Positions 1 through 64,000 of a stretch of 64,000 bases of DNA are shown piece by piece. The DNA comes from an uncultured Methanobrevibacter sp. GTDB taxonomy: Archaea > Methanobacteriota > Methanobacteria > Methanobacteriales > Methanobacteriaceae. The stretch's first letter is position 1. Each line of letters starts with the position of its first letter. The stretch spans positions 1-64,000 of the forward strand of contig NZ_CACXTS010000008.1 in assembly GCF_902770715.1 (NCBI RefSeq). Reading direction: 5' to 3'. Made by a program: the position numbers and the translations under genes. The notes under the pieces are model-generated. The model worked only from the letters and a program-made list of their open reading frames with translations. It did not search any database and was not told the DNA's origin.

Positions 1-32
1 GGTGTTCTAATTTTTTATGTAGCCAGAGTTTT

Positions 33-60
33 GGGTGAGAAGTTGCAGCTTCTACGACCC
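33..60. other. Small imperfect hairpin at the window edge
   Basis: GGGT (33-36) pairs with ACCC (57-60), and AGAAG (38-42) pairs with CTTCT (49-53), leaving a six-base loop. It lies downstream of the 40-residue ORF and could end that operon or belong to an element outside the window. No tRNA T-arm is visible. Function unknown. Confidence 0.3.
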
Positions 61-89
61 CTTACTCTTTTACAAACATTAAAAAATAC

Positions 90-212
90 TTATTTTTCAC
101 TGTTTTTTGCCCATTTTTGTATAACTTGTGTTTTATTATCTGGATTACGTTTCTTTTTCTTATCTTTATACTTGGATTTTTCAACAACATCATTGTCAAC
201 ATAGATCTTCAT
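90..212 (-). CDS. Small lysine-rich 40-residue ORF coupled to the membrane protein
   Basis: An ORF of 40 residues begins MKIYVDNDVVEKS and continues with a lysine-rich stretch. Its ATG overlaps the stop codon of the upstream 3-TM protein gene as ATGA, a classic arrangement for translational coupling, which is the main reason to believe it is real. It would be a small, very basic, soluble protein. No family is recognised. It is the last gene of the ATPase/STAS-like/membrane operon and could be an accessory factor, or a chance ORF. Confidence 0.45.
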   Translation of the reverse strand: MKIYVDNDVVEKSKYKDKKKKRNPDNKTQVIQKWAKNSEK

Positions 213-688
213 GCTATCACTATTGACCCTACAGTGAGTATTGTTAAGAATAATCCTAATATGAAAAAGTAAAATGCATATCTTGAATCCACACCTTTTT
301 CATGAATTATTCTGCGATTATATTCAATTGCTTCATCATAGTCACCAACAGCTCCACTAACATAATCATCTAAACTAACATCATACTCATAATGATAACA
401 AACAGATTCATTAGTAGGGTAAATCTTATATTCCTTAATTATACAAGATTTAATGAATAATAATGCAGATATGAAATATGAGATTAATGAAAATAATAAA
501 AATACGGCACCTATTGCAGTTACAGTATTAGGAAGAACTGTTACCTGAACAGTCATCATTATCCCTAAAATACTAATCATCTGGAAAGATTTATTGTCTA
601 AATCACGAATTCCATCTTCGATTATCTGATAGGCAGTTTTCATATTTTGCATTGTGATATTATCATCCATACTCTTTTCCACATCCAT
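209..688 (-). CDS. Three-TM membrane protein of the ATPase/STAS-like operon
   Basis: About 159 residues from ATG at 688; the frame is open to a TTG at 727, but that start would overlap the preceding gene by 35 bases. A short amphipathic N-terminus (YQIIEDGIRDLDNKSF) leads into two membrane segments (about residues 40-90). A soluble acidic loop follows, then a third membrane segment at the C-terminus. The LDNKS motif just before the first helix resembles the pre-TM motif of small membrane effectors in bacterial defence modules (PycTM/SLATT-like); this is a resemblance by eye, not an assignment. Likely the membrane partner of the two upstream regulators. Confidence 0.7.
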   Translation of the reverse strand: MDVEKSMDDNITMQNMKTAYQIIEDGIRDLDNKSFQMISILGIMMTVQVTVLPNTVTAIGAVFLLFSLISYFISALLFIKSCIIKEYKIYPTNESVCYHYEYDVSLDDYVSGAVGDYDEAIEYNRRIIHEKGVDSRYAFYFFILGLFLTILTVGSIVIA

Positions 689-692
689 TTCA

Positions 693-965
693 TTATGATA
701 AGCAAGTTTCCTGATAATCCTCTTCAACTACTTCTAACAATCCTTTCACAAATTCAGACATATTAGACTCTATAATGCGTACTTTGGAATTGTGTTTTTG
801 AAAAACATATTCCTGTGCAAAGGATCTACTCATGAATTCAATATCTTTAAAATCCAATATTGCTTCAGTTTCATTTTCTAAATCTTGAAATAATTTCTTT
901 GCAGTTGTCCTCATTCCCAATTTTTTGGCGAATGTTTTCTCAAGATTTATCTCAACAGCATTCAT
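693..965 (-). CDS. STAS-like domain protein (DUF4325 type)
   Basis: 90 residues. The block ILDFKDIEFMSRSFAQE (about residues 36-52) matches the DUF4325 pattern of an acidic DF pair, a hydrophobic strand and S-x-SFA-x-E, a fold related to anti-sigma-factor antagonists. The gene starts 14 bases after the GHKL ATPase gene ends, so the two are co-transcribed. ATPase plus STAS-like pairs suggest partner switching, in which the ATPase phosphorylates or sequesters the STAS-like protein. That role is inferred from SpoIIAB/SpoIIAA-type systems; no substrate is visible here. Confidence 0.75.
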   Translation of the reverse strand: MNAVEINLEKTFAKKLGMRTTAKKLFQDLENETEAILDFKDIEFMSRSFAQEYVFQKHNSKVRIIESNMSEFVKGLLEVVEEDYQETCLS

Positions 966-979
966 TTTTAAATCCTCCC

Positions 980-1813
980 CTAATCAATTTCATTTTTCAT
1001 ATATTCTCTATGTTTTATATATTCATGTATATTTTTTATTTTATTAGTATTTATTCTTAAAGTTACAAAGGTACCATCAATATAAGGCATTTTTCTTTTC
1101 CAAGTTCGAACCCCTTTTTTATTAACTGTGCATACACCATTACGAGATGCTATAAGCATTTCCTCGCCGAAACCTAAAGATGTGATATTTGCACTGGTGT
1201 TTAATCCTCTCCCATGAAGATTATACTTTTCTTTATCTGTTGTTCTTCCGTTAATGGCCTCATAAATTGCTTCTGAATCATCTGTAAATTCTAGTCCTTC
1301 CTGTTCAAAACTTCCTGGTATGCTAATTCCATCATCAATAATGCAGATGTCAATTGTATTTACTGTGGGATATTTTTGACATAGGATATATGCGTTTTCA
1401 CAGTAGGAATGTTTATAGATGTTGGTTAGCATTTCATAAAATAATACGTTTACACTTTGAGCATCAACGTGAGAATGCATTAACAATACAATTTCATCAG
1501 TTAAATCTGATAAATACAATTCAGTTCTATCTGCTACTTGAAAATAATCGTCATATTGGAAAGTTTTTAATTTGCGTAATGGAATGGTGGTGTCTGTACA
1601 TTTTTTCTTGCCTAAAACTTTTTCTAAATAAGATTTGGTGGCTAAATGAGGTCTGTATTTGTGGATGTCATGTAGTTCCATATATTGTAGTATTGGAAGT
1701 AATGTTGGTGGTGCAATGAATGAGTATCTTGACAAATCCATTACTTGTTGTCCTTGATTATCTTTAATTATTCTGTCTACTTTTCTTAAATTGTTTATTA
1801 ATGATGGTGGCAT
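980..1813 (-). CDS. GHKL-type ATPase with N-terminal STAS-like region
   Basis: 277 residues. The C-terminal half is a histidine-kinase-like ATPase: N-box EMLTNIYKHS (127-136), G1 box DDGISIPG (160-167) and a glycine-rich lid HGRGLNTS (200-207). There is no phospho-acceptor histidine domain, so it resembles an anti-sigma-type kinase rather than a sensor kinase. The N-terminal part (QQVMDLSRYSFIAPPTLLPI, about 22-41) looks like one STAS-like strand-helix unit. A good ribosome site (AGGAGTGAT) precedes the ATG, and a TATA-like box lies at 1866-1881. First gene of a four-gene operon. Confidence 0.75.
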   Translation of the reverse strand: MPPSLINNLRKVDRIIKDNQGQQVMDLSRYSFIAPPTLLPILQYMELHDIHKYRPHLATKSYLEKVLGKKKCTDTTIPLRKLKTFQYDDYFQVADRTELYLSDLTDEIVLLMHSHVDAQSVNVLFYEMLTNIYKHSYCENAYILCQKYPTVNTIDICIIDDGISIPGSFEQEGLEFTDDSEAIYEAINGRTTDKEKYNLHGRGLNTSANITSLGFGEEMLIASRNGVCTVNKKGVRTWKRKMPYIDGTFVTLRINTNKIKNIHEYIKHREYMKNEID

Positions 1814-1865
1814 AATTTTATCACTCCTTTGAAAAAAATATGCTTTTCAATTAAATGTTAGTTTT

Positions 1866-1902
1866 TTATATATTTAAAAGTTTTTATTTAGTTTAATTAA
1901 AC
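1866..1902 (-). promoter_or_regulatory. Promoter of the ATPase operon with palindrome
   Basis: On the minus strand a TATA-like run (TTTTAAATATATAAAA, 1866-1881) lies about 55 bases upstream of the ATPase ATG. Just upstream is a perfect 12-base palindrome GTTTAATTAAAC (1891-1902), which could be a binding site. AT-rich palindromes arise easily here, so the operator reading is tentative. Confidence 0.4.
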
Positions 1903-2050
1903 ATTGTTTAATTTAAATTAGTTTTAAGTAAACTTTACGGCATGTATTTTTGAAGATTTTAATCGACAAACAAACAAACAATAACCAGAAAAATTGTTGA
2001 TTGTTTCAATTTGAAAATATTGTTTTCACAACAAAATTTTACACTAAAAA

Positions 2051-3217
2051 TTATGAAAACAGATCTTCCAAATCATCACTATTATTCTTCATAGCAGCAT
2101 TAATTTTCTCATCAATACGAGCATCAATATTATCAACAATCTCTTGATAATGTTTATTCTGTTCCTTCAAAATTGCATTCTCGTTTTCCAACTCAACAAA
2201 TTCTGGTGATTTGATTTCCAATGTATTCACATCAAGATTAATAGTTAAACAACCTAAATGTTTAATATATTTTTCTTTTAGTCTACTTGGATCTTCCGTG
2301 AAATATGATGAATGAGTTAAATCTTTGCTCCTGCCTTGCAATGCGTCTACTTCTTCAAGACTCATTCCATTATTGTATAAATTAGTTGCATGAAACTTTC
2401 TAAGGATATGACTTTTAAACTTATTATGAGCTCCGATTTTCCCTAAATTCAATGTATTGTTTATTTTTGCAAAATGTCTTTCAAAATATGCAACATTACA
2501 TTTAAACAAGGGTAATTCATTAAGGTTATCATTGTCTAAATCTTCACGCAATAATAAGTAATTAATTATCTCCTTATTTGCTTCAGGACTGCAAAAAGTA
2601 TAATAATATTTATTTGTTTTAATCCTTTTCAGATAAAATGTAGGTATGATATCTTTATCATGCATTAACTGTACTGCTTTGGATAGGTCATTTGTATTGT
2701 GGTATTCTTTTGTTGCATCAAGATAATCTTGTATTGTTAAGCTTAATGTTTCTGCTCTTGCACATCCAGATGAACTCATAAAAAGGATAATGGCCCTCAT
2801 TAATGGATTTGCTATTTTTAATGTTTTTTTTATTAATTCTTTATCAGGCAAATCTTTAAATTTTAATGGTTCTGATAGTTTAATATTCTTTTTATTGACT
2901 GCTGGCAGGTCATGTATTTCTATTTCATGGTGTTTGTAGAATGTTTTGATTAGTGCAAATTTTAGTTCTGCGGTGCTTTTGACATAGTGTTCATATAAAT
3001 AGTTTCGATAGTTTATTAAACGTTGCTTTAGTTTCCGGTTTTTCCAGCGTATACCGTTTTCTTCTTCTGTGTCTGCTTCTTTTAACAGTTCTGATAATGG
3101 TTTTTCTTGGAATTTTGAGTAAAAGTTTAGGGCGATAGTGTATTGTTCTTGTGTGCCTTTTTTTAATCGCCTCGCTTTTACAAATTCCTCTATAATGGTA
3201 TTATTGTTCATGTTCAT
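2051..3217 (-). CDS. Tyrosine recombinase / integrase with C-terminal coiled coil
   Basis: 388 residues from ATG at 3217, preceded by GGGAG; the frame is open to 3274. An N-terminal SAM-like core-binding region is followed by the catalytic domain. The catalytic set is visible: Arg in SSGCARAET (about 154), Lys in the KRIKTNK region, HILR (His 270, Arg 273), His in LTHSSYF (302) and the nucleophile Tyr (305). The last about 60 residues (ELENENAILKEQNKHYQE) form a coiled coil. It is longer than archaeal XerA, which favours an integrated-element recombinase. Its start abuts the M42 peptidase 3' end, and no att repeats are identifiable. Confidence 0.88.
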   Translation of the reverse strand: MNMNNNTIIEEFVKARRLKKGTQEQYTIALNFYSKFQEKPLSELLKEADTEEENGIRWKNRKLKQRLINYRNYLYEHYVKSTAELKFALIKTFYKHHEIEIHDLPAVNKKNIKLSEPLKFKDLPDKELIKKTLKIANPLMRAIILFMSSSGCARAETLSLTIQDYLDATKEYHNTNDLSKAVQLMHDKDIIPTFYLKRIKTNKYYYTFCSPEANKEIINYLLLREDLDNDNLNELPLFKCNVAYFERHFAKINNTLNLGKIGAHNKFKSHILRKFHATNLYNNGMSLEEVDALQGRSKDLTHSSYFTEDPSRLKEKYIKHLGCLTINLDVNTLEIKSPEFVELENENAILKEQNKHYQEIVDNIDARIDEKINAAMKNNSDDLEDLFS

Positions 3218-3283
3218 ATCTTTTATACTCCCATACATTTTGGTTTTTTGTGAGAGCATTTGAAAAGTAAACAATAATATAAC

Positions 3284-4312
3284 TTATAATTTGTTTATAG
3301 CTTCAGTAATTAATTTAATGGTTGCTTCAATATCATCCATACTGCATACGCTTACAGGAGTGTGGATGTAACGGGTAGGCACAGATAAAACACCGGTTGG
3401 AATTCCTTCACGGGTCAAATGGATTGCAGTACCGTCGGTTGTTCCTCCGTCACTTACTTCTAACTGGTATGGAATTTCGTTTTCATCACCGGCTTCAATG
3501 AGCATGTCTTTGATGGATTGCTGGGTCAATATGCCTCTTCCGCTTGCATCAGCCAAGATGATTGCAGGACCTTTACCCATAACAACAGGTGCCTCTTCAG
3601 GCTTGATTCCAGGATGGTCACCTGATAATGTCACATCAAGCGCAATGGCTATGTCCGGATTTAATTTAAATGATGAAGTTTTTGCTCCTTTAAGACCAAC
3701 TTCTTCCTGTACGGTACCAACACCGTAGACAGTAGCTCTTGTGTTAACTCTTTTTAAAACTTCTATCATTACATAACAGCCTACACGGTTATCCAATGCT
3801 TTACCCATAATCAAATTATTAGGATATTCGACAAATAAAGAATTAAAGGTCATTTTATCTCCAATTCTGACCATTTTTTCAGCTTCGTCCTTGTCCTTTG
3901 CACCGATATCAATAAACATGTCTGTAGCTTTAACAACCTTGTTTTTTTCTTCTGCAGTTGTTACATGAGGTGGTTTTGAACCTATTACACCAACTACCGC
4001 TTCGCCAACGGAAGAGTGTACAGTAACAGTTTGGTTCATGAGCATTTGATCATTAATTCCACCGATATTTGAGAATTTAATAAAACCGTTATCATCAATG
4101 TATCTTACCATTAAACCGATTTCATCCATATGGGATGCTAACATTACAGTAGGTGCCTTTTTTTCACCTTTTTTGGTTGCAATTAAGTTTCCCATACTGT
4201 CAGTTTCAATTTTATCAGCTACATCTTTTAATTCACGTGTAATAATTTTAGCTATTTCCTCTTCACTACCTGATACACCAGGTGCCAAGGAAAGCTCTCT
4301 CATTAATTCCAT
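3284..4312 (-). CDS. M42 family metallo-aminopeptidase
   Basis: 342 residues, typical of the TET/glutamyl-aminopeptidase-like M42 family, which makes cytosolic dodecameric peptidases that degrade short peptides. Metal and catalytic elements are visible: SHMDEIG near residue 61, ALDNRVG (Asp bridging two metals), [10 protein letters not shown] (catalytic Glu and metal Glu), ALDVT, and a C-terminal IHTPVSV histidine. Length and motif order are complete. Single gene with its own promoter region, just upstream of the integrase. The exact substrate preference cannot be told. Confidence 0.92.
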
Positions 4313-4375
4313 CGTATCACCATTAAATTTTATAAATTTAATTATATTAAATAGTTTCTATTAGATGAAAATTAA

Positions 4376-4402
4376 TTAATTAAAAAAAAATAAGAAAAAA
4401 GG
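4376..4402 (-). terminator. T-rich terminator of the FrhB-like gene
   Basis: Ten bases after the stop of the FrhB-like gene the minus strand runs into long T tracts (about 6 and 9 T within 20 bases), the usual archaeal intrinsic termination signal. Confidence 0.5.
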
Positions 4403-4412
4403 TTTTAAGCCA

Positions 4413-5486
4413 TCATTTGTCTAAAGCTTTAAAACCAATCGGTGTAGTACTGTATTTTGTTCCGGCAGCCATAATCACATCTTGGACTGATGAGGTGAGC
4501 TTTGATTCGGGTCTCCAAGGTGCATCTTTATCCTGACCGACAATTGACACTTCGTCAACGATTTGATTTTCAAGCAGATATACCAAAATAGCTGAAACTA
4601 CACCACCATCCTGACCTATTATGGAATTTGCCTTTACTGAATAGATTTCAAGATAGTTTCCAAGAGGTTTTTCGTCAATGTCTTCCGGATAAATCTTATC
4701 GCTTACAAATGTTCTTGGACAGGCAAAGTAGCATGCGTGACAGTCCTCATCACAATTTCCCTTGATTACCGGTTTTCTGCGATTGATATGAATTATATCT
4801 TTTGGACAGACATATTCACAGGCACCGCATAAAACACAGGATCCAACACTTATCACATCATTCTGCAGGTTTTCAAACTGGCAAAGACTTGACTCTTCTA
4901 TGAATTCCTCTTCAGTTATTGCCCTTTTTGATAAGACCGGCCTTGCAACAGCTTCCCTTTTTTTATAGTTTTTTGTGTTTCTTGAAATTTTCTGATTGGC
5001 TATTCTTTCCAGCAGATTCAATCCATTATCGGAAATGTTTTCTGTTGTAATGTAACCCTTATCAATTGCATCTGCAATTATTTCCTGGCCTTTTCTTGAC
5101 CTGACAATCACTGTTGAGTAACCTTGCGGAGAACCGACTGACCCCACTGAAATATCGGATACATCTGATGTATAATCAGTACATATGTGGCAGTTTTTAC
5201 GGGTGAACGGTTCTGTTTCTGCAATTGGGATTGAAAATACATTACCATCAATCAGATAGGCAACGAATCTCCCCTTATCTATTCTGAATTCCTTTACCTC
5301 ATACAATTCTATACCTTGTTGCTTTAAATATTTCTCAAGATATGAATATGAAAAGTTTTCCATGCAGAACAGACCTATTTTCACATCAATAGGGGATCCA
5401 CCAGTTTGTTCACTATACCTGTTAATTTTTGTAGCCGCCAATATCTGACAGGGAGTTCCTACCATTGCGGTTTTGATTTCGCTCAC
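4413..5486 (-). CDS. F420-hydrogenase beta-like Fe-S flavoprotein with permuted domain order
   Basis: 357 residues from a GTG start with an excellent ribosome site (GAGGTG, five bases upstream). It begins directly with the FrhB/FdhB C-terminal domain (AMVGTPCQILAA, residues 8-19; GLFCMENF). A ferredoxin-type cluster region follows (CVLCGACEYVCP, about 216-227; then CDEDCHACYFACP). It ends with what is normally the N-terminal domain (GQDGGVVSAILVYLLE, AAGTKYSTTP). FrhB homologues oxidise or reduce F420 using FAD and Fe-S clusters; this one probably passes electrons between F420 and an unknown partner. The divergent flavodoxin-ferredoxin gene fits a redox role. Confidence 0.85.
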   Translation of the reverse strand: MSEIKTAMVGTPCQILAATKINRYSEQTGGSPIDVKIGLFCMENFSYSYLEKYLKQQGIELYEVKEFRIDKGRFVAYLIDGNVFSIPIAETEPFTRKNCHICTDYTSDVSDISVGSVGSPQGYSTVIVRSRKGQEIIADAIDKGYITTENISDNGLNLLERIANQKISRNTKNYKKREAVARPVLSKRAITEEEFIEESSLCQFENLQNDVISVGSCVLCGACEYVCPKDIIHINRRKPVIKGNCDEDCHACYFACPRTFVSDKIYPEDIDEKPLGNYLEIYSVKANSIIGQDGGVVSAILVYLLENQIVDEVSIVGQDKDAPWRPESKLTSSVQDVIMAAGTKYSTTPIGFKALDK

Positions 5487-5546
5487 TTTTTCACCTCATT
5501 CAATAGACCGGAAGACTACTTCCACCAAACATTATTTTTGGCATTA

Positions 5547-5560
5547 GGTATATTTAAAGT
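5547..5560 (-). promoter_or_regulatory. TATA-like box for the FrhB-like gene
   Basis: On the minus strand TTTAAATATACC lies about 65 bases upstream of the GTG start, matching an archaeal box A. Confidence 0.45.
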
Positions 5561-5736
5561 TTTTTAAAAAAATGAACAAAATTTCTAAAATACATTTTTT
5601 AATCTCAATTAGTTTAAAAGAATGAAATCCAAAATTTAAAAATTAAACAAATATGAGCTGATTTCATATAAAACTGAAAATGGATATTCGAAATTATTAA
5701 GTTATTGTAAAGCCAAATATCAAAATAGGTGAGAGT

Positions 5737-6495
5737 ATGTCTAAAGTGATAAGTATATTTTTTAGCCCATCAGGGACAACAAAAAAGGTAATCAGCAAAA
5801 TAGCAGGCAACTTCAAACAGGAAAAGGAATCTTGCGATTTGCTGCATTTTAATGATAACAAATCATTCGACGAAAAGGATATCGCCATTGTTGGAATGCC
5901 AGTATTTGCAGGAAGAATTCCGAAAACTGCACGCGAAAGATTATCAAAATTAACCGGAAACAATACAAAGACAATAGCTGTTGTGAATTATGGAAATGCA
6001 CATGTGACAGATGCATTGCTTGAATTGGTTGAATTGCTTAAAGAAAATAACTTTGATGTCATTGCAGCCGCATCCACCATCAGCCACCATTCAATATTTG
6101 ACGGTGTTGCAGTTGGAAGGCCCGACCAAGATGATGTTGAAAAAATTAACGGTTTTGCACAAAAATGTATTGAAAAAATAGAATCCGGCGAGTCATTGCA
6201 ATCAGAAATTCCAGGTAACAAGCCATATGTGGACTACAAACAGCTTCCATTCACAATAAGCTGTGATGAAAGCGTGTGTGCATTCTGCTATGATTGCGTT
6301 TCAATTTGTCCTGAAAAGGCTATTCCTGATGATGACCCCGTCGATACTGACCTTGATTTATGCTCAAGATGTACCGCATGTATCCATATCTGTGAGGAAA
6401 ATGCTAGAAGCTTTACTGGAGACGCATTTGAAACTAAAAAACCTGCATTTGAAGAAGCAAACAGCGAAAGAAAAGAGCCCGAGTTCTATCTATAA
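5737..6495 (+). CDS. Flavodoxin-ferredoxin fusion (EFR1 family)
   Basis: 252 residues. The N-terminus is flavodoxin-like, with an FMN phosphate loop FFSPSGTTKKV (residues 7-17) and VGMPVFAGRIP. The C-terminus carries two 4Fe-4S motifs (CAFCYDCVSICP and CSRCTACIHICE). Such proteins shuttle electrons in the cytoplasm; the partner is not known. Ribosome site GGTGAG precedes the ATG. It is divergent from the FrhB-like gene, and the shared 250-base spacer suggests related roles. Its last six bases overlap the end of the convergent repeat protein gene. Confidence 0.88.
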   Translation: MSKVISIFFSPSGTTKKVISKIAGNFKQEKESCDLLHFNDNKSFDEKDIAIVGMPVFAGRIPKTARERLSKLTGNNTKTIAVVNYGNAHVTDALLELVELLKENNFDVIAAASTISHHSIFDGVAVGRPDQDDVEKINGFAQKCIEKIESGESLQSEIPGNKPYVDYKQLPFTISCDESVCAFCYDCVSICPEKAIPDDDPVDTDLDLCSRCTACIHICEENARSFTGDAFETKKPAFEEANSERKEPEFYL

Positions 6496-7995
6496 ACTCA
6501 TCCTCTTTTTAGCTACGTTTCTTACATATTCATTTTCATCGTTGTTTGAAACTTCTTTTAGAACTTTTTTACTTACTATTTTTTTGGCGGCAGCTTCACG
6601 AACCCTCCATGAAGAATCGTTTTTGACGACATCCGCTAAATAATTTTGATTTCTGATTAGGGAAACAGCTCTGACTGAAATATTTTCTGAAATTCCCTGC
6701 TCATATATCTTCATCAGACATTTTTCAACTTTAATCTTATTCAATGCCTTTAATGAAAATTCTTCATCTTCATTTGCAAGAACGATTCTTATCAATGTTT
6801 CCAAATCGTTTACATTATCCAAAGTGGATTTTCTAATAGAGTCGATTTTGGCATTTTTCAATATATCAATGAAATATTCTTCACTTTCAATGTGCTTTAA
6901 GGCCTCATTGGCTATATCCTCATGAGTTGAATTAATGGCAATGTATGTAAAATCCTTTTCGTCTGCAATGGCAGGATTTGAAATAGCATGATTGCGCACA
7001 AACTGGTCTTCATCTTCCAAAGCTATTTTAATTAACTCTTGTGGATTTGATAAGTTATTTACTGCAATCTGTCTGACAAATCGGTCATTCTCTGTGGAAA
7101 TGATTTTAAGCAATGATTTTTCATCGGAAATCTTCTTGACCGCTTCACTTCTGACTACCTTATCACTGTCCTCCAAGGCAATCTGAACCAGAAGATCCTC
7201 ATCATCTATCTTATTTACCAAATCGCTTCTGACATCTGATTTTGAAGAATTCAAGACAATGCTTTTCAATATATCGGGATTATCAATCTTATCAAATATC
7301 AGTGATCTGACCTTTGCATTTTCTTCGCTTTTGGCGATTTCAGCCAAGATTTCTTCATTTTCTATTTTTCCGATTGCCGCTCTTTTGACCTGTTCATCCT
7401 TATCTTCAATAGCTACTCTCTTAAGGATTTCCTCATCATCGAATGAATCCTTTAAGACACATGCTCTTCTAATGGATTTGTCATTGGATTTGAAAACCAA
7501 ATCATATAGGACCTCCGGACTGCTGATCTTTTCTACGGATGCATTTCTATACCTTTTATCCATAGCCTCAATTGCAATCCATTCAAGGGTTTCCTCATCG
7601 ACGATTTTATTGTAGATATCATCAACAGGAGCGGACTTTTTGGTGTTGATTACGATTTCTGCAATTGATTTGTTATTTTCACCTAGCCTTTCCCATGCAA
7701 AACTCCTTACATCAAAAAACTGAGAGTTTTCGGCAGCGTCACGAAGCAGGTTTTCATCCTGGATTTTATTAATTGCAATTAATCTTATTGCCCTATCCTT
7801 AACGTTTTTAGACAAATCTAACGCTACGAACTGGTTAGTAATCTTGTCTGCAGCTTCAGCCCTTTTAACTCTGTCCTTATCAGTGGTCGCTATCTTTTTT
7901 AAAATAAGCTGATCCTCATCAATTTCCACTTTGTCGGGAATTTTTACCTTCTTTTCAGCCTTATCGTTTTTCTTAAATCTATCGAATAATCCCAT
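6490..7995 (-). CDS. Long LRV/HEAT-like repeat protein
   Basis: 501 residues. After a charged N-terminus (MGLFDRFKKNDKAEKK) nearly the whole protein is a tandem helical repeat with a period of about 23-24 residues. The pattern is acidic-L-x-x-I-A, D-x-D-x-x-VR-x-x-A and a terminal KI, about 18 units. The short period resembles leucine-rich-variant (LRV) or short HEAT repeats, forming a superhelical binding scaffold. No enzymatic motif. The next gene (RNase H-like) ends one base upstream of its start, so the two are co-transcribed and may work together; the binding partner is unknown. Confidence 0.8.
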   Translation of the reverse strand: MGLFDRFKKNDKAEKKVKIPDKVEIDEDQLILKKIATTDKDRVKRAEAADKITNQFVALDLSKNVKDRAIRLIAINKIQDENLLRDAAENSQFFDVRSFAWERLGENNKSIAEIVINTKKSAPVDDIYNKIVDEETLEWIAIEAMDKRYRNASVEKISSPEVLYDLVFKSNDKSIRRACVLKDSFDDEEILKRVAIEDKDEQVKRAAIGKIENEEILAEIAKSEENAKVRSLIFDKIDNPDILKSIVLNSSKSDVRSDLVNKIDDEDLLVQIALEDSDKVVRSEAVKKISDEKSLLKIISTENDRFVRQIAVNNLSNPQELIKIALEDEDQFVRNHAISNPAIADEKDFTYIAINSTHEDIANEALKHIESEEYFIDILKNAKIDSIRKSTLDNVNDLETLIRIVLANEDEEFSLKALNKIKVEKCLMKIYEQGISENISVRAVSLIRNQNYLADVVKNDSSWRVREAAAKKIVSKKVLKEVSNNDENEYVRNVAKKRMSL

Positions 7996-7996
7996 T

Positions 7997-9034
7997 TTAA
8001 TTTACGTCCTCATACATTTTCTTCAAAAAGCTTGCAAGCGAAACAATATCTTGACAGTTATGTTCTATTATTGGTACAACCGGACCGATATTATTTTCCA
8101 TTAGATAAGTATCATAATAACCGGGGATATACTGGCCCGGAACATCGCCCTCACGTTCTATTCCAAACATTTCCCGTTCGATTGTCTGAAGCTGGCAGTT
8201 TGGAAGATTCTCTTTCCAGAGATTTTTTGCAAAATACATCAAATCCAGATGAGGCAGATTTAAATCCGCTTCAATTCCATTATACAGGCTTCTATTTTTT
8301 ATAAACGGCACATCAAAACTCTTTCCATTGAATGTGACATGCACCGAATCCTCATCCAAATGACTCAGGTAAGCTTCAATGATATTCGGCTCCTCTCTGT
8401 AATCCCTTAAAAAATATTGGGAGGATATAATCTTGCTTCCCTTTATTTCAGCAACACCGATCAAAATGATTGGAACGTTTGAAAGGCCTTTTGTCTCGAT
8501 ATCCATGAATTTGAAGTTTTCAGGTTCGGTCAAGCTTATGCATTTAATCAGATTGTCCCTGCATCTTTTAGAGTATCTGTTGCTGTCCAAAAGATCAACT
8601 ATCTCTCCGAAGGACATGTCATCGATTTCATTCAGGAATTTTGAAGCGATATCACAATATTTGTCATGGCCTTTAAGGGATTCTATGGTTGCATAACCCT
8701 TATTTTTAAGGTTTTCTTCAGTTTTAAGCCCAACTCTTGGAAGCAACTTAAGATTATGGTTGATTTGACTTTTAAAATCATTATCGGCAATGTCAAAGTC
8801 CATCTTTTCCTCATTTGTTATTTTCAACACATCACCACATGATGTGGAGCAGACCTTGCAATTCATTACGTCGCTTAATGATTTATTATCATATTTTATC
8901 AGGAGTTTTTCTTTTAAATCCTGGAAATATGCACTGGACAATGTTTTTCTCTCTTGTTTTTCATTTTTTGGAAGATTTAACTGCTTTAATATTGAATTTC
9001 TTATATCTTCCTCATGCTTCCAATATTCTGTCAT
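7997..9034 (-). CDS. RNase H-fold (DEDD-type) exonuclease-like protein
   Basis: 345 residues. The C-terminal half has DEDD-superfamily motifs: FMDIETKGL (Exo I, about 178), VTFNGKSFDVPF (Exo II) and HNCQDIVSLASF (Exo III). This matches the YprB-like ribonuclease H-like family. The N-terminal half holds a helix-hairpin-helix-like segment (LLPRVGLKTEENLKNKGYAT) that could bind nucleic acid, and a CKVCSTSC cysteine pair. The catalytic acids appear intact, so it is probably an active 3'-5' nuclease of unknown substrate. Forms a two-gene operon with the repeat protein. Confidence 0.82.
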   Translation of the reverse strand: MTEYWKHEEDIRNSILKQLNLPKNEKQERKTLSSAYFQDLKEKLLIKYDNKSLSDVMNCKVCSTSCGDVLKITNEEKMDFDIADNDFKSQINHNLKLLPRVGLKTEENLKNKGYATIESLKGHDKYCDIASKFLNEIDDMSFGEIVDLLDSNRYSKRCRDNLIKCISLTEPENFKFMDIETKGLSNVPIILIGVAEIKGSKIISSQYFLRDYREEPNIIEAYLSHLDEDSVHVTFNGKSFDVPFIKNRSLYNGIEADLNLPHLDLMYFAKNLWKENLPNCQLQTIEREMFGIEREGDVPGQYIPGYYDTYLMENNIGPVVPIIEHNCQDIVSLASFLKKMYEDVN

Positions 9035-9110
9035 TCAATTAAACTTTATAAAAAGGGCAATATATATTTTTTTAATAAAGTATACTTGATTTTTTTTAAA
9101 TTATAATAAC

Positions 9111-9275
9111 ATTTATATAGTGTAACTATCAAATAATTTAATTGGCTACAAAGTAGCCAGAGAGATAGATTAAACAGCCAAATTTTAAAATTCATTTCTC
9201 TAAAAGCTTGTTAAAACAAGTTGTTAGATAGTTAATACCTTTATTAACTATCTAACCATCCCAAAACCTATTTTT
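9111..9275 (+). ncRNA. Putative structured RNA between divergent genes
   Basis: The 345-base spacer 9035-9379 contains a TATA-like box (TTTATATA, about 9112-9119) and then a run of inverted repeats: GGCTAC/GTAGCC (9144-9149/9153-9158), AGAGA/TCTCT (9159-9163/9197-9201), CTTGTT/AACAAG (9207-9212/9215-9220). It ends with a perfect 14-base stem, GTTAGATAGTTAAT paired with ATTAACTATCTAAC (9223-9236/9243-9256). A T run follows at 9271-9276. No ORF with a ribosome site is seen. The layout reads as promoter, folded transcript and terminator, but no known family is recognised. Confidence 0.45.
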
Positions 9276-9379
9276 TGATAATTTTTAAAAAAAGAAAATT
9301 TTACAATCTAATCTCAACTTAGTAAACTTTATAAGAATTTTTAATCATAAATATTATTAATTATTCTTAAGGTTTTACT

Positions 9380-9763
9380 ATGAAAATTAAATTAGCTATC
9401 ATATACGGGATACTCACATGGCTGATAACCTATGTGCTCTCAGAAATTTTCAATCCGATTTTTACGGATAACCTCCCGCATATCAACATAGTAGTGCCAA
9501 TAATAATTATAATCGTAACTGGATTTTTTGGAATACTTTACATTAGAAATATCGATAAAAATGAAGTTATTGAAGGCTTTTTGGCAGGAGTGATATTCAT
9601 CATGATGGATGTTATCTGCGATTATATCTTTTTAATTATACCGCATTCCACAGCATTGATTATTGAGGATTATCCTTTGCATATGCTTTCAATGATTATA
9701 ATAACCTTACTAATAACAACATTTTTAGGATATTTGGCTCAAATGAAAATAGACTTAAAATAA
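9380..9763 (+). CDS. Small four-TM membrane protein
   Basis: 127 residues with four predicted membrane segments (about 5-20, 31-50, 66-86 and 102-121) and short loops. Ribosome site AAGG lies about 10 bases before the ATG. It is followed after 12 bases by the phosphopantothenate synthetase gene, so the two may be co-transcribed. No family recognised; a function cannot be inferred from the neighbour alone. Confidence 0.75.
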   Translation: MKIKLAIIYGILTWLITYVLSEIFNPIFTDNLPHINIVVPIIIIIVTGFFGILYIRNIDKNEVIEGFLAGVIFIMMDVICDYIFLIIPHSTALIIEDYPLHMLSMIIITLLITTFLGYLAQMKIDLK

Positions 9764-9775
9764 GGAGAATTAAAA

Positions 9776-10513
9776 ATGATACCAAAATCACACCCTCGCT
9801 ATGAATCATTGCTTTTAAGAGACAAGATGGTTAAAGCAGCGCAAGAGGGTTACTTAGCAGATTCAGCATTGATTGCACATGGAAGAGGCGAAGCTTTTGA
9901 TTATTTGATTGGTGAAAAAACAACATACCCTGCAAAAAGAGCAATGTATGTTGCTGTAGCAGCACTCCTTTTATCAAATAATCCTGTAATCTCAGTCAAT
10001 GGAAATGCCACAGCGTTGGCCATTGATGAAATAATTGAATTAGCCAATGCAATAGACGCTAAGATTGAAATAAATCTTTTTTATAGAACTGATGAACGTG
10101 TTAAGCTAATAACACAACTATACAAAAATCATGGTTACAAAAACATCCTCGGAACACTAGACGACGATATCGAGTATATCAATGACATACCAAACAATAG
10201 AGCGACAGCAAGCAAAAGCGGAATATATTCAGCGGACACAATATTAATACCTCTTGAAGATGGAGATCGAGCTGAGATATTGAAAAAAGGTGGAAAAAAT
10301 ATAATCACTATTGATTTGAATCCTCTTTCAAGAACATCAAAGATGTCTGACGTTTCAATTATGGACAATATTGTAAGGGCGATTCCATTCATGACAAAGA
10401 TAGCCGAGGATTTGAAAACTCAAGACAAGAAAGTATTGATTGATATGGTAAATGACTTCGATAATGAAGAAAATCTAAAAGAATCATTAGAGCAAATTAG
10501 AATTAAAGAGTGA
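9776..10513 (+). CDS. 4-phosphopantoate--beta-alanine ligase (archaeal phosphopantothenate synthetase)
   Basis: 245 residues. The N-terminal block (IPKSHPRYESLLLRDKMV) and the segments ALIAHGRGEAFDYLIGE and PVISVNGNATAL are characteristic of the archaeal enzyme (COG1701). It joins 4-phosphopantoate and beta-alanine with ATP, replacing the bacterial pantothenate synthetase/kinase order in CoA synthesis. Ribosome site AAGGAG precedes the ATG. Its end meets the start of the P-loop kinase gene, so they form an operon. Complete and confidently assigned. Confidence 0.93.
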   Translation: MIPKSHPRYESLLLRDKMVKAAQEGYLADSALIAHGRGEAFDYLIGEKTTYPAKRAMYVAVAALLLSNNPVISVNGNATALAIDEIIELANAIDAKIEINLFYRTDERVKLITQLYKNHGYKNILGTLDDDIEYINDIPNNRATASKSGIYSADTILIPLEDGDRAEILKKGGKNIITIDLNPLSRTSKMSDVSIMDNIVRAIPFMTKIAEDLKTQDKKVLIDMVNDFDNEENLKESLEQIRIKE

Positions 10514-10518
10514 ATATT

Positions 10519-11058
10519 ATGAAAGTAATGGGAATATCTGGCATGCCCGGTTCTGGAAAAAGTTTTATTTCAGATATCGCAACTGAAAGAGGAGCGATTA
10601 TCGTAAGTATGGGCGATATTGTACGTGAAGAAGCTAAAAAAAGAGGAGAAAGTTCTAAAGAAACCGCTAAAAATTTAAGAGCGGAATTTGGACAATATAT
10701 CATTTCTGAATTAACTATTAAAAAAATAAAAAAACTCCAGGAAGAAGGTATTGAAAACAGTATCGTTGTGGAGGGCATAAGGAGCCTTCATGAAGTGGAC
10801 ATGTTTAGAGAAGAATTCGACAATTTTATTATTGTGTCTGTCTTTGCAAATCCTACCCTAAGATTCGAAAGATTGAAACTTAGAATGAGAGAAGATGATT
10901 CAACTGATTTTAATGTATTTGATGCAAGGGACAGGACCGAATTGGGTTTCGGAATCGGCAGCGTAATCTCCCTTTCAGACAAGCTAATTATTAACGAAAG
11001 TGACGTGGAAAGTTATTGCGAAAAAATTAATGAATATTTCGATGAAATCAATTTATAG
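10519..11058 (+). CDS. UPF0200-type P-loop nucleotide kinase
   Basis: About 179 residues from ATG at 10519; a GTG at 10510 in frame is less likely because the family starts just before GISGMPGSGKS. Walker A is GMPGSGKS (residues 7-14), with a downstream VVEGIRSLHEV strand and a lid rich in arginine (RFERLKLRMREDD). Proteins of this type are related to dephospho-CoA kinase and adenylate kinase. A DUF359 dephospho-CoA kinase is encoded at 61453, so this gene is probably not the CoaE substitute despite sitting beside a CoA gene. Overlaps the convergent dph6 by six bases. Confidence 0.8.
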   Translation: MKVMGISGMPGSGKSFISDIATERGAIIVSMGDIVREEAKKRGESSKETAKNLRAEFGQYIISELTIKKIKKLQEEGIENSIVVEGIRSLHEVDMFREEFDNFIIVSVFANPTLRFERLKLRMREDDSTDFNVFDARDRTELGFGIGSVISLSDKLIINESDVESYCEKINEYFDEINL

Positions 11059-11736
11059 CTTATCTTCCAAAACTGCATCTTCGATAATGTAAACACCACT
11101 ATCAAGATGCCACTCTTTTTTATCTTTTAAAATTTTAATTCTTTTTTTAAAAATAGGACCATCAATAGCTAGAGTTTCGGCTTCACCGCCTTCAAAGGCG
11201 ATATTGACCTGATATTTCTCATTAATCTTAACCAGTTCATCAATAGCCTCATCATCAATGACCCTGCCAAGCCAGGATTCATCCAAACCCCAAGCAGCAA
11301 CGCCACAAATGATTATCTTAAATCCTAAGGAGACAATCTCTCTCATGTACTCCAATTCATCAACATGCCAATAAGGGGAAATGGCCTTTAGGCCAACTTC
11401 ACTGCAGAGCTTCTCAATTCTTGACTTTTGATATGTTGAATAAAGAGCACCGGTGTATATTGCCTCAACACCCAAATCCTTAAGATTTTCGAACGCCATC
11501 TTCAAGTCTTTAAGCTCTTCTTCCTTAATCCCATCAGTTTCCGCAGATATTATCGGAATATCAAGGGCCTGAGACAGCAAATCAGTAATGTGAATATTAG
11601 GAACATGAAACATGTATGACTCATCATTTCTTGATTTCATTGAAAGAAGATATTTTACATCCTCTTTCGCTTCTAAAGCATTATATAATGCCATAGTGCT
11701 GTCTTTACCACCTGAAAATAATATTGCAACGTTCAT
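11053..11736 (-). CDS. dph6: Diphthine--ammonia ligase
   Basis: 227 residues of an N-type ATP pyrophosphatase: PP-loop SGGKDST (8-14). The family-specific YTGALYSTYQKSRIE, ISPYWH and FEGGEAETLAIDGP blocks follow. It performs the last step of diphthamide formation on elongation factor 2 in archaea and eukaryotes, amidating diphthine with ammonium and ATP. Full length. Four bases downstream of the gene for the membrane protein at 11741, so likely co-transcribed with it. Confidence 0.9.
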   Translation of the reverse strand: MNVAILFSGGKDSTMALYNALEAKEDVKYLLSMKSRNDESYMFHVPNIHITDLLSQALDIPIISAETDGIKEEELKDLKMAFENLKDLGVEAIYTGALYSTYQKSRIEKLCSEVGLKAISPYWHVDELEYMREIVSLGFKIIICGVAAWGLDESWLGRVIDDEAIDELVKINEKYQVNIAFEGGEAETLAIDGPIFKKRIKILKDKKEWHLDSGVYIIEDAVLEDKL

Positions 11737-11740
11737 GGAA

Positions 11741-12544
11741 TTACCGTCTACGTTTTTCTTTTAAGAATTTTCTAAATCTTCTATATGCAGGAACGACAGA
11801 ATCTATGTAGATTCCCATCAGTCCAACAACAACACCCAGAGCTCCGGAACATAGTGTAAATTGCATATTGGTCAGCATGGATGAGTTTGTATTGTTCACA
11901 CTATCCTGAATAGGCCCTTCGATTGAAGTTGCAACAATACCCCTTTCAAGAAGATTCTGTTCAAAGCGATCAAGAGCTGTTGAATCAACAACCAATGTCG
12001 CATGAACCTGTGCGTAGGATATGGTTTCACCATAAACCAACTTATACCAATCAGAGAAAGATTTCAAAGCTTGGGAAGAAGTATAATTATCTGCAAGGGA
12101 TATTTCAATACTTGATGAGTTTATAGTATAGTTTTCATAATGAGAATCAATATTTCCAACAATCTCCTCAAAATAATTATGCTCCCGCTCATTAAACGTC
12201 CACATAGGAATCGAAATTGAATTTTCTTTGAATGATTTGAAACCTTCAGTAGCAGATAAATTTTCCCTTAACTCCTTGGTATCTATTGAAGATGACAAAT
12301 CCAGGTGTAAAGTCTCTTCATTATTTGGCATTGACTTCTCAAAAGCGCTTACCGCATTAGGTAACTCATCATAAATTGGATCCAGGAAAAACGCTCCCCC
12401 AATAGCTCCAATTAAAAAAGATACAACAAGCACTAGAATAATTTCTCGCTTAGGCATGAACTGCCTTAACATTCCAATTGAGAATACGAATACCATCATT
12501 AAAATAAATAAAACTAGGTAAATAATCGCAGTTATAAAATCCAT
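11741..12544 (-). CDS. Membrane protein with large extracytoplasmic domain
   Basis: 267 residues. Two membrane segments near the N-terminus (about 5-25 and 35-55), a soluble domain of about 150 residues with several N-x-S/T sites, then a C-terminal membrane segment (about 228-250) and a basic tail RRFRKFLKEKRRR. The soluble domain is probably outside the cell. A TATA-like TTTAAATATT lies upstream (about 12573-12583). No family recognised. It may share a transcript with dph6, but no functional link is evident. Confidence 0.75.
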   Translation of the reverse strand: MDFITAIIYLVLFILMMVFVFSIGMLRQFMPKREIILVLVVSFLIGAIGGAFFLDPIYDELPNAVSAFEKSMPNNEETLHLDLSSSIDTKELRENLSATEGFKSFKENSISIPMWTFNEREHNYFEEIVGNIDSHYENYTINSSSIEISLADNYTSSQALKSFSDWYKLVYGETISYAQVHATLVVDSTALDRFEQNLLERGIVATSIEGPIQDSVNNTNSSMLTNMQFTLCSGALGVVVGLMGIYIDSVVPAYRRFRKFLKEKRRR

Positions 12545-12619
12545 ATATTCACAGCCAGTAACTTATTACAATATTATAATATTTAAAGTGTAATAGTTAA
12601 ATAATTTTGTATAAAATGA

Positions 12620-13048
12620 CTATTGTTTATGGATTATCATATTGTCGCTGCCTACCGGCCATTCTACAATTATTGTATTTTCCCCTTTTTCTAGATTAAT
12701 TGAAGTTTTCTTAAGATTTGAACTATAATATTCCTTTATTTCCTTATACTGATTACTTTTAAGCTTTAACTTGCAGGAAATATAATTATTTCCAGCAGTT
12801 ACCTTGATGTTTTTTGGAGAATCCATGCTTATTGTCTGTTTTGATCCCTGACCTTCACCATAAACCTCCTTGACTGCATGCGCTACTTTCGACATGCCAT
12901 ATTTGACATTCAGTGAATCGGATACGTCAAGAGTATTTGAGATTGATTCTTCACTGAGAGGCAGCGTGAATACCATTAAAATAATCAGAGATATGGTAAA
13001 AATCAGGATGTATTCCAATGAAACCTGACCTCTGCTTTCCTTTTTCAA
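12620..13048 (-). CDS. Class III signal-peptide (type IV pilin-like) protein
   Basis: 142 residues. The start KKESRGQVSLEYILIF is a class III signal: basic leader, cleavage before Gln, and Q-x-S-x-E followed by a hydrophobic helix, as in euryarchaeal pilins processed by EppA-type peptidases. The mature part is a small beta-rich domain ending in IVEWPVGSDN. It starts one base after the peptidase gene ends, giving a dedicated peptidase-pilin pair. Probably forms or caps a surface pilus; the exact role is unknown. Confidence 0.85.
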   Translation of the reverse strand: MKKESRGQVSLEYILIFTISLIILMVFTLPLSEESISNTLDVSDSLNVKYGMSKVAHAVKEVYGEGQGSKQTISMDSPKNIKVTAGNNYISCKLKLKSNQYKEIKEYYSSNLKKTSINLEKGENTIIVEWPVGSDNMIIHKQ

Positions 13049-13939
13049 TTAAATCACCAGATAAAAGTTTTTTATAAACATCATCATTACATCTCCATAA
13101 AATATTGTCACCGTCAAACCGGCCAATATTGCAGGGGCGAAAGGAAATGAAACCTTTATGGAGATTTTATCTGAAATTATATTCTGGGCATTCATAACCT
13201 TAAGCTGCAGAACTTCCATTCCTGTAAGTCCCCCGCCGTTTTGAGATTTGAAATAATATTTGAATTCATTATTGTCCTTTGTCTTATAAACACCCAAATT
13301 TCCATCGATTTCACCCAGCAATTCTATAATCTGCGGATTGTTGAAGTAGAAATCATTTACAATCATGCCTTCCTCCAAATCATTAACCGATACCATCTTA
13401 TTCATCGTTGAGTTGACAACATACTTTAAACTGCCTATATTAAAGATGTTTACCAGAAAATCCACATTCCTGTTGAATATGCCATTCTTAATAATCAGCT
13501 GAACTAAGAAAACCAAAAGAAACGGGAATGAAATGATAATGCTGTTTATCACTACGCTGAATGAAAACGGATAGATTGACAGCTGCGGAAAAATATTCAA
13601 AAAGTTGATATTAAGACCAGATGGTATTACTGTAGCAATAGCAGTGAATAATTTTACATCGCCACCACCCCACATATTCAATTTCCACAACATAAAAGTT
13701 ATAGCATTAGTGATAACCATTGAAATAAACGAAGCTAAAATGAATTTAATGTTACCTGAAATTAATGACAAAATCGCATTTGAGACCAATCCAAAAAGCA
13801 ACAATGAATAGGTCAACCTGTTAGGAACAACATTCTTTCGTACATCATAAATTGCAGCCATTATGGAAAATAGCATTGTGATTATTATTTGAATTAAAAA
13901 TATAGCTGTTAAATTCATGATTATAGTATTTAACTTCAA
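13049..13939 (-). CDS. A24-type prepilin peptidase
   Basis: 296 residues, polytopic. The first catalytic aspartate is in AAIYDVRKNVVPNRLTY (about residue 33) and the GxGD motif is in NMWGGGDVKLF (about 90-100), the two acids of aspartyl prepilin peptidases. A soluble middle region (about 180-260) separates the final C-terminal membrane helix. It is longer than FlaK and resembles EppA-like enzymes for class III signal peptides, which fits the adjacent pilin gene. Confidence 0.85.
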   Translation of the reverse strand: MKLNTIIMNLTAIFLIQIIITMLFSIMAAIYDVRKNVVPNRLTYSLLLFGLVSNAILSLISGNIKFILASFISMVITNAITFMLWKLNMWGGGDVKLFTAIATVIPSGLNINFLNIFPQLSIYPFSFSVVINSIIISFPFLLVFLVQLIIKNGIFNRNVDFLVNIFNIGSLKYVVNSTMNKMVSVNDLEEGMIVNDFYFNNPQIIELLGEIDGNLGVYKTKDNNEFKYYFKSQNGGGLTGMEVLQLKVMNAQNIISDKISIKVSFPFAPAILAGLTVTIFYGDVMMMFIKNFYLVI

Positions 13940-14013
13940 ATAATATTAATTAGATAGAAAATAAGCTTATAAAATTGTTTTAAAAATATAAAATTGAAGA
14001 AAAAAAAGAAAGA

Positions 14014-15615
14014 TTAATTTTTAGAAAACTCTTTGATAGCTTCTAAAAATGATTTAAATAATGGGTGTGGCCTATTAGGTCTTGATTTAAATTCAGGATG
14101 GAATTGGCAACCAATAGCCCATGGATGATTTGGAAGCTCTACGATTTCAACCAGGAAGTCATCAGGACTAGTTCCAGAAATAATTAAACCTTTTTCCTGT
14201 AAATCTTGCCTATAATCATTGTTAAATTCATATCTGTGCCTATGGCGCTCTTCAATATTCAATTCACCATATGCATCAAATGTTTTGGTACCTTCAACGA
14301 TTTTGCAGTCATAGGAACCTAAACGCATAGTTCCACCCATGTTTTTGATTTTCTTTTGCTCTTCCATCATATCAATAACAGGGTATTCCAAATTATCGTC
14401 AAATTCAGAACTATTTGCACCAGGGTATCCATTGATTCTTGCAAACTGAGTTACCATACATTGCATTCCAAGACAGATTCCGAATAAAGGCACGTTGTTT
14501 TCGATAGCATATTCAACTGCATCCAGTTTGCCTTCAAAACCACGTTCACCGAATCCTCCAGGAATAAGAATACCATGCAATTCATTCATTGCATCCTGAT
14601 CCAACTCTTCAACATCAGAGCTTAAGAATTTAATATTGGCTTTAACTCCAATGCTTGCAGCCGCATGAAGCAGAGATTCTCTGATACTGATATATGAATC
14701 TTCAAGTTCAACATATTTGCCCACAATGCCAATGTTGACAACAGGCTCGGTTATCTTTAAAGACTTGACTATATCTCTCCATTCATCCAATTTAGATGAA
14801 TCCGGTTCGATATCCAAACCAATTCTTTTGACAATGAATTCACCAATGTTGTGCTCTTCTAAAACTAAAGGAACTTCATAAATTGTGCCTGCATCAGGAG
14901 TGTTTACAACAGCTTCATAGTCCACATCACAGAAATGAGCTATTTTTCCTCTTAAGCCATCATCAATTGGTTCTTGAGATCTGCAGACAATTACATCAGG
15001 ATTTATACCGACACTTCTTAATTCTTTTGTGGAGTGTTGAGTAGGTTTTGTTTTGAATTCTCCAGCTGCATTTAGGTAGGGAATAAATGTAACATGGACG
15101 AACATAACATTTTCACGGCCTTCCTCATTTCTGAGTTGTCTTAATGCTTCAAGGAAAGGTTGGCTTTCAATATCTCCGACAGTACCACCAAGTTCCACTA
15201 AAACCACGTCATAATCTGCGCTTTCAGAATTTTCCCTAATCATTTCTTTAATACGATTAGTGATGTGCGGAATGACCTGTACACATTCTCCCAAGTATCC
15301 GCCTTCTCTTTCTTTAGCGATGACTGATTCATAAACCTTACCTGTGGTAATGTTGGCTAATCCATCAAGCTCAACATCCAAAAATCTTTCATAGTGACCA
15401 AGGTCCAAGTCAGTTTCCATACCGTCATGGGTTACGAATACTTCACCATGCTGATATGGATTGAGTGTTCCAGAATCCCAGTTTAAATAAGGGTCTATTT
15501 TAATAGCTGAAACTTTTAAACCATATGATCTTAAAATACGTCCCATAGACGCTGATGTAATACCTTTTCCGATTGAACTAACAACCCCACCAGTTATAAT
15601 AATATACTTTGTCAG
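14014..15615 (-). CDS. pyrG: CTP synthase, probably starting at a CTG codon
   Basis: 533 residues. N-terminal synthetase domain ([38 protein letters not shown]) and C-terminal glutaminase domain ([11 protein letters not shown], nucleophile Cys in FGICLGMQ, catalytic HPEF). It makes CTP from UTP, ATP and glutamine. An ATG at 15630 is in frame but has no ribosome site, and the GAGG (15622-15625) lies inside it. CTG at 15613-15615 is six bases downstream of that site and gives the family-standard N-terminus [12 protein letters not shown]-rich stretch after the stop should end transcription. Confidence 0.95.
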
Positions 15616-15697
15616 AAAAATCCTCTCCATTAATTATACTATAATTTTAGTTTTTTATGATATATAAAAATTTAATTTCCTTTATAAAATATGCATT

Positions 15698-16051
15698 TCA
15701 GCGATTATTTTTCCAATGATATAACTTATTCGATATGGCACTGCCCGTTTCATCAAACTGATACTGTCCCCCATCACCATAATTGGCAAATTGCTGCTCT
15801 TTTATGAACAGTTCGCAGGAATCATTAGGACCTTGTGAAAATTGTCCCTTTCTACATACCATACCATGAGACGCTCCATAAGGGCTTACGCTCCAAAAAG
15901 TGCAATTCAGACAGATTGCCTCACCATTATTCACCATCGAATCGAAATCATAGGCATCAAAATCATTCGAATCCTCCTCATTGAAAAATTCACAGCATTC
16001 ACTGCAATAGTTATCCTCATCCAGTTCATTTCCGCAGTTAGGACATCTCAT
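15698..16051 (-). CDS. Small zinc-ribbon protein
   Basis: 117 residues. The N-terminal ribbon is CPNCG...CSECC (3-6 and about 16-20). An acidic linker and a second cysteine set (ICLNCTFW, MVCRKG, DSCELF) suggest another metal site. No known family. It ends the operon that begins with the MATE exporter or earlier; the esterase gene stops 10 bases upstream of its ATG. Probably a cytoplasmic metal-binding adaptor; function unknown. Confidence 0.75.
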   Translation of the reverse strand: MRCPNCGNELDEDNYCSECCEFFNEEDSNDFDAYDFDSMVNNGEAICLNCTFWSVSPYGASHGMVCRKGQFSQGPNDSCELFIKEQQFANYGDGGQYQFDETGSAISNKLYHWKNNR

Positions 16052-16061
16052 TCATATCACC

Positions 16062-16835
16062 TTATAATGTTTTAATGAATTCCTTAATATGCTTGTCACA
16101 AAATTCCCAAGTATGCTCCCCCGGAGCCTCAACAAACTCTGCATCAATATTTTTAGATTTTAAAAACTCATAGAAATCAACATTTTTATCATATAAAAAG
16201 TCATTTACGCCACAGGCCATGTAAATGTCTGGAATGTCTTCGCAGCTGTCAATCAGATATTTTGGATTTTTATCAGAACCCTTTACGCTTTCCAAATCGC
16301 CGAATATGGATTCATAAAAGTCCCTTGATCTCAACACATTGGTGTCACTGGCATAATCGGCTATGTCATCGGTTATCAATGCCGCTGAAATCATTCCAAT
16401 TTTTGAAAAGTTCTGTGAGTATTTCAAACCGTTGCGGATAGCTCCATATCCTCCCATTGAAAATCCTGCAATGAATGTGTCTTCCCTTTTGTCTGAAAGA
16501 GGGAAGATATTTCTAGTGATATCCAGGAGTTCCTGGCCGACATATTCCCCATAGTATGCATGCGCTTTTTCATTGTCAATGTAAAAGCTATTCTCTCCGC
16601 AAGGGATTACAATAGCTATTCCGTTATCTTCCGCAAATTTCTGAATGGATGTGTTTGCCAAAAAGATATCATCACTGCCATACAATCCATGAAGCAGATA
16701 CAGTGTCCTATAAGGCTGTGGGACTATCTCTTCGCTGTCCTGCAAGAAATGAATGTTATCGGATGGAAGAATCACACTAATAGATGTCCTTCTCTGTAAG
16801 CTTTTGCACTTGACGTCTCCCCTAAACAGAACCAC
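16062..16835 (-). CDS. Esterase D-like alpha/beta hydrolase
   Basis: 257 residues from GTG with site GAGGTGAT. Alpha/beta hydrolase features of the tributyrin esterase/S-formylglutathione hydrolase family: oxyanion strand LYLLHGLYGSDD, nucleophile elbow GFSMGGYGAIR (Ser about 120), acid in the IYMACGVNDFLYDKN region, and the final His in GEHTWEFCDKHI. Likely a cytoplasmic carboxylesterase; the physiological ester is unknown. Part of a minus-strand run with the acetyltransferase and MATE genes. Confidence 0.87.
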   Translation of the reverse strand: MVLFRGDVKCKSLQRRTSISVILPSDNIHFLQDSEEIVPQPYRTLYLLHGLYGSDDIFLANTSIQKFAEDNGIAIVIPCGENSFYIDNEKAHAYYGEYVGQELLDITRNIFPLSDKREDTFIAGFSMGGYGAIRNGLKYSQNFSKIGMISAALITDDIADYASDTNVLRSRDFYESIFGDLESVKGSDKNPKYLIDSCEDIPDIYMACGVNDFLYDKNVDFYEFLKSKNIDAEFVEAPGEHTWEFCDKHIKEFIKTL

Positions 16836-16844
16836 ATTATCACC

Positions 16845-17252
16845 TCAGGTCCACAATTCAGTAATGAACATCGGACTTGCATCTTCGGCTTTTTCAAATC
16901 CGCAATATTCATAAAACTTGATTTCATCATTGTATGCAACCACTACAATGCGCATGTAATCCTTATAGTGGTCTTTAATCCTTTGAAGCAATTCCTTTCC
17001 GATTCCCTTAAGTTGGTATTCCGGCCTCACCAAAAGATAATGAACATATGCATTCATTATGCCGTCATCCATTGCACATACCATGCCGACAAGCTTATCG
17101 CCGTCCCATGCGGAGTAAACGGTTTCGAAATTTTTCATTGCAATTGCCAATTTATCTGGGAAATGACCTGATGACCACTCAACAGATAAAAACAGATCTT
17201 TGAGTTCCTTTTTGCTGAAATTGTGCGTATTCTTATATACTATTCTATCCAT
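16845..17252 (-). CDS. GNAT family N-acetyltransferase
   Basis: 135 residues. The acetyl-CoA site is in LVRPEYQLKGIGKELLQRI (Q-x-x-G-I-G pattern, about 78-95), followed by VVAYNDEIKFYEYCGFEKA, a standard GNAT C-terminal strand-helix. The substrate is not predictable. Overlaps the MATE gene stop by one base, so it is translationally coupled to it. Confidence 0.87.
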   Translation of the reverse strand: MDRIVYKNTHNFSKKELKDLFLSVEWSSGHFPDKLAIAMKNFETVYSAWDGDKLVGMVCAMDDGIMNAYVHYLLVRPEYQLKGIGKELLQRIKDHYKDYMRIVVVAYNDEIKFYEYCGFEKAEDASPMFITELWT

Positions 17253-18616
17253 TAAACCACCCTATATTCTGTCCATTTGTTTGAGAAATATCTGTAAACG
17301 TAAATTCCTGCCCTTACATACCAGTCAATAAACATAGCTATCCAAGTTCCGAACACTCCAATGCCCATCCAATCGGCTATGACATAGGATAATCCTATTC
17401 TGCAGATGAACATTACTGCCAGACTGATGTACATTACTGATTTTGAATCTCCTGCCCCTCTGAATGTAGAAGGCAGTGTGAAGGAAATCGGCCAGATTAT
17501 TATTGCAAATATTCCATGCCAGATAACCATTTCCGTGGTCATTGCTGCAGTTTGAGCTGACAGGTTGTAAATGCCTAAAATTAGAGGCAAGCCTGCAAAA
17601 ATCAACAGGTTTATGACAATATGTGAGATTATAACAATCACTAAGCATTTCTTATTATAATACCTTGCCTGTTCATAATCATTGGCTCCGACACATCTTG
17701 AAATGACTGCAGTCAAACCTAAATTGATTGCAAAACCGGGCAATACTGAAAATATTCCGATTGCATAACCAACTGAGTTTGCGGCTATCGCCATTGTTCC
17801 GAATGTTGAAACCAAACTTAAAACCAATACCCTTCCCAATTGGAAAAGCCCGTTTTCAACACCATATGGAATGCCGACCTGGAGAACTTTCTTAAGGATC
17901 TTAAAGTCAAACTTATGCTTTAATGTTCTTTTGATATGCAATTTATAGTCTTCATCAACAACGAAATGCAGTATCAGAATTGCAGCCAGTGCCCTTGAAA
18001 TGACTGTCGGAATAGCCACCCCGCGAACGTCCCAACCAAGATAGTAAATGCATATTGCATTTCCAATAACGTTTAAGACATCGCAGACTAACAATATCTT
18101 CATTGGAAGTGATGCGTTATTGGTTGTTCTGAATATTGCTGCACCTGCATTATAAATTGCCAAAAATGGAATCGAAAGAGCTACAATATATAAATATACA
18201 TCGGCATTTGCCCAAACATCCGCTTCAATTTGGCCAAATAATATCCCTATTAGAAATTGCCTTAAAATGACAACTGCAATCATCATGACTGTAGATAGGA
18301 TAGTTGAAAACCAAATGAGCTGAGTTGCAGAGTTTTGTGCCTTTTCAATTTGATTGTCGCCTAGATACTGGCCGGCCACCACAGCCCCACCGGTTCCAAG
18401 AGCAGAAAATGAAAAAATAAGAAGCTGAACCAGAAAGTCAACTAAAGAAACTCCTGAAATAGCTGCTTCACCTAGCGATGCAACCATGATGGAATCGGCT
18501 AGGCCTACACAGAATTCCAAACCGTATTCTATTAAAAGTGGAATGAATAAGGCGAGTAATGCTCTATTTGAATAGATATAACCTTCAGGAGTTTTTATTA
18601 AGTTGCTAACGTTCAT
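17252..18616 (-). CDS. MATE family multidrug exporter
   Basis: 454 residues with about 12 membrane helices in two homologous halves. Typical motifs: ALFIPLLIEYGLEFCVGLADSIMV near the N-terminus, GTGGAVVAGQYLG, and VLPGFAINLGLTAVISRCVGAND at the start of the second half. Exports drugs or metabolites using a cation gradient. Upstream of the acetyltransferase and esterase genes and only eight bases downstream of the flavoprotein gene. A second MATE gene lies at 53992. Confidence 0.93.
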   Translation of the reverse strand: MNVSNLIKTPEGYIYSNRALLALFIPLLIEYGLEFCVGLADSIMVASLGEAAISGVSLVDFLVQLLIFSFSALGTGGAVVAGQYLGDNQIEKAQNSATQLIWFSTILSTVMMIAVVILRQFLIGILFGQIEADVWANADVYLYIVALSIPFLAIYNAGAAIFRTTNNASLPMKILLVCDVLNVIGNAICIYYLGWDVRGVAIPTVISRALAAILILHFVVDEDYKLHIKRTLKHKFDFKILKKVLQVGIPYGVENGLFQLGRVLVLSLVSTFGTMAIAANSVGYAIGIFSVLPGFAINLGLTAVISRCVGANDYEQARYYNKKCLVIVIISHIVINLLIFAGLPLILGIYNLSAQTAAMTTEMVIWHGIFAIIIWPISFTLPSTFRGAGDSKSVMYISLAVMFICRIGLSYVIADWMGIGVFGTWIAMFIDWYVRAGIYVYRYFSNKWTEYRVV

Positions 18617-18624
18617 ATAAAAAT

Positions 18625-19260
18625 TTACCTTATAAAGTTTGTACGAGGTTTAGGCTCTTCGGTAACTGTTAAACCATTCTCAGCACCTGCTTCAAGACAT
18701 TTTAAGAAAAATGCCATATTATGAGCCAATTGCCTCATAGTGCCTAATCCCTCTTCATCCTGCATTACTTCTTCAGGAGTGTTTCCATGAACCATATTCC
18801 AGTAAAAGGATGAAATGATAGGCATCTGGGAAATACCCAAATATTTGATTAACTGATCATAAGTTGCTGTTGTACCGCCTCTTCTTGCAGAGCAGACTAC
18901 AGCTCCAGGCTTATGTTTGAATGCTTCTGCTCCGGCGCCGTGAGAGTTTGAGTAAAATGCGCGGTCTAAAAATGAGGTCATTGATCCGTTTGCACTTGCA
19001 TAGTAAACAGGTGAGCCGAATACGAATCCGTCAGCATCATATGCTTTTTCGACAAATTCATTAACAACATCCTTGTCAAATGTGCATTTGCCCAATTCGC
19101 CGCATTTGCCGCATGCAATGCATCCGGTAATCGGTTTTGTCTTAATCCAGAATATTTCAGTTTCAATGCCTTCATCATTTAAGGTTTTTGCAACTTCGCT
19201 TAAAGCGGTATAGGTACAACCCCCTTTGTGGGGACTGCCGTTAACTAACAATACTTTCAT
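18625..19260 (-). CDS. Iron-sulfur flavoprotein-like NAD(P)H:FMN reductase family protein
   Basis: 211 residues. Flavodoxin fold with the FMN loop NGSPHKGGCTYTAL (7-20). A compact cysteine set GCIACGKCGELGKCTFD (about 47-63) is as in methanogen iron-sulfur flavoproteins. GSPVYYASANGSMTSFLDR is the second flavin-contact loop. It probably carries electrons between ferredoxin and small acceptors such as oxygen species. Directly abuts apgM with no spacer. Confidence 0.87.
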   Translation of the reverse strand: MKVLLVNGSPHKGGCTYTALSEVAKTLNDEGIETEIFWIKTKPITGCIACGKCGELGKCTFDKDVVNEFVEKAYDADGFVFGSPVYYASANGSMTSFLDRAFYSNSHGAGAEAFKHKPGAVVCSARRGGTTATYDQLIKYLGISQMPIISSFYWNMVHGNTPEEVMQDEEGLGTMRQLAHNMAFFLKCLEAGAENGLTVTEEPKPRTNFIR

Positions 19261-20472
19261 TTAATAATCTCCATCTATTAATCTTTGAACAAGGAAATGT
19301 CCTTTTTTGAATTCAAGTGAACCTTTTTTAACACCCTCTTCATCAAATGATTCGCATTCATCACCTTCACGGGCTGAATCATAGATTACTAAAGGCACAT
19401 TATCGCGAGTGTGTGTTCCAACGCTGATTGGAGTTGGGTGGTCAGGCAAAATTGCCACCCTGAAATCCTCGCCTTGCAGACTTTCGATAATCGGACCGAC
19501 AATGCATTCATCGATTCTTTCAATAGCCTTGACTTTTTCAGCAGTATTTTTAGCATGTCCTGCTTCATCAGGAGCTTCAATATGAATCAACAACAAATCA
19601 GTTTCCTTCAATGCTTCAATACCATATTCTCCTTTTTGCTTGTAGTCTGTGTCAAAGTATCCGGTAGCACCCGGAACATTTACGATGTTCATTCCTGCAA
19701 AGTTTCCAATACCCTTAAGCAGGTCAACACCGGTGATTACTGAAGCGGTAATTCCATAGGTCTCTTCAAAGTTAGGCAAGCTTGGAGTTACGCCTTGTCC
19801 CCATAGCCATACCATATTGGCAGGAATATCTCTTTTTTGGTTAACTTCAGCATCTTTAAGGTATTCCTTTGACTCAAACATTATCTGTTGGATTTCCTGA
19901 GCCAGTTCACAGTCACCAAACAGATTATCGGCTAACTTTTCACCGACCATGTCATGAGGAGGAACTGTTTGGATGCTGGATAAGATTTCTGCATCTTCAA
20001 CACTGTCACAGGAGTAGATGAACAGATGCCTATAGCTTACGCCTGTGTAGAATTTTCCTTTGAAATCAGGATATTTTTCATTGAAATATTCATTCAAACC
20101 TTTCATTAGCTCATCAGCCTCTTCAGTTGAAATGTGGCCTGCATTAAAGTCATCCATTTCACCATTTTCGCTGAATATTGTATTGCATCTGAATATTACA
20201 TCGCACGGGGTTGTTGGAATGCCTTCGCTTCCGGCTTCCAATGGTCCACGGCCAGTATAGAAATCGGCAGGATTGTATCCGAAAATGCTCATATTGGCCA
20301 CGTCTGAACCTGGGGTGTACTGTTCCGGAACATTATTTGTAAATCCGCCAAATCCGCCACGTGCCAATTTGTCTATATTTGGAGTATTTGCCACCATTAA
20401 AGGAGTTTTACCATCTAATTCGTCTACAGGATAATCGCTAGACCCATCTGGGATAAATATTACGTATTTCAT
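19261..20472 (-). CDS. apgM: Cofactor-independent phosphoglycerate mutase (archaeal type)
   Basis: 403 residues. Alkaline-phosphatase-fold enzyme interconverting 3- and 2-phosphoglycerate in gluconeogenesis. Signature parts: MKYVIFIPDGSSDYP (metal Asp), SDVANMSIFGYNP with the catalytic Ser, TGRGPLEAGSEGI, HIEAPDEAGH and LPDHPTPISVGTHT metal ligands near the C-terminus. Complete length. A T-rich spacer separates it from hom downstream in the genome (20473-20503). Confidence 0.93.
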   Translation of the reverse strand: MKYVIFIPDGSSDYPVDELDGKTPLMVANTPNIDKLARGGFGGFTNNVPEQYTPGSDVANMSIFGYNPADFYTGRGPLEAGSEGIPTTPCDVIFRCNTIFSENGEMDDFNAGHISTEEADELMKGLNEYFNEKYPDFKGKFYTGVSYRHLFIYSCDSVEDAEILSSIQTVPPHDMVGEKLADNLFGDCELAQEIQQIMFESKEYLKDAEVNQKRDIPANMVWLWGQGVTPSLPNFEETYGITASVITGVDLLKGIGNFAGMNIVNVPGATGYFDTDYKQKGEYGIEALKETDLLLIHIEAPDEAGHAKNTAEKVKAIERIDECIVGPIIESLQGEDFRVAILPDHPTPISVGTHTRDNVPLVIYDSAREGDECESFDEEGVKKGSLEFKKGHFLVQRLIDGDY

Positions 20473-20503
20473 GTTATCAAAAATAAATAAAAAAAGAATT
20501 TAA

Positions 20504-21523
20504 TTAGTTTTTATTTTTTAAAATACTAATTAAATCAGTCAACATCGCAGAAGCAGTTTCAAGAGATCCTGCTCCAAGTCCAATTACGGATACTTCATCG
20601 GCCAAATCGGTTTTGATTGTAGCCATGTTTAAAGTACCGCTTACATCATAGGAACTTCCCCTTCTAACCAAACGAGGAGATACCTGCAAATTGTCAGGAG
20701 ATACTTCAGCTATCAATTTGATTAAGTAGTCATCCTTTTTAGCCAGTTCAATAGCCTCGGAATTGATATTTGAAATACCTTCAACTTTAACATCACTGTA
20801 TGTTGCGTCGATTCCTAAAAGGGAATTGGCTAAAATTACAGTTTTACAGGCTGCATCAATACCTTCAACATCTTGAGTTGGGTCGGTTTCGGCTATTCCT
20901 AAATCTTGTGACTCTTTTAAAATAACTTCATAATCTGACCCTTCAGAGGTCATTCTTGATAAAATGTAATTGGTAGTACCGTTTAAGATACCCTTAATTG
21001 ATTTTATTTCACATGATGCCAATGTGTCTCTTGTGAAATTGATGATTGGCATTGATCCGCCAACACTAGCCTCATACTTAAATTCAACGCCTGCCTTTTC
21101 AGCAGCGCCAACAACTTCTTTGAATTTGAGTGCCAAATGTCCCTTATTTGATGTCACTACATCTTTTCCTTGTTCAAATGCTTTTAGTGTTAATGAAAGT
21201 GCAGGTTCCGCATCTTTAATATTAGTAGGAGTTGCTTCTATAAGACAATCGTATTCAACGGCATCCAAAACATCTGCACCACTTACATCAGACCCAAATT
21301 CAGGATATGCTGATAGTTTTCCTTCTTCATTCTTTGTCTTTACAAGTAACAATTCATCTAATCCATCTTGTGAGATTGCAGATGAAGATGAATCGGCTGC
21401 AGCTACAACCTTCACTGCAATACCTGTTTTATCCTTAATCAAATCCTTCTTCATGGAAAGCGCATTAGCCACACCTTGGCCAACTGAACCAAATCCCATG
21501 ATAATGACTCTACATTCATCCAT
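20504..21523 (-). CDS. hom: Homoserine dehydrogenase
   Basis: 339 residues from ATG at 21523 (frame open to 21535). NAD(P)-binding [10 protein letters not shown] near the N-terminus, and [18 protein letters not shown] with [15 protein letters not shown], the homoserine dehydrogenase signature. Reduces aspartate semialdehyde to homoserine for threonine and methionine. The regulatory ACT domain is absent here but is encoded by the gene immediately upstream (21536), a split arrangement. With metX and metY in this window it supports a homoserine route to homocysteine. Confidence 0.94.
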
Positions 21524-21535
21524 AATAATCATCAC

Positions 21536-22021
21536 TTAAACTTCATTAATAACCAATAAATCTTTTTCTTCTGCAATTTCTGCAATTCTATTAAATACAG
21601 TCTGCTTTAAACCAATGTCCGCTTCAATATTAATTAATGCAGTTGATTTTTCTTCGCCGTTTAATTTAATATCAAATGCAACAATGACAACACCATCAAG
21701 AGCATTAATTCTGTCCATAGTGTCCCTTAAATCCTGATCTACAATATGACCAAAGAAAATAGTAGTTATTTTTTCCTTTTTAACAATACCATCCATTTCA
21801 ATAATGGTGAATCCTAACTCTTCAAATTTGTTAACTACATTTTTAAGGTCTTCATGCTCTCCTTCCAAAGTTAGTTGAACTGGAACTTTACCATTGTCAT
21901 TTTTATAGTCCCTTTTATGGATAACAGTTACCAGATTAGCACCAAATGCACTTATTGGTTCTAATGCTTTAACTAATTGTCCTGGACTGTCTAAAAGTTC
22001 TAGAACTAAATCCATTCTCAT
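21536..22021 (-). CDS. ACT-domain amino-acid-binding protein
   Basis: 161 residues. The N-terminal part (MDLVLELLDSPGQLVKALEPI...GANLVTVIHKRD) is a classic ACT domain. The second half (TTIFFGHIVDQDLRDTMDRIN) forms another ACT-like unit. Its stop codon touches the hom start region, so it is very likely an amino-acid sensor controlling homoserine dehydrogenase in trans. The effector (threonine or methionine?) cannot be told. Confidence 0.88.
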   Translation of the reverse strand: MRMDLVLELLDSPGQLVKALEPISAFGANLVTVIHKRDYKNDNGKVPVQLTLEGEHEDLKNVVNKFEELGFTIIEMDGIVKKEKITTIFFGHIVDQDLRDTMDRINALDGVVIVAFDIKLNGEEKSTALINIEADIGLKQTVFNRIAEIAEEKDLLVINEV

Positions 22022-22031
22022 TTAAATCCCT

Positions 22032-22247
22032 CTAACCTGTCCAATCTGCTTTTTTAACAACAAGATTTCCTTCTTTATCAATCCTAGCGTTTCTTAATAT
22101 TTTTTCAGGGTTTTTCGCTTGAGATTTATCTTCACGAGTTAAATTTAAATTATCAGTAATATACCAGGTTTCGTCTGAATCTGGAATGTCTTCTAATATT
22201 TTTGAGAATTTTTCAATAATGTCTTCCGCATCTTTTTCGATTGTCAT
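22032..22247 (-). CDS. gatC: Archaeal GatC-like Asp-tRNA(Asn) amidotransferase subunit
   Basis: 71 residues. The acidic N-terminal helix (EKDAEDIIEKFSKILEDIP) followed by ETWYITDNLNLTRED and a C-terminal KADWTG matches the small archaeal GatC. GatC stabilises GatAB, which amidates Asp-tRNA(Asn) or Glu. gatA and gatB are not in the window. First gene of gatC-ACT-hom; ribosome site AGGAG. Short length makes the call less certain. Confidence 0.7.
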   Translation of the reverse strand: MTIEKDAEDIIEKFSKILEDIPDSDETWYITDNLNLTREDKSQAKNPEKILRNARIDKEGNLVVKKADWTG

Positions 22248-22370
22248 AATAAAACTCCTATTAATTAATAATATAATTATTATGTTTTTTGATATTAATA
22301 AATGTAAAGATTTAGACTTGAAAAATAAGACTAAAATAAAAAATTTGATAAAAAAATAGACTATAAAACG

Positions 22371-22424
22371 TCAATATCCATATTGTAGGATTTCAATCCC
22401 ACAATATTACCCTTTGGATATTGA
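22371..22424 (-). other. Strong hairpin in the leader region upstream of gatC
   Basis: TCAATATCCA (22371-22380) pairs perfectly with TGGATATTGA (22415-22424); inside, TATTGT pairs with ACAATA (22381-22386/22401-22406) and GGAT with ATCC (22388-22391/22396-22399). On the minus strand T-rich tracts follow (about 22335-22365), so it may end a short leader transcript. Two competing pairings lie upstream: AAATAGA (22442-22448) with TCTATTT (22480-22486), or AAATCTA with TAGATTT (22435-22441/22445-22451). A leader/attenuator or small RNA is possible; no family recognised. Confidence 0.45.
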
Positions 22425-22505
22425 TTAACCCAATAAATCTAAAATAGATTTTTAAAAAATCCATTTGGAGTTTAAAAACTCTATTTGTATATTGTTGCAA
22501 ATAAT

Positions 22506-22513
22506 ATATAAAT
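22506..22513 (-). promoter_or_regulatory. TATA-like box upstream of the gatC leader hairpin
   Basis: TTTATATA on the minus strand, about 25 bases before the inverted-repeat region at 22371-22486. Read on the plus strand the same site gives ATATATAAA and could instead serve the folded segment at 22529-22630, so the direction is unresolved. Confidence 0.35.
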
Positions 22514-22528
22514 CTAATCATCATTTAT

Positions 22529-22630
22529 AAATTGCAAGGAGTGTACTTTCTATGCGAAACTGAACCCAAAGATGCACGGGTAAAGAACATCAAAAACAAA
22601 AGCATATAAAATTGTTTTTCCCTGCAATTT
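22529..22630. ncRNA. Putative folded RNA of about 100 nt
   Basis: AAATTGCA (22529-22536) pairs perfectly with TGCAATTT (22623-22630), closing a 102-base segment. Inside, ACCC (22564-22567) can pair with GGGT (22578-22581). The segment is less AT-rich than the spacer around it and holds no ORF with a ribosome site. TATA-like sequence lies just left of it. It might be an independent RNA on either strand, or the 3' part of the small-peptide transcript from the right. Strand and family are undetermined. Confidence 0.35.
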
Positions 22631-22651
22631 AAAGGAGAATTCATTAAGGCA

Positions 22652-22753
22652 TCACATTAGATTAATTATTGCCAATGTGAATATTAACACTAAATACCAT
22701 ATTAACATGATATTTAAAGCAATTAAACATCTAATTTTGCTTAAAATATCCAC
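22652..22753 (-). CDS. 33-residue single-TM peptide
   Basis: A GTG start (22751-22753) sits seven bases behind a full ribosome site AAGGAGG (22761-22767). The peptide begins MDILSKIRCLIALNIM and ends LAIINLM: about 25 consecutive hydrophobic residues after two basic ones, a single membrane helix. The strength and spacing of the ribosome site in an otherwise empty region make translation likely. It could be a membrane toxin-like peptide, a small subunit or a regulator. No homolog is recognised. Confidence 0.55.
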   Translation of the reverse strand: MDILSKIRCLIALNIMLIWYLVLIFTLAIINLM

Positions 22754-22850
22754 AATGAATCCTCCTTTTAGATTTATTGGATTGCCAAGTAGAATTCTCA
22801 TCAAAAAAAAAGAATTGAATCAAACTCATGAGAATATTATCAAATATAAT
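22735..22850 (-). CDS. Possible upstream small ORF with structured ribosome site
   Basis: A second full ribosome site AAGGAGG (22855-22861) precedes an open frame of about 38 codons (ATT at 22850, or ATG at 22829) ending TAG at about 22735, overlapping the start of the 33-residue peptide gene. Its product would be hydrophilic at the end (SNKSKRR). The ribosome site can fold back on CTCCT (22868-22872). This may be a regulatory leader ORF rather than a functional protein. Confidence 0.3.
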
Positions 22851-22911
22851 ATCACCTCCTTGGACTTAGGAGTTACAGTTTGATTCTTATATTAAATTTA
22901 AAAATATTTAA
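22817..22911 (-). promoter_or_regulatory. Promoter and stem-loop leader of the small-peptide transcript
   Basis: On the minus strand TTTAAATATT (about 22902-22911) looks like a TATA box. Just downstream, GAATCAAACT and AGTTTGATTC (22877-22886 and 22817-22826) form a perfect 10-base inverted repeat enclosing the first ribosome site, which is itself half of a five-base hairpin (CTCCT/AGGAG). A transcript starting near 22886 would therefore begin in a structure that hides its ribosome site, suggesting translational control. Confidence 0.4.
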
Positions 22912-23000
22912 ACCTTTATTTTATAATTTAAGAACTAAAAATTGCTTTAAACTAATAAAATTGTATTAAAATAAAAAATAGGTTAAAACAGGAAAAATTA

Positions 23001-24449
23001 TTATAAATATTTTGAAATATCTGTATCTTTAATAATTTTCTTCCTTAAGATTTTATCGATACCTGTCCCATATTGTGCTGCCTTTTTGGGCCTGTAGGCT
23101 ATTTCATAGTCAAGGCCTTCTTCAAAAGCCAATTTTCTTAAGATGCTTTTCCTCATATCATCATGCATTGAAACAATCTTTTTGTTGTCAGGAATATTTA
23201 ATACAAGCTCAACAAGAGTCTTATCCAAAAATGGCAATCTTAACTCAACGCCATTGAGCATAGAGCATGCATCATCCCTTTCCAGATTAACATGATACAT
23301 GTTGGACATGTCAACTCTCAAATCGTAATTTAGTGTACCGTCAACAAAGCTTTTAAGATATCTTTTATATCCTCCAAACAGCTCATCAGCACCTTGGCCT
23401 GAAAAGGCTACTTTAATGCCGTCATCAGCCACCATTTTGGTTGCAAAATAAGTAGTCAATCCTACGCCTACCTTCATCAGATTGTCATCCCCGATGGCCT
23501 TGACAACTTGAGGCAACGCTTCACGCACCAACTCTTCTGTGACTTCACATATTTCCAAATCCATATTCAGGAATTTTGAAGCGTAAATTGCAGCTTCAAC
23601 ATCCTGTGAGCCTTCGGCGCCCACTGCATAAAGCTTGACTTTCAATGGTATGTTTTCTGAAATCTCTTTTAAAAGAAGAGCTAAATATGAACTGTCAAGA
23701 CCACCTGAAAATATTACACCAAGCTCCCGTAATCCTTCAACTCTTTTAATAACGCTTAATCTTAACATCTTGTCTATTTTAGCTACGTCACCATCAAAGA
23801 TCTTTTCATAGATTGCTTGAGATGGAGATATATCCTCCCAGTTGTAAAGTATGTGTTCAGGTTTTAATGTGTCAATGTCAGTTAATCCCACTTCCTTTAA
23901 TGATTGTCTGGTTGATGCGAATCCTTTAATGTCCTTATTTTGGGAGTAGAACAATGGCTTTACACCTAACGGATCTCTTGCAATTGCCAGATTTTCCCCG
24001 TCATATACTGCAAAGGCATAATCGCCGTCAATTAATCTGATTGCCGCTTGAACTGCCTTAAGCAAGTCCATCTTTTTGGCATAGAAATCTATTAGATATA
24101 ATAAAATTTCGCTGTCTGAGGTAATTTCCTCTTCAACGCCCACCTTATTCAAGAAATTCTTCATAGTTCTGAAGTTATATATCTCGCCATTGAAAACAAG
24201 AGTCAGATTGTCATTTGAAATCGGCTGTGTTCTTGATACTCTTTCATTCAAATCATATATTGAAAGCAGATTGTGGCCAAAAGCTATCTCATAATCATTA
24301 TCATCGTTAAATTCATCCAAGTCAATGTCTGTATAAATCTTATCCAAACAAACTCCTGAAGAATCCTGACCTCTGTTTTTTGAGGCTTTAAGCATTTTTA
24401 CAATATCATTTCCCTTAAAATTGCCTTGCAGGCCAACAATAGAACACAT
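23001..24449 (-). CDS. asnB: Asparagine synthase (glutamine-hydrolysing)
   Basis: 482 residues. Cys2 nucleophile of the class II glutaminase (MCSIVGLQG), NRGQDSSGV, and LVFNGEIYNF, followed by the ATP-pyrophosphatase domain with GVIFSGGLDSSYLALLL (about 240-256) and FSGQGADELFGGYKRYL. Makes asparagine, or a related amide, from aspartate, glutamine and ATP. Slightly shorter than bacterial AsnB. Monocistronic, with T-rich tracts on both sides. Confidence 0.92.
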   Translation of the reverse strand: MCSIVGLQGNFKGNDIVKMLKASKNRGQDSSGVCLDKIYTDIDLDEFNDDNDYEIAFGHNLLSIYDLNERVSRTQPISNDNLTLVFNGEIYNFRTMKNFLNKVGVEEEITSDSEILLYLIDFYAKKMDLLKAVQAAIRLIDGDYAFAVYDGENLAIARDPLGVKPLFYSQNKDIKGFASTRQSLKEVGLTDIDTLKPEHILYNWEDISPSQAIYEKIFDGDVAKIDKMLRLSVIKRVEGLRELGVIFSGGLDSSYLALLLKEISENIPLKVKLYAVGAEGSQDVEAAIYASKFLNMDLEICEVTEELVREALPQVVKAIGDDNLMKVGVGLTTYFATKMVADDGIKVAFSGQGADELFGGYKRYLKSFVDGTLNYDLRVDMSNMYHVNLERDDACSMLNGVELRLPFLDKTLVELVLNIPDNKKIVSMHDDMRKSILRKLAFEEGLDYEIAYRPKKAAQYGTGIDKILRKKIIKDTDISKYL

Positions 24450-24483
24450 GATATAATATTATAAACTAATAATACTTAAAATT

Positions 24484-24509
24484 TTAAAAAAAAAAGAAAA
24501 AGAAAAAAA
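24484..24509 (-). terminator. T-rich terminator after the zinc-ribbon gene
   Basis: Ten bases past the stop of the small zinc-ribbon gene the minus strand carries T tracts of 7, 5 and 12, an archaeal-type termination signal separating it from asnB. Confidence 0.5.
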
Positions 24510-24518
24510 GTGAGCTGA

Positions 24519-24797
24519 TTAATCATTTGCCCATCTTTTTAATTTAGGAAATACTTCCTTCATCATTGCGCTTGCTTCATCCTTGTCAATTTCCGGATGA
24601 ACTTCAACCATTTTGCCGATGCAGAAATTCATCATCTCATCCATTGTCATGTCTGAAGTGAATTCACCATCTTTAAAGCAGTACATGCAGTAATCTTCAT
24701 TTTTGCTGCCGTCTGCATTGGTTCCGAAGAGTTCTTCATCAGCTAAAGGCATTGCACATGATTGACAGAATTTTTGGTTTTCAAAGTCATTCATCAT
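24519..24797 (-). CDS. Small zinc-ribbon protein (putative Zn_ribbon_2 type)
   Basis: 92 residues. The N-terminal motif FCQSCAMPL...DYCMYCFKDG gives two CxxC pairs (about 11-14 and 37-40), a treble-clef-like ribbon seen in small proteins of many anaerobes. A helical C-terminus (MTMDEMMNFCIGKM; DEASAMMKEVFPKL) follows. Function unknown; probably cytoplasmic. Single gene preceded by GGTGAT and followed by the T-rich terminator. Confidence 0.8.
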   Translation of the reverse strand: MMNDFENQKFCQSCAMPLADEELFGTNADGSKNEDYCMYCFKDGEFTSDMTMDEMMNFCIGKMVEVHPEIDKDEASAMMKEVFPKLKRWAND

Positions 24798-24865
24798 ATC
24801 ACCATCAACTATATTTTACCACCATCATATTTAAATCAATACATAGAGCATTTGAATACTAATGA

Positions 24866-25591
24866 TTATATCGCCACGTCGGTTTTAGTGAAATAAATGT
24901 AAGAAATAGCCAATCCTATTAAGAAAGTGACCAAAATAATCCCATAAGATACTGTTGGGCTTGTTGCATATTCCGCTATTTCACCGGAGGCTATTAGATA
25001 TGGACAAACCCAAGGCACGTACGGAGCCCAAGTTTGGCCATAAATAAGCATATTCACCAGTGTCAAACCTGCACCGCCAACCATTGCAGGCACCATATTT
25101 GTAATGAACAATGAAAGAAATACAAATGGGGAGAATGTTAAAAACAGCAGGATATTTGCAAACAGAAGCTGTGCAAAGCTATCCATAAACAACTTTAACG
25201 TGAAACCCTCAAGACCTGCAATGAAACCGAAGACAAGTGCTGAAAGACTTGTAACAACAGTCAAGATTAAAATCCACACCAGAAACATCACATATTTGCT
25301 TGCCAGGAATTTTCCTCTGGATATCGGAATGGTCAGCATGGTCTTTAGAGTATGTTCGTTATATTCCCTTCCGAATAGATAGGATATCATTATTGAAAAA
25401 AGCATGATAGCAAACAATGCTGACATGTACATGTTCACATTGGTGAACAGCATGTCGAAAGTGCTTCCCTCATCAAATGCAAAAACTGCAATAAACATTA
25501 ACAAAGGAGGAAGAACTGCCCCCATTAAGCTTAACAAAAATATATTTGACCTTTTAAGCTTTAGAAATTCCATTTTAATAAAAGTTAACAT
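24866..25591 (-). CDS. ABC transporter permease (ABC-2 type)
   Basis: 241 residues with six membrane helices in the order typical of small BcrB/NatB-like permeases: MLTFIKMEFLKLKRSNIFLLSL at the start, and FGREYNEHTLKTMLTIPISRGKFLASK as the cytoplasmic coupling segment. Nine bases downstream of its ATPase gene. Together they probably export a lipid-active or peptide compound, or give immunity to one; the substrate is unknown. Confidence 0.88.
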   Translation of the reverse strand: MLTFIKMEFLKLKRSNIFLLSLMGAVLPPLLMFIAVFAFDEGSTFDMLFTNVNMYMSALFAIMLFSIMISYLFGREYNEHTLKTMLTIPISRGKFLASKYVMFLVWILILTVVTSLSALVFGFIAGLEGFTLKLFMDSFAQLLFANILLFLTFSPFVFLSLFITNMVPAMVGGAGLTLVNMLIYGQTWAPYVPWVCPYLIASGEIAEYATSPTVSYGIILVTFLIGLAISYIYFTKTDVAI

Positions 25592-25600
25592 ATTATCACC

Positions 25601-26521
25601 TCAATTATTAGAAACAAATCGTGTGAAGAACTCCTCCAGGTTTTCTTCACATAAGTTCACTTTTTTAACGTCGACACCTGCCTTGACAAATAATGCATTG
25701 AACTTATCCCTCATTTCCAAATGAGAATACAGACAGATTTTTCCATCAATATTAAAAGTGAAATCGCTGTTATCCCTAAGATCCAATTTCTTTAAAATAT
25801 TGACCGCCAAATCAACATCGGATACTTCGAATTCGACATGCTTATTCAATTTTCTGAACAGTTCATCTCGTGTAAACTCTTCAATCAAAATTCCCTCATC
25901 CATGACTCCGATTACATCAGCAATATTTTCAATTTCACTTAGGATATGGGATGAAATCAAAATGGTTATTCCGAATTCATGGGATAGCCTTTTAAGCAAT
26001 GTTCTGATTTCCTTGATTCCAAATGGGTCAAGACCGTTGATTGGCTCATCCAGAATCAGCAATTCCGGACTATGCATGATTGCTGCAGCTATTCCTAGAC
26101 GCTGCTTCATGCCTAACGAAAAATCCTTGAATTTTTTTGATTTTTCCTGGTCCAGATTGACCATTTTAAGAACTGAATTTATATTGACAGGATTATATTC
26201 TCCCCTTAGCTTCGCAATGATTTTCAAGTTTTCATAAGCGGTTAAATTTTCATAAAATCCTGGAGTTTCAATGATGGAACCGATTTTTGGGTAAATTTCC
26301 TTTGAGTATTTTTTAGGATCTTTTCCAAAAAGGAATACCTCTCCACTGCTTGGATATGTGAGATTCAAAAGCATGCACATTGTTGTGGTCTTTCCGGCTC
26401 CGTTTTTACCCAATAGCCCATAGATTTTACCTTTTTCAACATGCATATTAATAGAATCAACAACTTTAGTTTTGGAATATATTTTTGACAAATCCTTTGT
26501 TTCGATGACATAGTCTGCCAT
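25601..26521 (-). CDS. ABC transporter ATP-binding protein (BcrA-like)
   Basis: 306 residues from ATG at 26521; GGAGG lies seven bases before it, inside a longer open frame from TTG 26536. Walker A GKNGAGKT (about 38-45), signature LGMKQRLG, Walker B LLILDEPINGLDP and the H-loop SSHILSE are intact. The C-terminal about 80 residues form the small domain typical of bacitracin/lantibiotic-immunity ATPases. Pairs with the permease downstream. Confidence 0.92.
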   Translation of the reverse strand: MADYVIETKDLSKIYSKTKVVDSINMHVEKGKIYGLLGKNGAGKTTTMCMLLNLTYPSSGEVFLFGKDPKKYSKEIYPKIGSIIETPGFYENLTAYENLKIIAKLRGEYNPVNINSVLKMVNLDQEKSKKFKDFSLGMKQRLGIAAAIMHSPELLILDEPINGLDPFGIKEIRTLLKRLSHEFGITILISSHILSEIENIADVIGVMDEGILIEEFTRDELFRKLNKHVEFEVSDVDLAVNILKKLDLRDNSDFTFNIDGKICLYSHLEMRDKFNALFVKAGVDVKKVNLCEENLEEFFTRFVSNN

Positions 26522-26581
26522 GGCTAAAACCTCCAATAAATAACATGAAAAAATAAAGTGGAATGTTTAAAAACATTCCAT

Positions 26582-27421
26582 CTATTTGATTGATTCTCTA
26601 TAGATTGATCCACACACTCTGTTGAAGAATAATCCCATATAAGAGTCTATGAACAAACCTTCGATTATCGCAATAACTATTGATATGACAAATGCCTGAT
26701 TGTTGATAATTGCTGCGAACAATACTGTTATAAAGCTTAGTATGAATCCTACTGCAACAGAAATAATCATCATCACAATTAATGTGAACAGAATTATTCC
26801 GACATACTTTCCCCATCCAAGATTTGAAATATTATCAATTATCTCTCCGAAATCAAATGCCTTTTTGAGACTGTCATGGGCAATCATGTTGTTTAATGCC
26901 ATGAGAAGGAGGAAATATGCAATTATGAATAACAGCATTGAAATTAAGAGGACAATTGGAAATATTGATGATTCTCCTGCCAATGCTGCTCCACCCACCA
27001 ATATGAGTATCGGAAGGATATTATATGCCAATATGACAATGCAATATTTTATTCCATTTACAAACATGGACAGGATGTCGCCAAATCCGGGAAGGTCTTC
27101 TTTCTTATCTATTGAGAATTTTATAATATCATATTGATATCCCATTATCAGCAATGAGACGATAAAGGTAACAATAGTCAAGCCCGCTACAAGATACATA
27201 TCGCCAACAGGCAGCTGTGAAATGGGAATGTGTGAAACAGTACCGTTAGTCTTTTCAGCTATATGCACAGCGGCTCTGAAAATATCCAACGATTTTGCGC
27301 CAATGAATGTTGAGACTACACTTATTAATGCAAATAGAGCTCCAAAGCTTAGAAGTTTTTTAATGTCATTGAAAGGATATTTCAATCCTTCCACTACACA
27401 GTCAGTTATACTTGCCATCAT
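26582..27421 (-). CDS. DUF4013 family membrane protein
   Basis: About 279 residues from tandem ATGs at 27421/27418 after GAGGTGATT. Six or more membrane helices; the block YPFNDIKKLLSFGALFALIS and DILSMFVNGIKYCIVILAYNI is the DUF4013 pattern shared with the upstream neighbour. Function unknown. Two tandem DUF4013 genes behind an XRE-type regulator form one apparent operon. Confidence 0.85.
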   Translation of the reverse strand: MMASITDCVVEGLKYPFNDIKKLLSFGALFALISVVSTFIGAKSLDIFRAAVHIAEKTNGTVSHIPISQLPVGDMYLVAGLTIVTFIVSLLIMGYQYDIIKFSIDKKEDLPGFGDILSMFVNGIKYCIVILAYNILPILILVGGAALAGESSIFPIVLLISMLLFIIAYFLLLMALNNMIAHDSLKKAFDFGEIIDNISNLGWGKYVGIILFTLIVMMIISVAVGFILSFITVLFAAIINNQAFVISIVIAIIEGLFIDSYMGLFFNRVCGSIYRESIK

Positions 27422-27428
27422 AATCACC

Positions 27429-28160
27429 TCATATTTGCATTGTATACAATAATCCCATTGATCTTGATGCGAATATGCTCAAGTACGGTCCAACAATAAA
27501 CATTGATATTGCTGTGTTGACTAATGCTCCTAATACAAATACTCCGCTTGGGTCAGCACCTAAAACCGCACCTGAAATTCCAAATAATGTAAAAATGATT
27601 CCAATGAGTGCGGTAACAACAACTGAAATGACAATGACTATGATTATCAGTCCAATATAGGTTAAAATGCATTCAAACCATCCAATTTCATCAATCACTT
27701 CTTTTATCTCACTTAGGGCAAACGCTTTTGAAAATGCTCCGTCATTATATGCCATGTGGCATATTCCCATTTGGCTCATTAGGCATGCAGCTACGCCAAC
27801 AATCAAGGTAATCAAACATCCGATAAGCATTAGAGCGCTTGATGCTACGCCGGATACATTACCTGCAATAAGTGCAAACACGAAAAAGATAATCATCGGC
27901 ACAATCAGATACAGAACCTGAACAATAACAACCTTTACACCATCAACAAACATGTCAATCGGGTCATCGAAGCCCGGAAGAGGATCCCTTCCGTTGATTA
28001 TTCCATGTACTGCAGTATTAATAACTCTATAATTATATCCTGTAATCAAGAATGCAGGCAGCAATAAGAAACTGAATAAACAGATTACTCCCAAAATCAC
28101 TAATGTCTTCCAGTCCTTGGCGGAATATTCTAGTGAATCTTTGTATATATCTAAAATCAT
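27429..28160 (-). CDS. DUF4013 family membrane protein (second copy)
   Basis: 243 residues, about six membrane helices. SLEYSAKDWKTLVILGVICLF, LPGFDDPIDMFVDGVKVVIV and FILGALVNTA-like segments parallel the downstream paralogue, which it precedes by seven bases. Probably a tandem duplicate, possibly forming a heteromer. The XRE regulator gene ends 10 bases upstream of its start. Confidence 0.85.
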   Translation of the reverse strand: MILDIYKDSLEYSAKDWKTLVILGVICLFSFLLLPAFLITGYNYRVINTAVHGIINGRDPLPGFDDPIDMFVDGVKVVIVQVLYLIVPMIIFFVFALIAGNVSGVASSALMLIGCLITLIVGVAACLMSQMGICHMAYNDGAFSKAFALSEIKEVIDEIGWFECILTYIGLIIIVIVISVVVTALIGIIFTLFGISGAVLGADPSGVFVLGALVNTAISMFIVGPYLSIFASRSMGLLYTMQI

Positions 28161-28170
28161 CTTTTATCAC

Positions 28171-28407
28171 CTAATAGTAATCATCATCGAAAATGAATAT
28201 TTCTTCCATAACAAAATACTTTTCTCGATCTCCTTTAAACATCATTTTATTAAAAACCTGGGTTATCTCATATGCTAAAAATAAAGATGGATTATATCTA
28301 CCATTTTCCAGCGCATTTATGGTTTGTCGGGTGACTCCAACTTTATCCCCAAGTTCTTTTTGGCTCATCTTGAGCTCTTGTCTTAAATATTTAATCATGG
28401 TTCTCAT
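28171..28407 (-). CDS. XRE-type helix-turn-helix regulator
   Basis: 78 residues from ATG at 28407 (MRTMIKYLRQELKMS); the frame is open further upstream but without a ribosome site. The HTH is LKMSQKELGDKVGVTRQTINALENGRYNPS, the compact Cro/CI-like type common in archaea. It is the first gene of regulator-DUF4013-DUF4013, so it probably controls this operon from the repeats at 28457-28498. Confidence 0.88.
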   Translation of the reverse strand: MRTMIKYLRQELKMSQKELGDKVGVTRQTINALENGRYNPSLFLAYEITQVFNKMMFKGDREKYFVMEEIFIFDDDYY

Positions 28408-28456
28408 AGTATTCCCACAAATTAATTCATTTTTGCAAAAAGTATTTAAGTACATT

Positions 28457-28498
28457 AGTAATTATGTTAAAAACTAATTACTTATGTTAATGTTACAT
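28457..28498. promoter_or_regulatory. Candidate operator of the XRE regulator
   Basis: A perfect inverted repeat AGTAATTA (28457-28464) / TAATTACT (28475-28482) lies 50 bases upstream of the regulator start. It is overlaid by two direct copies of TTATGTTAA (28462-28470, 28482-28490) spaced exactly 20 bases, about two helical turns. ATGTTACAT (28490-28498) follows and recurs at 28753-28761, with its complement at 28727-28735. The geometry suits a dimeric HTH protein binding its own promoter. Confidence 0.45.
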
Positions 28499-28693
28499 TA
28501 CATAGTATATAAACTTAACTGTTTATAATAAAATTAATATAATAAGTGTAAATTAATAAAAACAAGTTAAAATAACTTTATTTTATATAAATATAATATT
28601 TAATAAAAATTTTAAGAATAAAATAAATAATTGATGTTAAATAATTAATTAAATAGATTTTAAATATTTTTTAATAGAAAAATTAAAAACGAA

Positions 28694-28834
28694 ACATTTA
28701 TATATTAGGTAATTAATCTTTAACATATGTAACATATCATTAACACATTTAGATGTTACATGGTCTCAAGCAGAAAATCAAAATTAGACTTACACATTTA
28801 TCAATCCATTTTCCCTTTAATATCTGCTTGGGAC
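28694..28834 (+). ncRNA. Putative structured RNA or regulatory region between the XRE operon and azlD
   Basis: In the 436-base spacer a TATA-like CATTTATATATTA (about 28694-28706) is followed by two inverted repeats. ATGTAACAT/ATGTTACAT (28727-28735/28753-28761) is perfect. GTCTCAAGCAGA/TCTGCTTGGGAC (28763-28774/28823-28834) has 12 pairs with one G-U, enclosing 48 bases. The first repeat may instead be a protein site, as the same 9-mer occurs beside the XRE operator. The rest of the spacer (28500-28690) is very AT-rich with nothing recognisable. Confidence 0.35.
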
Positions 28835-28842
28835 TAAAAAAA

Positions 28843-29157
28843 TTAGAAGAAAGGAACAATTGAATAAACGCTTATTAAAACAACCACGGTTAAAATTACA
28901 ATAGCTCCGAGAGGGACCTTCTTCCAGGCAAGCCCTGCAGCCACAACCGCACCAATCAAACCGATATACCATAATTGACTGTCAACTGTCAATACTCCAG
29001 GACATATTAAAGCCGCAAGAGCGGTATATGGAATTAAATTCAAAAATTTCTCCACTTTAGGAGAGAAATTCAATTTATCTATGAATAATGCCGGAATCAA
29101 CCTTGGAATGAATGTTACGATTGCACAGCCTAAAATAACCAACATGATATAATCCAT
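28843..29157 (-). CDS. azlD: AzlD-type branched-chain amino acid exporter subunit
   Basis: 104 residues, four membrane helices. RLIPALFIDKLNFSPKVEKFLNLIPYTALAALICPGVL is the AzlD signature. With AzlC it forms an exporter of branched-chain amino acids. Its ATG overlaps the azlC stop as TAATG, so the two are translationally coupled. A T run follows the stop. Confidence 0.9.
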   Translation of the reverse strand: MDYIMLVILGCAIVTFIPRLIPALFIDKLNFSPKVEKFLNLIPYTALAALICPGVLTVDSQLWYIGLIGAVVAAGLAWKKVPLGAIVILTVVVLISVYSIVPFF

Positions 29158-29852
29158 TAGGCATCACCTGAAATCAGATATTCGTCATCAACAATATACA
29201 TTCCAGCAGCTGCACCTATAAGTGTAGCGACAATCAAGGACCAATTTCCCAAGAATTGGCCTAAAACAACATTTAAAACTGCAGTTATTAAAACCAAAAG
29301 TGCAATCTGCTTGTTTTCTTTAACGGCAGGAGTCAAAATTGCAACAAACAATGCATACAGTGAAATGTTAAAACTGTTTGTAACGATTACCGGAAGCAAA
29401 TCCAAAAGTACAACACCAATTCCCGCTCCAAAGCACCAGCTTAACCAGGCGGTTATTGCAATTCCAAGATAAGTCCAAATGCTTGAATCTTCACTTAATG
29501 AAAACATTGCAAATGACTCGTCAACAGTTACATGAGCCGCCAGAATGTTCAAACCCACATTTGAATCTTCGATTTGATTTAAAACGCATGTTGACATTAC
29601 GAAATATCTTAAATTTACAACAAAATTTGTCAATATAATCGCCATTGCAGTTGCACCGCTAAGAACCATCGATGCGGCAATGATCTGTCCTGCACCTGCA
29701 TAAACTAAAAAGGACATTGAAATTGTCTCAAGGGGTGTCATTCCCGCCTTTATGGCAATTGCAGCATATCCAATACCCATCGGAACATATCCGAATGTGA
29801 TTGGAATACCCTTTTTAGCACCATCGATAAACTTAGATTTACGTGAAATAAT
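29157..29852 (-). CDS. azlC: AzlC family permease with probable ATT start
   Basis: About 231 residues if started at ATT 29852. The first in-frame ATG (29780) would remove the conserved N-terminus (FIDGAKKGIPITFGYVPMGIG) that AzlC proteins share. Upstream of it the frame is open to TAA at about 29868, with no ATG, GTG or TTG, but GGAG (29858-29861) sits five bases before ATT 29850-29852. The body has FLVYAGAGQIIAASMVLSG and LNILAAHVTVDESFAMF. Large subunit of the branched-chain amino acid exporter. Confidence 0.85.
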   Translation of the reverse strand: MISRKSKFIDGAKKGIPITFGYVPMGIGYAAIAIKAGMTPLETISMSFLVYAGAGQIIAASMVLSGATAMAIILTNFVVNLRYFVMSTCVLNQIEDSNVGLNILAAHVTVDESFAMFSLSEDSSIWTYLGIAITAWLSWCFGAGIGVVLLDLLPVIVTNSFNISLYALFVAILTPAVKENKQIALLVLITAVLNVVLGQFLGNWSLIVATLIGAAAGMYIVDDEYLISGDA

Positions 29853-29893
29853 AACGACTCCAGAAAATTAAAATAAATAAAAAAAGAAGTAAT

Positions 29894-31360
29894 TTAACCG
29901 AGTAAATTACTAATTTGATCTGTTGTGATAAGGCCTAAAACCTTCATGTTCTCATCAACAACCGGAAGACAGGATATGTCAAATTTGCGCATTTGACGGG
30001 CGACTTCCTCTATGGTGTCGCCGGCATTACAATACTTGACGGTTGTTGTCATTATATCCGTTAAATGATTTGAATTAGTAGCTACTGATTTAGCCAAGTC
30101 CCAACTTGTAACAATTCCAATGAGTTTATAATCATCAGTAACAACAGGAATATGAGTTACATGCTTATCCAACATTAATTTAGCCGCTTCGGTTACATCC
30201 GCATTGCCTCTGATTGTAGCTATCTCTTCCATCATTATATCCTCAACAATGCTGTCTGAGAGGAATTTCATGAAGATATAGTTAAGCTGCCCTGTTTCAA
30301 GCAAGAATGCATCATGCCCATAATTTGATTTGATTTCGGAATATGAAACCTCAACATCATTAGCGTTGAGGGCTGTGACAATTTCCATGCTCTGTTCTGA
30401 TGGATATAGCCAATCGGAATCTACTGAAATCACTTCAACTTTGGCTTCAACATCCTTAAGACCATCAATCAATGAATTGCTGATGGACAAGTCAAACAAA
30501 TCGACAGCCTTTGTAATGTATAGATAGCTGTTAGCGTCAAAACGCTTTACGAATGTTTCCCCTTGATGTTTCAGGTAGCTTTCAACTTGGAAATCAACTG
30601 TGAAATCGTAACTGATTTCATCCTTATCCTGAAGTCCACGTCCAAACTTAATGTCCATTGATTCATCACTTAAATATGTGATGTGAGCAATCATGCGCGC
30701 AAGGGACAATCCGTTGCTTGGAATTTTGCCTGTTTCATAGTAATTTCCATTATTCCAATTAGGATCGGAGAATATTGACTGGCGACCCACTGCATTAAAA
30801 GCTATTTGCTGAGGGTAGGACATTGCCGCTGTAGCTATAGGTATCGCCTTTTTCATCATTTTAGGGTATGATACCATCCACTGGAGAACCTGCATTCCGC
30901 CCATGGACCCGCCAATGACTGCAGCCAATTGTGTAATTCCAAAGTGGTCAACCAACTTTTTCTGAACATTGACCATGTCTCTGATTGTAATAACCGGGAA
31001 CTCAAGACCGTATTCCTTTTCTGTCTTTGGATTGATTGAACTAGGGCCAGTTGTTCCTTTACATCCTCCTAATACATTAGAACAGATTATGAAGTATTTT
31101 TCACTATCTAATGCCTTGCCTGGACCTATTACTATCTCCCACCAGCCAGGCTTCTTATCGCCTTCATGCCAACCTGCTGCATGGGCATCTCCTGTTAAAG
31201 CATGACAAACTAGAATAGCATTGGATTTTTCCTTATTGAGTTGACCATAAGTTTCATAGGCAATTGTGACTTCATCAAGAACCTTTCCACTGTCCAATTC
31301 AATCGGTTCCTTGATGTCAAGATATTCTGTTTTAACAATACCTACAGATTCTTCATACAT
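29894..31360 (-). CDS. metX: Homoserine O-acetyltransferase with C-terminal CBS pair
   Basis: 488 residues. The N-terminal about 365 residues are a MetX alpha/beta hydrolase: [16 protein letters not shown], nucleophile [12 protein letters not shown] (Ser about 150), SDWLYPSEQ with the Asp, and YGHDAFLLE with the His. Two CBS motifs fill the C-terminus ([18 protein letters not shown] and [18 protein letters not shown]), probably binding an adenosyl ligand and tuning activity. Acetylates homoserine for homocysteine synthesis by the sulfhydrylase at 55459. Abuts rnc. Confidence 0.92.
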
Positions 31361-32032
31361 TTAAAACACCTTAATATTTAATTTTTCAATAGCTATTTTA
31401 GCAGCCGCTTGTTCTGCCTCTTTCTTATTCTTTCCTTTTCCAACTCCCATTTCAACACCATCAATCAAAATGGATATGATGAATGTCTTATCATGGGGCA
31501 CTCCAAATTCTTTCAATATCTTATATGAAATATCCAATTCCTTTGCGTCGCCGTATTCCTTCATTGCTGATTTATAATCTGCAAAGAATATTTTATTTTC
31601 ATCAATATATTTAAATATTGTCTTAGATATGTACTCTTTTGCAAAATCCATTCCCTGATCCAGGAATATCGCACCAAGAAATGACTCAAAAATATCCGCT
31701 GTAATGGACAAAATCTCATTTTTAGTCAGATTTGATTCCTCGGCGGCTACTTTAAGGTAATCTTGAAGTCCCAAATCATGAGAGTAATAGATTAATGCTG
31801 ATTGACAGACATAATTCGCCCTTAACTTGGTTAATTTACCCTCTTCAAATTGAGGATATTTCTGATATAAATATTCAGATACAATTAAACTTAAGACAGA
31901 ATCACCTAAGTATTCCAATCTTTCATAATTATAATCTAATTTATGCTGTGTTGAATAGGAACCATGTGTGAACGCCATTTCATATAAATGTTCATTTTCA
32001 GTTTTTATGCCAAATTTTTCAAATAAATTCAT
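31361..32032 (-). CDS. rnc: Ribonuclease III
   Basis: 223 residues. The RNase III signature ERLEYLGDSVLSLIVSEYL (about 40-58) and the second acidic site ADIFESFLGAIFLDQG are intact. The C-terminus is a dsRNA-binding domain (GVEMGVGKGKNKKEAEQAAAKIAIEKL region). Cleaves double-stranded RNA. RNase III is uncommon in archaea, so this is notable; gene transfer from bacteria is a possible origin. Co-transcribed with metX, which starts at the next base. Confidence 0.92.
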   Translation of the reverse strand: MNLFEKFGIKTENEHLYEMAFTHGSYSTQHKLDYNYERLEYLGDSVLSLIVSEYLYQKYPQFEEGKLTKLRANYVCQSALIYYSHDLGLQDYLKVAAEESNLTKNEILSITADIFESFLGAIFLDQGMDFAKEYISKTIFKYIDENKIFFADYKSAMKEYGDAKELDISYKILKEFGVPHDKTFIISILIDGVEMGVGKGKNKKEAEQAAAKIAIEKLNIKVF

Positions 32033-32195
32033 AAATAAAGCCCAGATTTAATTAAATAGTATATTAATAAATTTGAAATTTTAATTATATATAACTAATT
32101 ATTTTGAAGTTGGAAAATAATACTTTTCAAATGCTCTCGCTCTTTGCTTATATGCTATTAATAGCCAAATTAAAAAATAAAAAGGATTTGGTAAT

Positions 32196-32531
32196 ATGAT
32201 AGTTAACTGGCAAGAAGAAATAACAAGAATTGACCCTGATATAAAGTTCAGAGCACAAGGCGGCTGGTTGAAAACCGTCGAAAAACTAGACAAAAGCGTA
32301 AAAAATGGATTTTCCCTTGTTGGAGAATTTGTTCAGGCCGGAGATTTTGAAGAAAATTATGATGAAGGTCTATACCTTGACTGCAATAAGGAAGGAAGTG
32401 CTAAAAAGCCTCAGCAGGACTACAGGCTATTCCGATTTAGAGACGGCAAGGTAAGGCTGCTCGATATGGTAATTGATGGTTCGCAAGGATGGGCGGTTGA
32501 CTTATGGGAAGCCGTTGAAGACGAATTATAA
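32196..32531 (+). CDS. Conserved-looking small soluble protein, unknown
   Basis: 111 residues with a normal start (GGATTTGGTAAT before ATG). Begins MIVNWQEEITRIDPDIKF and ends VDLWEAVEDEL; it has a compact alpha/beta look with several aromatics (GGWLKTVEKL, QDYRLFRFRDGKVRLLDM). No signal peptide or motif is recognised. Stands alone on the plus strand between rnc and two convergent paralogous genes. Confidence 0.65.
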   Translation: MIVNWQEEITRIDPDIKFRAQGGWLKTVEKLDKSVKNGFSLVGEFVQAGDFEENYDEGLYLDCNKEGSAKKPQQDYRLFRFRDGKVRLLDMVIDGSQGWAVDLWEAVEDEL

Positions 32532-32546
32532 AAAAAATAAAAAGGA

Positions 32547-32939
32547 TTATTCTGAAATCTCACTTTTTAGCTTGAATTTAGAAAATCCTGTCCTTTGAAT
32601 GTTCACTCTTGGATCCAAACATTTAGGCTCCTGTAAAAGAATAATTTTATGGTCTATATTTTGAGGGAGATTTTTTCCCTTACCATCAATTATTCCCCTA
32701 AAGCTTACAATGCTGTTTCCGGTTCCGCAGATATCTATATTTAATTTTTCAGAATTCAAGAAATCTTCAAAAAAGATTTCCAGATCCATTATTTCAAATA
32801 CAGGGCCAACATAGCTTATGGCCATCAAACCATTTTCATTTTCTCTGATTTTAACCCTTCTTTGATCTAACTTAATGGATTCATTTGTCTTTTTGTTGGT
32901 AAGTACAACATAATTTGAAAATTGAGAATCGAACATCAT
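32547..32939 (-). CDS. Unknown protein, paralogue of its upstream neighbour
   Basis: 130 residues. It aligns by eye with the gene at 32944: a strand with VVLTNKKTNESI, then EIFFEDFLNSEKLNIDICGTGNSIVSFRGIID, matching EYFNKFATGEKFYFDISQTGYRPVYYRGLSP. Probably an ancient tandem duplicate of a small beta-rich domain. No catalytic motif and no membrane segment. Function unknown. Four bases separate the pair, indicating one operon. Confidence 0.65.
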   Translation of the reverse strand: MMFDSQFSNYVVLTNKKTNESIKLDQRRVKIRENENGLMAISYVGPVFEIMDLEIFFEDFLNSEKLNIDICGTGNSIVSFRGIIDGKGKNLPQNIDHKIILLQEPKCLDPRVNIQRTGFSKFKLKSEISE

Positions 32940-32943
32940 ATCC

Positions 32944-33354
32944 CTATCCTATGTGGCAAAATTCACAGCAAGCGCATGTCGGAGCAAAGTATGAATCTTC
33001 AGGCTCGACAATAGCCTTTTGTGCAAACAGTGTAATGTTGAATTTCGGATGGTATTCGGCACTGACTTCCTTGTTGATTGGAGATAGGCCTCTGTAATAA
33101 ACCGGCCTGTAGCCAGTTTGTGAAATATCAAAGTAGAATTTTTCTCCTGTTGCAAACTTATTGAAATATTCCTCTAGCTTCAATGTTTCTTTTGGAGGCA
33201 ATGAAAAGGTAAAACCCATTGTATCATCACTTCTTTGCCTAATTCCGGCATTGGTTATGTCAACAGCCAATATATCATCGTTGCCTCTTATAAAGACAAC
33301 ACAGTTTTCCAAATCTACATCATATTCTTTAGCAATATCTTTTAACTCGGTCAT
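32944..33354 (-). CDS. Unknown protein with C-terminal cysteine cluster
   Basis: 136 residues. Body related to the following gene (LEEYFNKFATGEKFYFDISQ). It ends in FAPTCACCEFCHIG, four cysteines and a histidine in 11 residues, which could bind a metal; the paralogue lacks this tail. Ribosome site AGGAGGTC before the ATG. First gene of a two-gene operon. Function unknown. Confidence 0.65.
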   Translation of the reverse strand: MTELKDIAKEYDVDLENCVVFIRGNDDILAVDITNAGIRQRSDDTMGFTFSLPPKETLKLEEYFNKFATGEKFYFDISQTGYRPVYYRGLSPINKEVSAEYHPKFNITLFAQKAIVEPEDSYFAPTCACCEFCHIG

Positions 33355-33454
33355 AAAAGACCTCCTAAAAAAATGTTTAATTTAATTATAATATCAATAG
33401 TTATATAAATCTATCTAAAAAAAGCAGTCTATTTTGAAATTAATCTGATTAAAA

Positions 33455-33490
33455 AAAGTAGTTTGAAGAAGATTAATTTAATAATCTTCA
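33455..33490 (-). terminator. Hairpin and T-run terminator after L37e
   Basis: GAAGATTA (33468-33475) pairs with TAATCTTC (33482-33489); on the minus strand a run of seven T follows. It lies 15 bases past the L37e stop and probably ends the Sm/L37e operon. Confidence 0.6.
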
Positions 33491-33504
33491 TAGTTTTTAC
33501 CAAC

Positions 33505-33693
33505 TTATACTAATCTTTGCCTAGTAGTTGGTTTTTTGTTTTGCCAGCTGTATCTCCTTAATTTTTTAGATTTACCAAATCCACAGGAAGCACAGACTTT
33601 TTTACGTATATGATAAGTGTTTCTACCACATCTTCTGCATCTGATATGGGTCTTTTTATTCTTTTTACCCATTGATGGAGTTCCCTTTGACAT
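33505..33693 (-). CDS. rpl37e: 50S ribosomal protein L37e
   Basis: 62 residues. [28 protein letters not shown] and [17 protein letters not shown] give the zinc finger (CxxC...CxxC) and basic body of L37e, an archaeal/eukaryotic large-subunit protein. Encoded just after the Sm-like gene, a pairing conserved widely in archaea. Confidence 0.96.
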
Positions 33694-33752
33694 TGATACA
33701 CCTCCCTAGTTTATCATTAGAATATAATCTCGAAAAAAGTATTGAATAATAT

Positions 33753-34284
<532 letters not shown>

Positions 34285-34791
34285 ATGCAACTTAATCGTG
34301 AAAAATATATTGACGTGATAATGTACATTTTGGCTAGATGCTGCAACAAGCCCAATCTGGGAAAAACCGTGCTCTGCAGCATACTGTATTTCATTGACTC
34401 CAATTATTATGAGCTTTACGGCAAGCTGCTCACAAAGGAAACATACGTCAAATCAAAAAGAGGAATAAAGCCAACACACTTTAAAGAGGTTACAGAAGAC
34501 CTGATTTCCTCAAAAAAGCTTTTTTTAAGAAAGGAACCGTACTACCACAGAACCATCCACAGATATTACCTGACAATAATCCCCTCGATCAAATTTAGTA
34601 GAGAGGAGCTTGAAATAATAGATTTCTCAATCAACGCACTATGCAATAACAATGCCAGCACAATAATGAAATATGCAATAAAAGATCCGCCATTAATGAT
34701 AGCGGATTTTGGTGAAAATATAGATTATCGCTATGTTTTTTGCAGAAATCACAAATATTCAGCAAGAAAAATTAAAATATCAAATAAATAA
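34285..34791 (+). CDS. Panacea (DUF4065/SocA-like) domain protein
   Basis: 168 residues. The helix-turn pattern LGKTVLCSILYFIDSNYYELYGKLLTKETYVKSKRGIKP (residues 25-63) resembles the Panacea domain, found in antitoxins of varied toxin-antitoxin systems and in SocA. The neutralising domain is usually next to a toxin gene, but no small partner is evident: the next gene is a PUA protein and upstream is non-coding. It may be an orphan or a regulator. Ribosome site is weak. The family call is by pattern only. Confidence 0.6.
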   Translation: MQLNREKYIDVIMYILARCCNKPNLGKTVLCSILYFIDSNYYELYGKLLTKETYVKSKRGIKPTHFKEVTEDLISSKKLFLRKEPYYHRTIHRYYLTIIPSIKFSREELEIIDFSINALCNNNASTIMKYAIKDPPLMIADFGENIDYRYVFCRNHKYSARKIKISNK

Positions 34792-34846
34792 ATTTATTTA
34801 TTCTTAATACAAAATATTATTCATTAAAATATTATTCGGGATTGAC

Positions 34847-35329
34847 ATGGCTATAAAAGTTAAAAAAAGAAATTTCTTGAAAAAAAAGAAAATAAAAGAA
34901 ATTAAAGCGGAATTAGGCGAATACGGCAACTTACTTCAAGGAAAGAAAAATGTTGAAATACTTGAGGCCGAACCTAATTCATTCATTCTTGTGGATGGCG
35001 AACCGTACATCATACTGATTGATGAAAGACCATTTCCAACATTAAAGGCAGCATTAGCCAATGAAATCGATGCGAAAACCGTGACTGTAGACATGGGTGC
35101 AATCAGATTCGTAAGCAATGGTGCAGACATAATGAGCCCTGGAATTGTAGCGACATCAGAAGGTGTCGAAGCAGGCGACATTGTCCTGATTATTGATGAA
35201 ACTCATGGAAAACCATTAGCTATTGGAGTGAGTTTAATCAGCGGTGAGGAAATGGTTGAAAACGATTCCGGAAAGGCAGTTGAAACCAAACATTATGTCG
35301 GTGACGATATCTGGAACTTTGAAATATAA
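34847..35329 (+). CDS. PUA-domain RNA-binding protein (MCT-1-like)
   Basis: 160 residues. A basic N-terminus (KVKKRNFLKKKKIKEIKAEL) and a pre-PUA domain lead to a C-terminal PUA domain (KTVTVDMGAIRFVSNGADIMSPGI...IDETHGKPLAIGVSLISGEEM, about 78-150). Similar archaeal proteins are related to the translation factors MCT-1/ligatin and probably bind tRNA or ribosomes. Eleven bases upstream of arfB. Confidence 0.88.
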   Translation: MAIKVKKRNFLKKKKIKEIKAELGEYGNLLQGKKNVEILEAEPNSFILVDGEPYIILIDERPFPTLKAALANEIDAKTVTVDMGAIRFVSNGADIMSPGIVATSEGVEAGDIVLIIDETHGKPLAIGVSLISGEEMVENDSGKAVETKHYVGDDIWNFEI

Positions 35330-35340
35330 ACGGTGATAAC

Positions 35341-36033
35341 ATGGCCGAATTAAGATACAGAGCCGGTAAAATAAGAGATCCTGGAGTTCATAAGATAGGC
35401 ATTATAGCGCTTGGTTCACACTTGGAAAACCACGGACCTGCACTACCAATCGATACCGACGCCAAAATTGGAGCGCATATCGCATTTCAATCCTCCCTTA
35501 AGACAGGAGCTAAATTTTTAGGAATAATCTTTCCAGCTTATGAATTGGATACAATAGACCATGGAGTGCACGTTTCCCTTGACACATTAAAAGAAAATGT
35601 TATTACAACCCTTAATTCTGCTAAAAAATTCTTGGATATTGAAAAAGTCGTTATTGTTAATGCTCATGGAGGAAACATTCCTTTAATGGCAGAATTATGG
35701 GATATTGAAGATGAAACTGATATGGCAATCATATTTAACAATAAGGTAATCTCATCAGAAGGCCCTCATGGCGGCAGCGGAGAATTATCAATGGCAAAGG
35801 TATTGGGCATCATTAATGACGATGAAGTTATAAATCAAGCTAATGTCGATGAATATGAGGAAGTTGGCCTATATGGATTTAAGCAAGCACGCAAAGATGA
35901 TCCGAACATTGAAGAAGGTGCACGTGACGTTGAAGAAAACGGTGTTTATGTAGATGAAGAGTACGGAGAAAGACTGTTCAATTTAGCTATTAACTCCGTA
36001 ATCCTTGATGTCGAAAAGCTATTGGACTTTTAG
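35341..36033 (+). CDS. arfB: FAPy deformylase of the archaeal riboflavin/F420 pathway
   Basis: 230 residues of the creatininase family: GIIALGSHLENHGPALPIDTDAKI (metal ligands Glu, His, Asp), DHGVHVSLDTL, VNAHGGNIPL and EGPHGGSGELSMA. ArfB removes the formyl group from 2-amino-5-formylamino-6-ribosylaminopyrimidinone phosphate, the second step from GTP towards riboflavin and F420 in methanogens. Length and ligand set agree. Follows the PUA gene closely. Confidence 0.88.
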   Translation: MAELRYRAGKIRDPGVHKIGIIALGSHLENHGPALPIDTDAKIGAHIAFQSSLKTGAKFLGIIFPAYELDTIDHGVHVSLDTLKENVITTLNSAKKFLDIEKVVIVNAHGGNIPLMAELWDIEDETDMAIIFNNKVISSEGPHGGSGELSMAKVLGIINDDEVINQANVDEYEEVGLYGFKQARKDDPNIEEGARDVEENGVYVDEEYGERLFNLAINSVILDVEKLLDF

Positions 36034-36041
36034 AATAACCG

Positions 36042-36440
36042 TTATTCGTCAGTTGTAGTTTCCACATTAGAAGTAGAAGTGTGTGACTCTGTTGTAGTTT
36101 CTACCTCAGAAGTGCTTGACTCAGTAGAACTTTGCTGGCTACTACTTGAATCAGATGAAGAACTATCTGTTGTAGTCTCTACATAGGAATCATCTGAAGA
36201 TGAACTATCTGAACTTGATGAGCTATAATCACTATAATCCTCTTGATAACCATAGCTTTCGCCGTTATTTCCTGTATCATCCGTAATGGCTGAAAGGTTA
36301 TCCAAAATACTTCCCGAATTACTTTCATTAGGTAAAATTGATATTGGTCCAGTCATAGATGCACAAACGCAAGCTAGACAGAATGCAATAATAGCTACAA
36401 TAAAAATTACTAGAACTTTTGCAGACCTGCTTGACAACAA
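36042..36440 (-). CDS. Ser/Thr-rich surface protein with VETTT repeats
   Basis: About 132 residues, probably from TTG at 36440 or 36437 (ribosome site GAGGTGAT ends just before it). An N-terminal membrane helix (VLVIFIVAIIAFCLACVCAS, about 10-29) is followed by a long acidic, serine-rich tail holding four VETTT copies. Likely an anchored extracellular stalk that could be glycosylated. Low complexity prevents any family call. Confidence 0.65.
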   Translation of the reverse strand: MLSSRSAKVLVIFIVAIIAFCLACVCASMTGPISILPNESNSGSILDNLSAITDDTGNNGESYGYQEDYSDYSSSSSDSSSSDDSYVETTTDSSSSDSSSSQQSSTESSTSEVETTTESHTSTSNVETTTDE

Positions 36441-36503
36441 TATCACCTCATAAAAATTAATAACAATAATATGTTTAATTTAATATAAAAAGATATTGAT
36501 ACA

Positions 36504-37100
36504 ATGAAAACTATTAAAAAAGCAATACAAAGTGAAATAAACATTAAAAAATCCCAGTTTATTTGCACATTGGTTCCAACCAAATCAAAAGCGGAATCCA
36601 AAGCTGTGATTCAAAAATTAAATGAACAGTACAATGATGCGACCCATAACTGTACAGCATATATTGTAAATGATGGAGAAGGCTTTGACGATGACGGCGA
36701 ACCTGGCGGAACTGCCGGAAAACCTATGATCAATGTTTTAAGAAAAAACGAGCTTCACAATGTAACTGCTGTCGTTACAAGATACTTCGGAGGAATAAAA
36801 CTTGGTGCCGGAGGCCTTGTAAGGGCTTATTCAAAATCTGTAATGGAAGCTATCGGCGAAGCTGAAATACTTGAAATTGAAGAGTATGATGTTTATGAAA
36901 TTGTTTTTGAATACTCAGACATTAAAACAGCCGACAGTGAAGTCAGAAACAATAGTCTAGACGTGATAAATAAAGAATATTCAGATAAGGTCAGCTATGA
37001 AATTGTATCAAAAGACAACAGAGATATCCTAAAAATATTTGAGAAATACTCTGGAAAAATAAGCGTTAATTTTAAAAATAAGCAATTTTTAGAAAAATAA
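36504..37100 (+). CDS. YigZ/IMPACT family protein
   Basis: 198 residues. NDATHNCTAYIVNDGEGFDDDGEPGGTAGKPMINVL and TRYFGGIKLGAGGLVRAYSKSV form the N-terminal UPF0029 domain; the C-terminal about 75 residues form the ferredoxin-like second domain. Eukaryotic IMPACT modulates translation control; the role in archaea is unknown. Full length. Confidence 0.9.
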   Translation: MKTIKKAIQSEINIKKSQFICTLVPTKSKAESKAVIQKLNEQYNDATHNCTAYIVNDGEGFDDDGEPGGTAGKPMINVLRKNELHNVTAVVTRYFGGIKLGAGGLVRAYSKSVMEAIGEAEILEIEEYDVYEIVFEYSDIKTADSEVRNNSLDVINKEYSDKVSYEIVSKDNRDILKIFEKYSGKISVNFKNKQFLEK

Positions 37101-37125
37101 ATAAATGAAGAACTTATTGTTCTTC
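37085..37125 (-). terminator. Hairpin terminator overlapping the last rubredoxin stop
   Basis: GAAGAAC (37107-37113) and GTTCTTC (37119-37125) form a perfect seven-base stem that includes the stop codon; the minus strand then becomes T-rich. Confidence 0.45.
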
Positions 37126-37224
37126 AAAATTTGCAGCAGGTACACCGCAGACAGGGCAGGTGTAATCTTCTGGTAATTCGTCTTCTTCTAAAACGAAACC
37201 ACATACCTTACAAACGTAAGCCAT
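37114..37224 (-). CDS. Rubredoxin-like protein, 36 residues
   Basis: Small ORF reading MAYVCKVCGFVLEEDELP and ending FEEQ: CxxCG and CPVCG form one Fe(Cys)4 site. It resembles the minimal rubredoxin domain at the end of rubrerythrins. Last of three tandem rubredoxin-type genes, nine bases after the second. An electron carrier for oxygen or peroxide defence in anaerobes is likely. Confidence 0.85.
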   Translation of the reverse strand: MAYVCKVCGFVLEEDELPEDYTCPVCGVPAANFEEQ

Positions 37225-37233
37225 TTAAAACAC

Positions 37234-37353
37234 CTATTCCACTTTTTCGAACATGTCAGCAGTTGCGCCGCACATAGGACATTTAAAGTCTTCTGGGAGT
37301 TCTTCAAATTCTTCAGTTGTGTATCCGCAAAGTTTACATTTAAATTTTGCCAT
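37234..37353 (-). CDS. Rubredoxin-like protein, 39 residues
   Basis: Begins MAKFKCKLCGYTTEEFEELP with a second knuckle CPMCG, a minimal Fe(Cys)4 rubredoxin. Ribosome site AAGGAG precedes the ATG. About 78 bases downstream of the larger rubredoxin and directly upstream of the 36-residue one; the two minimal proteins look like tandem duplicates. Confidence 0.85.
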   Translation of the reverse strand: MAKFKCKLCGYTTEEFEELPEDFKCPMCGATADMFEKVE

Positions 37354-37431
37354 TTTTAACAATCTCCTTAAAAGTTCTATTAAATTATATAATTTAATTA
37401 ATATTATCTTTCACTTTATCAATATATAAAA

Positions 37432-37593
37432 TTATTTAAATTTTTCAAACATTGCCTTTGGCATTCTGCATTTAGGGCATTTGAATGAAGATGGCAAATC
37501 TTCAAATTTGGTGCCCTCAGGAATGTTCAAACCTTCTTCATAATTATCTTCATCGATGATATATCCACAAATTTTACACTTATATTGAGCCAT
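37432..37593 (-). CDS. Rubredoxin, 53 residues
   Basis: Canonical length. CKICGYIIDEDNYEEG and FKCPKCRMPK give the Fe(Cys)4 site, with the typical GTKFEDLP insert between; the second knuckle has CR in place of the usual CG. Ribosome site AAGGAG precedes the ATG. First of three rubredoxin-type genes. Carries single electrons, probably to rubrerythrin or flavodiiron proteins, none of which is in the window. Confidence 0.9.
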   Translation of the reverse strand: MAQYKCKICGYIIDEDNYEEGLNIPEGTKFEDLPSSFKCPKCRMPKAMFEKFK

Positions 37594-37611
37594 AAAATAA
37601 TCTCCTTTTAA

Positions 37612-38430
37612 TTAAAACCTATTAGGGACTTTCAAGTGGTCTGGAAGCGGTTTGATACGTGCCGGTGTTCCAATAGCCAAATAAAATGGTGGAACGGAAT
37701 GAATAACAATAGCTCCAGCAGCAACAATGGATCCTTCACCTATCTCAACATTGGATAAGAATGTTGTGTTACCTCCAATTGAAGCACCACGTCTGATTTT
37801 AGGTCCCTGAAGTTCATAATTGATTCTTACAGGATATTTATCATTTGTAAAACAAGCACAAGGTCCGATAAATACATTATCCTCAATTACAGAATTGGTC
37901 GGAATATATACATTGGATTGGATGCTGACATCATTTCCTATGATTACATCTCCTTCAATGACTGTATTGGTTCCAATCAATACATCGTCTCCAATATTGG
38001 TGTTTTCACGAATTACAACGTTGTGTCCTGTTCTAAAATTATCCCCAATGACCACATCATTGTAGATAATTGAATTGGACCTGATTGTGTAGTTTCTACC
38101 GACTACTGGAGGCTTTGAATTAGGAGCATATTCAACACCGAATTGAATATTCTGCTCTTTAAATTTGTCTAACTCTGGTTCTGGATAATCAGGTTGGATA
38201 GATTCTCTTTTGATGACTGGTCTTTCATATATTACTTCCTCTCTTGGAGGCTGTGCATAGTAATTATCCTGTTGATAGACCCTTCTTGGAGGCTGTGAAT
38301 ATAGCCTGTCTTCTCTTGGCATAGCTACTTGAGGCTGCCTTTGATAATAAGGATTCTCCTCAAATCGTTCATAAGGTTTTTCTCGACTTTTTGATTGCCT
38401 ATCACCAAGAGTTTGTGAAAATCTAACCAT
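37612..38430 (-). CDS. Left-handed beta-helix acyltransferase-like protein with disordered N-terminus
   Basis: 272 residues. The first about 110 are rich in Arg, Pro, Tyr, Gln and Glu ([18 protein letters not shown]), probably disordered. From about 120 on, hexapeptide repeats ([26 protein letters not shown] pattern) build a left-handed beta-helix as in sugar acetyltransferases, ending [23 protein letters not shown]. Such enzymes form trimers and acetylate nucleotide sugars. The N-terminal extension is unusual. Substrate unknown. Confidence 0.83.
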
Positions 38431-38576
38431 AATATCAAACCTACATTTAATTAAAATAATTTGTTAGTGAATTAATTTATGTCTTCAATTAGTATATATA
38501 GTAGATGGTTTTGTTTTTGAAGAATTTACAATATTAACATGAAAATGTATTTTAACTTACAAAAAAAGAAAAAAAA

Positions 38577-39206
38577 TTAGATATTTTCTTTTAAAAAATA
38601 TCCCAAATAAATTCCCAAATATGATGCAACAGGAATTACTAAAATTAATATGAATATTTTAAGATATCCGCTCAAATCAAATGACGGAACATAATTTGAA
38701 GCAGTTGATTGAGATGTACCTGTATAAGTAGGAGTAGAACCGCTACCCGGGAAAATTGAACTTAACATGCCGAAGATTCCCATTAAAAATGTGAAAATTA
38801 AACCTATCACACATAGAACTACAGAGTATACGCATCCCATATGCACTAAAAAGTTAGGCAATACATATGACTGATCATTGCAACCAAAGTATCCTAAAAA
38901 TATCCCCGCAAGGAATACTGAAAATGTTACTGTTAATATAATGTATGTTAAAAAGTCTATTGAACCGTTAGCCATTACTGAAGACCAAAATATCGAACCA
39001 ACAAACAGGAATATTCCAAATACTATAAATGAGTATACAATTATTGGAAAGCTTGTTTTTTGAGTTAGATTATCAAAAAAGCCAAGTGGCATGTTTTTTT
39101 GCTCAAGTGAAACATTATTTCGTAAATCATAACCGCATTCACTACAAAATTCATTATCAATGTCAAGTTCACATCCACAATTAGGACAGTGTTTTACATT
39201 ATTCAT
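38577..39206 (-). CDS. Zinc-ribbon membrane protein
   Basis: 209 residues. N-terminal zinc ribbon CPNCGCELDIDNEFCSECG (8-26), then four membrane helices, with a Ser/Thr/Gly-rich loop (about 150-170) before the last. Such zinc-ribbon plus TM proteins are common in Methanobrevibacter and have no known role. Single gene with AAGGAGG before the ATG. Confidence 0.8.
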   Translation of the reverse strand: MNNVKHCPNCGCELDIDNEFCSECGYDLRNNVSLEQKNMPLGFFDNLTQKTSFPIIVYSFIVFGIFLFVGSIFWSSVMANGSIDFLTYIILTVTFSVFLAGIFLGYFGCNDQSYVLPNFLVHMGCVYSVVLCVIGLIFTFLMGIFGMLSSIFPGSGSTPTYTGTSQSTASNYVPSFDLSGYLKIFILILVIPVASYLGIYLGYFLKENI

Positions 39207-39291
39207 TTAAAACCTCCTTGTTATTAATTTATTAATAAGTTAATAAAAAGATTGTGTTAAATGACAAAAATTAAAAAAAGAAAAATAGGAA

Positions 39292-40149
39292 TTAAATCCC
39301 ATTAACAAAGGATTTAATCCAGTCTAAAAGACCATCAAGTGAAAATCCACTTGCTGAACTATTGCCTAAAATATCACCCACTTGGTCTTTGTAGTAGTTT
39401 ACGTCCCCCTGAACGTTTTGCACTTGCTCAATGGAATCCGCCAAGTTTTCAATATCCACATTTGTTATGTTGATGTTATTGTTTTCAACATAGTTGTTGA
39501 TGATATTGACGATTGTGTCGTGATCTGTAACGTTATCTGCTGACACTTCATCTTTTACTTGATTTACAAGGTCTGATAGTTCATTTGCATCTACGCCGGA
39601 GTTTTCAACGATTTCCGCTTCAGTGTAGATTTCATCGTTTGCAGCTTCTTTTACGCTGTCCGGAATTTCAACATCGGTCACTTCCTCATAAGAGTTCATT
39701 ATTCCTGCAAGAGCGGATTCACCGGTTGCTTGAACAGGACTTGTCACATAAACATGGCCTTTAGTAATTCCAGCTGATTTCAAGGCTGAAATGTACATGT
39801 CACCAGTTATTGTGGTGATTTTTGATTTATCAACGCTCACTTTCAAATCAGCATTATCATTTAAATCAACAAGCGCTGAGGACAATATTTGATTTGAATT
39901 GTAATATTTTCCTGTAATTCCACCTGAGATTTGATTTACTTGATTTGCTGAAATTGTTTTTACACCAACATTATTTATATCAACATTCGCTTGGCTGACA
40001 AAGAAATTGTCAACGAAAGATTTGTAGTCTGAATTTGAATAGGTTGTCTCACCATAAGTTATTACAACATTGGAATCAGTTGAAAATCCTGCTGGGATTA
40101 ACATGCCAACAAGGATTAATGCTAATACTAGTACAGTAGTCTTGCGCAT
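39292..40149 (-). CDS. DUF1002 family secreted protein
   Basis: 285 residues from ATG at 40149 (GAGGTGATAAAA before it). Signal peptide MRKTTVLVLALILVGMLIPAGFS, then DSNVVITYGETTYSNSDYKSFVDNFF and YVTSPVQATGESALAGIMNSYEE, the DUF1002 pattern. Exported and probably cell-wall associated; function unknown. An amphipathic C-terminus (LDGLLDWIKSFVNGI) closes the protein. Confidence 0.85.
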   Translation of the reverse strand: MRKTTVLVLALILVGMLIPAGFSTDSNVVITYGETTYSNSDYKSFVDNFFVSQANVDINNVGVKTISANQVNQISGGITGKYYNSNQILSSALVDLNDNADLKVSVDKSKITTITGDMYISALKSAGITKGHVYVTSPVQATGESALAGIMNSYEEVTDVEIPDSVKEAANDEIYTEAEIVENSGVDANELSDLVNQVKDEVSADNVTDHDTIVNIINNYVENNNINITNVDIENLADSIEQVQNVQGDVNYYKDQVGDILGNSSASGFSLDGLLDWIKSFVNGI

Positions 40150-40431
40150 TTTTATCACCTCTTTTAAATTCCTATCATAAGTTAGCGAAAGTAGTATTTA
40201 AATGTTGCAGTTTTCTGGAAAATATATCATTCAAAAACTGAAGATTTTAATATGAATTTAAACATTGACATTCACTAAAATGCTTTAAAACAACAGTCAT
40301 ATTTTTATATTTCTAAAAATAGAATTTTAAGTATCTCTGAATATATCTAAACAAAAAGTAAACATTTGTGCAAGCTATAGATTTTAAACTGAGTGTTTGA
40401 TAAGATATTATTCAAAATTAGGAGGGATTTT

Positions 40432-41889
40432 ATTTCTGACGACAATACGCAACATATGCATGAACAGCAAAAATTGGACAAGCATATGAATGAACAGCAT
40501 ATGCACAAACAGCATATGCACAGTCAACGCAGATTTAAGCAACACCGACTTAGAAGAAGAGCAGATAGGGCAATTAAAAGAAGACCTCCGTGGAGAGAGT
40601 ATACTTTAACTTTTGTCGTGTTGATTTTAGTTGTCATTTCAATGTATATTGGAGTTATAGAGATTAAAATAACAGATACAATCAGCTTTTTACTATTGCC
40701 TTTAATATACTCTTTGGTTATGGGATTGGCTCTTTATTTGGCAAAACCATTTAAATACATAGATGAAGAACAGGCCAAAGTAGCTGAAGGAGTTATGGTT
40801 CTGCTTATTGGTGTTCTGATTTGTAAATTAGCTATTTCAAGCGGACAATCCATTGGCATTATTTTTCAGGTGGGTCCTGCTTTGGTTTTACAGCTTTTAG
40901 GTGATTTAGGTACTCTCATAGCATTGCCTGTCGCTTTGCTTTTAGGTTTTAGAAGAGAAGTTATCGGTATGGCAAGTTCCATTTGCCGTGAACCGAACTT
41001 GGGAATTATTATTGATAAGTATGGCTTTAACTCACCGGAAGCGCGAGGTGTTTTGGCTATTTTTGTTATAGGGTCCATTATCGGTACCCCATATATCAGT
41101 TTCTTATCAAGCATGTGTGTTTCACTCATACCATACCATCCATATGCCTTTGCAATGGCATCAGGTATCGGAAGTGCAAGTATGAATGCCGCTGCATTAG
41201 TTCCATTGGTTCATATGAACCCGGCCATAGCTACCCAACTCGAAGCTTTTGCAGGATGCAGTAATATCCTTTCATTCTGTTTGGGAATTTACATGTGCAT
41301 GTTTATTTCCTTACCTCTTGCAGAAAAATTGTATAAATGGTTATCTCCAATTTTAGGTAAAGGTGATGCACACATTGATGATGACGGCTATGTTCCTGAT
41401 GATATGGATGATGAAGATGAATCTATAGACAACTTGAATTCCGGTAAACTTAAAAGATGGGCTGCATTGCTATTTGGATTTTCAATCATTGTAGCCGTTG
41501 GAAGTGCCGTAGGTTATAATGCTTCCTTTGTTGGCGCATTTATTGCGATGATGATCATTTCTTTGATTACCATTATAGGCATGTCTCTTGAAAGGATTGT
41601 TCCAGTCCATATTCCATCAATTATCTTCATCAGCATAATCGGCTTGCTAGTGGCTATACCAGGCTCTCCAACAGCGGATTTTGTGGCTCATTATGTTTCT
41701 CAAGTTGAGTTAACAACAATCTGTACAGCATTTTTAGGTTACGTCGGTATTGCAATCGGTAAAAACTGGGATGAATTTAAGAGAATCGGTTGGAGAGGAG
41801 TCATTGTTGCTTTGATAGTGATTACCGGAACTTACCTTGGTTCTGCAACAATTGCAAACATAACTTTACTTTTAACCGGAATGATCTAA
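40432..41889 (+). CDS. DUF3100-like membrane protein with Met/His-rich N-terminus and probable ATT start
   Basis: About 485 residues. AGGAGG (40420-40425) lies exactly six bases before ATT 40432. The alternatives are worse: GTG 40393 is upstream of the ribosome site, and ATG 40456 is 30 bases beyond it. The N-terminus holds repeated QHMH motifs (HMHEQQ, EQHMHKQHMHSQ) and a basic patch, a possible metal-binding tail. About ten membrane helices follow, with REPNLGIIIDKYGFNSPEARGV conserved between them and an acidic cytoplasmic loop (DDDGYVPDDMDDEDE). Probably a transporter; substrate unknown. Confidence 0.8.
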   Translation: MSDDNTQHMHEQQKLDKHMNEQHMHKQHMHSQRRFKQHRLRRRADRAIKRRPPWREYTLTFVVLILVVISMYIGVIEIKITDTISFLLLPLIYSLVMGLALYLAKPFKYIDEEQAKVAEGVMVLLIGVLICKLAISSGQSIGIIFQVGPALVLQLLGDLGTLIALPVALLLGFRREVIGMASSICREPNLGIIIDKYGFNSPEARGVLAIFVIGSIIGTPYISFLSSMCVSLIPYHPYAFAMASGIGSASMNAAALVPLVHMNPAIATQLEAFAGCSNILSFCLGIYMCMFISLPLAEKLYKWLSPILGKGDAHIDDDGYVPDDMDDEDESIDNLNSGKLKRWAALLFGFSIIVAVGSAVGYNASFVGAFIAMMIISLITIIGMSLERIVPVHIPSIIFISIIGLLVAIPGSPTADFVAHYVSQVELTTICTAFLGYVGIAIGKNWDEFKRIGWRGVIVALIVITGTYLGSATIANITLLLTGMI

Positions 41890-42002
41890 TCAATCCATTC
41901 CATTTTTCTTTTTTTATTTTTTAATAGAATATTAATTTTGTTTTAATGCTTGTATATTAACAGATACCAATTGCTTATTTTGCTATGGTAGATTGAAAAA
42001 AG

Positions 42003-42437
42003 CTAAGATTCCTCTGCGGAATCGCATGGTTTAATCCAATCTTCACCATTTACAAGAGTCTCTATTGCATCTACAATACAATGCGGATTCCATCCAACAA
42101 CCGCATCTGCCTTTTCTTCCAATTCCTTTAAAATGAATTCCATACCGAAGAATCTTATCAATAATATGGGAACCTTGAATTCATTAGATTTGTCTATTAA
42201 CTCATCGAACAACTCCTGATTATTATGATATAAGCCGAATAACAATACAATCACATCAATTTCCTCAAATAACTCCTCAGTCAAATCATCATCCATCGTA
42301 TTATATTCCTCATATGAAAAATCCCTTTGACTATCGATTCTTTCCTTATAGAATCCATATTGGTCATCAGGATCAATTCCCTTAGTTATAAGCAACTTAT
42401 AAACCTTTTTTTCATCCGGCATGAAATTATCCCCCAT
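42003..42437 (-). CDS. TIR-like (MTH538/ThsB-type) domain protein
   Basis: 144 residues. KKVYKLLITKGIDPDDQY (first strand), DVIVLLFGLYHNNQELFDELIDKSNEFKVPILLIRFFG and DAVVGWNPHCIVDAIETL follow the order of MTH538-type TIR-like folds; the Glu in FDELI lies where TIR NADases have their catalytic Glu. Whether it hydrolyses NAD is unknown. Its start overlaps the preceding ubiquitin-like gene by 11 bases, so the two are tightly coupled. It could equally be a non-enzymatic flavodoxin-like protein. Confidence 0.65.
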   Translation of the reverse strand: MGDNFMPDEKKVYKLLITKGIDPDDQYGFYKERIDSQRDFSYEEYNTMDDDLTEELFEEIDVIVLLFGLYHNNQELFDELIDKSNEFKVPILLIRFFGMEFILKELEEKADAVVGWNPHCIVDAIETLVNGEDWIKPCDSAEES

Positions 42438-42630
42438 AAATAATCTGGACCAGTTTTATTTCATCGCCGTCGTTGATTACGCTTTCCTCAAGGGTCAAAT
42501 CACCGTTTTGCTTTGCGACTATGGTCTGAGCGGACAAATCCAAATCATTCAATAAATCATTTATGGTATAATTTTCATCTTTTAATTCTCTGATTTCATC
42601 AATATCTTTAAACTTTAAGTTAAAACTCAT
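42427..42630 (-). CDS. Ubiquitin-like MoaD/ThiS-family protein ending in Gly-Gly
   Basis: 67 residues with a beta-grasp pattern and the terminus VQIIYGG, the di-glycine tail adenylated by E1-like enzymes. Family members carry sulfur (molybdopterin, thiamine, tRNA thiolation) or act as SAMP protein modifiers. No E1-like gene is nearby. Overlap with the TIR-like gene suggests a shared function. Confidence 0.8.
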   Translation of the reverse strand: MSFNLKFKDIDEIRELKDENYTINDLLNDLDLSAQTIVAKQNGDLTLEESVINDGDEIKLVQIIYGG

Positions 42631-42665
42631 AATATCACTTCAAATTCTTGATTAACAATTTTGCT

Positions 42666-42768
42666 GCTGTTGAACTCGAGCACCGGTTCAAACAACAGGC
42701 ACTTCATAAATAGTTAGCATCACAAAAAAATTAACAATTGTTATATTATTTTAAGATAATATAAACCT
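42666..42768 (-). promoter_or_regulatory. Promoter and stem-loop leader of the ubiquitin-like/TIR-like pair
   Basis: TTTATATTATC on the minus strand (about 42758-42768) is a TATA-like box. The leader of about 100 bases contains a locally GC-rich stem: TTGAAC (42670-42675) pairs with GTTCAA (42686-42691), extended by CTG/CAG. A regulatory leader is possible; no riboswitch class is recognised and it is not a tRNA. Confidence 0.35.
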
Positions 42769-42807
42769 TTCGATGAAAAATATTTAAAAATAGTTGAATT
42801 GAAGCAA

Positions 42808-43428
42808 TTAACTTTCTTTCAAAGCTTTCTTAGTGATTCTAATTGCACCTGCACTATGAATGCGAACGATAGGGTTTTCATCATTTTCAGCAATCCATTC
42901 CAGCTTTTCCAGATAAGGCTTTACATACTCAGGCTTTCTTTTTCCAATCACCCTGAACATTTCAGGAGCTTCTATCCTGACCTTTTGCCCTGAATCAGAA
43001 ATCATCTCATAAAATATGTCCAGTTTTTCGCAAAAGAGCTCGGGAGCATTTGAAGCTATGTTTTCACAGGCCCAGATAAATGCATGCCTGACGTTTTCCG
43101 ATTCATCACGCCTCAATTCCATTAGCCTGTCCAGATAAGGAATTACGAGACTTTCATTTGCCCTGCCTATTCTACCCATCGCATTGGCTGACCTTTCCCT
43201 CAATTTGGGATTTTCATTATCCAAGTAGCTGGCGATATTTTCAACATGGCATTCGATTTCTTCAGGATGCATTAATCCCATCTCTCCAAGAAGCCATAAT
43301 GCCTTTGCCTTAACGGCAATGGAATAATCTTCATTCAATTTGTCTGAGACATCACCAATATTTGCTTTCCAGCAATTCTTATTTTTTGTTATGTCTCTCA
43401 ATTCATTTAGAATAGCTTTATCATCCAT
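42808..43428 (-). CDS. HEAT-repeat protein
   Basis: 206 residues from ATG at 43428 (AAAGGAA before it); the open frame extends upstream to 43533 but reads as non-conserved sequence. Repeats such as AKALWLLGEMG, ENPKLRERSANAMGRIGRA and SENVRHAFIWACENIA are HEAT units (four to five). A scaffold with no enzymatic motif. Encoded after trmO; partner unknown. Confidence 0.8.
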   Translation of the reverse strand: MDDKAILNELRDITKNKNCWKANIGDVSDKLNEDYSIAVKAKALWLLGEMGLMHPEEIECHVENIASYLDNENPKLRERSANAMGRIGRANESLVIPYLDRLMELRRDESENVRHAFIWACENIASNAPELFCEKLDIFYEMISDSGQKVRIEAPEMFRVIGKRKPEYVKPYLEKLEWIAENDENPIVRIHSAGAIRITKKALKES

Positions 43429-43529
43429 ATTTATTCCTTTCAATCCTAAATTATCAATATATCTGTAGAAGCATTCACAATAGCTATCAGAATTAAAAAA
43501 AAAACTTGTAGGTTTTGCCAATGAAAAAT

Positions 43530-43922
43530 TCATAGAATGTCTTTAATATCAAGCACTGGAGTGCCGTTTAACATGTCAACTCCATTAAACTTGATGACAT
43601 TCCCGTTAATCTCTTTTATTTTTATTGTGGAAACTCCAATTGGATTTGGCCTGTTCGGCGCATGAGTTGAAAACAATCCCTTAATTGGACCATTTCCCAT
43701 GAAGGGAACCCTTTGCTTGAATCCCTTTGATTTATGAAAATAAAACAATACCATATACTCTTCGCCGGCTTCCATGCTGGACATGCTTTCCAGATATTCC
43801 TCATTGATGATTATTTCCGCTTCCACATCCATGGATTCCCTAGTGGACTTTGGCATGTTGCCGACATCTTCAAAGGGGGACTTGATATAACCAATCGGTT
43901 TGAAAACTATTTCTTCATCCAT
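43530..43922 (-). CDS. trmO: tRNA m6t6A37 methyltransferase TrmO-like
   Basis: 130 residues. FKPIGYIKSPFEDVGNMPK, EYMVLFYFHKS and FSTHAPNRPNPIGVSTIKI match TrmO (YaeB/VirR family), a beta-barrel SAM-dependent methyltransferase acting on t6A37 of tRNA(Thr). The extra C-terminal domain of bacterial TrmO is absent, which is usual in archaea. Confidence 0.87.
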   Translation of the reverse strand: MDEEIVFKPIGYIKSPFEDVGNMPKSTRESMDVEAEIIINEEYLESMSSMEAGEEYMVLFYFHKSKGFKQRVPFMGNGPIKGLFSTHAPNRPNPIGVSTIKIKEINGNVIKFNGVDMLNGTPVLDIKDIL

Positions 43923-43964
43923 AAAACCACCAACATAAGATTTAAAAATGATTCTATTTTAATC

Positions 43965-44444
43965 TTAGCAACAATCATTGCATGCGGAATTGCGTAGCTC
44001 TAAAATTCCTTTCTTACTGACTATTCTGTCAATTCCTGAGTTCTTTATCATTCTGAAGCATATTGGACAAGGTTCCGCATCTTCTATTTCCACCCAATCG
44101 CCGTCAGCATACTTTTCTCCAGCCAAATAAATGGTTGAGCCCAGCATCTCATTTCTGCTTGCACTGATCATGGCATTCTGTTCGGCATGGACTGAAAAGC
44201 AGTCATTGTAGTTTCCGGAATTGGATGGGAGGTTCATTCTTTTACAGTTTCCCCTATCACAGCAGTTTTCTTCTCCTCTTGGATTTCCATTATAACCAGT
44301 GCTGACTATCTCATCGTTATTGACAATTACTGCCCCATATCGTCTTTTCAGACAAGTGCTTCTTTTTGATACTGCAAGAGCGATTGCAAGGTAATACTCG
44401 TTTTTACTCATACGGCTTTCGTTTATTGTTTTTTCATCTGCCAT
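43965..44444 (-). CDS. dCMP deaminase family protein
   Basis: 159 residues. Zinc site VHAEQNAM (His and catalytic Glu) and PCPICFRMI (two Cys), with TGYNGNPRGEENC between, as in deoxycytidylate deaminases. Converts dCMP to dUMP for thymidylate synthesis. Forty bases upstream of trmO; probably co-transcribed with it. Confidence 0.92.
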   Translation of the reverse strand: MADEKTINESRMSKNEYYLAIALAVSKRSTCLKRRYGAVIVNNDEIVSTGYNGNPRGEENCCDRGNCKRMNLPSNSGNYNDCFSVHAEQNAMISASRNEMLGSTIYLAGEKYADGDWVEIEDAEPCPICFRMIKNSGIDRIVSKKGILELRNSACNDCC

Positions 44445-44556
44445 TCTTTTATCTCCATCTCATTAAAAATAAATCAAAACATGTAATTTCATTTTGAAAA
44501 ATGTATAGTGGGGATTTGAAATCCCACCATCTTTATTTTCACCATAAACCGTTTAC

Positions 44557-45333
44557 TTATTGCATCATCATATAAACCGCAACTATACTTGGTATCGCTA
44601 TGATGATTGTATTTCGAATCATCCTGAAACGATGCCATTTCCATTCTTTTTCTGTCAATTCCTTTGTTTTCGGAATTTTCAAAACGCTCAAAATCATGCT
44701 GGATGACAGGAAAATGAAATACGCATTGAGGATAAAGAGATATCCTGCTCCAAGAAGCATGTCCCATCTTCCGTTTGCAATAGAAAATCCACAGGTACAT
44801 AGTGGCGGCATCAAAGCGGTTGCAATTGCAACACCCGGAATAACTGTGTTGACTTTGTCTTCTCTTGTTTGTCCTATGATTCCTGCAAGACCTCCGAAAA
44901 ATGCTATCAGAACATCAAAAAATGTTGGAGATGTCCTTGCAAGCAATTCCACAGTCGGCTCTTTAACCGGAGAGAGAAGGAAATAAATAGTAGCCGCAGT
45001 AACACTGATTGCAATTTGCATTCCAAAACCAATCATATGATTTTTAAGCAGAGGATAATCCGCTGACACATTTCCATATGCAGAAGCAAGAATACTTCCC
45101 ATTATAGGTGAAATCAGCATCGCACCGATAATCACTGCTGTTGAATTCATATTGAGGCCGACAGATGCAATTACCATTGCACATACCAGCACACACATAT
45201 TAGTTCCAGTGATTTTTCCGCCATCAAGGAGACGTGAGCGAATCTCCTCATTTGATGCCGAATCTTCTTTTAATGAAAACGCTTTTCTTATTTTTTCCTT
45301 TACTGTTTCGTTTTGATATGTCTCCACACTCAT
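44557..45333 (-). CDS. DUF389 (TIGR00341) family membrane protein
   Basis: 258 residues from ATG at 45333, behind GGGAAT; the frame extends to 45444 without support. The N-terminus (KEKIRKAFSLKEDSASNEEIRSRLLDGG) precedes the DUF389 core NSTAVIIGAMLISPIMGSILASAYG and GVAIATALMPPLCTCGFSIANG; five to six membrane helices. Function unknown. Confidence 0.88.
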   Translation of the reverse strand: MSVETYQNETVKEKIRKAFSLKEDSASNEEIRSRLLDGGKITGTNMCVLVCAMVIASVGLNMNSTAVIIGAMLISPIMGSILASAYGNVSADYPLLKNHMIGFGMQIAISVTAATIYFLLSPVKEPTVELLARTSPTFFDVLIAFFGGLAGIIGQTREDKVNTVIPGVAIATALMPPLCTCGFSIANGRWDMLLGAGYLFILNAYFIFLSSSMILSVLKIPKTKELTEKEWKWHRFRMIRNTIIIAIPSIVAVYMMMQ

Positions 45334-45695
45334 ATTCCCATTTCCCAATCTATCATAACACATAAGCTGATGAAAAAGGTCATATAATCCTAAACTTCTC
45401 ATACAACAGAATAATTCCATAATACGGCAAATTACATTTTTCACTGCTTATGGTTGAATAGTTCTATTGAAACATTCAGTCAATATTCATGACCATTATT
45501 CCTTACTAAATAATTGTTTTTAATATTAATTAAAATTATATGCTATGTTCTGGTGGCTACATTAATCAAATATTTCAAAAGTTGTTTTTCTACCGAAAAT
45601 GGAAATCAGGGATTAAATATTCATAACCAAATTCGAATTTTTTCAAAATCAATATTAATGGCTATGAAGAAACTATAACTAACGAGGTAGTTAAA
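45334..45695. other. Spacer between divergent DUF389 and DUF169 genes
   Basis: About 360 bases between two divergent start codons. A TATA-like TTAAATATT (about 45613-45621) could serve the DUF169 gene and GAGGTAG is its ribosome site. The DUF389 promoter is not clear. No RNA gene, repeat array or convincing hairpin is seen. Confidence 0.4.
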
Positions 45696-46496
45696 ATGCA
45701 AAGCAAAATATCACAAGGACTAGACATGAAATTTCCACCAATCGTATTGATAAAGAGCGATACTAAACCCGAAAATGCTACTGGACCTAAAGACGGCAAA
45801 GGTGGATGTGTAATGAGTTTTGTTGCACAAACAATAGCTAAAAGAAAAACAACATGCTTTGGCCGTGAAAATATCACATGCGGAGGAATAGCCTCAGGCT
45901 TTGGATGGGGAACCGGTTTTGCCGATGAAAGTGCGATAGACTTTCAGGCATCATTTCTGTCATTAGGTGTCGATTCGGCTCCTGACAAAGAGGAATACTT
46001 AAAGAGATTGGAGCATTTTGCCAAACCAACACGTGAAATGTTCATGCACGGTGAGAGAATCTACTGTGACTTTGAAACTGCAAAAACCAATATCAAGAAT
46101 AGACCAATCTACGATAGCGAAGACTATGTAATATTTAAGGGTATTGAAAACTTGGAAGATGGAGAAATACCTGAATCCGTAATTTTTACTGTCAATCCGA
46201 TTGAGCTGACAGCATTGATACAAATCAATTCATCATTCAGGACTAAAGATTCATATATCTTAACTCCACAGGCATCAGCTTGTCAGGCCATTGGTAATTT
46301 TGTATTCGAGCAAGACGAAAGCGATGATCCGAAACCTGTTTTGGGACCTATCGACTTTGCAGGCAGAAGCAAAATGAAACATTTCATTCCAAATGACTAT
46401 CTGACCTTGTCAATGCCTTGGAAACTGTTCTTAAAATTGGAAGAAGTAAGCGAAAACAGCGTCCTTCAGACAGATTTTCTAAAAAAATATGAATAA
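45696..46496 (+). CDS. DUF169 family protein
   Basis: 266 residues. Segments FPPIVLIKSDTKPENA, KGGCVMSFVAQTIAKRKTTCFGRENITCGGIASGFGWG and PQASACQAIGNFVFEQDE match DUF169, which is frequent in methanogens and clostridia. Conserved cysteines (about residues 34, 55, 61) may bind a metal or cluster. Function unknown. Single plus-strand gene with a hairpin terminator. Confidence 0.85.
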   Translation: MQSKISQGLDMKFPPIVLIKSDTKPENATGPKDGKGGCVMSFVAQTIAKRKTTCFGRENITCGGIASGFGWGTGFADESAIDFQASFLSLGVDSAPDKEEYLKRLEHFAKPTREMFMHGERIYCDFETAKTNIKNRPIYDSEDYVIFKGIENLEDGEIPESVIFTVNPIELTALIQINSSFRTKDSYILTPQASACQAIGNFVFEQDESDDPKPVLGPIDFAGRSKMKHFIPNDYLTLSMPWKLFLKLEEVSENSVLQTDFLKKYE

Positions 46497-46523
46497 ACTT
46501 ATCTTAGGTGAAAATATTCTTCT

Positions 46524-46558
46524 GTTGGAAGCAATTCCAACTGTTTTTTCTATTTTTA
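46524..46558 (+). terminator. Hairpin terminator of the DUF169 gene
   Basis: GTTGGAA (46524-46530) and TTCCAAC (46535-46541) form a perfect stem with a four-base loop, followed by six T and a second T run. Confidence 0.65.
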
Positions 46559-46559
46559 T

Positions 46560-47099
46560 TCACATCATCAATTTTACCCATTCTGCATGATGATTATCGT
46601 TTTTAAAGTATTTTTCAAAGATTTTCTGCCTATTTTTAATAATCTTTTCATACTTTTCAGGTTCTTCATCCCTGAATTTATCATGAATACCCAATAGCAT
46701 ACGATTAAGATAATCGTTCAGGTTTTCCTTCTCTTCATCGGTTAAAGAGTCGAAAATATCAATGTCATTATGCTCTTTGAATTTTAGGTTTCTGCCTTCA
46801 TCAGTCAGTTCAACAAGCAAAATTCTTTTGTCATTTTCTGACGGAACCTTTTTAATGAAGTTCTTTTGTTCTAATTTGTTCAGGGTTTCATTGAGGGAAC
46901 TGACACTGATATTAAGTATTTCAGATAGTTCCTTGGTAGATAGCTTGTCTTTTCGCTTTAAAAGAACAATCAATCTGCCCTGGCCCCTTGTAATGCTCTT
47001 CATTTCAGGATTTTGCTTCTTGTTCCTTTGATCCAGAATCCCATTTATCATGGCGAACTTGTAGAACAATAGCTGATTGTTGATTTCATCAGTTTTCAT
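46560..47099 (-). CDS. MarR family transcriptional regulator
   Basis: 179 residues. Winged helix GQGRLIVLLKRKDKLSTKELSEILNISVSSLNETLNKLEQKNFI (about 38-82) with the wing KKVPSENDKRILLVELTDEG. The C-terminal helices form the dimer interface. Its start overlaps the stop of the second ABC gene by 11 bases, so it is the last gene of the ABC-ABC-MarR operon and probably represses that operon at the palindrome 50719-50732. Confidence 0.9.
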   Translation of the reverse strand: MKTDEINNQLLFYKFAMINGILDQRNKKQNPEMKSITRGQGRLIVLLKRKDKLSTKELSEILNISVSSLNETLNKLEQKNFIKKVPSENDKRILLVELTDEGRNLKFKEHNDIDIFDSLTDEEKENLNDYLNRMLLGIHDKFRDEEPEKYEKIIKNRQKIFEKYFKNDNHHAEWVKLMM

Positions 47100-48882
47100 T
47101 TGCTATTCTCCCCTTTTGAGCATTCAGGGTATTGTAGTAATATCCTTTCTGTTTTAGCAATTCATCATGTGTTCCCTGCTCAATAATATGCCCGTCATCA
47201 ATTACCAGTATCTTATCAGCATCCCTGACTGTTGAAAGCCTGTGTGCTATGATGAAGCTTGTCCTGTTTTTCATCAATCTGTCCATAGCCCTTTGAATTA
47301 GCTTTTCAGTTCTTGTATCGACAGATGATGTCGCCTCATCCAGAATCAGTATCTGCTTGTTTGAAAGGATGGTTCTTGCAATTGTCAGAAGCTGCTTTTG
47401 GCCATGGGAAATATTGTCCGCATCCTCGTTCAGCATCAGTTCATATCCTTCAGCGCTCTGCATTATGAAATGGTGCGCATGGGCCTCTTTTGAAGCGGCT
47501 ATGACCTCCTCTTCAGTGGCATCCAGCTTTCCATAGCGGATATTGTTGAAGATTGTGTCGTTGAAAAGCCAGGTATCCTGAAGAACCATGCCTACAAGGG
47601 ACCTGATGCTGTGCTTGTCGTACCTGTTGATGTTTACACCATCGATCTTTATTTCACCGCCGCTCACATCATAAAATCTCATTAGCAGTTTTACGATAGT
47701 TGTCTTGCCAGCTCCGGTTTCACCCACAATAGCTATCTTTTCTCCTTTTTTGACTTTAAAAGACAAATCCTTTATGACCAATTCATCTTCAGTGTAGCCG
47801 AAACTGACATTTTCAAAGCTGATTTCATCATTAATTTCTGTGATTTTCTCTTCTGATGGGTTTTCTTCAACATCGATTTTTAGGAAGTCAAATATTCTCT
47901 CGCTTGCAGCCATTGCGGTTTGTATCATGTTCATGATTCTTGTAATCTGTTCGATTGGGGTTGTAAAGTTTTTGGAATACTGGATAAACGCCAAAATATC
48001 CCCAACACTTATTGCATTTTGAAGCACGAAAACTGCTCCAAGAACTGATATGATAACATATTGCAGATTGGAGATGAAATGCACGAAAGGGCCGGATATG
48101 CTTGAAAAGAACTTGGATTTCCATTCCTGTTCATACCAGTTTTCATTTTCCTCATCAAAGATAATCATGGATTCCTCTTCCTGGTTGAATGAACGGATGA
48201 TTTCATGGCCTGTGAAAGACTCTTCAATCTGTCCGTTGAGCCTACCTCTGTATTCCAATTGTTTGAGATAATAATCCTGTGAGAATTCAGTGACCTTAAT
48301 TATGATGAAAAAGGCAATCGGAACCAATATTATTGTAGCAATTGTCAGCCAGATATTAATGGAAAGCATCATTACCGTAACGCCGATTATAGTGATGACA
48401 CCTGTCAGCAATTGGTTGAATGTCTGAACGATACCTGACTGCAGGGAATCCACATCATTCGTAATTCTAGATAGGATATCCCCTCGGGTATTCGCATCCA
48501 GACCTCCCATTGACAGATGGGTAATCTTTTCAATCAGATTCTTTCTTAGATTATAGCTTATGTCAGTTGTAATGTCAAGCAGGAGATAGCTTTGAAGATA
48601 TGAGAAAACGGCGCTTATAACATATAGGATTACGACTGTGATTAAAAGATTGAGTATATATTCCATATTCATGTTTCCGGTTTTTATACCGTCAAATATT
48701 GCAGTTGTGGCAAAACCTATCAAAAGAGGGCTTATTACTGAAAATACTGTTGATATGATGCCACAAATAACTGTCAAAGATAACTTTAACTTATATCCCA
48801 CCAATAGACTGAATATGTTTTTTATGGATTGCCTGGTATTTGCCGGCTTTTCAGGAGGCAGCCTTCTCGGTCTTCTTGCCAT
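47089..48882 (-). CDS. ABC exporter half-transporter (second subunit)
   Basis: 597 residues: six-helix exporter domain, then an ATPase domain with Walker A GETGAGKTTIVKLL, signature ISHGQKQLL and Walker B ILILDEATSSVDTRT. Type IV multidrug exporter fold. It starts one base after the first subunit ends, so the two likely form a heterodimer pumping drugs or lipids from the cell. Confidence 0.93.
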   Translation of the reverse strand: MARRPRRLPPEKPANTRQSIKNIFSLLVGYKLKLSLTVICGIISTVFSVISPLLIGFATTAIFDGIKTGNMNMEYILNLLITVVILYVISAVFSYLQSYLLLDITTDISYNLRKNLIEKITHLSMGGLDANTRGDILSRITNDVDSLQSGIVQTFNQLLTGVITIIGVTVMMLSINIWLTIATIILVPIAFFIIIKVTEFSQDYYLKQLEYRGRLNGQIEESFTGHEIIRSFNQEEESMIIFDEENENWYEQEWKSKFFSSISGPFVHFISNLQYVIISVLGAVFVLQNAISVGDILAFIQYSKNFTTPIEQITRIMNMIQTAMAASERIFDFLKIDVEENPSEEKITEINDEISFENVSFGYTEDELVIKDLSFKVKKGEKIAIVGETGAGKTTIVKLLMRFYDVSGGEIKIDGVNINRYDKHSIRSLVGMVLQDTWLFNDTIFNNIRYGKLDATEEEVIAASKEAHAHHFIMQSAEGYELMLNEDADNISHGQKQLLTIARTILSNKQILILDEATSSVDTRTEKLIQRAMDRLMKNRTSFIIAHRLSTVRDADKILVIDDGHIIEQGTHDELLKQKGYYYNTLNAQKGRIANEN

Positions 48883-48883
48883 A

Positions 48884-50689
48884 TCATTTGCCTCCTGCAG
48901 TTTTCTTAATATGATCTGTATCTATGACGAATTTGGATGATTCTGCATCGTCATATAGCATCTCTTTGGACTGTTCCATCTGTGAGGAAACGATTTCCCT
49001 ATAGATGCTACAATTTTCATTAAGGTAGTCATGGCTGCCCTTGTCTATAATCTCGCCTTCATCCAGCACGATTATCTCATCGGCATCCATGATTGTTGAA
49101 ATCCTCTGTGAAACAATGAGCATTGATGAGTTTTCCTTTAAGTCTCTTATGTTTTCTTTCACTTTTGCTTCGGTATTCATATCCAATGCGGAAAAGCAGT
49201 CATCAAAGAGGTAAAAGTCACGTTCGGCTATCACTGACCTTGCCAGCTGAAGGCGCTGCTTCTGTCCTCCTGAGAAATTGGATGCACCCTGTGAAACTCC
49301 ATCGTCAAGGCTTTCTATAAAGTCAACTTCCGCCATGTCCAATGCCTTTTCAATCTCCTCATCGCTTGCATCGCCTTTTCCTATTAGCATGTTTGACCTT
49401 ATTGTCCCTTCAAAAAGAATCGCCTTTTGAGGAGCGTATGAGATTCTATCCCTAATGACGGATAGCTTATATTCCTTTATATTTATGCCATTGACAAGGA
49501 TTTCCCCATCGGTTACATCCTGAAGGCGAGGTATCAGATTCAGGATTGTAGACTTTCCACTTCCAGTTCCTCCGATTATTGCAGTGGTTTTTCCCTTTTC
49601 CAACTTGAAATTGATATCCTTCAATATTTCCTGTTCACTGCCGGGAAAACTATAGGTAACGTTCCTGAATTCGATTGTAGGGTCGCCATCAATCCTGTCA
49701 ATTGGCCCGTCGCTGATTGATATTTCCATGTTTATCACTTCAGCAACACGCCTTCCTGACACTAAAATTCTTGGAATCATTACAAGAAAACCACCCATCA
49801 TCAAAAAGGCCATAACAATTTGTGTAGCATATTGAATGAATGCTATGATTGTTCCTGTCAATATCTCTCCCCTGATTGCATCATATGCGCCAAAGTATAA
49901 AATGAGAACAATCATCAAGTTCAACAACAAAGTCATTGCAGGCAGTAAAGTCAATAGGACTCTGAAAACACTTAAGTTTACAGACCTGAATTCTTCATTG
50001 GTCTTTTCAAATCTCTTCTCTTCATAGTTTTGCCTTACGAATGCCTTAATAACCGGCATGCCTATCAATATTTCCCTTGAGGTTTGATTGATTTTGTCAG
50101 TCAGTTCCTGCATTACTTTAAAGTAAGGAACAGTCTTTATGAATATCAGGATGAACGGTATCATTACAGCAGCAAATGTCACTCCAATAATCCATAAAAG
50201 ATTAGTTCCAAGTTCCAATGCCTTGAGTATGCTTCCTATACCCAATATCGGCGAGAACAGTATTGTTGTGAAAAACAAACCTAAAAATATTTGTATTTGA
50301 TGCACATCGTTTGTATTACGTGTTATGAGAGATGCTCTTGATATCTTATTCAATTCAAAGTTTGAAAATTTCAGAATCTTGTCATAGCTGATCTTTCTTA
50401 AATCTCTACCGTATGCCGCCGATACTTTGCTTGAGAAGTATGAAAGGCCTATTGTAGCCAAAACCCCTACCAAAACCATTGCCATCATCATGGTTCCTAC
50501 ACTTATTATGTAGTTGAAATCTGTGTTTTTAATCCCTACATCCACAATATTTGCAGTGTATGCCGGCAGAGTCAGGTTACAGTAAACATCAATCAATAGG
50601 AATGCAATAATAAGAAAAAGCGAAATAATGTTCTTTTTTAATGGGCTAAGCATTTTTCCTATTGTCTTCAGTGTCTTGGTTAACTTCAT
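48884..50689 (-). CDS. ABC exporter half-transporter (first subunit)
   Basis: 601 residues from ATG at 50689 (AGGA six to ten bases before it); the frame extends to 50713. Six membrane helices and an ATPase domain: Walker A GGTGSGKSTILNLI, signature FSGGQKQRLQLARS, and Walker B FYLFDDCFSALDMNTE, where the residue after the second Asp is Cys rather than Glu, as in the degenerate site of heterodimeric exporters. First gene of the operon. Confidence 0.93.
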   Translation of the reverse strand: MKLTKTLKTIGKMLSPLKKNIISLFLIIAFLLIDVYCNLTLPAYTANIVDVGIKNTDFNYIISVGTMMMAMVLVGVLATIGLSYFSSKVSAAYGRDLRKISYDKILKFSNFELNKISRASLITRNTNDVHQIQIFLGLFFTTILFSPILGIGSILKALELGTNLLWIIGVTFAAVMIPFILIFIKTVPYFKVMQELTDKINQTSREILIGMPVIKAFVRQNYEEKRFEKTNEEFRSVNLSVFRVLLTLLPAMTLLLNLMIVLILYFGAYDAIRGEILTGTIIAFIQYATQIVMAFLMMGGFLVMIPRILVSGRRVAEVINMEISISDGPIDRIDGDPTIEFRNVTYSFPGSEQEILKDINFKLEKGKTTAIIGGTGSGKSTILNLIPRLQDVTDGEILVNGINIKEYKLSVIRDRISYAPQKAILFEGTIRSNMLIGKGDASDEEIEKALDMAEVDFIESLDDGVSQGASNFSGGQKQRLQLARSVIAERDFYLFDDCFSALDMNTEAKVKENIRDLKENSSMLIVSQRISTIMDADEIIVLDEGEIIDKGSHDYLNENCSIYREIVSSQMEQSKEMLYDDAESSKFVIDTDHIKKTAGGK

Positions 50690-50718
50690 GATATTTTCCT
50701 GCTTTATTTTCAATTTCT

Positions 50719-50750
50719 TAAAGGTACCTTTAGATTTTATAATATATAAT
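50719..50750 (-). promoter_or_regulatory. Promoter and palindromic operator of the ABC-MarR operon
   Basis: A TATA-like ATTATATATTATAAAA (about 50735-50750, minus strand) is followed by the perfect 14-base palindrome TAAAGGTACCTTTA (50719-50732), which covers the expected start of transcription. The position is right for repression by the MarR protein encoded in the same operon. Confidence 0.55.
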
Positions 50751-50779
50751 CATTATCACTAAATGTCAATCAAGAAATA

Positions 50780-50818
50780 TTTTAAAAAAAAAGATAAAGA
50801 AAGGACAAAAAGTCCTTT
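50780..50818 (-). terminator. Hairpin terminator of the alcohol dehydrogenase gene
   Basis: AAAGGAC (50800-50806) pairs with GTCCTTT (50812-50818), a perfect seven-base stem, followed on the minus strand by a run of nine T. Confidence 0.65.
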
Positions 50819-50823
50819 ATAAT

Positions 50824-51867
50824 TTATTCGTCAAATTCTTCGAAGGTAATGACAGCTCTACCCTCAACTCTTCCATTTCTCAAGTCATCAAGAGCTTCGA
50901 GGACTTTACTGAAGGGATACTTTTGAGCTTGAACTGTGATTTTTCCGGCTTTTGCCAAATCCATGATTTCGTAAAGGTCTGTAATTGTTCCACCTTGAGT
51001 TAGTCTTACCATAACACCAGGTTTAACAGTGGTCCAACTTACAGGGAGTGTTCCTCCACCAAGACCTAAAATGGAAATGAGACCTAATCCTTTAGTAATT
51101 TGTGCAGCAAGCTCTAAAGTGTTATCTCTACCTACAAAGTCAAATACTGCATCTACACCTTTACCATCAGTCAATTCCATGATTTTGTCATATGCATTGT
51201 CATCTAAAACAACTAATTCATCAGCACCGAAGTCAGTCATTTTAGCCATCTTATCAGCTGATCTGTTGACTACAATAACACGGGCAGATGTTGTTAAAGC
51301 CAAATATTGGCAGCAGTAGAATCCAAGTCCACCTACACCGATGACCACTGCAGTACCGTTGTTTGGAATGAATGGTTTTGCAGTCTGTACAGCACCATAT
51401 GGAGATAAACCTGCATCAGCCAATGCCACATATTCTGTAGGGTCAAGATCACCTAAAGGTGCAACTTCCCTTGCATCGGCAATCATATATTCTGCCATTC
51501 CCCCATCTTCCTTAAGACCACGTGCACTTGCAACTTCACAGAAGTTGTCACAGCCAGAAAGACAGTACTGACATTTACCGCATGCGTGTAATGTGTCTAC
51601 AATAACGTTTTGTCCAACCTCAACAGTGCCGACACCAGGCCCGAGTTTAGCAACAGTACCTGCATTTTCGTGACCGAAGGTGAATGGTCCTACAAACGGA
51701 ACTGTAATAAAACCTTCGTCAATAACTTCAAGGTCGGTTCTGCACATTCCTGCACCTTTCATTTTAATTAAGATTTCGCCAAATCCAGGTTCTGGAATAG
51801 GTACATCCTCCAATACTGGAGGTTTTCCCAATTCGTTAATTCTCCAAGCTTTCATTGTTTCAGCCAT
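50824..51867 (-). CDS. Zinc-dependent NAD(P)-dependent alcohol dehydrogenase
   Basis: 347 residues of the medium-chain dehydrogenase family. Catalytic zinc ligands in GMCRTDLE and GHENAGTV, structural zinc site CGKCQYCLSGCDNFC (about 94-108), and a Rossmann motif VIGVGGLGFYCCQ. Oxidises primary or secondary alcohols or reduces aldehydes. Methanogens can use such enzymes with F420/NADP exchange to draw electrons from alcohols; the cofactor is not certain. Upstream lies a damaged SDR gene. Confidence 0.92.
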   Translation of the reverse strand: MAETMKAWRINELGKPPVLEDVPIPEPGFGEILIKMKGAGMCRTDLEVIDEGFITVPFVGPFTFGHENAGTVAKLGPGVGTVEVGQNVIVDTLHACGKCQYCLSGCDNFCEVASARGLKEDGGMAEYMIADAREVAPLGDLDPTEYVALADAGLSPYGAVQTAKPFIPNNGTAVVIGVGGLGFYCCQYLALTTSARVIVVNRSADKMAKMTDFGADELVVLDDNAYDKIMELTDGKGVDAVFDFVGRDNTLELAAQITKGLGLISILGLGGGTLPVSWTTVKPGVMVRLTQGGTITDLYEIMDLAKAGKITVQAQKYPFSKVLEALDDLRNGRVEGRAVITFEEFDE

Positions 51868-51935
51868 TTTAATTCCTCTTTTTAATTTTATTCATTGAAT
51901 TAGAATTCAATTATCATTAATAAGGTCAAATAACC

Positions 51936-52675
51936 TTATTGTAATACGAATCCACCGTTAGGTGAGATAACTTGTCCAGTCAAGTAGTCTGCGGTTAAGA
52001 TATATTCTAAAGCACCGGCGATTTCTTCAACTTCACCAATGTGTCCAAGAGGGATTGTTGCAGCAAGTGCGTTCAATTCATCTTGGTTTACTCCGCGTAA
52101 CATGTCAGTCATAATCATACCTGGTGCAATTGAGTTTACTCTTACTTTTCTTGGAGCAAATTCTAATGCAAGTGCACGGCATAATCCGATTACCCCAGTT
52201 TTAGCAGCACAGTAGTCTGCTTGGTTAATAACACCAGTTAATCCACCTACAGATGCAGTACATACAATTGCGGTGTCACGGTCTACCATATAAGGAAGTG
52301 CTAAGTGGCACATGTGCATCATACTTACGAGGTTAGTGTTGATTACAGCTTCATACTGTTCAGGTTGCAAGTCAATGAAATTGGAGTTGTTTGTAATTCC
52401 TGCATTGTTGACTAATGCGTCAATTTCTTCACCAAATGCTTCAACAGTCGCTTCGACTAATTTTTTGCAGTCTTCAAATTTACTTACATCCGCTTGTACA
52501 GCAATAGCATCTACACCATATTCAGATTTTATTTCTTCAATTAAATCTTCTGTTAGCTGTTTAGATGAGTCACTTCTGTAGTTTATTGCTACATTGTATC
52601 CAAGTTCACCAAGTTTTAAAGCCATTGCTTACCTATTCCTCTTGATCCACCAGTAATAATTGCATTTTTTGCCAT
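51936..52675 (-). pseudogene. FabG-like short-chain dehydrogenase, frameshifted at its N-terminus
   Basis: The real start is ATG 52675 with site GGTGAAAAA; it encodes MAKNAIITGGSRGIGK, the NAD(P)-binding TGGSRGIG motif. One base is missing at about 52629-52630, and the frame then ends within four codons (TAA). The rest continues intact in another frame from 52625 (MALKLGELGYNV), with the catalytic Ser in ASVGGLTG and YCAAK (Tyr, Lys). Without the glycine loop the long ORF cannot bind cofactor, so the gene is either inactive or carries a sequencing error (expected AAAGCA). Confidence 0.8.
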
Positions 52676-52892
52676 TTTTTCACCTAAAATAATTTGGTAA
52701 TAATAAATATATTACTAACTATTTTTATTTTTTATGAAAATCATTCATAATTTACAGATGAATAAGAAAAATTATTTAATAAATTCAGTGATGGCAAAAA
52801 TTTGATGAATATTATTCAAAATACTAAAAAACAGTGAAATAAAATAAACAAATATGAGCATATAAGAAAAAAATTCTTATATGCAAAAAAAA

Positions 52893-53711
52893 TTAATTAT
52901 CTTTTTGGATACTTTTCCACATTTCCTTAGCGTCATCATCTAAGAATTTAATGGAATTAGCTTTTTTGAAAAATTCATCTGCATTTTGATAATCGCCCAA
53001 TTCAAAATATGCTTGTGCTTTTCCAAGTAATGCCTCAAATGAATTTTCATCTCTTTTTAAAATTGAATCAAATACTTCAATTGATTTTGCATATTTCTTA
53101 TCTAACTTATATGCATTTGCAATATCAAACCATGCATCCATATTTTCTTCATTCAATGCAAGAGATTTGATTAATTGACGAATTGCATCATCATATCTTT
53201 CCAAATTAATTAATGCTTGAGCTTTAAAATAATACGCTTGCCAATTTTCATAGTTAACATCAATAGCTTTATCGCAAAGTTCAATGACCCTAATATTTGT
53301 CTTATATGAATCAACCAATTCACTATCAGAGTCTAACCTATCAAGTTTTCTTTTTGCTTTTCTAACATAATCGGAATCCCTATTTAATACGAATTTAGCA
53401 TTTCTAGTGGATTCCTTTACAAAATCAGGCAACTCATCAGAATTGATTAATTCAGATTTTAATTCTGAAAAATTGTCTGCGATTTCTGAAATTTGGTAAA
53501 ATGCTTCTTCACCAAACTCTTCCAAATCAAATTCATCAAGTTGTTGTTTAAATTCGTTTGAATCCAATTCATTAAACAATTCAAATGATTCCTCTCTTAA
53601 AAAATCAATTTTATCGGAGATGGATTGAAGTAATGAAGATTCAAAGAAAATCTTATCTGTTCTTCTTTCATTGATCTTAATGTCTTCCCAATCTTTTGAT
53701 TGTTTTTTCAT
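52893..53711 (-). CDS. TPR-repeat protein
   Basis: 272 residues. An acidic helical N-terminal half is followed by tetratricopeptide repeats: NYENWQAYYFKAQALINLERYDDAIRQL, EENMDAWFDIANAYKLDKKYAKSIEVF and ENSFEALLGKAQAYFELGDYQNADEFF (about 150-255). A protein-protein scaffold, cytoplasmic. Stands alone with AT-rich flanks. No specific function. Confidence 0.87.
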   Translation of the reverse strand: MKKQSKDWEDIKINERRTDKIFFESSLLQSISDKIDFLREESFELFNELDSNEFKQQLDEFDLEEFGEEAFYQISEIADNFSELKSELINSDELPDFVKESTRNAKFVLNRDSDYVRKAKRKLDRLDSDSELVDSYKTNIRVIELCDKAIDVNYENWQAYYFKAQALINLERYDDAIRQLIKSLALNEENMDAWFDIANAYKLDKKYAKSIEVFDSILKRDENSFEALLGKAQAYFELGDYQNADEFFKKANSIKFLDDDAKEMWKSIQKDN

Positions 53712-53991
53712 AATATCACCAACAAATTATTGGTTGCTAATGATATTATCCTTCAATTATAAAAAGGTTTCTATTTAATAATATTAATTAAAATTGTTAA
53801 AATTAAGTAAAAATAATTAATCAAATTTTGATTAAACAAATAAAATTAATTAAATCAATTTGGATGATTTAAAATTAAATCTGATTCTTTTTTGTTATTT
53901 GGTGCTTTTCTTTTCAAAAAACTAATATTGTAAATCATTAGCTTTATTTAGAAAACTAAGATAGATAAAAATCATACTTAAATTTTAAAAT

Positions 53992-55356
53992 TTAAAGTCC
54001 GCATTGCTTTTTAAACTTCAAATTAAATATCCAAATGCAGATAAAACCAATTAAAGAACCCATATTCATTCCAATTACAGCACCCAAATACACACCAAAA
54101 ACGCCCATATCCAAAATTATTCCCATAATATATGCGAATGCCATGCTCAATATTAATTCCCTTAAAATAGTCAACCCAAGTGATTTGAATCCTGAACCTA
54201 CTCCCTGATATGTATATGCTGCAGTTGCTCCAAATGAAATCAGGCAGTTGTAAAATGCCAATATCCGTAATATTTCTGCAGACCTCTCCACCAAAGCCAA
54301 GTTTCCGGCCTGGAAATTAAATATTTCACAAATAGGATATGCAAAAATGAAAAATATGGCGCAGATTGCTAAAGTAATAGCTAAACTTAATAATGTAGAA
54401 TATTTTATTGTTTCATTGAAGTTTTCCCAGTTTCGAGCACCATATGCAATTCCCGAAACGGTTATTGTTGCGATTCCAATTGCCATGCAAGGCAGAAATG
54501 CAATTGATATGAATCTCCATGCAATGGTAAACGAAGCAACCTCGCTTACGCCAGCAGTCATCATGATTAGATAATTGAGAATGATTGCAACTAATGCAAA
54601 AATAATCTCTTCCGTACCTGCCGGCAGCGAAACAACAAGAATTTCCTTATAGATTTCAAGTTTTCTTTTGTAATATTTGAAATCAAACTTAAAGAATGTG
54701 TCCCTTTTAACAAAAATCCAGAATAACATCCATAAAAATCCTACAAGAGAGGCAATGACAGTTGCAAGCCCCGCTCCAAAAATGCCCCAATTTAATCCAT
54801 AAATCAAAATCGGGTCTAGAATCATGTTTAAAACTGCAGTTAAAATCAGGGGATTAGTTGCCCTTCCGACATCACCTTCAGCCCTAAAGATGCTTGCAGT
54901 TACATTAGGTGCCAGAAATACTATATTCAGCAAAAATATGATTTGGCCATAACTTAGGCAATATGACTTAACGCTGTTCGCACCTAAAAAAACAATCAAA
55001 TCATCTAAAAAGAAAATACCTACAATTAAAACTATAATTGAAACAATAAGTGTTAAAATTATTGAATGCATTACTGCATTGTTTGCATCTTCAAATTGTC
55101 TGGCTCCAACGCATCTTGAAATCAATGAATTGGCACCTGCACCCACACCGCTTCCAAGTCCAATGATGACCAGATACAATGGTGAAACAAAACCAAGCGC
55201 AGCCAACGCATCAGCATTGATTCCTGCAACCCAAAAACTATCAATCAGATTATTCAGAAACATTAAAAGCATTGAAAAAATAGTGGGAAACGCCAATTTG
55301 TTTATTGCCTTTCTTGGTGAGCCAATAATAGAGTTAATATTTTCATTGCTTCGCAT
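53992..55356 (-). CDS. MATE family exporter (second copy)
   Basis: 454 residues, about 12 helices. FPTIFSMLLMFLNNLIDSFWVAGI, GSGVGAGANSLISRCVGARQFEDA and GIATITVSGIAYGARNWENF are the MATE motifs of the two halves. Belongs to a different branch from the gene at 17252 by eye. Cation-coupled efflux of an unknown compound. Confidence 0.93.
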   Translation of the reverse strand: MRSNENINSIIGSPRKAINKLAFPTIFSMLLMFLNNLIDSFWVAGINADALAALGFVSPLYLVIIGLGSGVGAGANSLISRCVGARQFEDANNAVMHSIILTLIVSIIVLIVGIFFLDDLIVFLGANSVKSYCLSYGQIIFLLNIVFLAPNVTASIFRAEGDVGRATNPLILTAVLNMILDPILIYGLNWGIFGAGLATVIASLVGFLWMLFWIFVKRDTFFKFDFKYYKRKLEIYKEILVVSLPAGTEEIIFALVAIILNYLIMMTAGVSEVASFTIAWRFISIAFLPCMAIGIATITVSGIAYGARNWENFNETIKYSTLLSLAITLAICAIFFIFAYPICEIFNFQAGNLALVERSAEILRILAFYNCLISFGATAAYTYQGVGSGFKSLGLTILRELILSMAFAYIMGIILDMGVFGVYLGAVIGMNMGSLIGFICIWIFNLKFKKQCGL

Positions 55357-55458
55357 TACATTATATTTTCAAAAATAGCATATTTAATTTTAACTAGAAA
55401 AACAAAATTAGATTTTAAAAAACAAAAAAAAGAGAAAAATGGAAATAAAGGAATTCCA

Positions 55459-56745
55459 TTAAACTTTTTCTAAAGCCTGATCGACATCAGCCAAAATATC
55501 TTCAATATCCTCAATACCCACTGAAAACCTGATTAGGTCAGGTGTCACTCCAGTAGACAATTGCTGCTCTTCAGACAATTGGGAGTGTGTAGTTGATGCC
55601 GGATGGGTTACCAATGACTTTGCATCACCGATATTTGCCAAAAATGAGATTAGCTCTACATTTTCAATGAATTTCAAAGCACCGTCATAACCAGCTTTAA
55701 GGCCGAATGAAACTATTCCCCCATAACCCTTTTCGGCATATTTTTTAGCCACTTCATGGTTAGGTGAAGATTCAAGGCCTGAATAAGTTACCCAAGCCAC
55801 TTTAGGATGTGCTTCCAAGTGTTCTGCAACGGCCATTGCATTTGAAGCGTGCCTTTCAATTCTGAGTCCCAAGGTTTCAAGACCTTGCAACAGTAAAAAT
55901 GATCCGAATGGAGAAGGTACTGCACCTGTGTCCCTTCCGACAACTGTTCTGATTCTTGTTGTGAATGCGGAACCCTTAAATGTTTCAGCAAATATCAATC
56001 CGTTGTAGGTTTCATCAGGTTCGGACAATGTCGGAAACTTGCCGTTCATCCAGTCAAAGTCTCCCTTTTCAATGACAATACCACCGAGAGTGGTTCCATG
56101 ACCTCCAATATACTTGGTTGCAGATGAAGCGATAATGTCAGCCCCATGGTCAAACGGCCTTACGGATCCAATACCTACAGTATTGTCCGCAATCAATGGT
56201 ATTCCATGAGAGTGTGCGATTTCAGCCAATCTGTCAAAGTCCGGAATATCAAGTTTCGGGTTTCCGATTGACTCTACATAAATCGCTTTTGTCTTATCAT
56301 TGATTGCTTCTTCAAACAATTCAGGAGATTGCGAATCGACAAATGTTACTGTACGTCCCAATTCTTCCAGTGTATTTTCAAAAAGCTCATATGTTCCGCC
56401 GTATAGGTTATCTGCGGATACAATATTATCTCCCACTTTTGTCAGGTTAATGATTGCATAGAAAATTGCGGCCATTCCTGAAGCTGTTGCATATGCTGCT
56501 GTTCCCCCTTCGATAGCGGCCATTCTTTTTTCAAAAGCTTCAGTAGTAGGGTTTGTAAGTCTGGTGTAGATGTTTCCTCCTTCCTTAAGTGCAAATCTAT
56601 TTGCAGCCTGCTCGGAAGATTCAAATACATAAGAAGTGGTCTGATAAATAGGTGTCACTCTTGAACCGGTCTCATCCACCTCTTCCTGACCGGCATGCAC
56701 GCCAATTGTTGAGATGTTTTTTTTGTTTTTAATTTCATACGCCAT
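55459..56745 (-). CDS. metY: O-acetylhomoserine sulfhydrylase (PLP-dependent)
   Basis: 428 residues from ATG at 56745. Cys/Met metabolism PLP enzyme: TRLTNPTTEAFEKRMAAIEGG, the PLP Lys in ASSATKYIGGHGTTLGG, and LVTHPASTTHSQLSEEQQ near the C-terminus. Makes homocysteine from O-acetylhomoserine and sulfide. Together with hom and metX-CBS it completes a route to homocysteine in this window. Confidence 0.92.
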   Translation of the reverse strand: MAYEIKNKKNISTIGVHAGQEEVDETGSRVTPIYQTTSYVFESSEQAANRFALKEGGNIYTRLTNPTTEAFEKRMAAIEGGTAAYATASGMAAIFYAIINLTKVGDNIVSADNLYGGTYELFENTLEELGRTVTFVDSQSPELFEEAINDKTKAIYVESIGNPKLDIPDFDRLAEIAHSHGIPLIADNTVGIGSVRPFDHGADIIASSATKYIGGHGTTLGGIVIEKGDFDWMNGKFPTLSEPDETYNGLIFAETFKGSAFTTRIRTVVGRDTGAVPSPFGSFLLLQGLETLGLRIERHASNAMAVAEHLEAHPKVAWVTYSGLESSPNHEVAKKYAEKGYGGIVSFGLKAGYDGALKFIENVELISFLANIGDAKSLVTHPASTTHSQLSEEQQLSTGVTPDLIRFSVGIEDIEDILADVDQALEKV

Positions 56746-56812
56746 AATAATCATTTGAATATTTGTTTAAATAATCTAATAAATATAGTGAAAAAAAGAA
56801 AAAAAGATTCGG

Positions 56813-57961
56813 TTAGAATCCGAATAAATCCTGTGCATCAAGCATCACATCTACAATGTGAACATTGAATGGGCATCTCGGTTCACAGTCGCCGCATGCA
56901 ATGCACTCAGTTGCATTGAATTTCAGGTTATTATAATGCTCTTGAACGCTGGCAGGAACTTCATCATGGTTTTTTGCAAGGTCAAACAGCTTATTAACCA
57001 TTGCAATGTCTATTTCAGAAGTGCATGGTGCGCAATGTCCGCAGTAGGTGCATTGCCCATCAAACGAATGTTTTGGAGCATTTTTCAATACTTCTGCATA
57101 GTCTTTTTCCGCATCTGTTGCTGAACAATATTTCAAGGATTCCTCAAGTTCATCAACAGTTTTTACACCTACAAAAATACTGTTCACGCCTTTCTGCTCC
57201 AAGCAATAATGAATGCACTGAATCGGAGTCAATGCAACACCGAAAGGGGAGGTCTCATCAGAAAGCAAATTTCCACCGGCAAAGCCTTTCATAACTGTTA
57301 GTGCTGTGCCGTTTTTCTCGCATAACTCATAGATTTCAGTCCTTATCGGATTCACACCAAACATTGGCTCATCATATGCATCTTCCTTTCTGTACTCTTC
57401 AATATCGTCCATGGGACCAAACATGTCAAAAGCCGGATTGATTGAAAACATCAGAAGTTCGATTTCTGGATTTTGTGCAGCCAATAGACCGATATCAGGG
57501 TTGTGTGTACTTAATCCAATGTGCTCAATGGTTCCTTCATCCTTCAATTTGCGAACATATTCTATGAAGGGACCGTTCATAATCTCATTATAGTCATCCA
57601 ATTGGTCAACATAATGAATCATCCCAAAGTCCAGGGTATCGATTTGAAACCTTTCCATGAAGTCTTCGAATGCAGGAATGACCTTGTCCATTTCACGTGT
57701 TCTTACATACTGCTCGTTTTGCCAGGTTGACCCTATGTGTCCCTGAATAACCCAATTTTCACGATTGCCCTTAATGGCACGGCCCAAATGTGAGCGTACA
57801 TCCGGTTCACTCATCCAGCAGTCAACAAAATTAATCCCATTTTGTTCACAGGCCTTGATTAAAACTTCCGTATCCTCATAAGGCCTTTCAACTAAAAATT
57901 CGGCTCCAAAAGCAATTTCTGATACTTCAATACCAGTATTACCTAATTTGCGATATTCCAT
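56813..57961 (-). CDS. Aldo/keto reductase with C-terminal ferredoxin domain
   Basis: 382 residues. The N-terminal TIM-barrel (MEYRKLGNTGIEVSEIAFGAEF; FGMIHYVDQLDD; HIGLSTHNPD) belongs to the Fe-S aldo/keto reductase group. The C-terminus has CTYCGHCAPC and CIACGDCEPRCPFNV. The typical catalytic Tyr/Lys of classic AKRs is not clear. Probably an Fe-S linked oxidoreductase of unknown substrate. Ribosome site GAGGAG. Confidence 0.9.
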   Translation of the reverse strand: MEYRKLGNTGIEVSEIAFGAEFLVERPYEDTEVLIKACEQNGINFVDCWMSEPDVRSHLGRAIKGNRENWVIQGHIGSTWQNEQYVRTREMDKVIPAFEDFMERFQIDTLDFGMIHYVDQLDDYNEIMNGPFIEYVRKLKDEGTIEHIGLSTHNPDIGLLAAQNPEIELLMFSINPAFDMFGPMDDIEEYRKEDAYDEPMFGVNPIRTEIYELCEKNGTALTVMKGFAGGNLLSDETSPFGVALTPIQCIHYCLEQKGVNSIFVGVKTVDELEESLKYCSATDAEKDYAEVLKNAPKHSFDGQCTYCGHCAPCTSEIDIAMVNKLFDLAKNHDEVPASVQEHYNNLKFNATECIACGDCEPRCPFNVHIVDVMLDAQDLFGF

Positions 57962-58048
57962 AATACTATCTCCTCACAATAATATTAGTCATTTGAAATT
58001 AAAAAAGTAATGTTAATATTTAAAGTAGTTGAACCATAACTAAATACA

Positions 58049-59068
58049 ATGTTTACAAAAGAATTCATTTTGAATGAAGTTAACCAAATAAGAGATGAAA
58101 TAGGTCACGATAAAGTAAATATTTTCATAGAAGAATTATATTTTAGCGAAAAAACCAATGAATTGTGGATTATTACTGAAGACCGCCCAGACAAATCAGC
58201 CATCATCGGCAAAGGAGGATGGGTTGTCGGAAAGCTTAGGGAAAAATTAGGCCTCGAAAGCATTCATGTTGAAAGCTATGGCGACTTCTTAAATAAGGAG
58301 TATAAATTAAAATTATCCAAAAAAACCATAAGCAACCTTGATTTGGATTTGATGGGTCTTAAAAACTTAGAAAAAACAATTGAAAACAAACTTGAAAATA
58401 TTTACAGCTTTAGCTTCGATGATTACTTCAATGAAAATGAATTTGAAGAATCTTCAGATATTGAAGCTGTTGTTGCTCTTTCAGGTGGTGTTGACAGCAG
58501 TTTTTCATTAATTCTGGCTAAAAAACTTGGATTCAACCCGATTGCAGTAACAGTTAATCCCGGAACGATAATCCTGCCAAAACAATTTAAGAATAATATC
58601 AAACTGATAACAGAATCATTAAACATCAAACATGAGTATATCAAATCCGATTATTCGGAAATTATTGAAGAATCTTTCACAGGCAAAGTTCATCCATGCG
58701 GCCGATGCTCAAAAAATACCGGTGAATTGGTAAAGCAATATGCAAAAGATAACGAAATTCCAATAATTGTATTCGGTGATATGCTTGCAACAGGCAGTCA
58801 ATGCATTAATATGCAAGAGGATTCATTATATCGCTTAAACCTTCCAGCAAGTTTAAGTGTTGGCAAACAAGAGATAAAATCCTTAATAAGAACATATGAT
58901 TTAAATGAGATTAAAGGATTTGGTTGTCCTCTGCTATATGAGGTTCACAGAAAATTCCCGTATATGAAGAAATTTTCAATACAAAGGATATTGAGGGAAA
59001 CCCGTTCTGGTGCACTTGAACCCGGAGAAGCATTAAATTTAATATGGAGTTTTTACAAGATAGATTAG
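58049..59068 (+). CDS. KH-domain PP-loop ATPase (COG1365-like)
   Basis: 339 residues. An N-terminal KH-like RNA-binding segment (DRPDKSAIIGKGGWVVGKLREKLG, about 46-69) is followed by an ATP-pyrophosphatase domain with AVVALSGGVDSSFSLIL (about 141-157) and a CGRCSKNTGELV cysteine pair. These resemble tRNA thiolation enzymes (ThiI/TtuA type), so a tRNA-modifying role is plausible but not shown. A TATA-like TATTTAAAG about 30 bases before the ATG and no ribosome site suggest a leaderless message. Confidence 0.82.
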   Translation: MFTKEFILNEVNQIRDEIGHDKVNIFIEELYFSEKTNELWIITEDRPDKSAIIGKGGWVVGKLREKLGLESIHVESYGDFLNKEYKLKLSKKTISNLDLDLMGLKNLEKTIENKLENIYSFSFDDYFNENEFEESSDIEAVVALSGGVDSSFSLILAKKLGFNPIAVTVNPGTIILPKQFKNNIKLITESLNIKHEYIKSDYSEIIEESFTGKVHPCGRCSKNTGELVKQYAKDNEIPIIVFGDMLATGSQCINMQEDSLYRLNLPASLSVGKQEIKSLIRTYDLNEIKGFGCPLLYEVHRKFPYMKKFSIQRILRETRSGALEPGEALNLIWSFYKID

Positions 59069-59069
59069 T

Positions 59070-59249
59070 ATGATGCATAAAATTTGTCCTAGATGCGGAT
59101 CTAGAAAAGTAAAATGGATTATACCTCAAAATTGGTCACAATGGGAATGTTACGACTGTGATTATACAGGGCCAATCATTGAAGGTGATGATGAACTAGC
59201 AAAAGAGATTCATGACGCTTACGTTGAATCTCAAAAACATGAAAATTAA
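59070..59249 (+). CDS. 59-residue zinc-ribbon protein
   Basis: MMHKICPRCGSRKVKW begins a ribbon whose second knuckle is CYDCDYTG; an acidic helical tail follows (DDELAKEIHDAY). It starts one base after the ATPase gene stop, so it is co-transcribed and may assist that enzyme, for example by binding RNA or metal. Similar small ribbons occur in many archaea. Confidence 0.8.
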   Translation: MMHKICPRCGSRKVKWIIPQNWSQWECYDCDYTGPIIEGDDELAKEIHDAYVESQKHEN

Positions 59250-59254
59250 TTCTT

Positions 59255-59380
59255 AATAGGTGTTGCAGGGATAACATAGAAGCTGAGCTTTACTTATTGA
59301 ATTCTTGAGGAACTATTATAAGTATTCTATAATTATCTCAATGCAACATCTAGCATCAATAATCAAAGATTATATCAGCA
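59255..59380 (-). ncRNA. Putative structured small RNA with metalloregulator-like promoter
   Basis: Between two convergent gene ends lies a segment closed by TGTTGCA (59261-59267) and TGCAACA (59342-59348), a perfect stem. Inside, TTGAG/CTCAA (59305-59309/59337-59341) and TTATA/TATAA (59316-59320/59328-59332) nest. No ORF with a ribosome site is seen. The TATA-like box and palindrome at 59402-59427 would start a minus-strand transcript near 59380. Candidate regulated small RNA; no known family. Confidence 0.45.
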
Positions 59381-59401
59381 ATTATAATATTGTCTTTAAA
59401 A

Positions 59402-59427
59402 GTATATAAAGTTTAGGCATACCTAAA
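59402..59427 (-). promoter_or_regulatory. TATA box with adjacent DtxR/IdeR-like palindrome
   Basis: TTTATATAC (59402-59410, minus strand) is a good box A. Immediately upstream, TTTAGG-CATA-CCTAAA (59412-59427) is a perfect inverted repeat whose TTAGG/CCTAA arms resemble iron- or manganese-repressor (DtxR family) sites. Located over the BRE position, a bound repressor would block TFB. It serves no annotated gene, as both flanking genes end here. Confidence 0.5.
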
Positions 59428-59460
59428 ACCTATTTTTGTTAAAAAAAATTTGGAATTTAA

Positions 59461-60882
59461 TTAAATTCCTAATCTTTCAAATTCATCATTTAAAAATGCT
59501 TTAATATTATCGCGAGCAATTTCGACCATTTCAGGAGCAGGTCCTCCAGGTACAGCTCTGATTCTAACATTTTCAGCAGGATTTAAAGCTCTTTGAATTA
59601 AGTCATCAGATAAATTAAGCTCTTCAAAACCTAAATCAACTGCAATATCATCAATGAATTTGGATGTAATGTCCTCTTCAGCCATATTGCTTGCGGTAGC
59701 TTCATTGACAATCCTTCCAACAATTTTATGAGCAGTCCTGAATGGTATCTCTTTTTCACGAACCATGATATCTGCAAGGTCAGTTGCAGTTGCAAAGTTC
59801 TTGCCTGCGAGTTCCGCACATCTATCAACCTTAAACTCAACGGACAACATCATTTTAGTTACAATTGACAATGTGTCTTGAGTTACCTGAACCGCATTCC
59901 ATAAATGAGGAGTTATTTCCTGCAAATCTCTATTATATGTATATGGAATGGCCTTGAGGATTGTTAAAATGGTAATTAACTCACCGGTTGCAATGCTAGT
60001 TTTTCCTCTTGCAAGTTCGGCCACGTCAGGGTTTTTCTTTTGAGGCATAATAGAAGAAGTTGATGAATATTCATCCGCCATTTCAATAACGTCGAATTCA
60101 TAAGTGCTCCATAAAACCAATTCCTCACAGACTTTAGCTAAAGTTGAGGATAATGCAACTAAATCAAAGACTGTTTCTGCAATGAAATCTCTTGCTGAAA
60201 CTCCATCCATAGAGTTTTCCAAATATGCATCGAAACCGAGCAAATCAGTGGTTAATTGCCTATTGATTGGGAAACTGGTTGTTGCCATTGCAGCTGATCC
60301 TAATGGATTTAAATTAACCCTTTTATAAGTATCTGCTAAACGTTCATAATCCCTTTTGAGAGCTTGAACATGCGCCATCAAGTGATGAGCAATTGTAATT
60401 GGCTGAGCATGCTGCAAGTGAGTAAATCCAATGAAAACATCTTCCAAATGTTCACCAGCCATTTCAACAAGGCCTTCCATGAACTCTAAAATTCCAATTT
60501 GAATTTCTTCAATCATTTCCCTTAACACTAATCTTACATCACATGCAACCTGGTCATTACGTGACTTGGCAGTGTGCATGAAACCTGCTTGAGGCCCGAT
60601 TTTGGAAGTTACGTAATTTTCAATAGCCATATGAACATCTTCAACTGATGGATCAAAGACCAATGCACCATATCCTTCCTCCTTAAGGCTGTCAAGAGCA
60701 CATAAGATATTATCTGCAATTTCTGAATCGATTATGCCTTCATGTTTCAACATTGAGGTATGTGCAAAATTAGTTTTTATATCCGCTTCAAAAAGAAGTT
60801 TATCCGCTTCAAGAGATGAAGTATAAATAGCAGCTTCATCAGTCATTCCAGTTTTAAAACGACCATTTCTAATATTATCCAA
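59461..60882 (-). CDS. argH: Argininosuccinate lyase
   Basis: 473 residues. Fumarase/aspartase-superfamily blocks: [35 protein letters not shown] with the catalytic His, and the signature loop [18 protein letters not shown] (about 272-289). Splits argininosuccinate to arginine and fumarate. Complete length. No other arg genes nearby. Confidence 0.95.
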
Positions 60883-60920
60883 AGAAATCCCTTCTTAAAA
60901 ATGATTAAAAATTAAAAATA

Positions 60921-60959
60921 AAAATAAATAAAAAAAGAAAAAAAGATTTGAAAAATCTT
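60921..60959 (-). terminator. Hairpin terminator at the S27ae stop codon
   Basis: AAGATTT (60943-60949) pairs with AAATCTT (60953-60959), overlapping the S27ae stop; the minus strand continues with two seven-T runs. Confidence 0.6.
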
Positions 60960-61110
60960 ATTTTTTCATTTCAGTGTATCCGCATTTACCACAAGCGAAC
61001 CTGTCACCATGGTCAGCCATGAATACACCTTCACCACAACGAGGACAAATTGGGTTTTTTCTTTCAATTTTGTCGCCATCTACTTTGTAAAGATCGCCTT
61101 TTCTTACCAT
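60958..61110 (-). CDS. rps27ae: 30S ribosomal protein S27ae
   Basis: 50 residues: [18 protein letters not shown], then [24 protein letters not shown], the zinc-binding CxxC...CxxC of S27ae without the fused ubiquitin of eukaryotes. Last gene of the translation/transcription cluster; nine bases after S24e. Confidence 0.95.
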
Positions 61111-61119
61111 TCAAATCAC

Positions 61120-61434
61120 CTATTCTTCTTCTGCATCTTCAGCAGGTTCTTCTTCAGGTTCTTCATTTTTAGCTAAAACATGTTTAGCTTCAATGTATTC
61201 TAAATCATCTACAGTATCATAAACTTTAGCATAACCTAATGCTCTAGGTTCACCGTAGTGAGGTTGTACATTGTCAACAACAATTAAATCTTTCTTAGTG
61301 TTTAATAAAGCAACTAATTTAGATTTAATGTCTAAGATTTTAGGAGTTGCTTCCCCATCATAATCAACATAAAATTTAATTTCTTTTCTGTTAAATAATT
61401 TGTTTTCTTTTTCTTCGATAAATTCGATTTCCAT
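61120..61434 (-). CDS. rps24e: 30S ribosomal protein S24e
   Basis: 104 residues. NKLFNRKEIKFYVDYDGEATPK and GEPRALGYAKVYD match S24e; the C-terminus is an acidic tail (EEPEEEPAEDAEEE). Small-subunit protein shared by archaea and eukaryotes. Between DUF359 and S27ae in the usual order. Confidence 0.94.
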   Translation of the reverse strand: MEIEFIEEKENKLFNRKEIKFYVDYDGEATPKILDIKSKLVALLNTKKDLIVVDNVQPHYGEPRALGYAKVYDTVDDLEYIEAKHVLAKNEEPEEEPAEDAEEE

Positions 61435-61452
61435 TATAAAACCTCATTAAAT

Positions 61453-61962
61453 TTATTCTTTAATAAATCCGTCAATAAGCATTTGAGCTTTATTTTTTAA
61501 GTCAGAAACTTTTAAAAGCACTAAACCCTCATTAGGCTGACCATATAAAATGGTAGTTTCTGGATTAGCCATTAAGATGCAAGGAAGAACTGCAAGATCT
61601 TCTTCCCCTGCTACTTCAATTACATAACATTCGCCAGTGTCAGATAATTCAAGAGCTTGGCCTATGGTTTCCCATAGATCATCTGTAATAGTTCCAGCAG
61701 GATTGTCCGCCTTTAAAATGTGATCTGCACGTATAATTTCATGAGTATGATTTTTTCTTTGAATTAAATTATCAATTATACCTATATTAGGATATAATTC
61801 ATATTTAGTAAGATTACCAAAAGTTGCATCACCAACAGAAATTAAAAACTCGGAAGATTTGATTTCATCAATCGCATCTTCAAAGTCTGGATATAGAGTA
61901 CCTAAAGGCTTCTTAAGCTCAGATATTATATCTTTATTTAATTCTGCATCTAAACGTAACAC
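61453..61962 (-). CDS. GTP-dependent dephospho-CoA kinase (DUF359)
   Basis: 169 residues if started at GTG 61962, seven bases after AAGG; an ATG at 61992 would overlap the spt4 stop region and lacks a ribosome site. Motifs ELKKPLGTLYP, LISVGDATFGNLTKYE, IGIIDNLIQRKNH and DNPAGTITDDLW are those of DUF359, shown in Thermococcus to be the archaeal dephospho-CoA kinase. Its place between Spt4 and S24e is conserved in many euryarchaea. Confidence 0.87.
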   Translation of the reverse strand: MLRLDAELNKDIISELKKPLGTLYPDFEDAIDEIKSSEFLISVGDATFGNLTKYELYPNIGIIDNLIQRKNHTHEIIRADHILKADNPAGTITDDLWETIGQALELSDTGECYVIEVAGEEDLAVLPCILMANPETTILYGQPNEGLVLLKVSDLKNKAQMLIDGFIKE

Positions 61963-61973
61963 AATAAAACCTT

Positions 61974-62150
61974 CTATCTTACTCTTAAGCAATATTCACC
62001 AGGAACTGTAATATTTAATTCTTGAGCTACTTTAGATTCTTCAGGATCAGTAATAATTAAAAGACCGCTCCAATTATCGGATGTTGGACTTCCACAATTA
62101 GGACAGTGGTCTTTGTCTGAAATCATTTTACAAACAGTACAAGCTTTCAT
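61974..62150 (-). CDS. spt4: Transcription elongation factor Spt4 (RpoE'')
   Basis: 58 residues. Zinc ribbon [17 protein letters not shown] (4-20) followed by [20 protein letters not shown]. Partner of Spt5 in transcription elongation. Starts within the last bases of the rpoE' gene (four-base overlap), so the two are translationally coupled. Confidence 0.94.
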
Positions 62151-62731
62151 TCTTTACCCTTCTTACTTTTTTGTTTAGCTTCTTCAATCCATTCAAATCT
62201 ACCGAGATTAGTTTGTCTCATGGTAAGAGGAATTTTAGAATTCCTAGTATTTTCCATATTATTGGTAGATTCATCCTTAATGGATACGCTAACAGCTCTA
62301 GCTCTTACTAAGTCACCTTCATCCAATGTCTTATTGGATTCTTTTGCAATTAATGCTCCTCTTTTACCGTCATAATTAATATAATCGTCGGTAACTTGGG
62401 AAACATGTATCAAACCGTCCATAGGTCCAATCCTTACAAAAGCACCATAATCCACAATATCGATTACTTCACCATCGAAAATCTCATGTTGTTCTGGTTT
62501 AAAGAAAATAGCTTCGAAGACAACATTATGATATGAAGCTCCATCACCCATAATGAGTCTGCCTTCACTAATTTCATCAATTTTATTAACACAAATGAGT
62601 AAACCAAGTTTCTTGTCTAAACGACCTTCGTAGGTTTCGTTTAAAGTCTGAATAGCAACTTCTTCAAGAGGACTTTCAAACCTGTAAGGTGGTATTCTTA
62701 CAGTGTCCTCGATTTTTGTTTTATAATACAA
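62147..62731 (-). CDS. DNA-directed RNA polymerase subunit E' (Rpb7-like)
   Basis: 194 residues. N-terminal RNP-like domain ([27 protein letters not shown] region) and C-terminal S1 domain ([37 protein letters not shown]). Forms the stalk of archaeal RNA polymerase with subunit F. Confidence 0.94.
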
Positions 62732-62766
62732 AGCAATCCCTCATTTAATTGATAATTTAATTAATA

Positions 62767-63159
62767 TTATATTTTACCTTCAACAGCAATATATTTTTTT
62801 TGTCTTAAATATGCAACTGTTATTCCTTTATCTTTTGCACGTTTTTTTAATTCAATATCATTTGTAGCTAAAACTTCTGAAACTCTAAGCAACGCATCAT
62901 CCACAGTTTCATTTTCAAGTAATGAAATATCCTTTATTTCAACTTTTGAAGAATTAGCTAACTTTAAGGCTAAATTTGCATTTAGCCGTATTTTTCCTTT
63001 GTTGTTATTTTTCAAACCCTTCAATTCATTGATAACAAAGCTTGGAGTTGTTAATTTATAAGAAGGTAATAATTTTTCAAGTTCAGTGATGACATCAACA
63101 TTGAACTGAAAAGGAACCATAAAAAAATTGGTATCAATCACAACTTCTTTAGAGTCCAT
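62767..63159 (-). CDS. PIN-domain protein (Fcf1/Utp24-like)
   Basis: 130 residues. The acidic PIN positions are present: VIDTNFFM (Asp 9), FVINELKGL (Glu about 44), the DDALLRV stretch and ATNDIELKKRA (Asp). Its conserved place beside aIF2-gamma and RpoE' suggests an rRNA-processing nuclease rather than a VapC toxin; no antitoxin gene is present. Confidence 0.85.
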   Translation of the reverse strand: MDSKEVVIDTNFFMVPFQFNVDVITELEKLLPSYKLTTPSFVINELKGLKNNNKGKIRLNANLALKLANSSKVEIKDISLLENETVDDALLRVSEVLATNDIELKKRAKDKGITVAYLRQKKYIAVEGKI

Positions 63160-63170
63160 TATTTTTCCCT

Positions 63171-64000
63171 CTATTTAATAATACCGTAACCGATTAATCT
63201 CCAACGAGCTCCAACTCTACGACTTAAAGCTACTCTATCGCCCGGACTAGCACATACAGGCAACTTAAGGTTAACATCGACATCATTCTTCTTGGTAGAA
63301 GTAACAACACCAATAGTTGTTGTAGTACCACAATTAATCATTAAAGGCTCTTTAATTTTAATTGGAGCGACTTCACGTTCTTCTTTAGTACCAACAACAC
63401 GATCGAGTAAATTAGCTTCCATTTTAAAAGCATCCAATACTTCCGGCAAAGTACCTTCTTCACCAGCAACAGTTCCAGACAATGAATCTGATTTAGTTAA
63501 AGATGGATCTAATTTGGTTGCAATACCTACAAGACCTCCAGGACCGATTTCCTCAACTTGCTTACCGTTAGCTTCAAGACCGATAATTTCAGAGGTTAAA
63601 GTAAGTCTTTTACCTTCATTGGTAGGGCCGGGCCTAATTTCAATGGTGTCCCCAAGTTTGAATTTACCTTGGATTAAAGTACCACCAATTACTCCGCCCT
63701 TGATCTTATCAGCACCGGAACCAGGTTTATTGATATCAAATGACCTTGCAACATGCATTAATGCAGTATCATCAACATTCCTTTCCGGAGGTTGGATTTG
63801 TTTAAGCATTGCTTCAATTAATATATCGACGTTAGCTCCTTGTTGAGCAGATACAGGTATTATTAAAGCATCTTCAGCACAAGTACCTTTAACAAATTCC
63901 CTAATTTCATTATAACTTTCAATAGCTCTTTCTTTTGAAACAATATCAATTTTGTTTTGAACTACTATAACATCCTTAACACCGATTACGTCAAGTGCCA
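63171..64000 (-). CDS. Translation initiation factor aIF2 gamma subunit (partial)
   Basis: The C-terminal about 276 residues; the gene continues past the window end. The GTPase domain is entered at VVQNKIDIV (G4) and IIPVSAQQGANVDILIEA (G5), followed by beta-barrel domains (GGVIGGTLIQGKFKLGDTIEIRPG; GAGGLVGI-like segment) and the C-terminal VALSRRVGARWRLIGYG. Delivers initiator tRNA to the small subunit. The internal ATG at 63809 is not a start. Confidence 0.95.
   Translation of the reverse strand, partial: ALDVIGVKDVIVVQNKIDIVSKERAIESYNEIREFVKGTCAEDALIIPVSAQQGANVDILIEAMLKQIQPPERNVDDTALMHVARSFDINKPGSGADKIKGGVIGGTLIQGKFKLGDTIEIRPGPTNEGKRLTLTSEIIGLEANGKQVEEIGPGGLVGIATKLDPSLTKSDSLSGTVAGEEGTLPEVLDAFKMEANLLDRVVGTKEEREVAPIKIKEPLMINCGTTTTIGVVTSTKKNDVDVNLKLPVCASPGDRVALSRRVGARWRLIGYGIIK

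What the first reader, a model, noticed from the sequence alone, without database searches (positions are those of the whole stretch)
4413..5486. Precise circular permutation of an FrhB-like protein
Usual order is FrhB N-domain, then GTPCQ C-domain. Here the protein starts at the GTPCQ domain, runs through a ferredoxin-like region and ends with the N-domain. Its last residues (AAGTKYSTTPIGFKALDK) would join directly to its first (MSEIKTAMVGTPCQ) in a normal homologue. The GTG start has a perfect ribosome site and the stop a terminator, so this is not a truncated ORF. It looks like a true permutation, probably via tandem duplication.
Basis: partly seen in the sequence, partly recalled or inferred. 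Interest (0 to 1): 0.65.

Follow-up and report, generated by a model that had tools for sequence, protein, structure and literature searches.

The report
Permuted F420 subunit of glutamate synthase
The gene really does carry its two enzyme halves in swapped order, but so do almost all of its relatives in this order of methane-making archaea, where the protein is thought to feed electrons to glutamate synthase, and the swap was already noted in a 2013 paper; the small new point is that in this lineage the gene has moved out of its usual operon.

Summary
ORF 5486->4413 (minus strand, 357 aa) reads FrhB C-domain, two [4Fe-4S] ferredoxin sites, FrhB N-domain. The cut lies in the 7-10 residue linker that joins N and C in normal homologues, and all cluster ligands are kept. 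It is not a misassembly: the same order occurs in 127 of 152 genomes of the phylum, closed genomes included, and in three other archaeal lineages.

The protein is the orthologue of MTH193 / MTBMA_c06440, the proposed F420-oxidising subunit of F420-dependent glutamate synthase (FGltS(II)). In about 70 sampled loci the permuted gene lies between the GXGXG and glutamate synthase genes. In the window's clade it has left that operon: the other three genes sit on another contig, with 2 nt where it would be. Presence of gene and core co-varies fully in genomes at least 90% complete (33 both, 2 neither, 0 discordant).

The permutation is already in print: the Figure 9 legend of the 2013 eLife Frh paper notes it for the M. 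marburgensis protein. So it is real but known. Not found described in a limited literature search: the relocation, and permuted homologues beside 2-oxoacid:ferredoxin oxidoreductase or mtd genes in other archaea.

The parts
4413..5486 (-). Permuted FrhB-like gene, 357 aa: proposed F420H2-oxidising subunit of F420-dependent glutamate synthase (MTH193 orthologue), detached from its operon
4935..5474 (-). FrhB C-domain (aa 5-184), with cluster ligands C13 (GTPC), C41, C99, C102
   Evidence: Pfam PF04432; profile boundaries; Cys conserved in 57-58 of 58 permuted homologues
4701..4874 (-). Two [4Fe-4S] ferredoxin sites (aa 205-262): C217, C220, C223, C227 and C245, C249, C252, C256
4422..4661 (-). 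FrhB N-domain (aa 276-355), with the GQDGG and GTKYS FAD-region motifs
   Evidence: Pfam PF04422; profile boundaries
5491..5497 (-). Shine-Dalgarno sequence GAGGTGA before the GTG start
   Evidence: read in the sequence
4382..4401 (-). T-rich tract after the stop codon (probable archaeal terminator)
   Evidence: read in the sequence; no hairpin terminator in the scan

Best explanation
The protein is the F420H2-oxidising electron-input subunit of a four-subunit F420-dependent glutamate synthase (FGltS(II), MTH193 type). Inferred action: F420H2 passes a hydride to FAD held between the two FrhB halves; electrons run through the [4Fe-4S] cluster of the FrhB C-domain and the two ferredoxin clusters to the ferredoxin sites and FMN of the glutamate synthase core, where 2-oxoglutarate and the ammonia released from glutamine by the GATase subunit become glutamate. 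The permuted order is an old, inherited feature of this subfamily: an ancestral Fd-N-C (or N-C-Fd) chain was re-cut in the N-C linker, probably by duplication and trimming, with the fold kept. In the window's clade the gene later moved from between the GXGXG and glutamate synthase genes to a separate site next to an M42 peptidase gene. Shown: the order, its conservation, the orthology, the intact ligands, the relocation and the co-occurrence with the core genes. Inferred: the enzymatic role and the route of origin.
For: Order C-Fd-N. Same order in 127 of 152 phylum genomes and in other archaea. Operon GATase_7 - GXGXG - permuted gene - Glu_synthase in about 70 of 121 sampled loci (some genomes sampled twice), often with glutamine synthetase before it. 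The window's genome has the core operon on contig C25 with the permuted gene absent between GXGXG and Glu_synthase (2 nt apart), likewise G011, G021, G030. Co-occurrence of permuted gene and core across 60 same-genus genomes: 49 both, 7 neither, 4 discordant, Fisher p 3e-6; at 90% completeness or more, 33 both, 2 neither, 0 discordant, p 0.0017 (not corrected for relatedness). All four subunits show the same kinship pattern, window nearer to the probable M. thermautotrophicus genome than to an operon-type member of its own genus. All Methanobacteriales copies in the tree form one clade, 100/100. AlphaFold2 model pLDDT 90.7, pTM 0.91; best PDB matches FrhB. Published: MTH193 as subunit of F420-dependent glutamate synthase (PMC3087415) and the permutation of its M. 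marburgensis counterpart (PMC3591093).
Against: No purified enzyme is known; PMC3087415 says the assignment 'remains to be proven'. In this clade the gene is no longer beside the core genes, so co-expression is not assured by an operon. Its conserved divergent neighbour is a flavodoxin/ferredoxin protein (5737-6495), which could be another partner. Two same-genus genomes under 90% complete have the gene without a full core (G052; G022 has a core fragment) and one has the core without the gene (G049); a fourth apparent mismatch, G005, is a contig edge.
Confidence: 0.88

Rival explanations
1. After leaving the operon the protein took a new role, for example as an F420H2:flavodoxin or ferredoxin oxidoreductase serving the divergently encoded flavodoxin/ferredoxin protein at 5737-6495.
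For: The divergent neighbour is conserved in about 20 loci of this clade and is a flavodoxin-like protein with two 4Fe-4S sites.
Against: Members of the same clade lack that neighbour (L039, L041, L044 and the termite-gut species), whereas the glutamate synthase core is present wherever the permuted gene is in genomes at least 90% complete. Identities of the four subunits remain in step.
Confidence: 0.08
2. Assembly error or chimeric contig that joined two halves in the wrong order.
For: The genome is a draft of 86 contigs.
Against: Same order in over 100 other assemblies, including single-contig genomes.
Confidence: 0.005
3. Convergent fusion: a free C-domain and a free Fd-N protein were joined, so that it is not a circular permutation by descent of a single chain.
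For: No tandem-duplicated intermediate was found.
Against: Both junctions have the lengths expected from cutting and rejoining one chain; Fd and N keep the order and spacing of Fd-N-C relatives such as 8riu_B; no free C-domain or Fd-N genes were met apart from pieces at contig edges and one broken copy.
Confidence: 0.12

Closest known systems
F420-dependent glutamate synthase subunit MTH193 / MTBMA_c06440 (ADL58239), FGltS(II)-alpha
   Same: Same C-Fd-N order, about the same length (352 aa in the probable M. thermautotrophicus copy, L128), same ligands, 50% identity, one clade in the tree; permutation stated in PMC3591093.
   Different: In the window's clade the gene lies outside the glutamate synthase operon.
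FrhB, beta subunit of F420-reducing hydrogenase
   Same: Same two domains and four cluster cysteines; best structure matches.
   Different: FrhB is N-C without the ferredoxin sites; the own genome's FrhB-like gene on contig C4 is a separate gene of 285 aa.
FpoF/FqoF and the N-half of Fsr
   Same: Same three parts.
   Different: Order is Fd-N-C (PMC3448663; seen here in L121, L133, L177).
FdhB, beta subunit of F420-dependent formate dehydrogenase
   Same: Same parts.
   Different: Iron-sulphur part at the C-terminus, N-C-Fd according to PMC3448663; weaker match to solved FdhB chains.

Membership tests
FrhB/FdhB/FpoF superfamily | Both FrhB_FdhB_N and FrhB_FdhB_C domains above curated cut-off | tested here: met
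   PF04432 163 bits (cut-off 23.3), PF04422 66 bits (cut-off 22)
FrhB/FdhB/FpoF superfamily | Four cysteines of the FrhB cluster (Cys 104, 134, 192, 195 of M. marburgensis FrhB) | tested here: met
   C13, C41, C99, C102, conserved in 57-58 of 58 permuted homologues
FGltS(II) F420 subunit (MTH193 type) | Permuted order, C-domain first, N-domain last | tested here: met
   published for the M. marburgensis protein
FGltS(II) F420 subunit (MTH193 type) | Falls in one clade with the operonic copies | tested here: met
   12 Methanobacteriales rows, support 100/100
FGltS(II) F420 subunit (MTH193 type) | Encoded in the GATase - GXGXG - Glu_synthase operon (usual, not strictly defining) | tested here: not met
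   Core operon intact on another contig of the same genome, permuted gene absent from it. Read as relocation, since orthology and co-occurrence hold.
FGltS(II) F420 subunit (MTH193 type) | Glutamate synthase core present in the same genome | tested here: met
   G000:C25, 445.6 bits to PF01645, with GATase and GXGXG genes
FGltS(II) F420 subunit (MTH193 type) | F420H2-dependent glutamate synthase activity | not testable with these tools
   No biochemical proof found for any member
FpoF / Fsr-N | Ferredoxin part first, order Fd-N-C | tested here: not met
FdhB | N-C followed by iron-sulphur part | tested here: not met

The most novel reading that the evidence does not exclude
The permuted FrhB module is one ancient, broadly used electron-input part with a single origin: beside glutamate synthase it serves 2-oxoacid:ferredoxin oxidoreductases (first gene of the operon, or fused to the TPP subunit) and possibly Mtd in other archaea, making F420-coupled enzymes not yet described.
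Probability: 0.45. Interest if true: 0.5.

Novelty: already known. Interest (0 to 1): 0.3.

Why it matters
The family holds its three parts in all three cyclic orders: Fd-N-C (FpoF, Fsr), N-C-Fd (FdhB, by the literature) and C-Fd-N (here), a tidy natural example of circular permutation without loss of the fold. The practical gain is annotation: genes labelled 'F420 hydrogenase beta subunit' in Methanobrevibacter with this order are probably the fourth glutamate synthase subunit, tying nitrogen assimilation to F420H2, and in one clade the subunit must be looked for outside the operon. The wider distribution suggests F420-coupled 2-oxoacid oxidoreductases that can be tested.

Tried and rejected
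Misassembly: rejected by independent genomes. Partial tandem duplication visible in longer homologues: the extra C-terminal parts of L114/L117 (about 90 aa, no Pfam match) and L115 (TPP_enzyme_C) are not leftover FrhB domains. Adjacent second FrhB copy as a relic of duplication in L118 and L119: the neighbouring ORFs have no FrhB domain. Faster change of the F420 subunit because of relocation: rejected, operonic copies are as divergent relative to their core genes. Literature searches for 'circular permutation' with FrhB terms found no paper using that phrase for this protein; the statement was found by reading the FrhB structure paper. The phylum of G085 gave no permuted copy, which alone proves little. 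Foldseek aligns in sequence order, so it matched only one half and could not score the permuted whole.

Full report
WHAT IS THERE. The ORF runs 5486->4413 on the minus strand, 357 aa, GTG start. A GAGGTGA Shine-Dalgarno sequence lies just before the start, and a T-rich tract follows the TGA stop; the hairpin-terminator scan found none. Pfam gives FrhB_FdhB_C at 5-153, ferredoxin models at about 212-259 and FrhB_FdhB_N at 291-350, all in one chain. Solved relatives (8riu_B, FrhB, Fsr) align in two pieces in swapped order.

HOW PRECISE. Profiles for the three parts were built from 14 permuted proteins and run on permuted and ordinary relatives. Ordinary chains have 7-10 residues between N and C (one outlier of 29). 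The window protein has 2 residues after N and 4 before C, so the cut is in that linker. C and Fd are joined by 20 residues, in the range of the ordinary N-terminal lead plus C-terminal tail. The four cysteines of the FrhB cluster, the eight ferredoxin cysteines and the GTKY motif are kept. The AlphaFold2 model is confident (pLDDT 90.7, pTM 0.91) and its best PDB matches are FrhB chains, over one half only as expected of a sequence-ordered aligner.

HOW WIDESPREAD. Same order in relatives at 75-94% identity, in all sampled Methanobacteriales groups at 43-70%, and in distant archaea at 33-39%. In the phylum of the window, 127 of 152 genomes have a match at E <= 1e-75 to the permuted profile, a few of them contig-edge pieces. 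In the small phylum of G073, 19 of 23 genomes carry one to three full-length permuted copies beside ordinary ones. In the phylum of G078 only 1 of 247 does, and none of 28 in the phylum of G085; G094 stands alone in its phylum and has one. A tree of the N and C domains, blind to their order, puts all permuted rows on one side of one branch, weakly (68/53); the Methanobacteriales rows are one clade (100/100).

WHAT IT DOES. Clustering the neighbours of 121 permuted genes (some genomes sampled twice) shows that in about 70 the gene lies between a GXGXG-domain gene and a Glu_synthase gene, after a GATase gene, often with glutamine synthetase before. This is the predicted F420-dependent glutamate synthase; MTH193 is its F420 subunit (PMC3087415; FGltS(II) in PMC3448663). 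G070, whose size of 1,751,377 bases is that of M. thermautotrophicus delta H by my own knowledge, carries the gene in this operon (L128). In the window's clade (the 57-100% identity group, termite-gut species included) the gene is elsewhere. The window's genome has the core operon on contig C25, GXGXG and Glu_synthase genes 2 nt apart; G011, G021 and G030 look the same with 4-19 nt. Since the outgroups (G070, G061, G072) have the gene in the operon, the detached state is derived, by parsimony. Presence of permuted gene and core co-varies: 49 both, 7 neither, 4 discordant in 60 same-genus genomes; none discordant at 90% completeness or above. These counts are not corrected for relatedness. Discordant G005 is a contig-edge cut of an operonic copy (L150).

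WHAT IS KNOWN. [quoted passage not shown] The permutation is therefore published, although not found there under the term circular permutation. No description was found, in three literature searches, of the detached locus or of the permuted copies outside glutamate synthase; the library is open-access only, so this is weak.

OTHER PERMUTED COPIES. In L171, L116 and L184 the permuted gene stands beside genes for 2-oxoacid:ferredoxin oxidoreductase subunits; in L115 it is fused to a TPP-binding domain of such an enzyme; in L114, L117 and L172 it carries a 90-residue extension and is directly followed by mtd or its apparent homologue (Pfam MTD shown for L114; L117 clusters with it). These suggest other F420-coupled enzymes and are the most interesting lead. 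PMC9012536 reports FrhB paralogues beside pyruvate oxidoreductase genes in ANME-1, so the pairing as such has precedent; whether those are permuted was not tested one by one.

VERDICT. Real, precise, conserved, and already reported for the orthologue. The gene is ordinary for its order of archaea; the relocation and the wider permuted subfamily are modest additions.

Noticed in passing
L171:2339-6001, L116:2939-6054, L184:1-3114, L115:2537-4168: Permuted FrhB-like genes sit with 2-oxoacid:ferredoxin oxidoreductase subunit genes in distant archaea; in L115 the permuted protein is fused to a TPP_enzyme_C domain. Suggests an F420-coupled 2-oxoacid oxidoreductase.
   Followed up: partly
L114:745-3027, L117:2704-4982, L172:2210-4494: A permuted FrhB-like protein with a C-terminal extension of about 90 aa, no Pfam match, lies directly before an mtd gene (F420-dependent methylene-H4MPT dehydrogenase).
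   Followed up: partly
window 5737-6495 (+): Divergent neighbour: flavodoxin-like domain plus two 4Fe-4S sites, 252 aa, best NCBIfam model EFR1 below its cut-off (61 of 75 bits); conserved beside the permuted gene in about 20 loci.
   Followed up: partly
L146:5766-8862: Core of F420-dependent glutamate synthase of the window's genome (GATase, GXGXG, Glu_synthase) on another contig, without its F420 subunit.
   Followed up: yes
L113:1916-2804: Candidatus Methanobinarius endosymbioticus: the permuted gene is split into two ORFs (C-domain; Fd plus part of N), possibly a pseudogene in an endosymbiont.
   Followed up: no
G010, G056 (99% complete, same genus): Both the permuted gene and the FGltS-type glutamate synthase core are missing, suggesting loss of this glutamate route in some species; another Glu_synthase paralogue remains.
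   Followed up: no
L170:1672-2784: A third, divergent permuted FrhB-like gene, followed by an ORF with a CLSCH haem-like motif.
   Followed up: no
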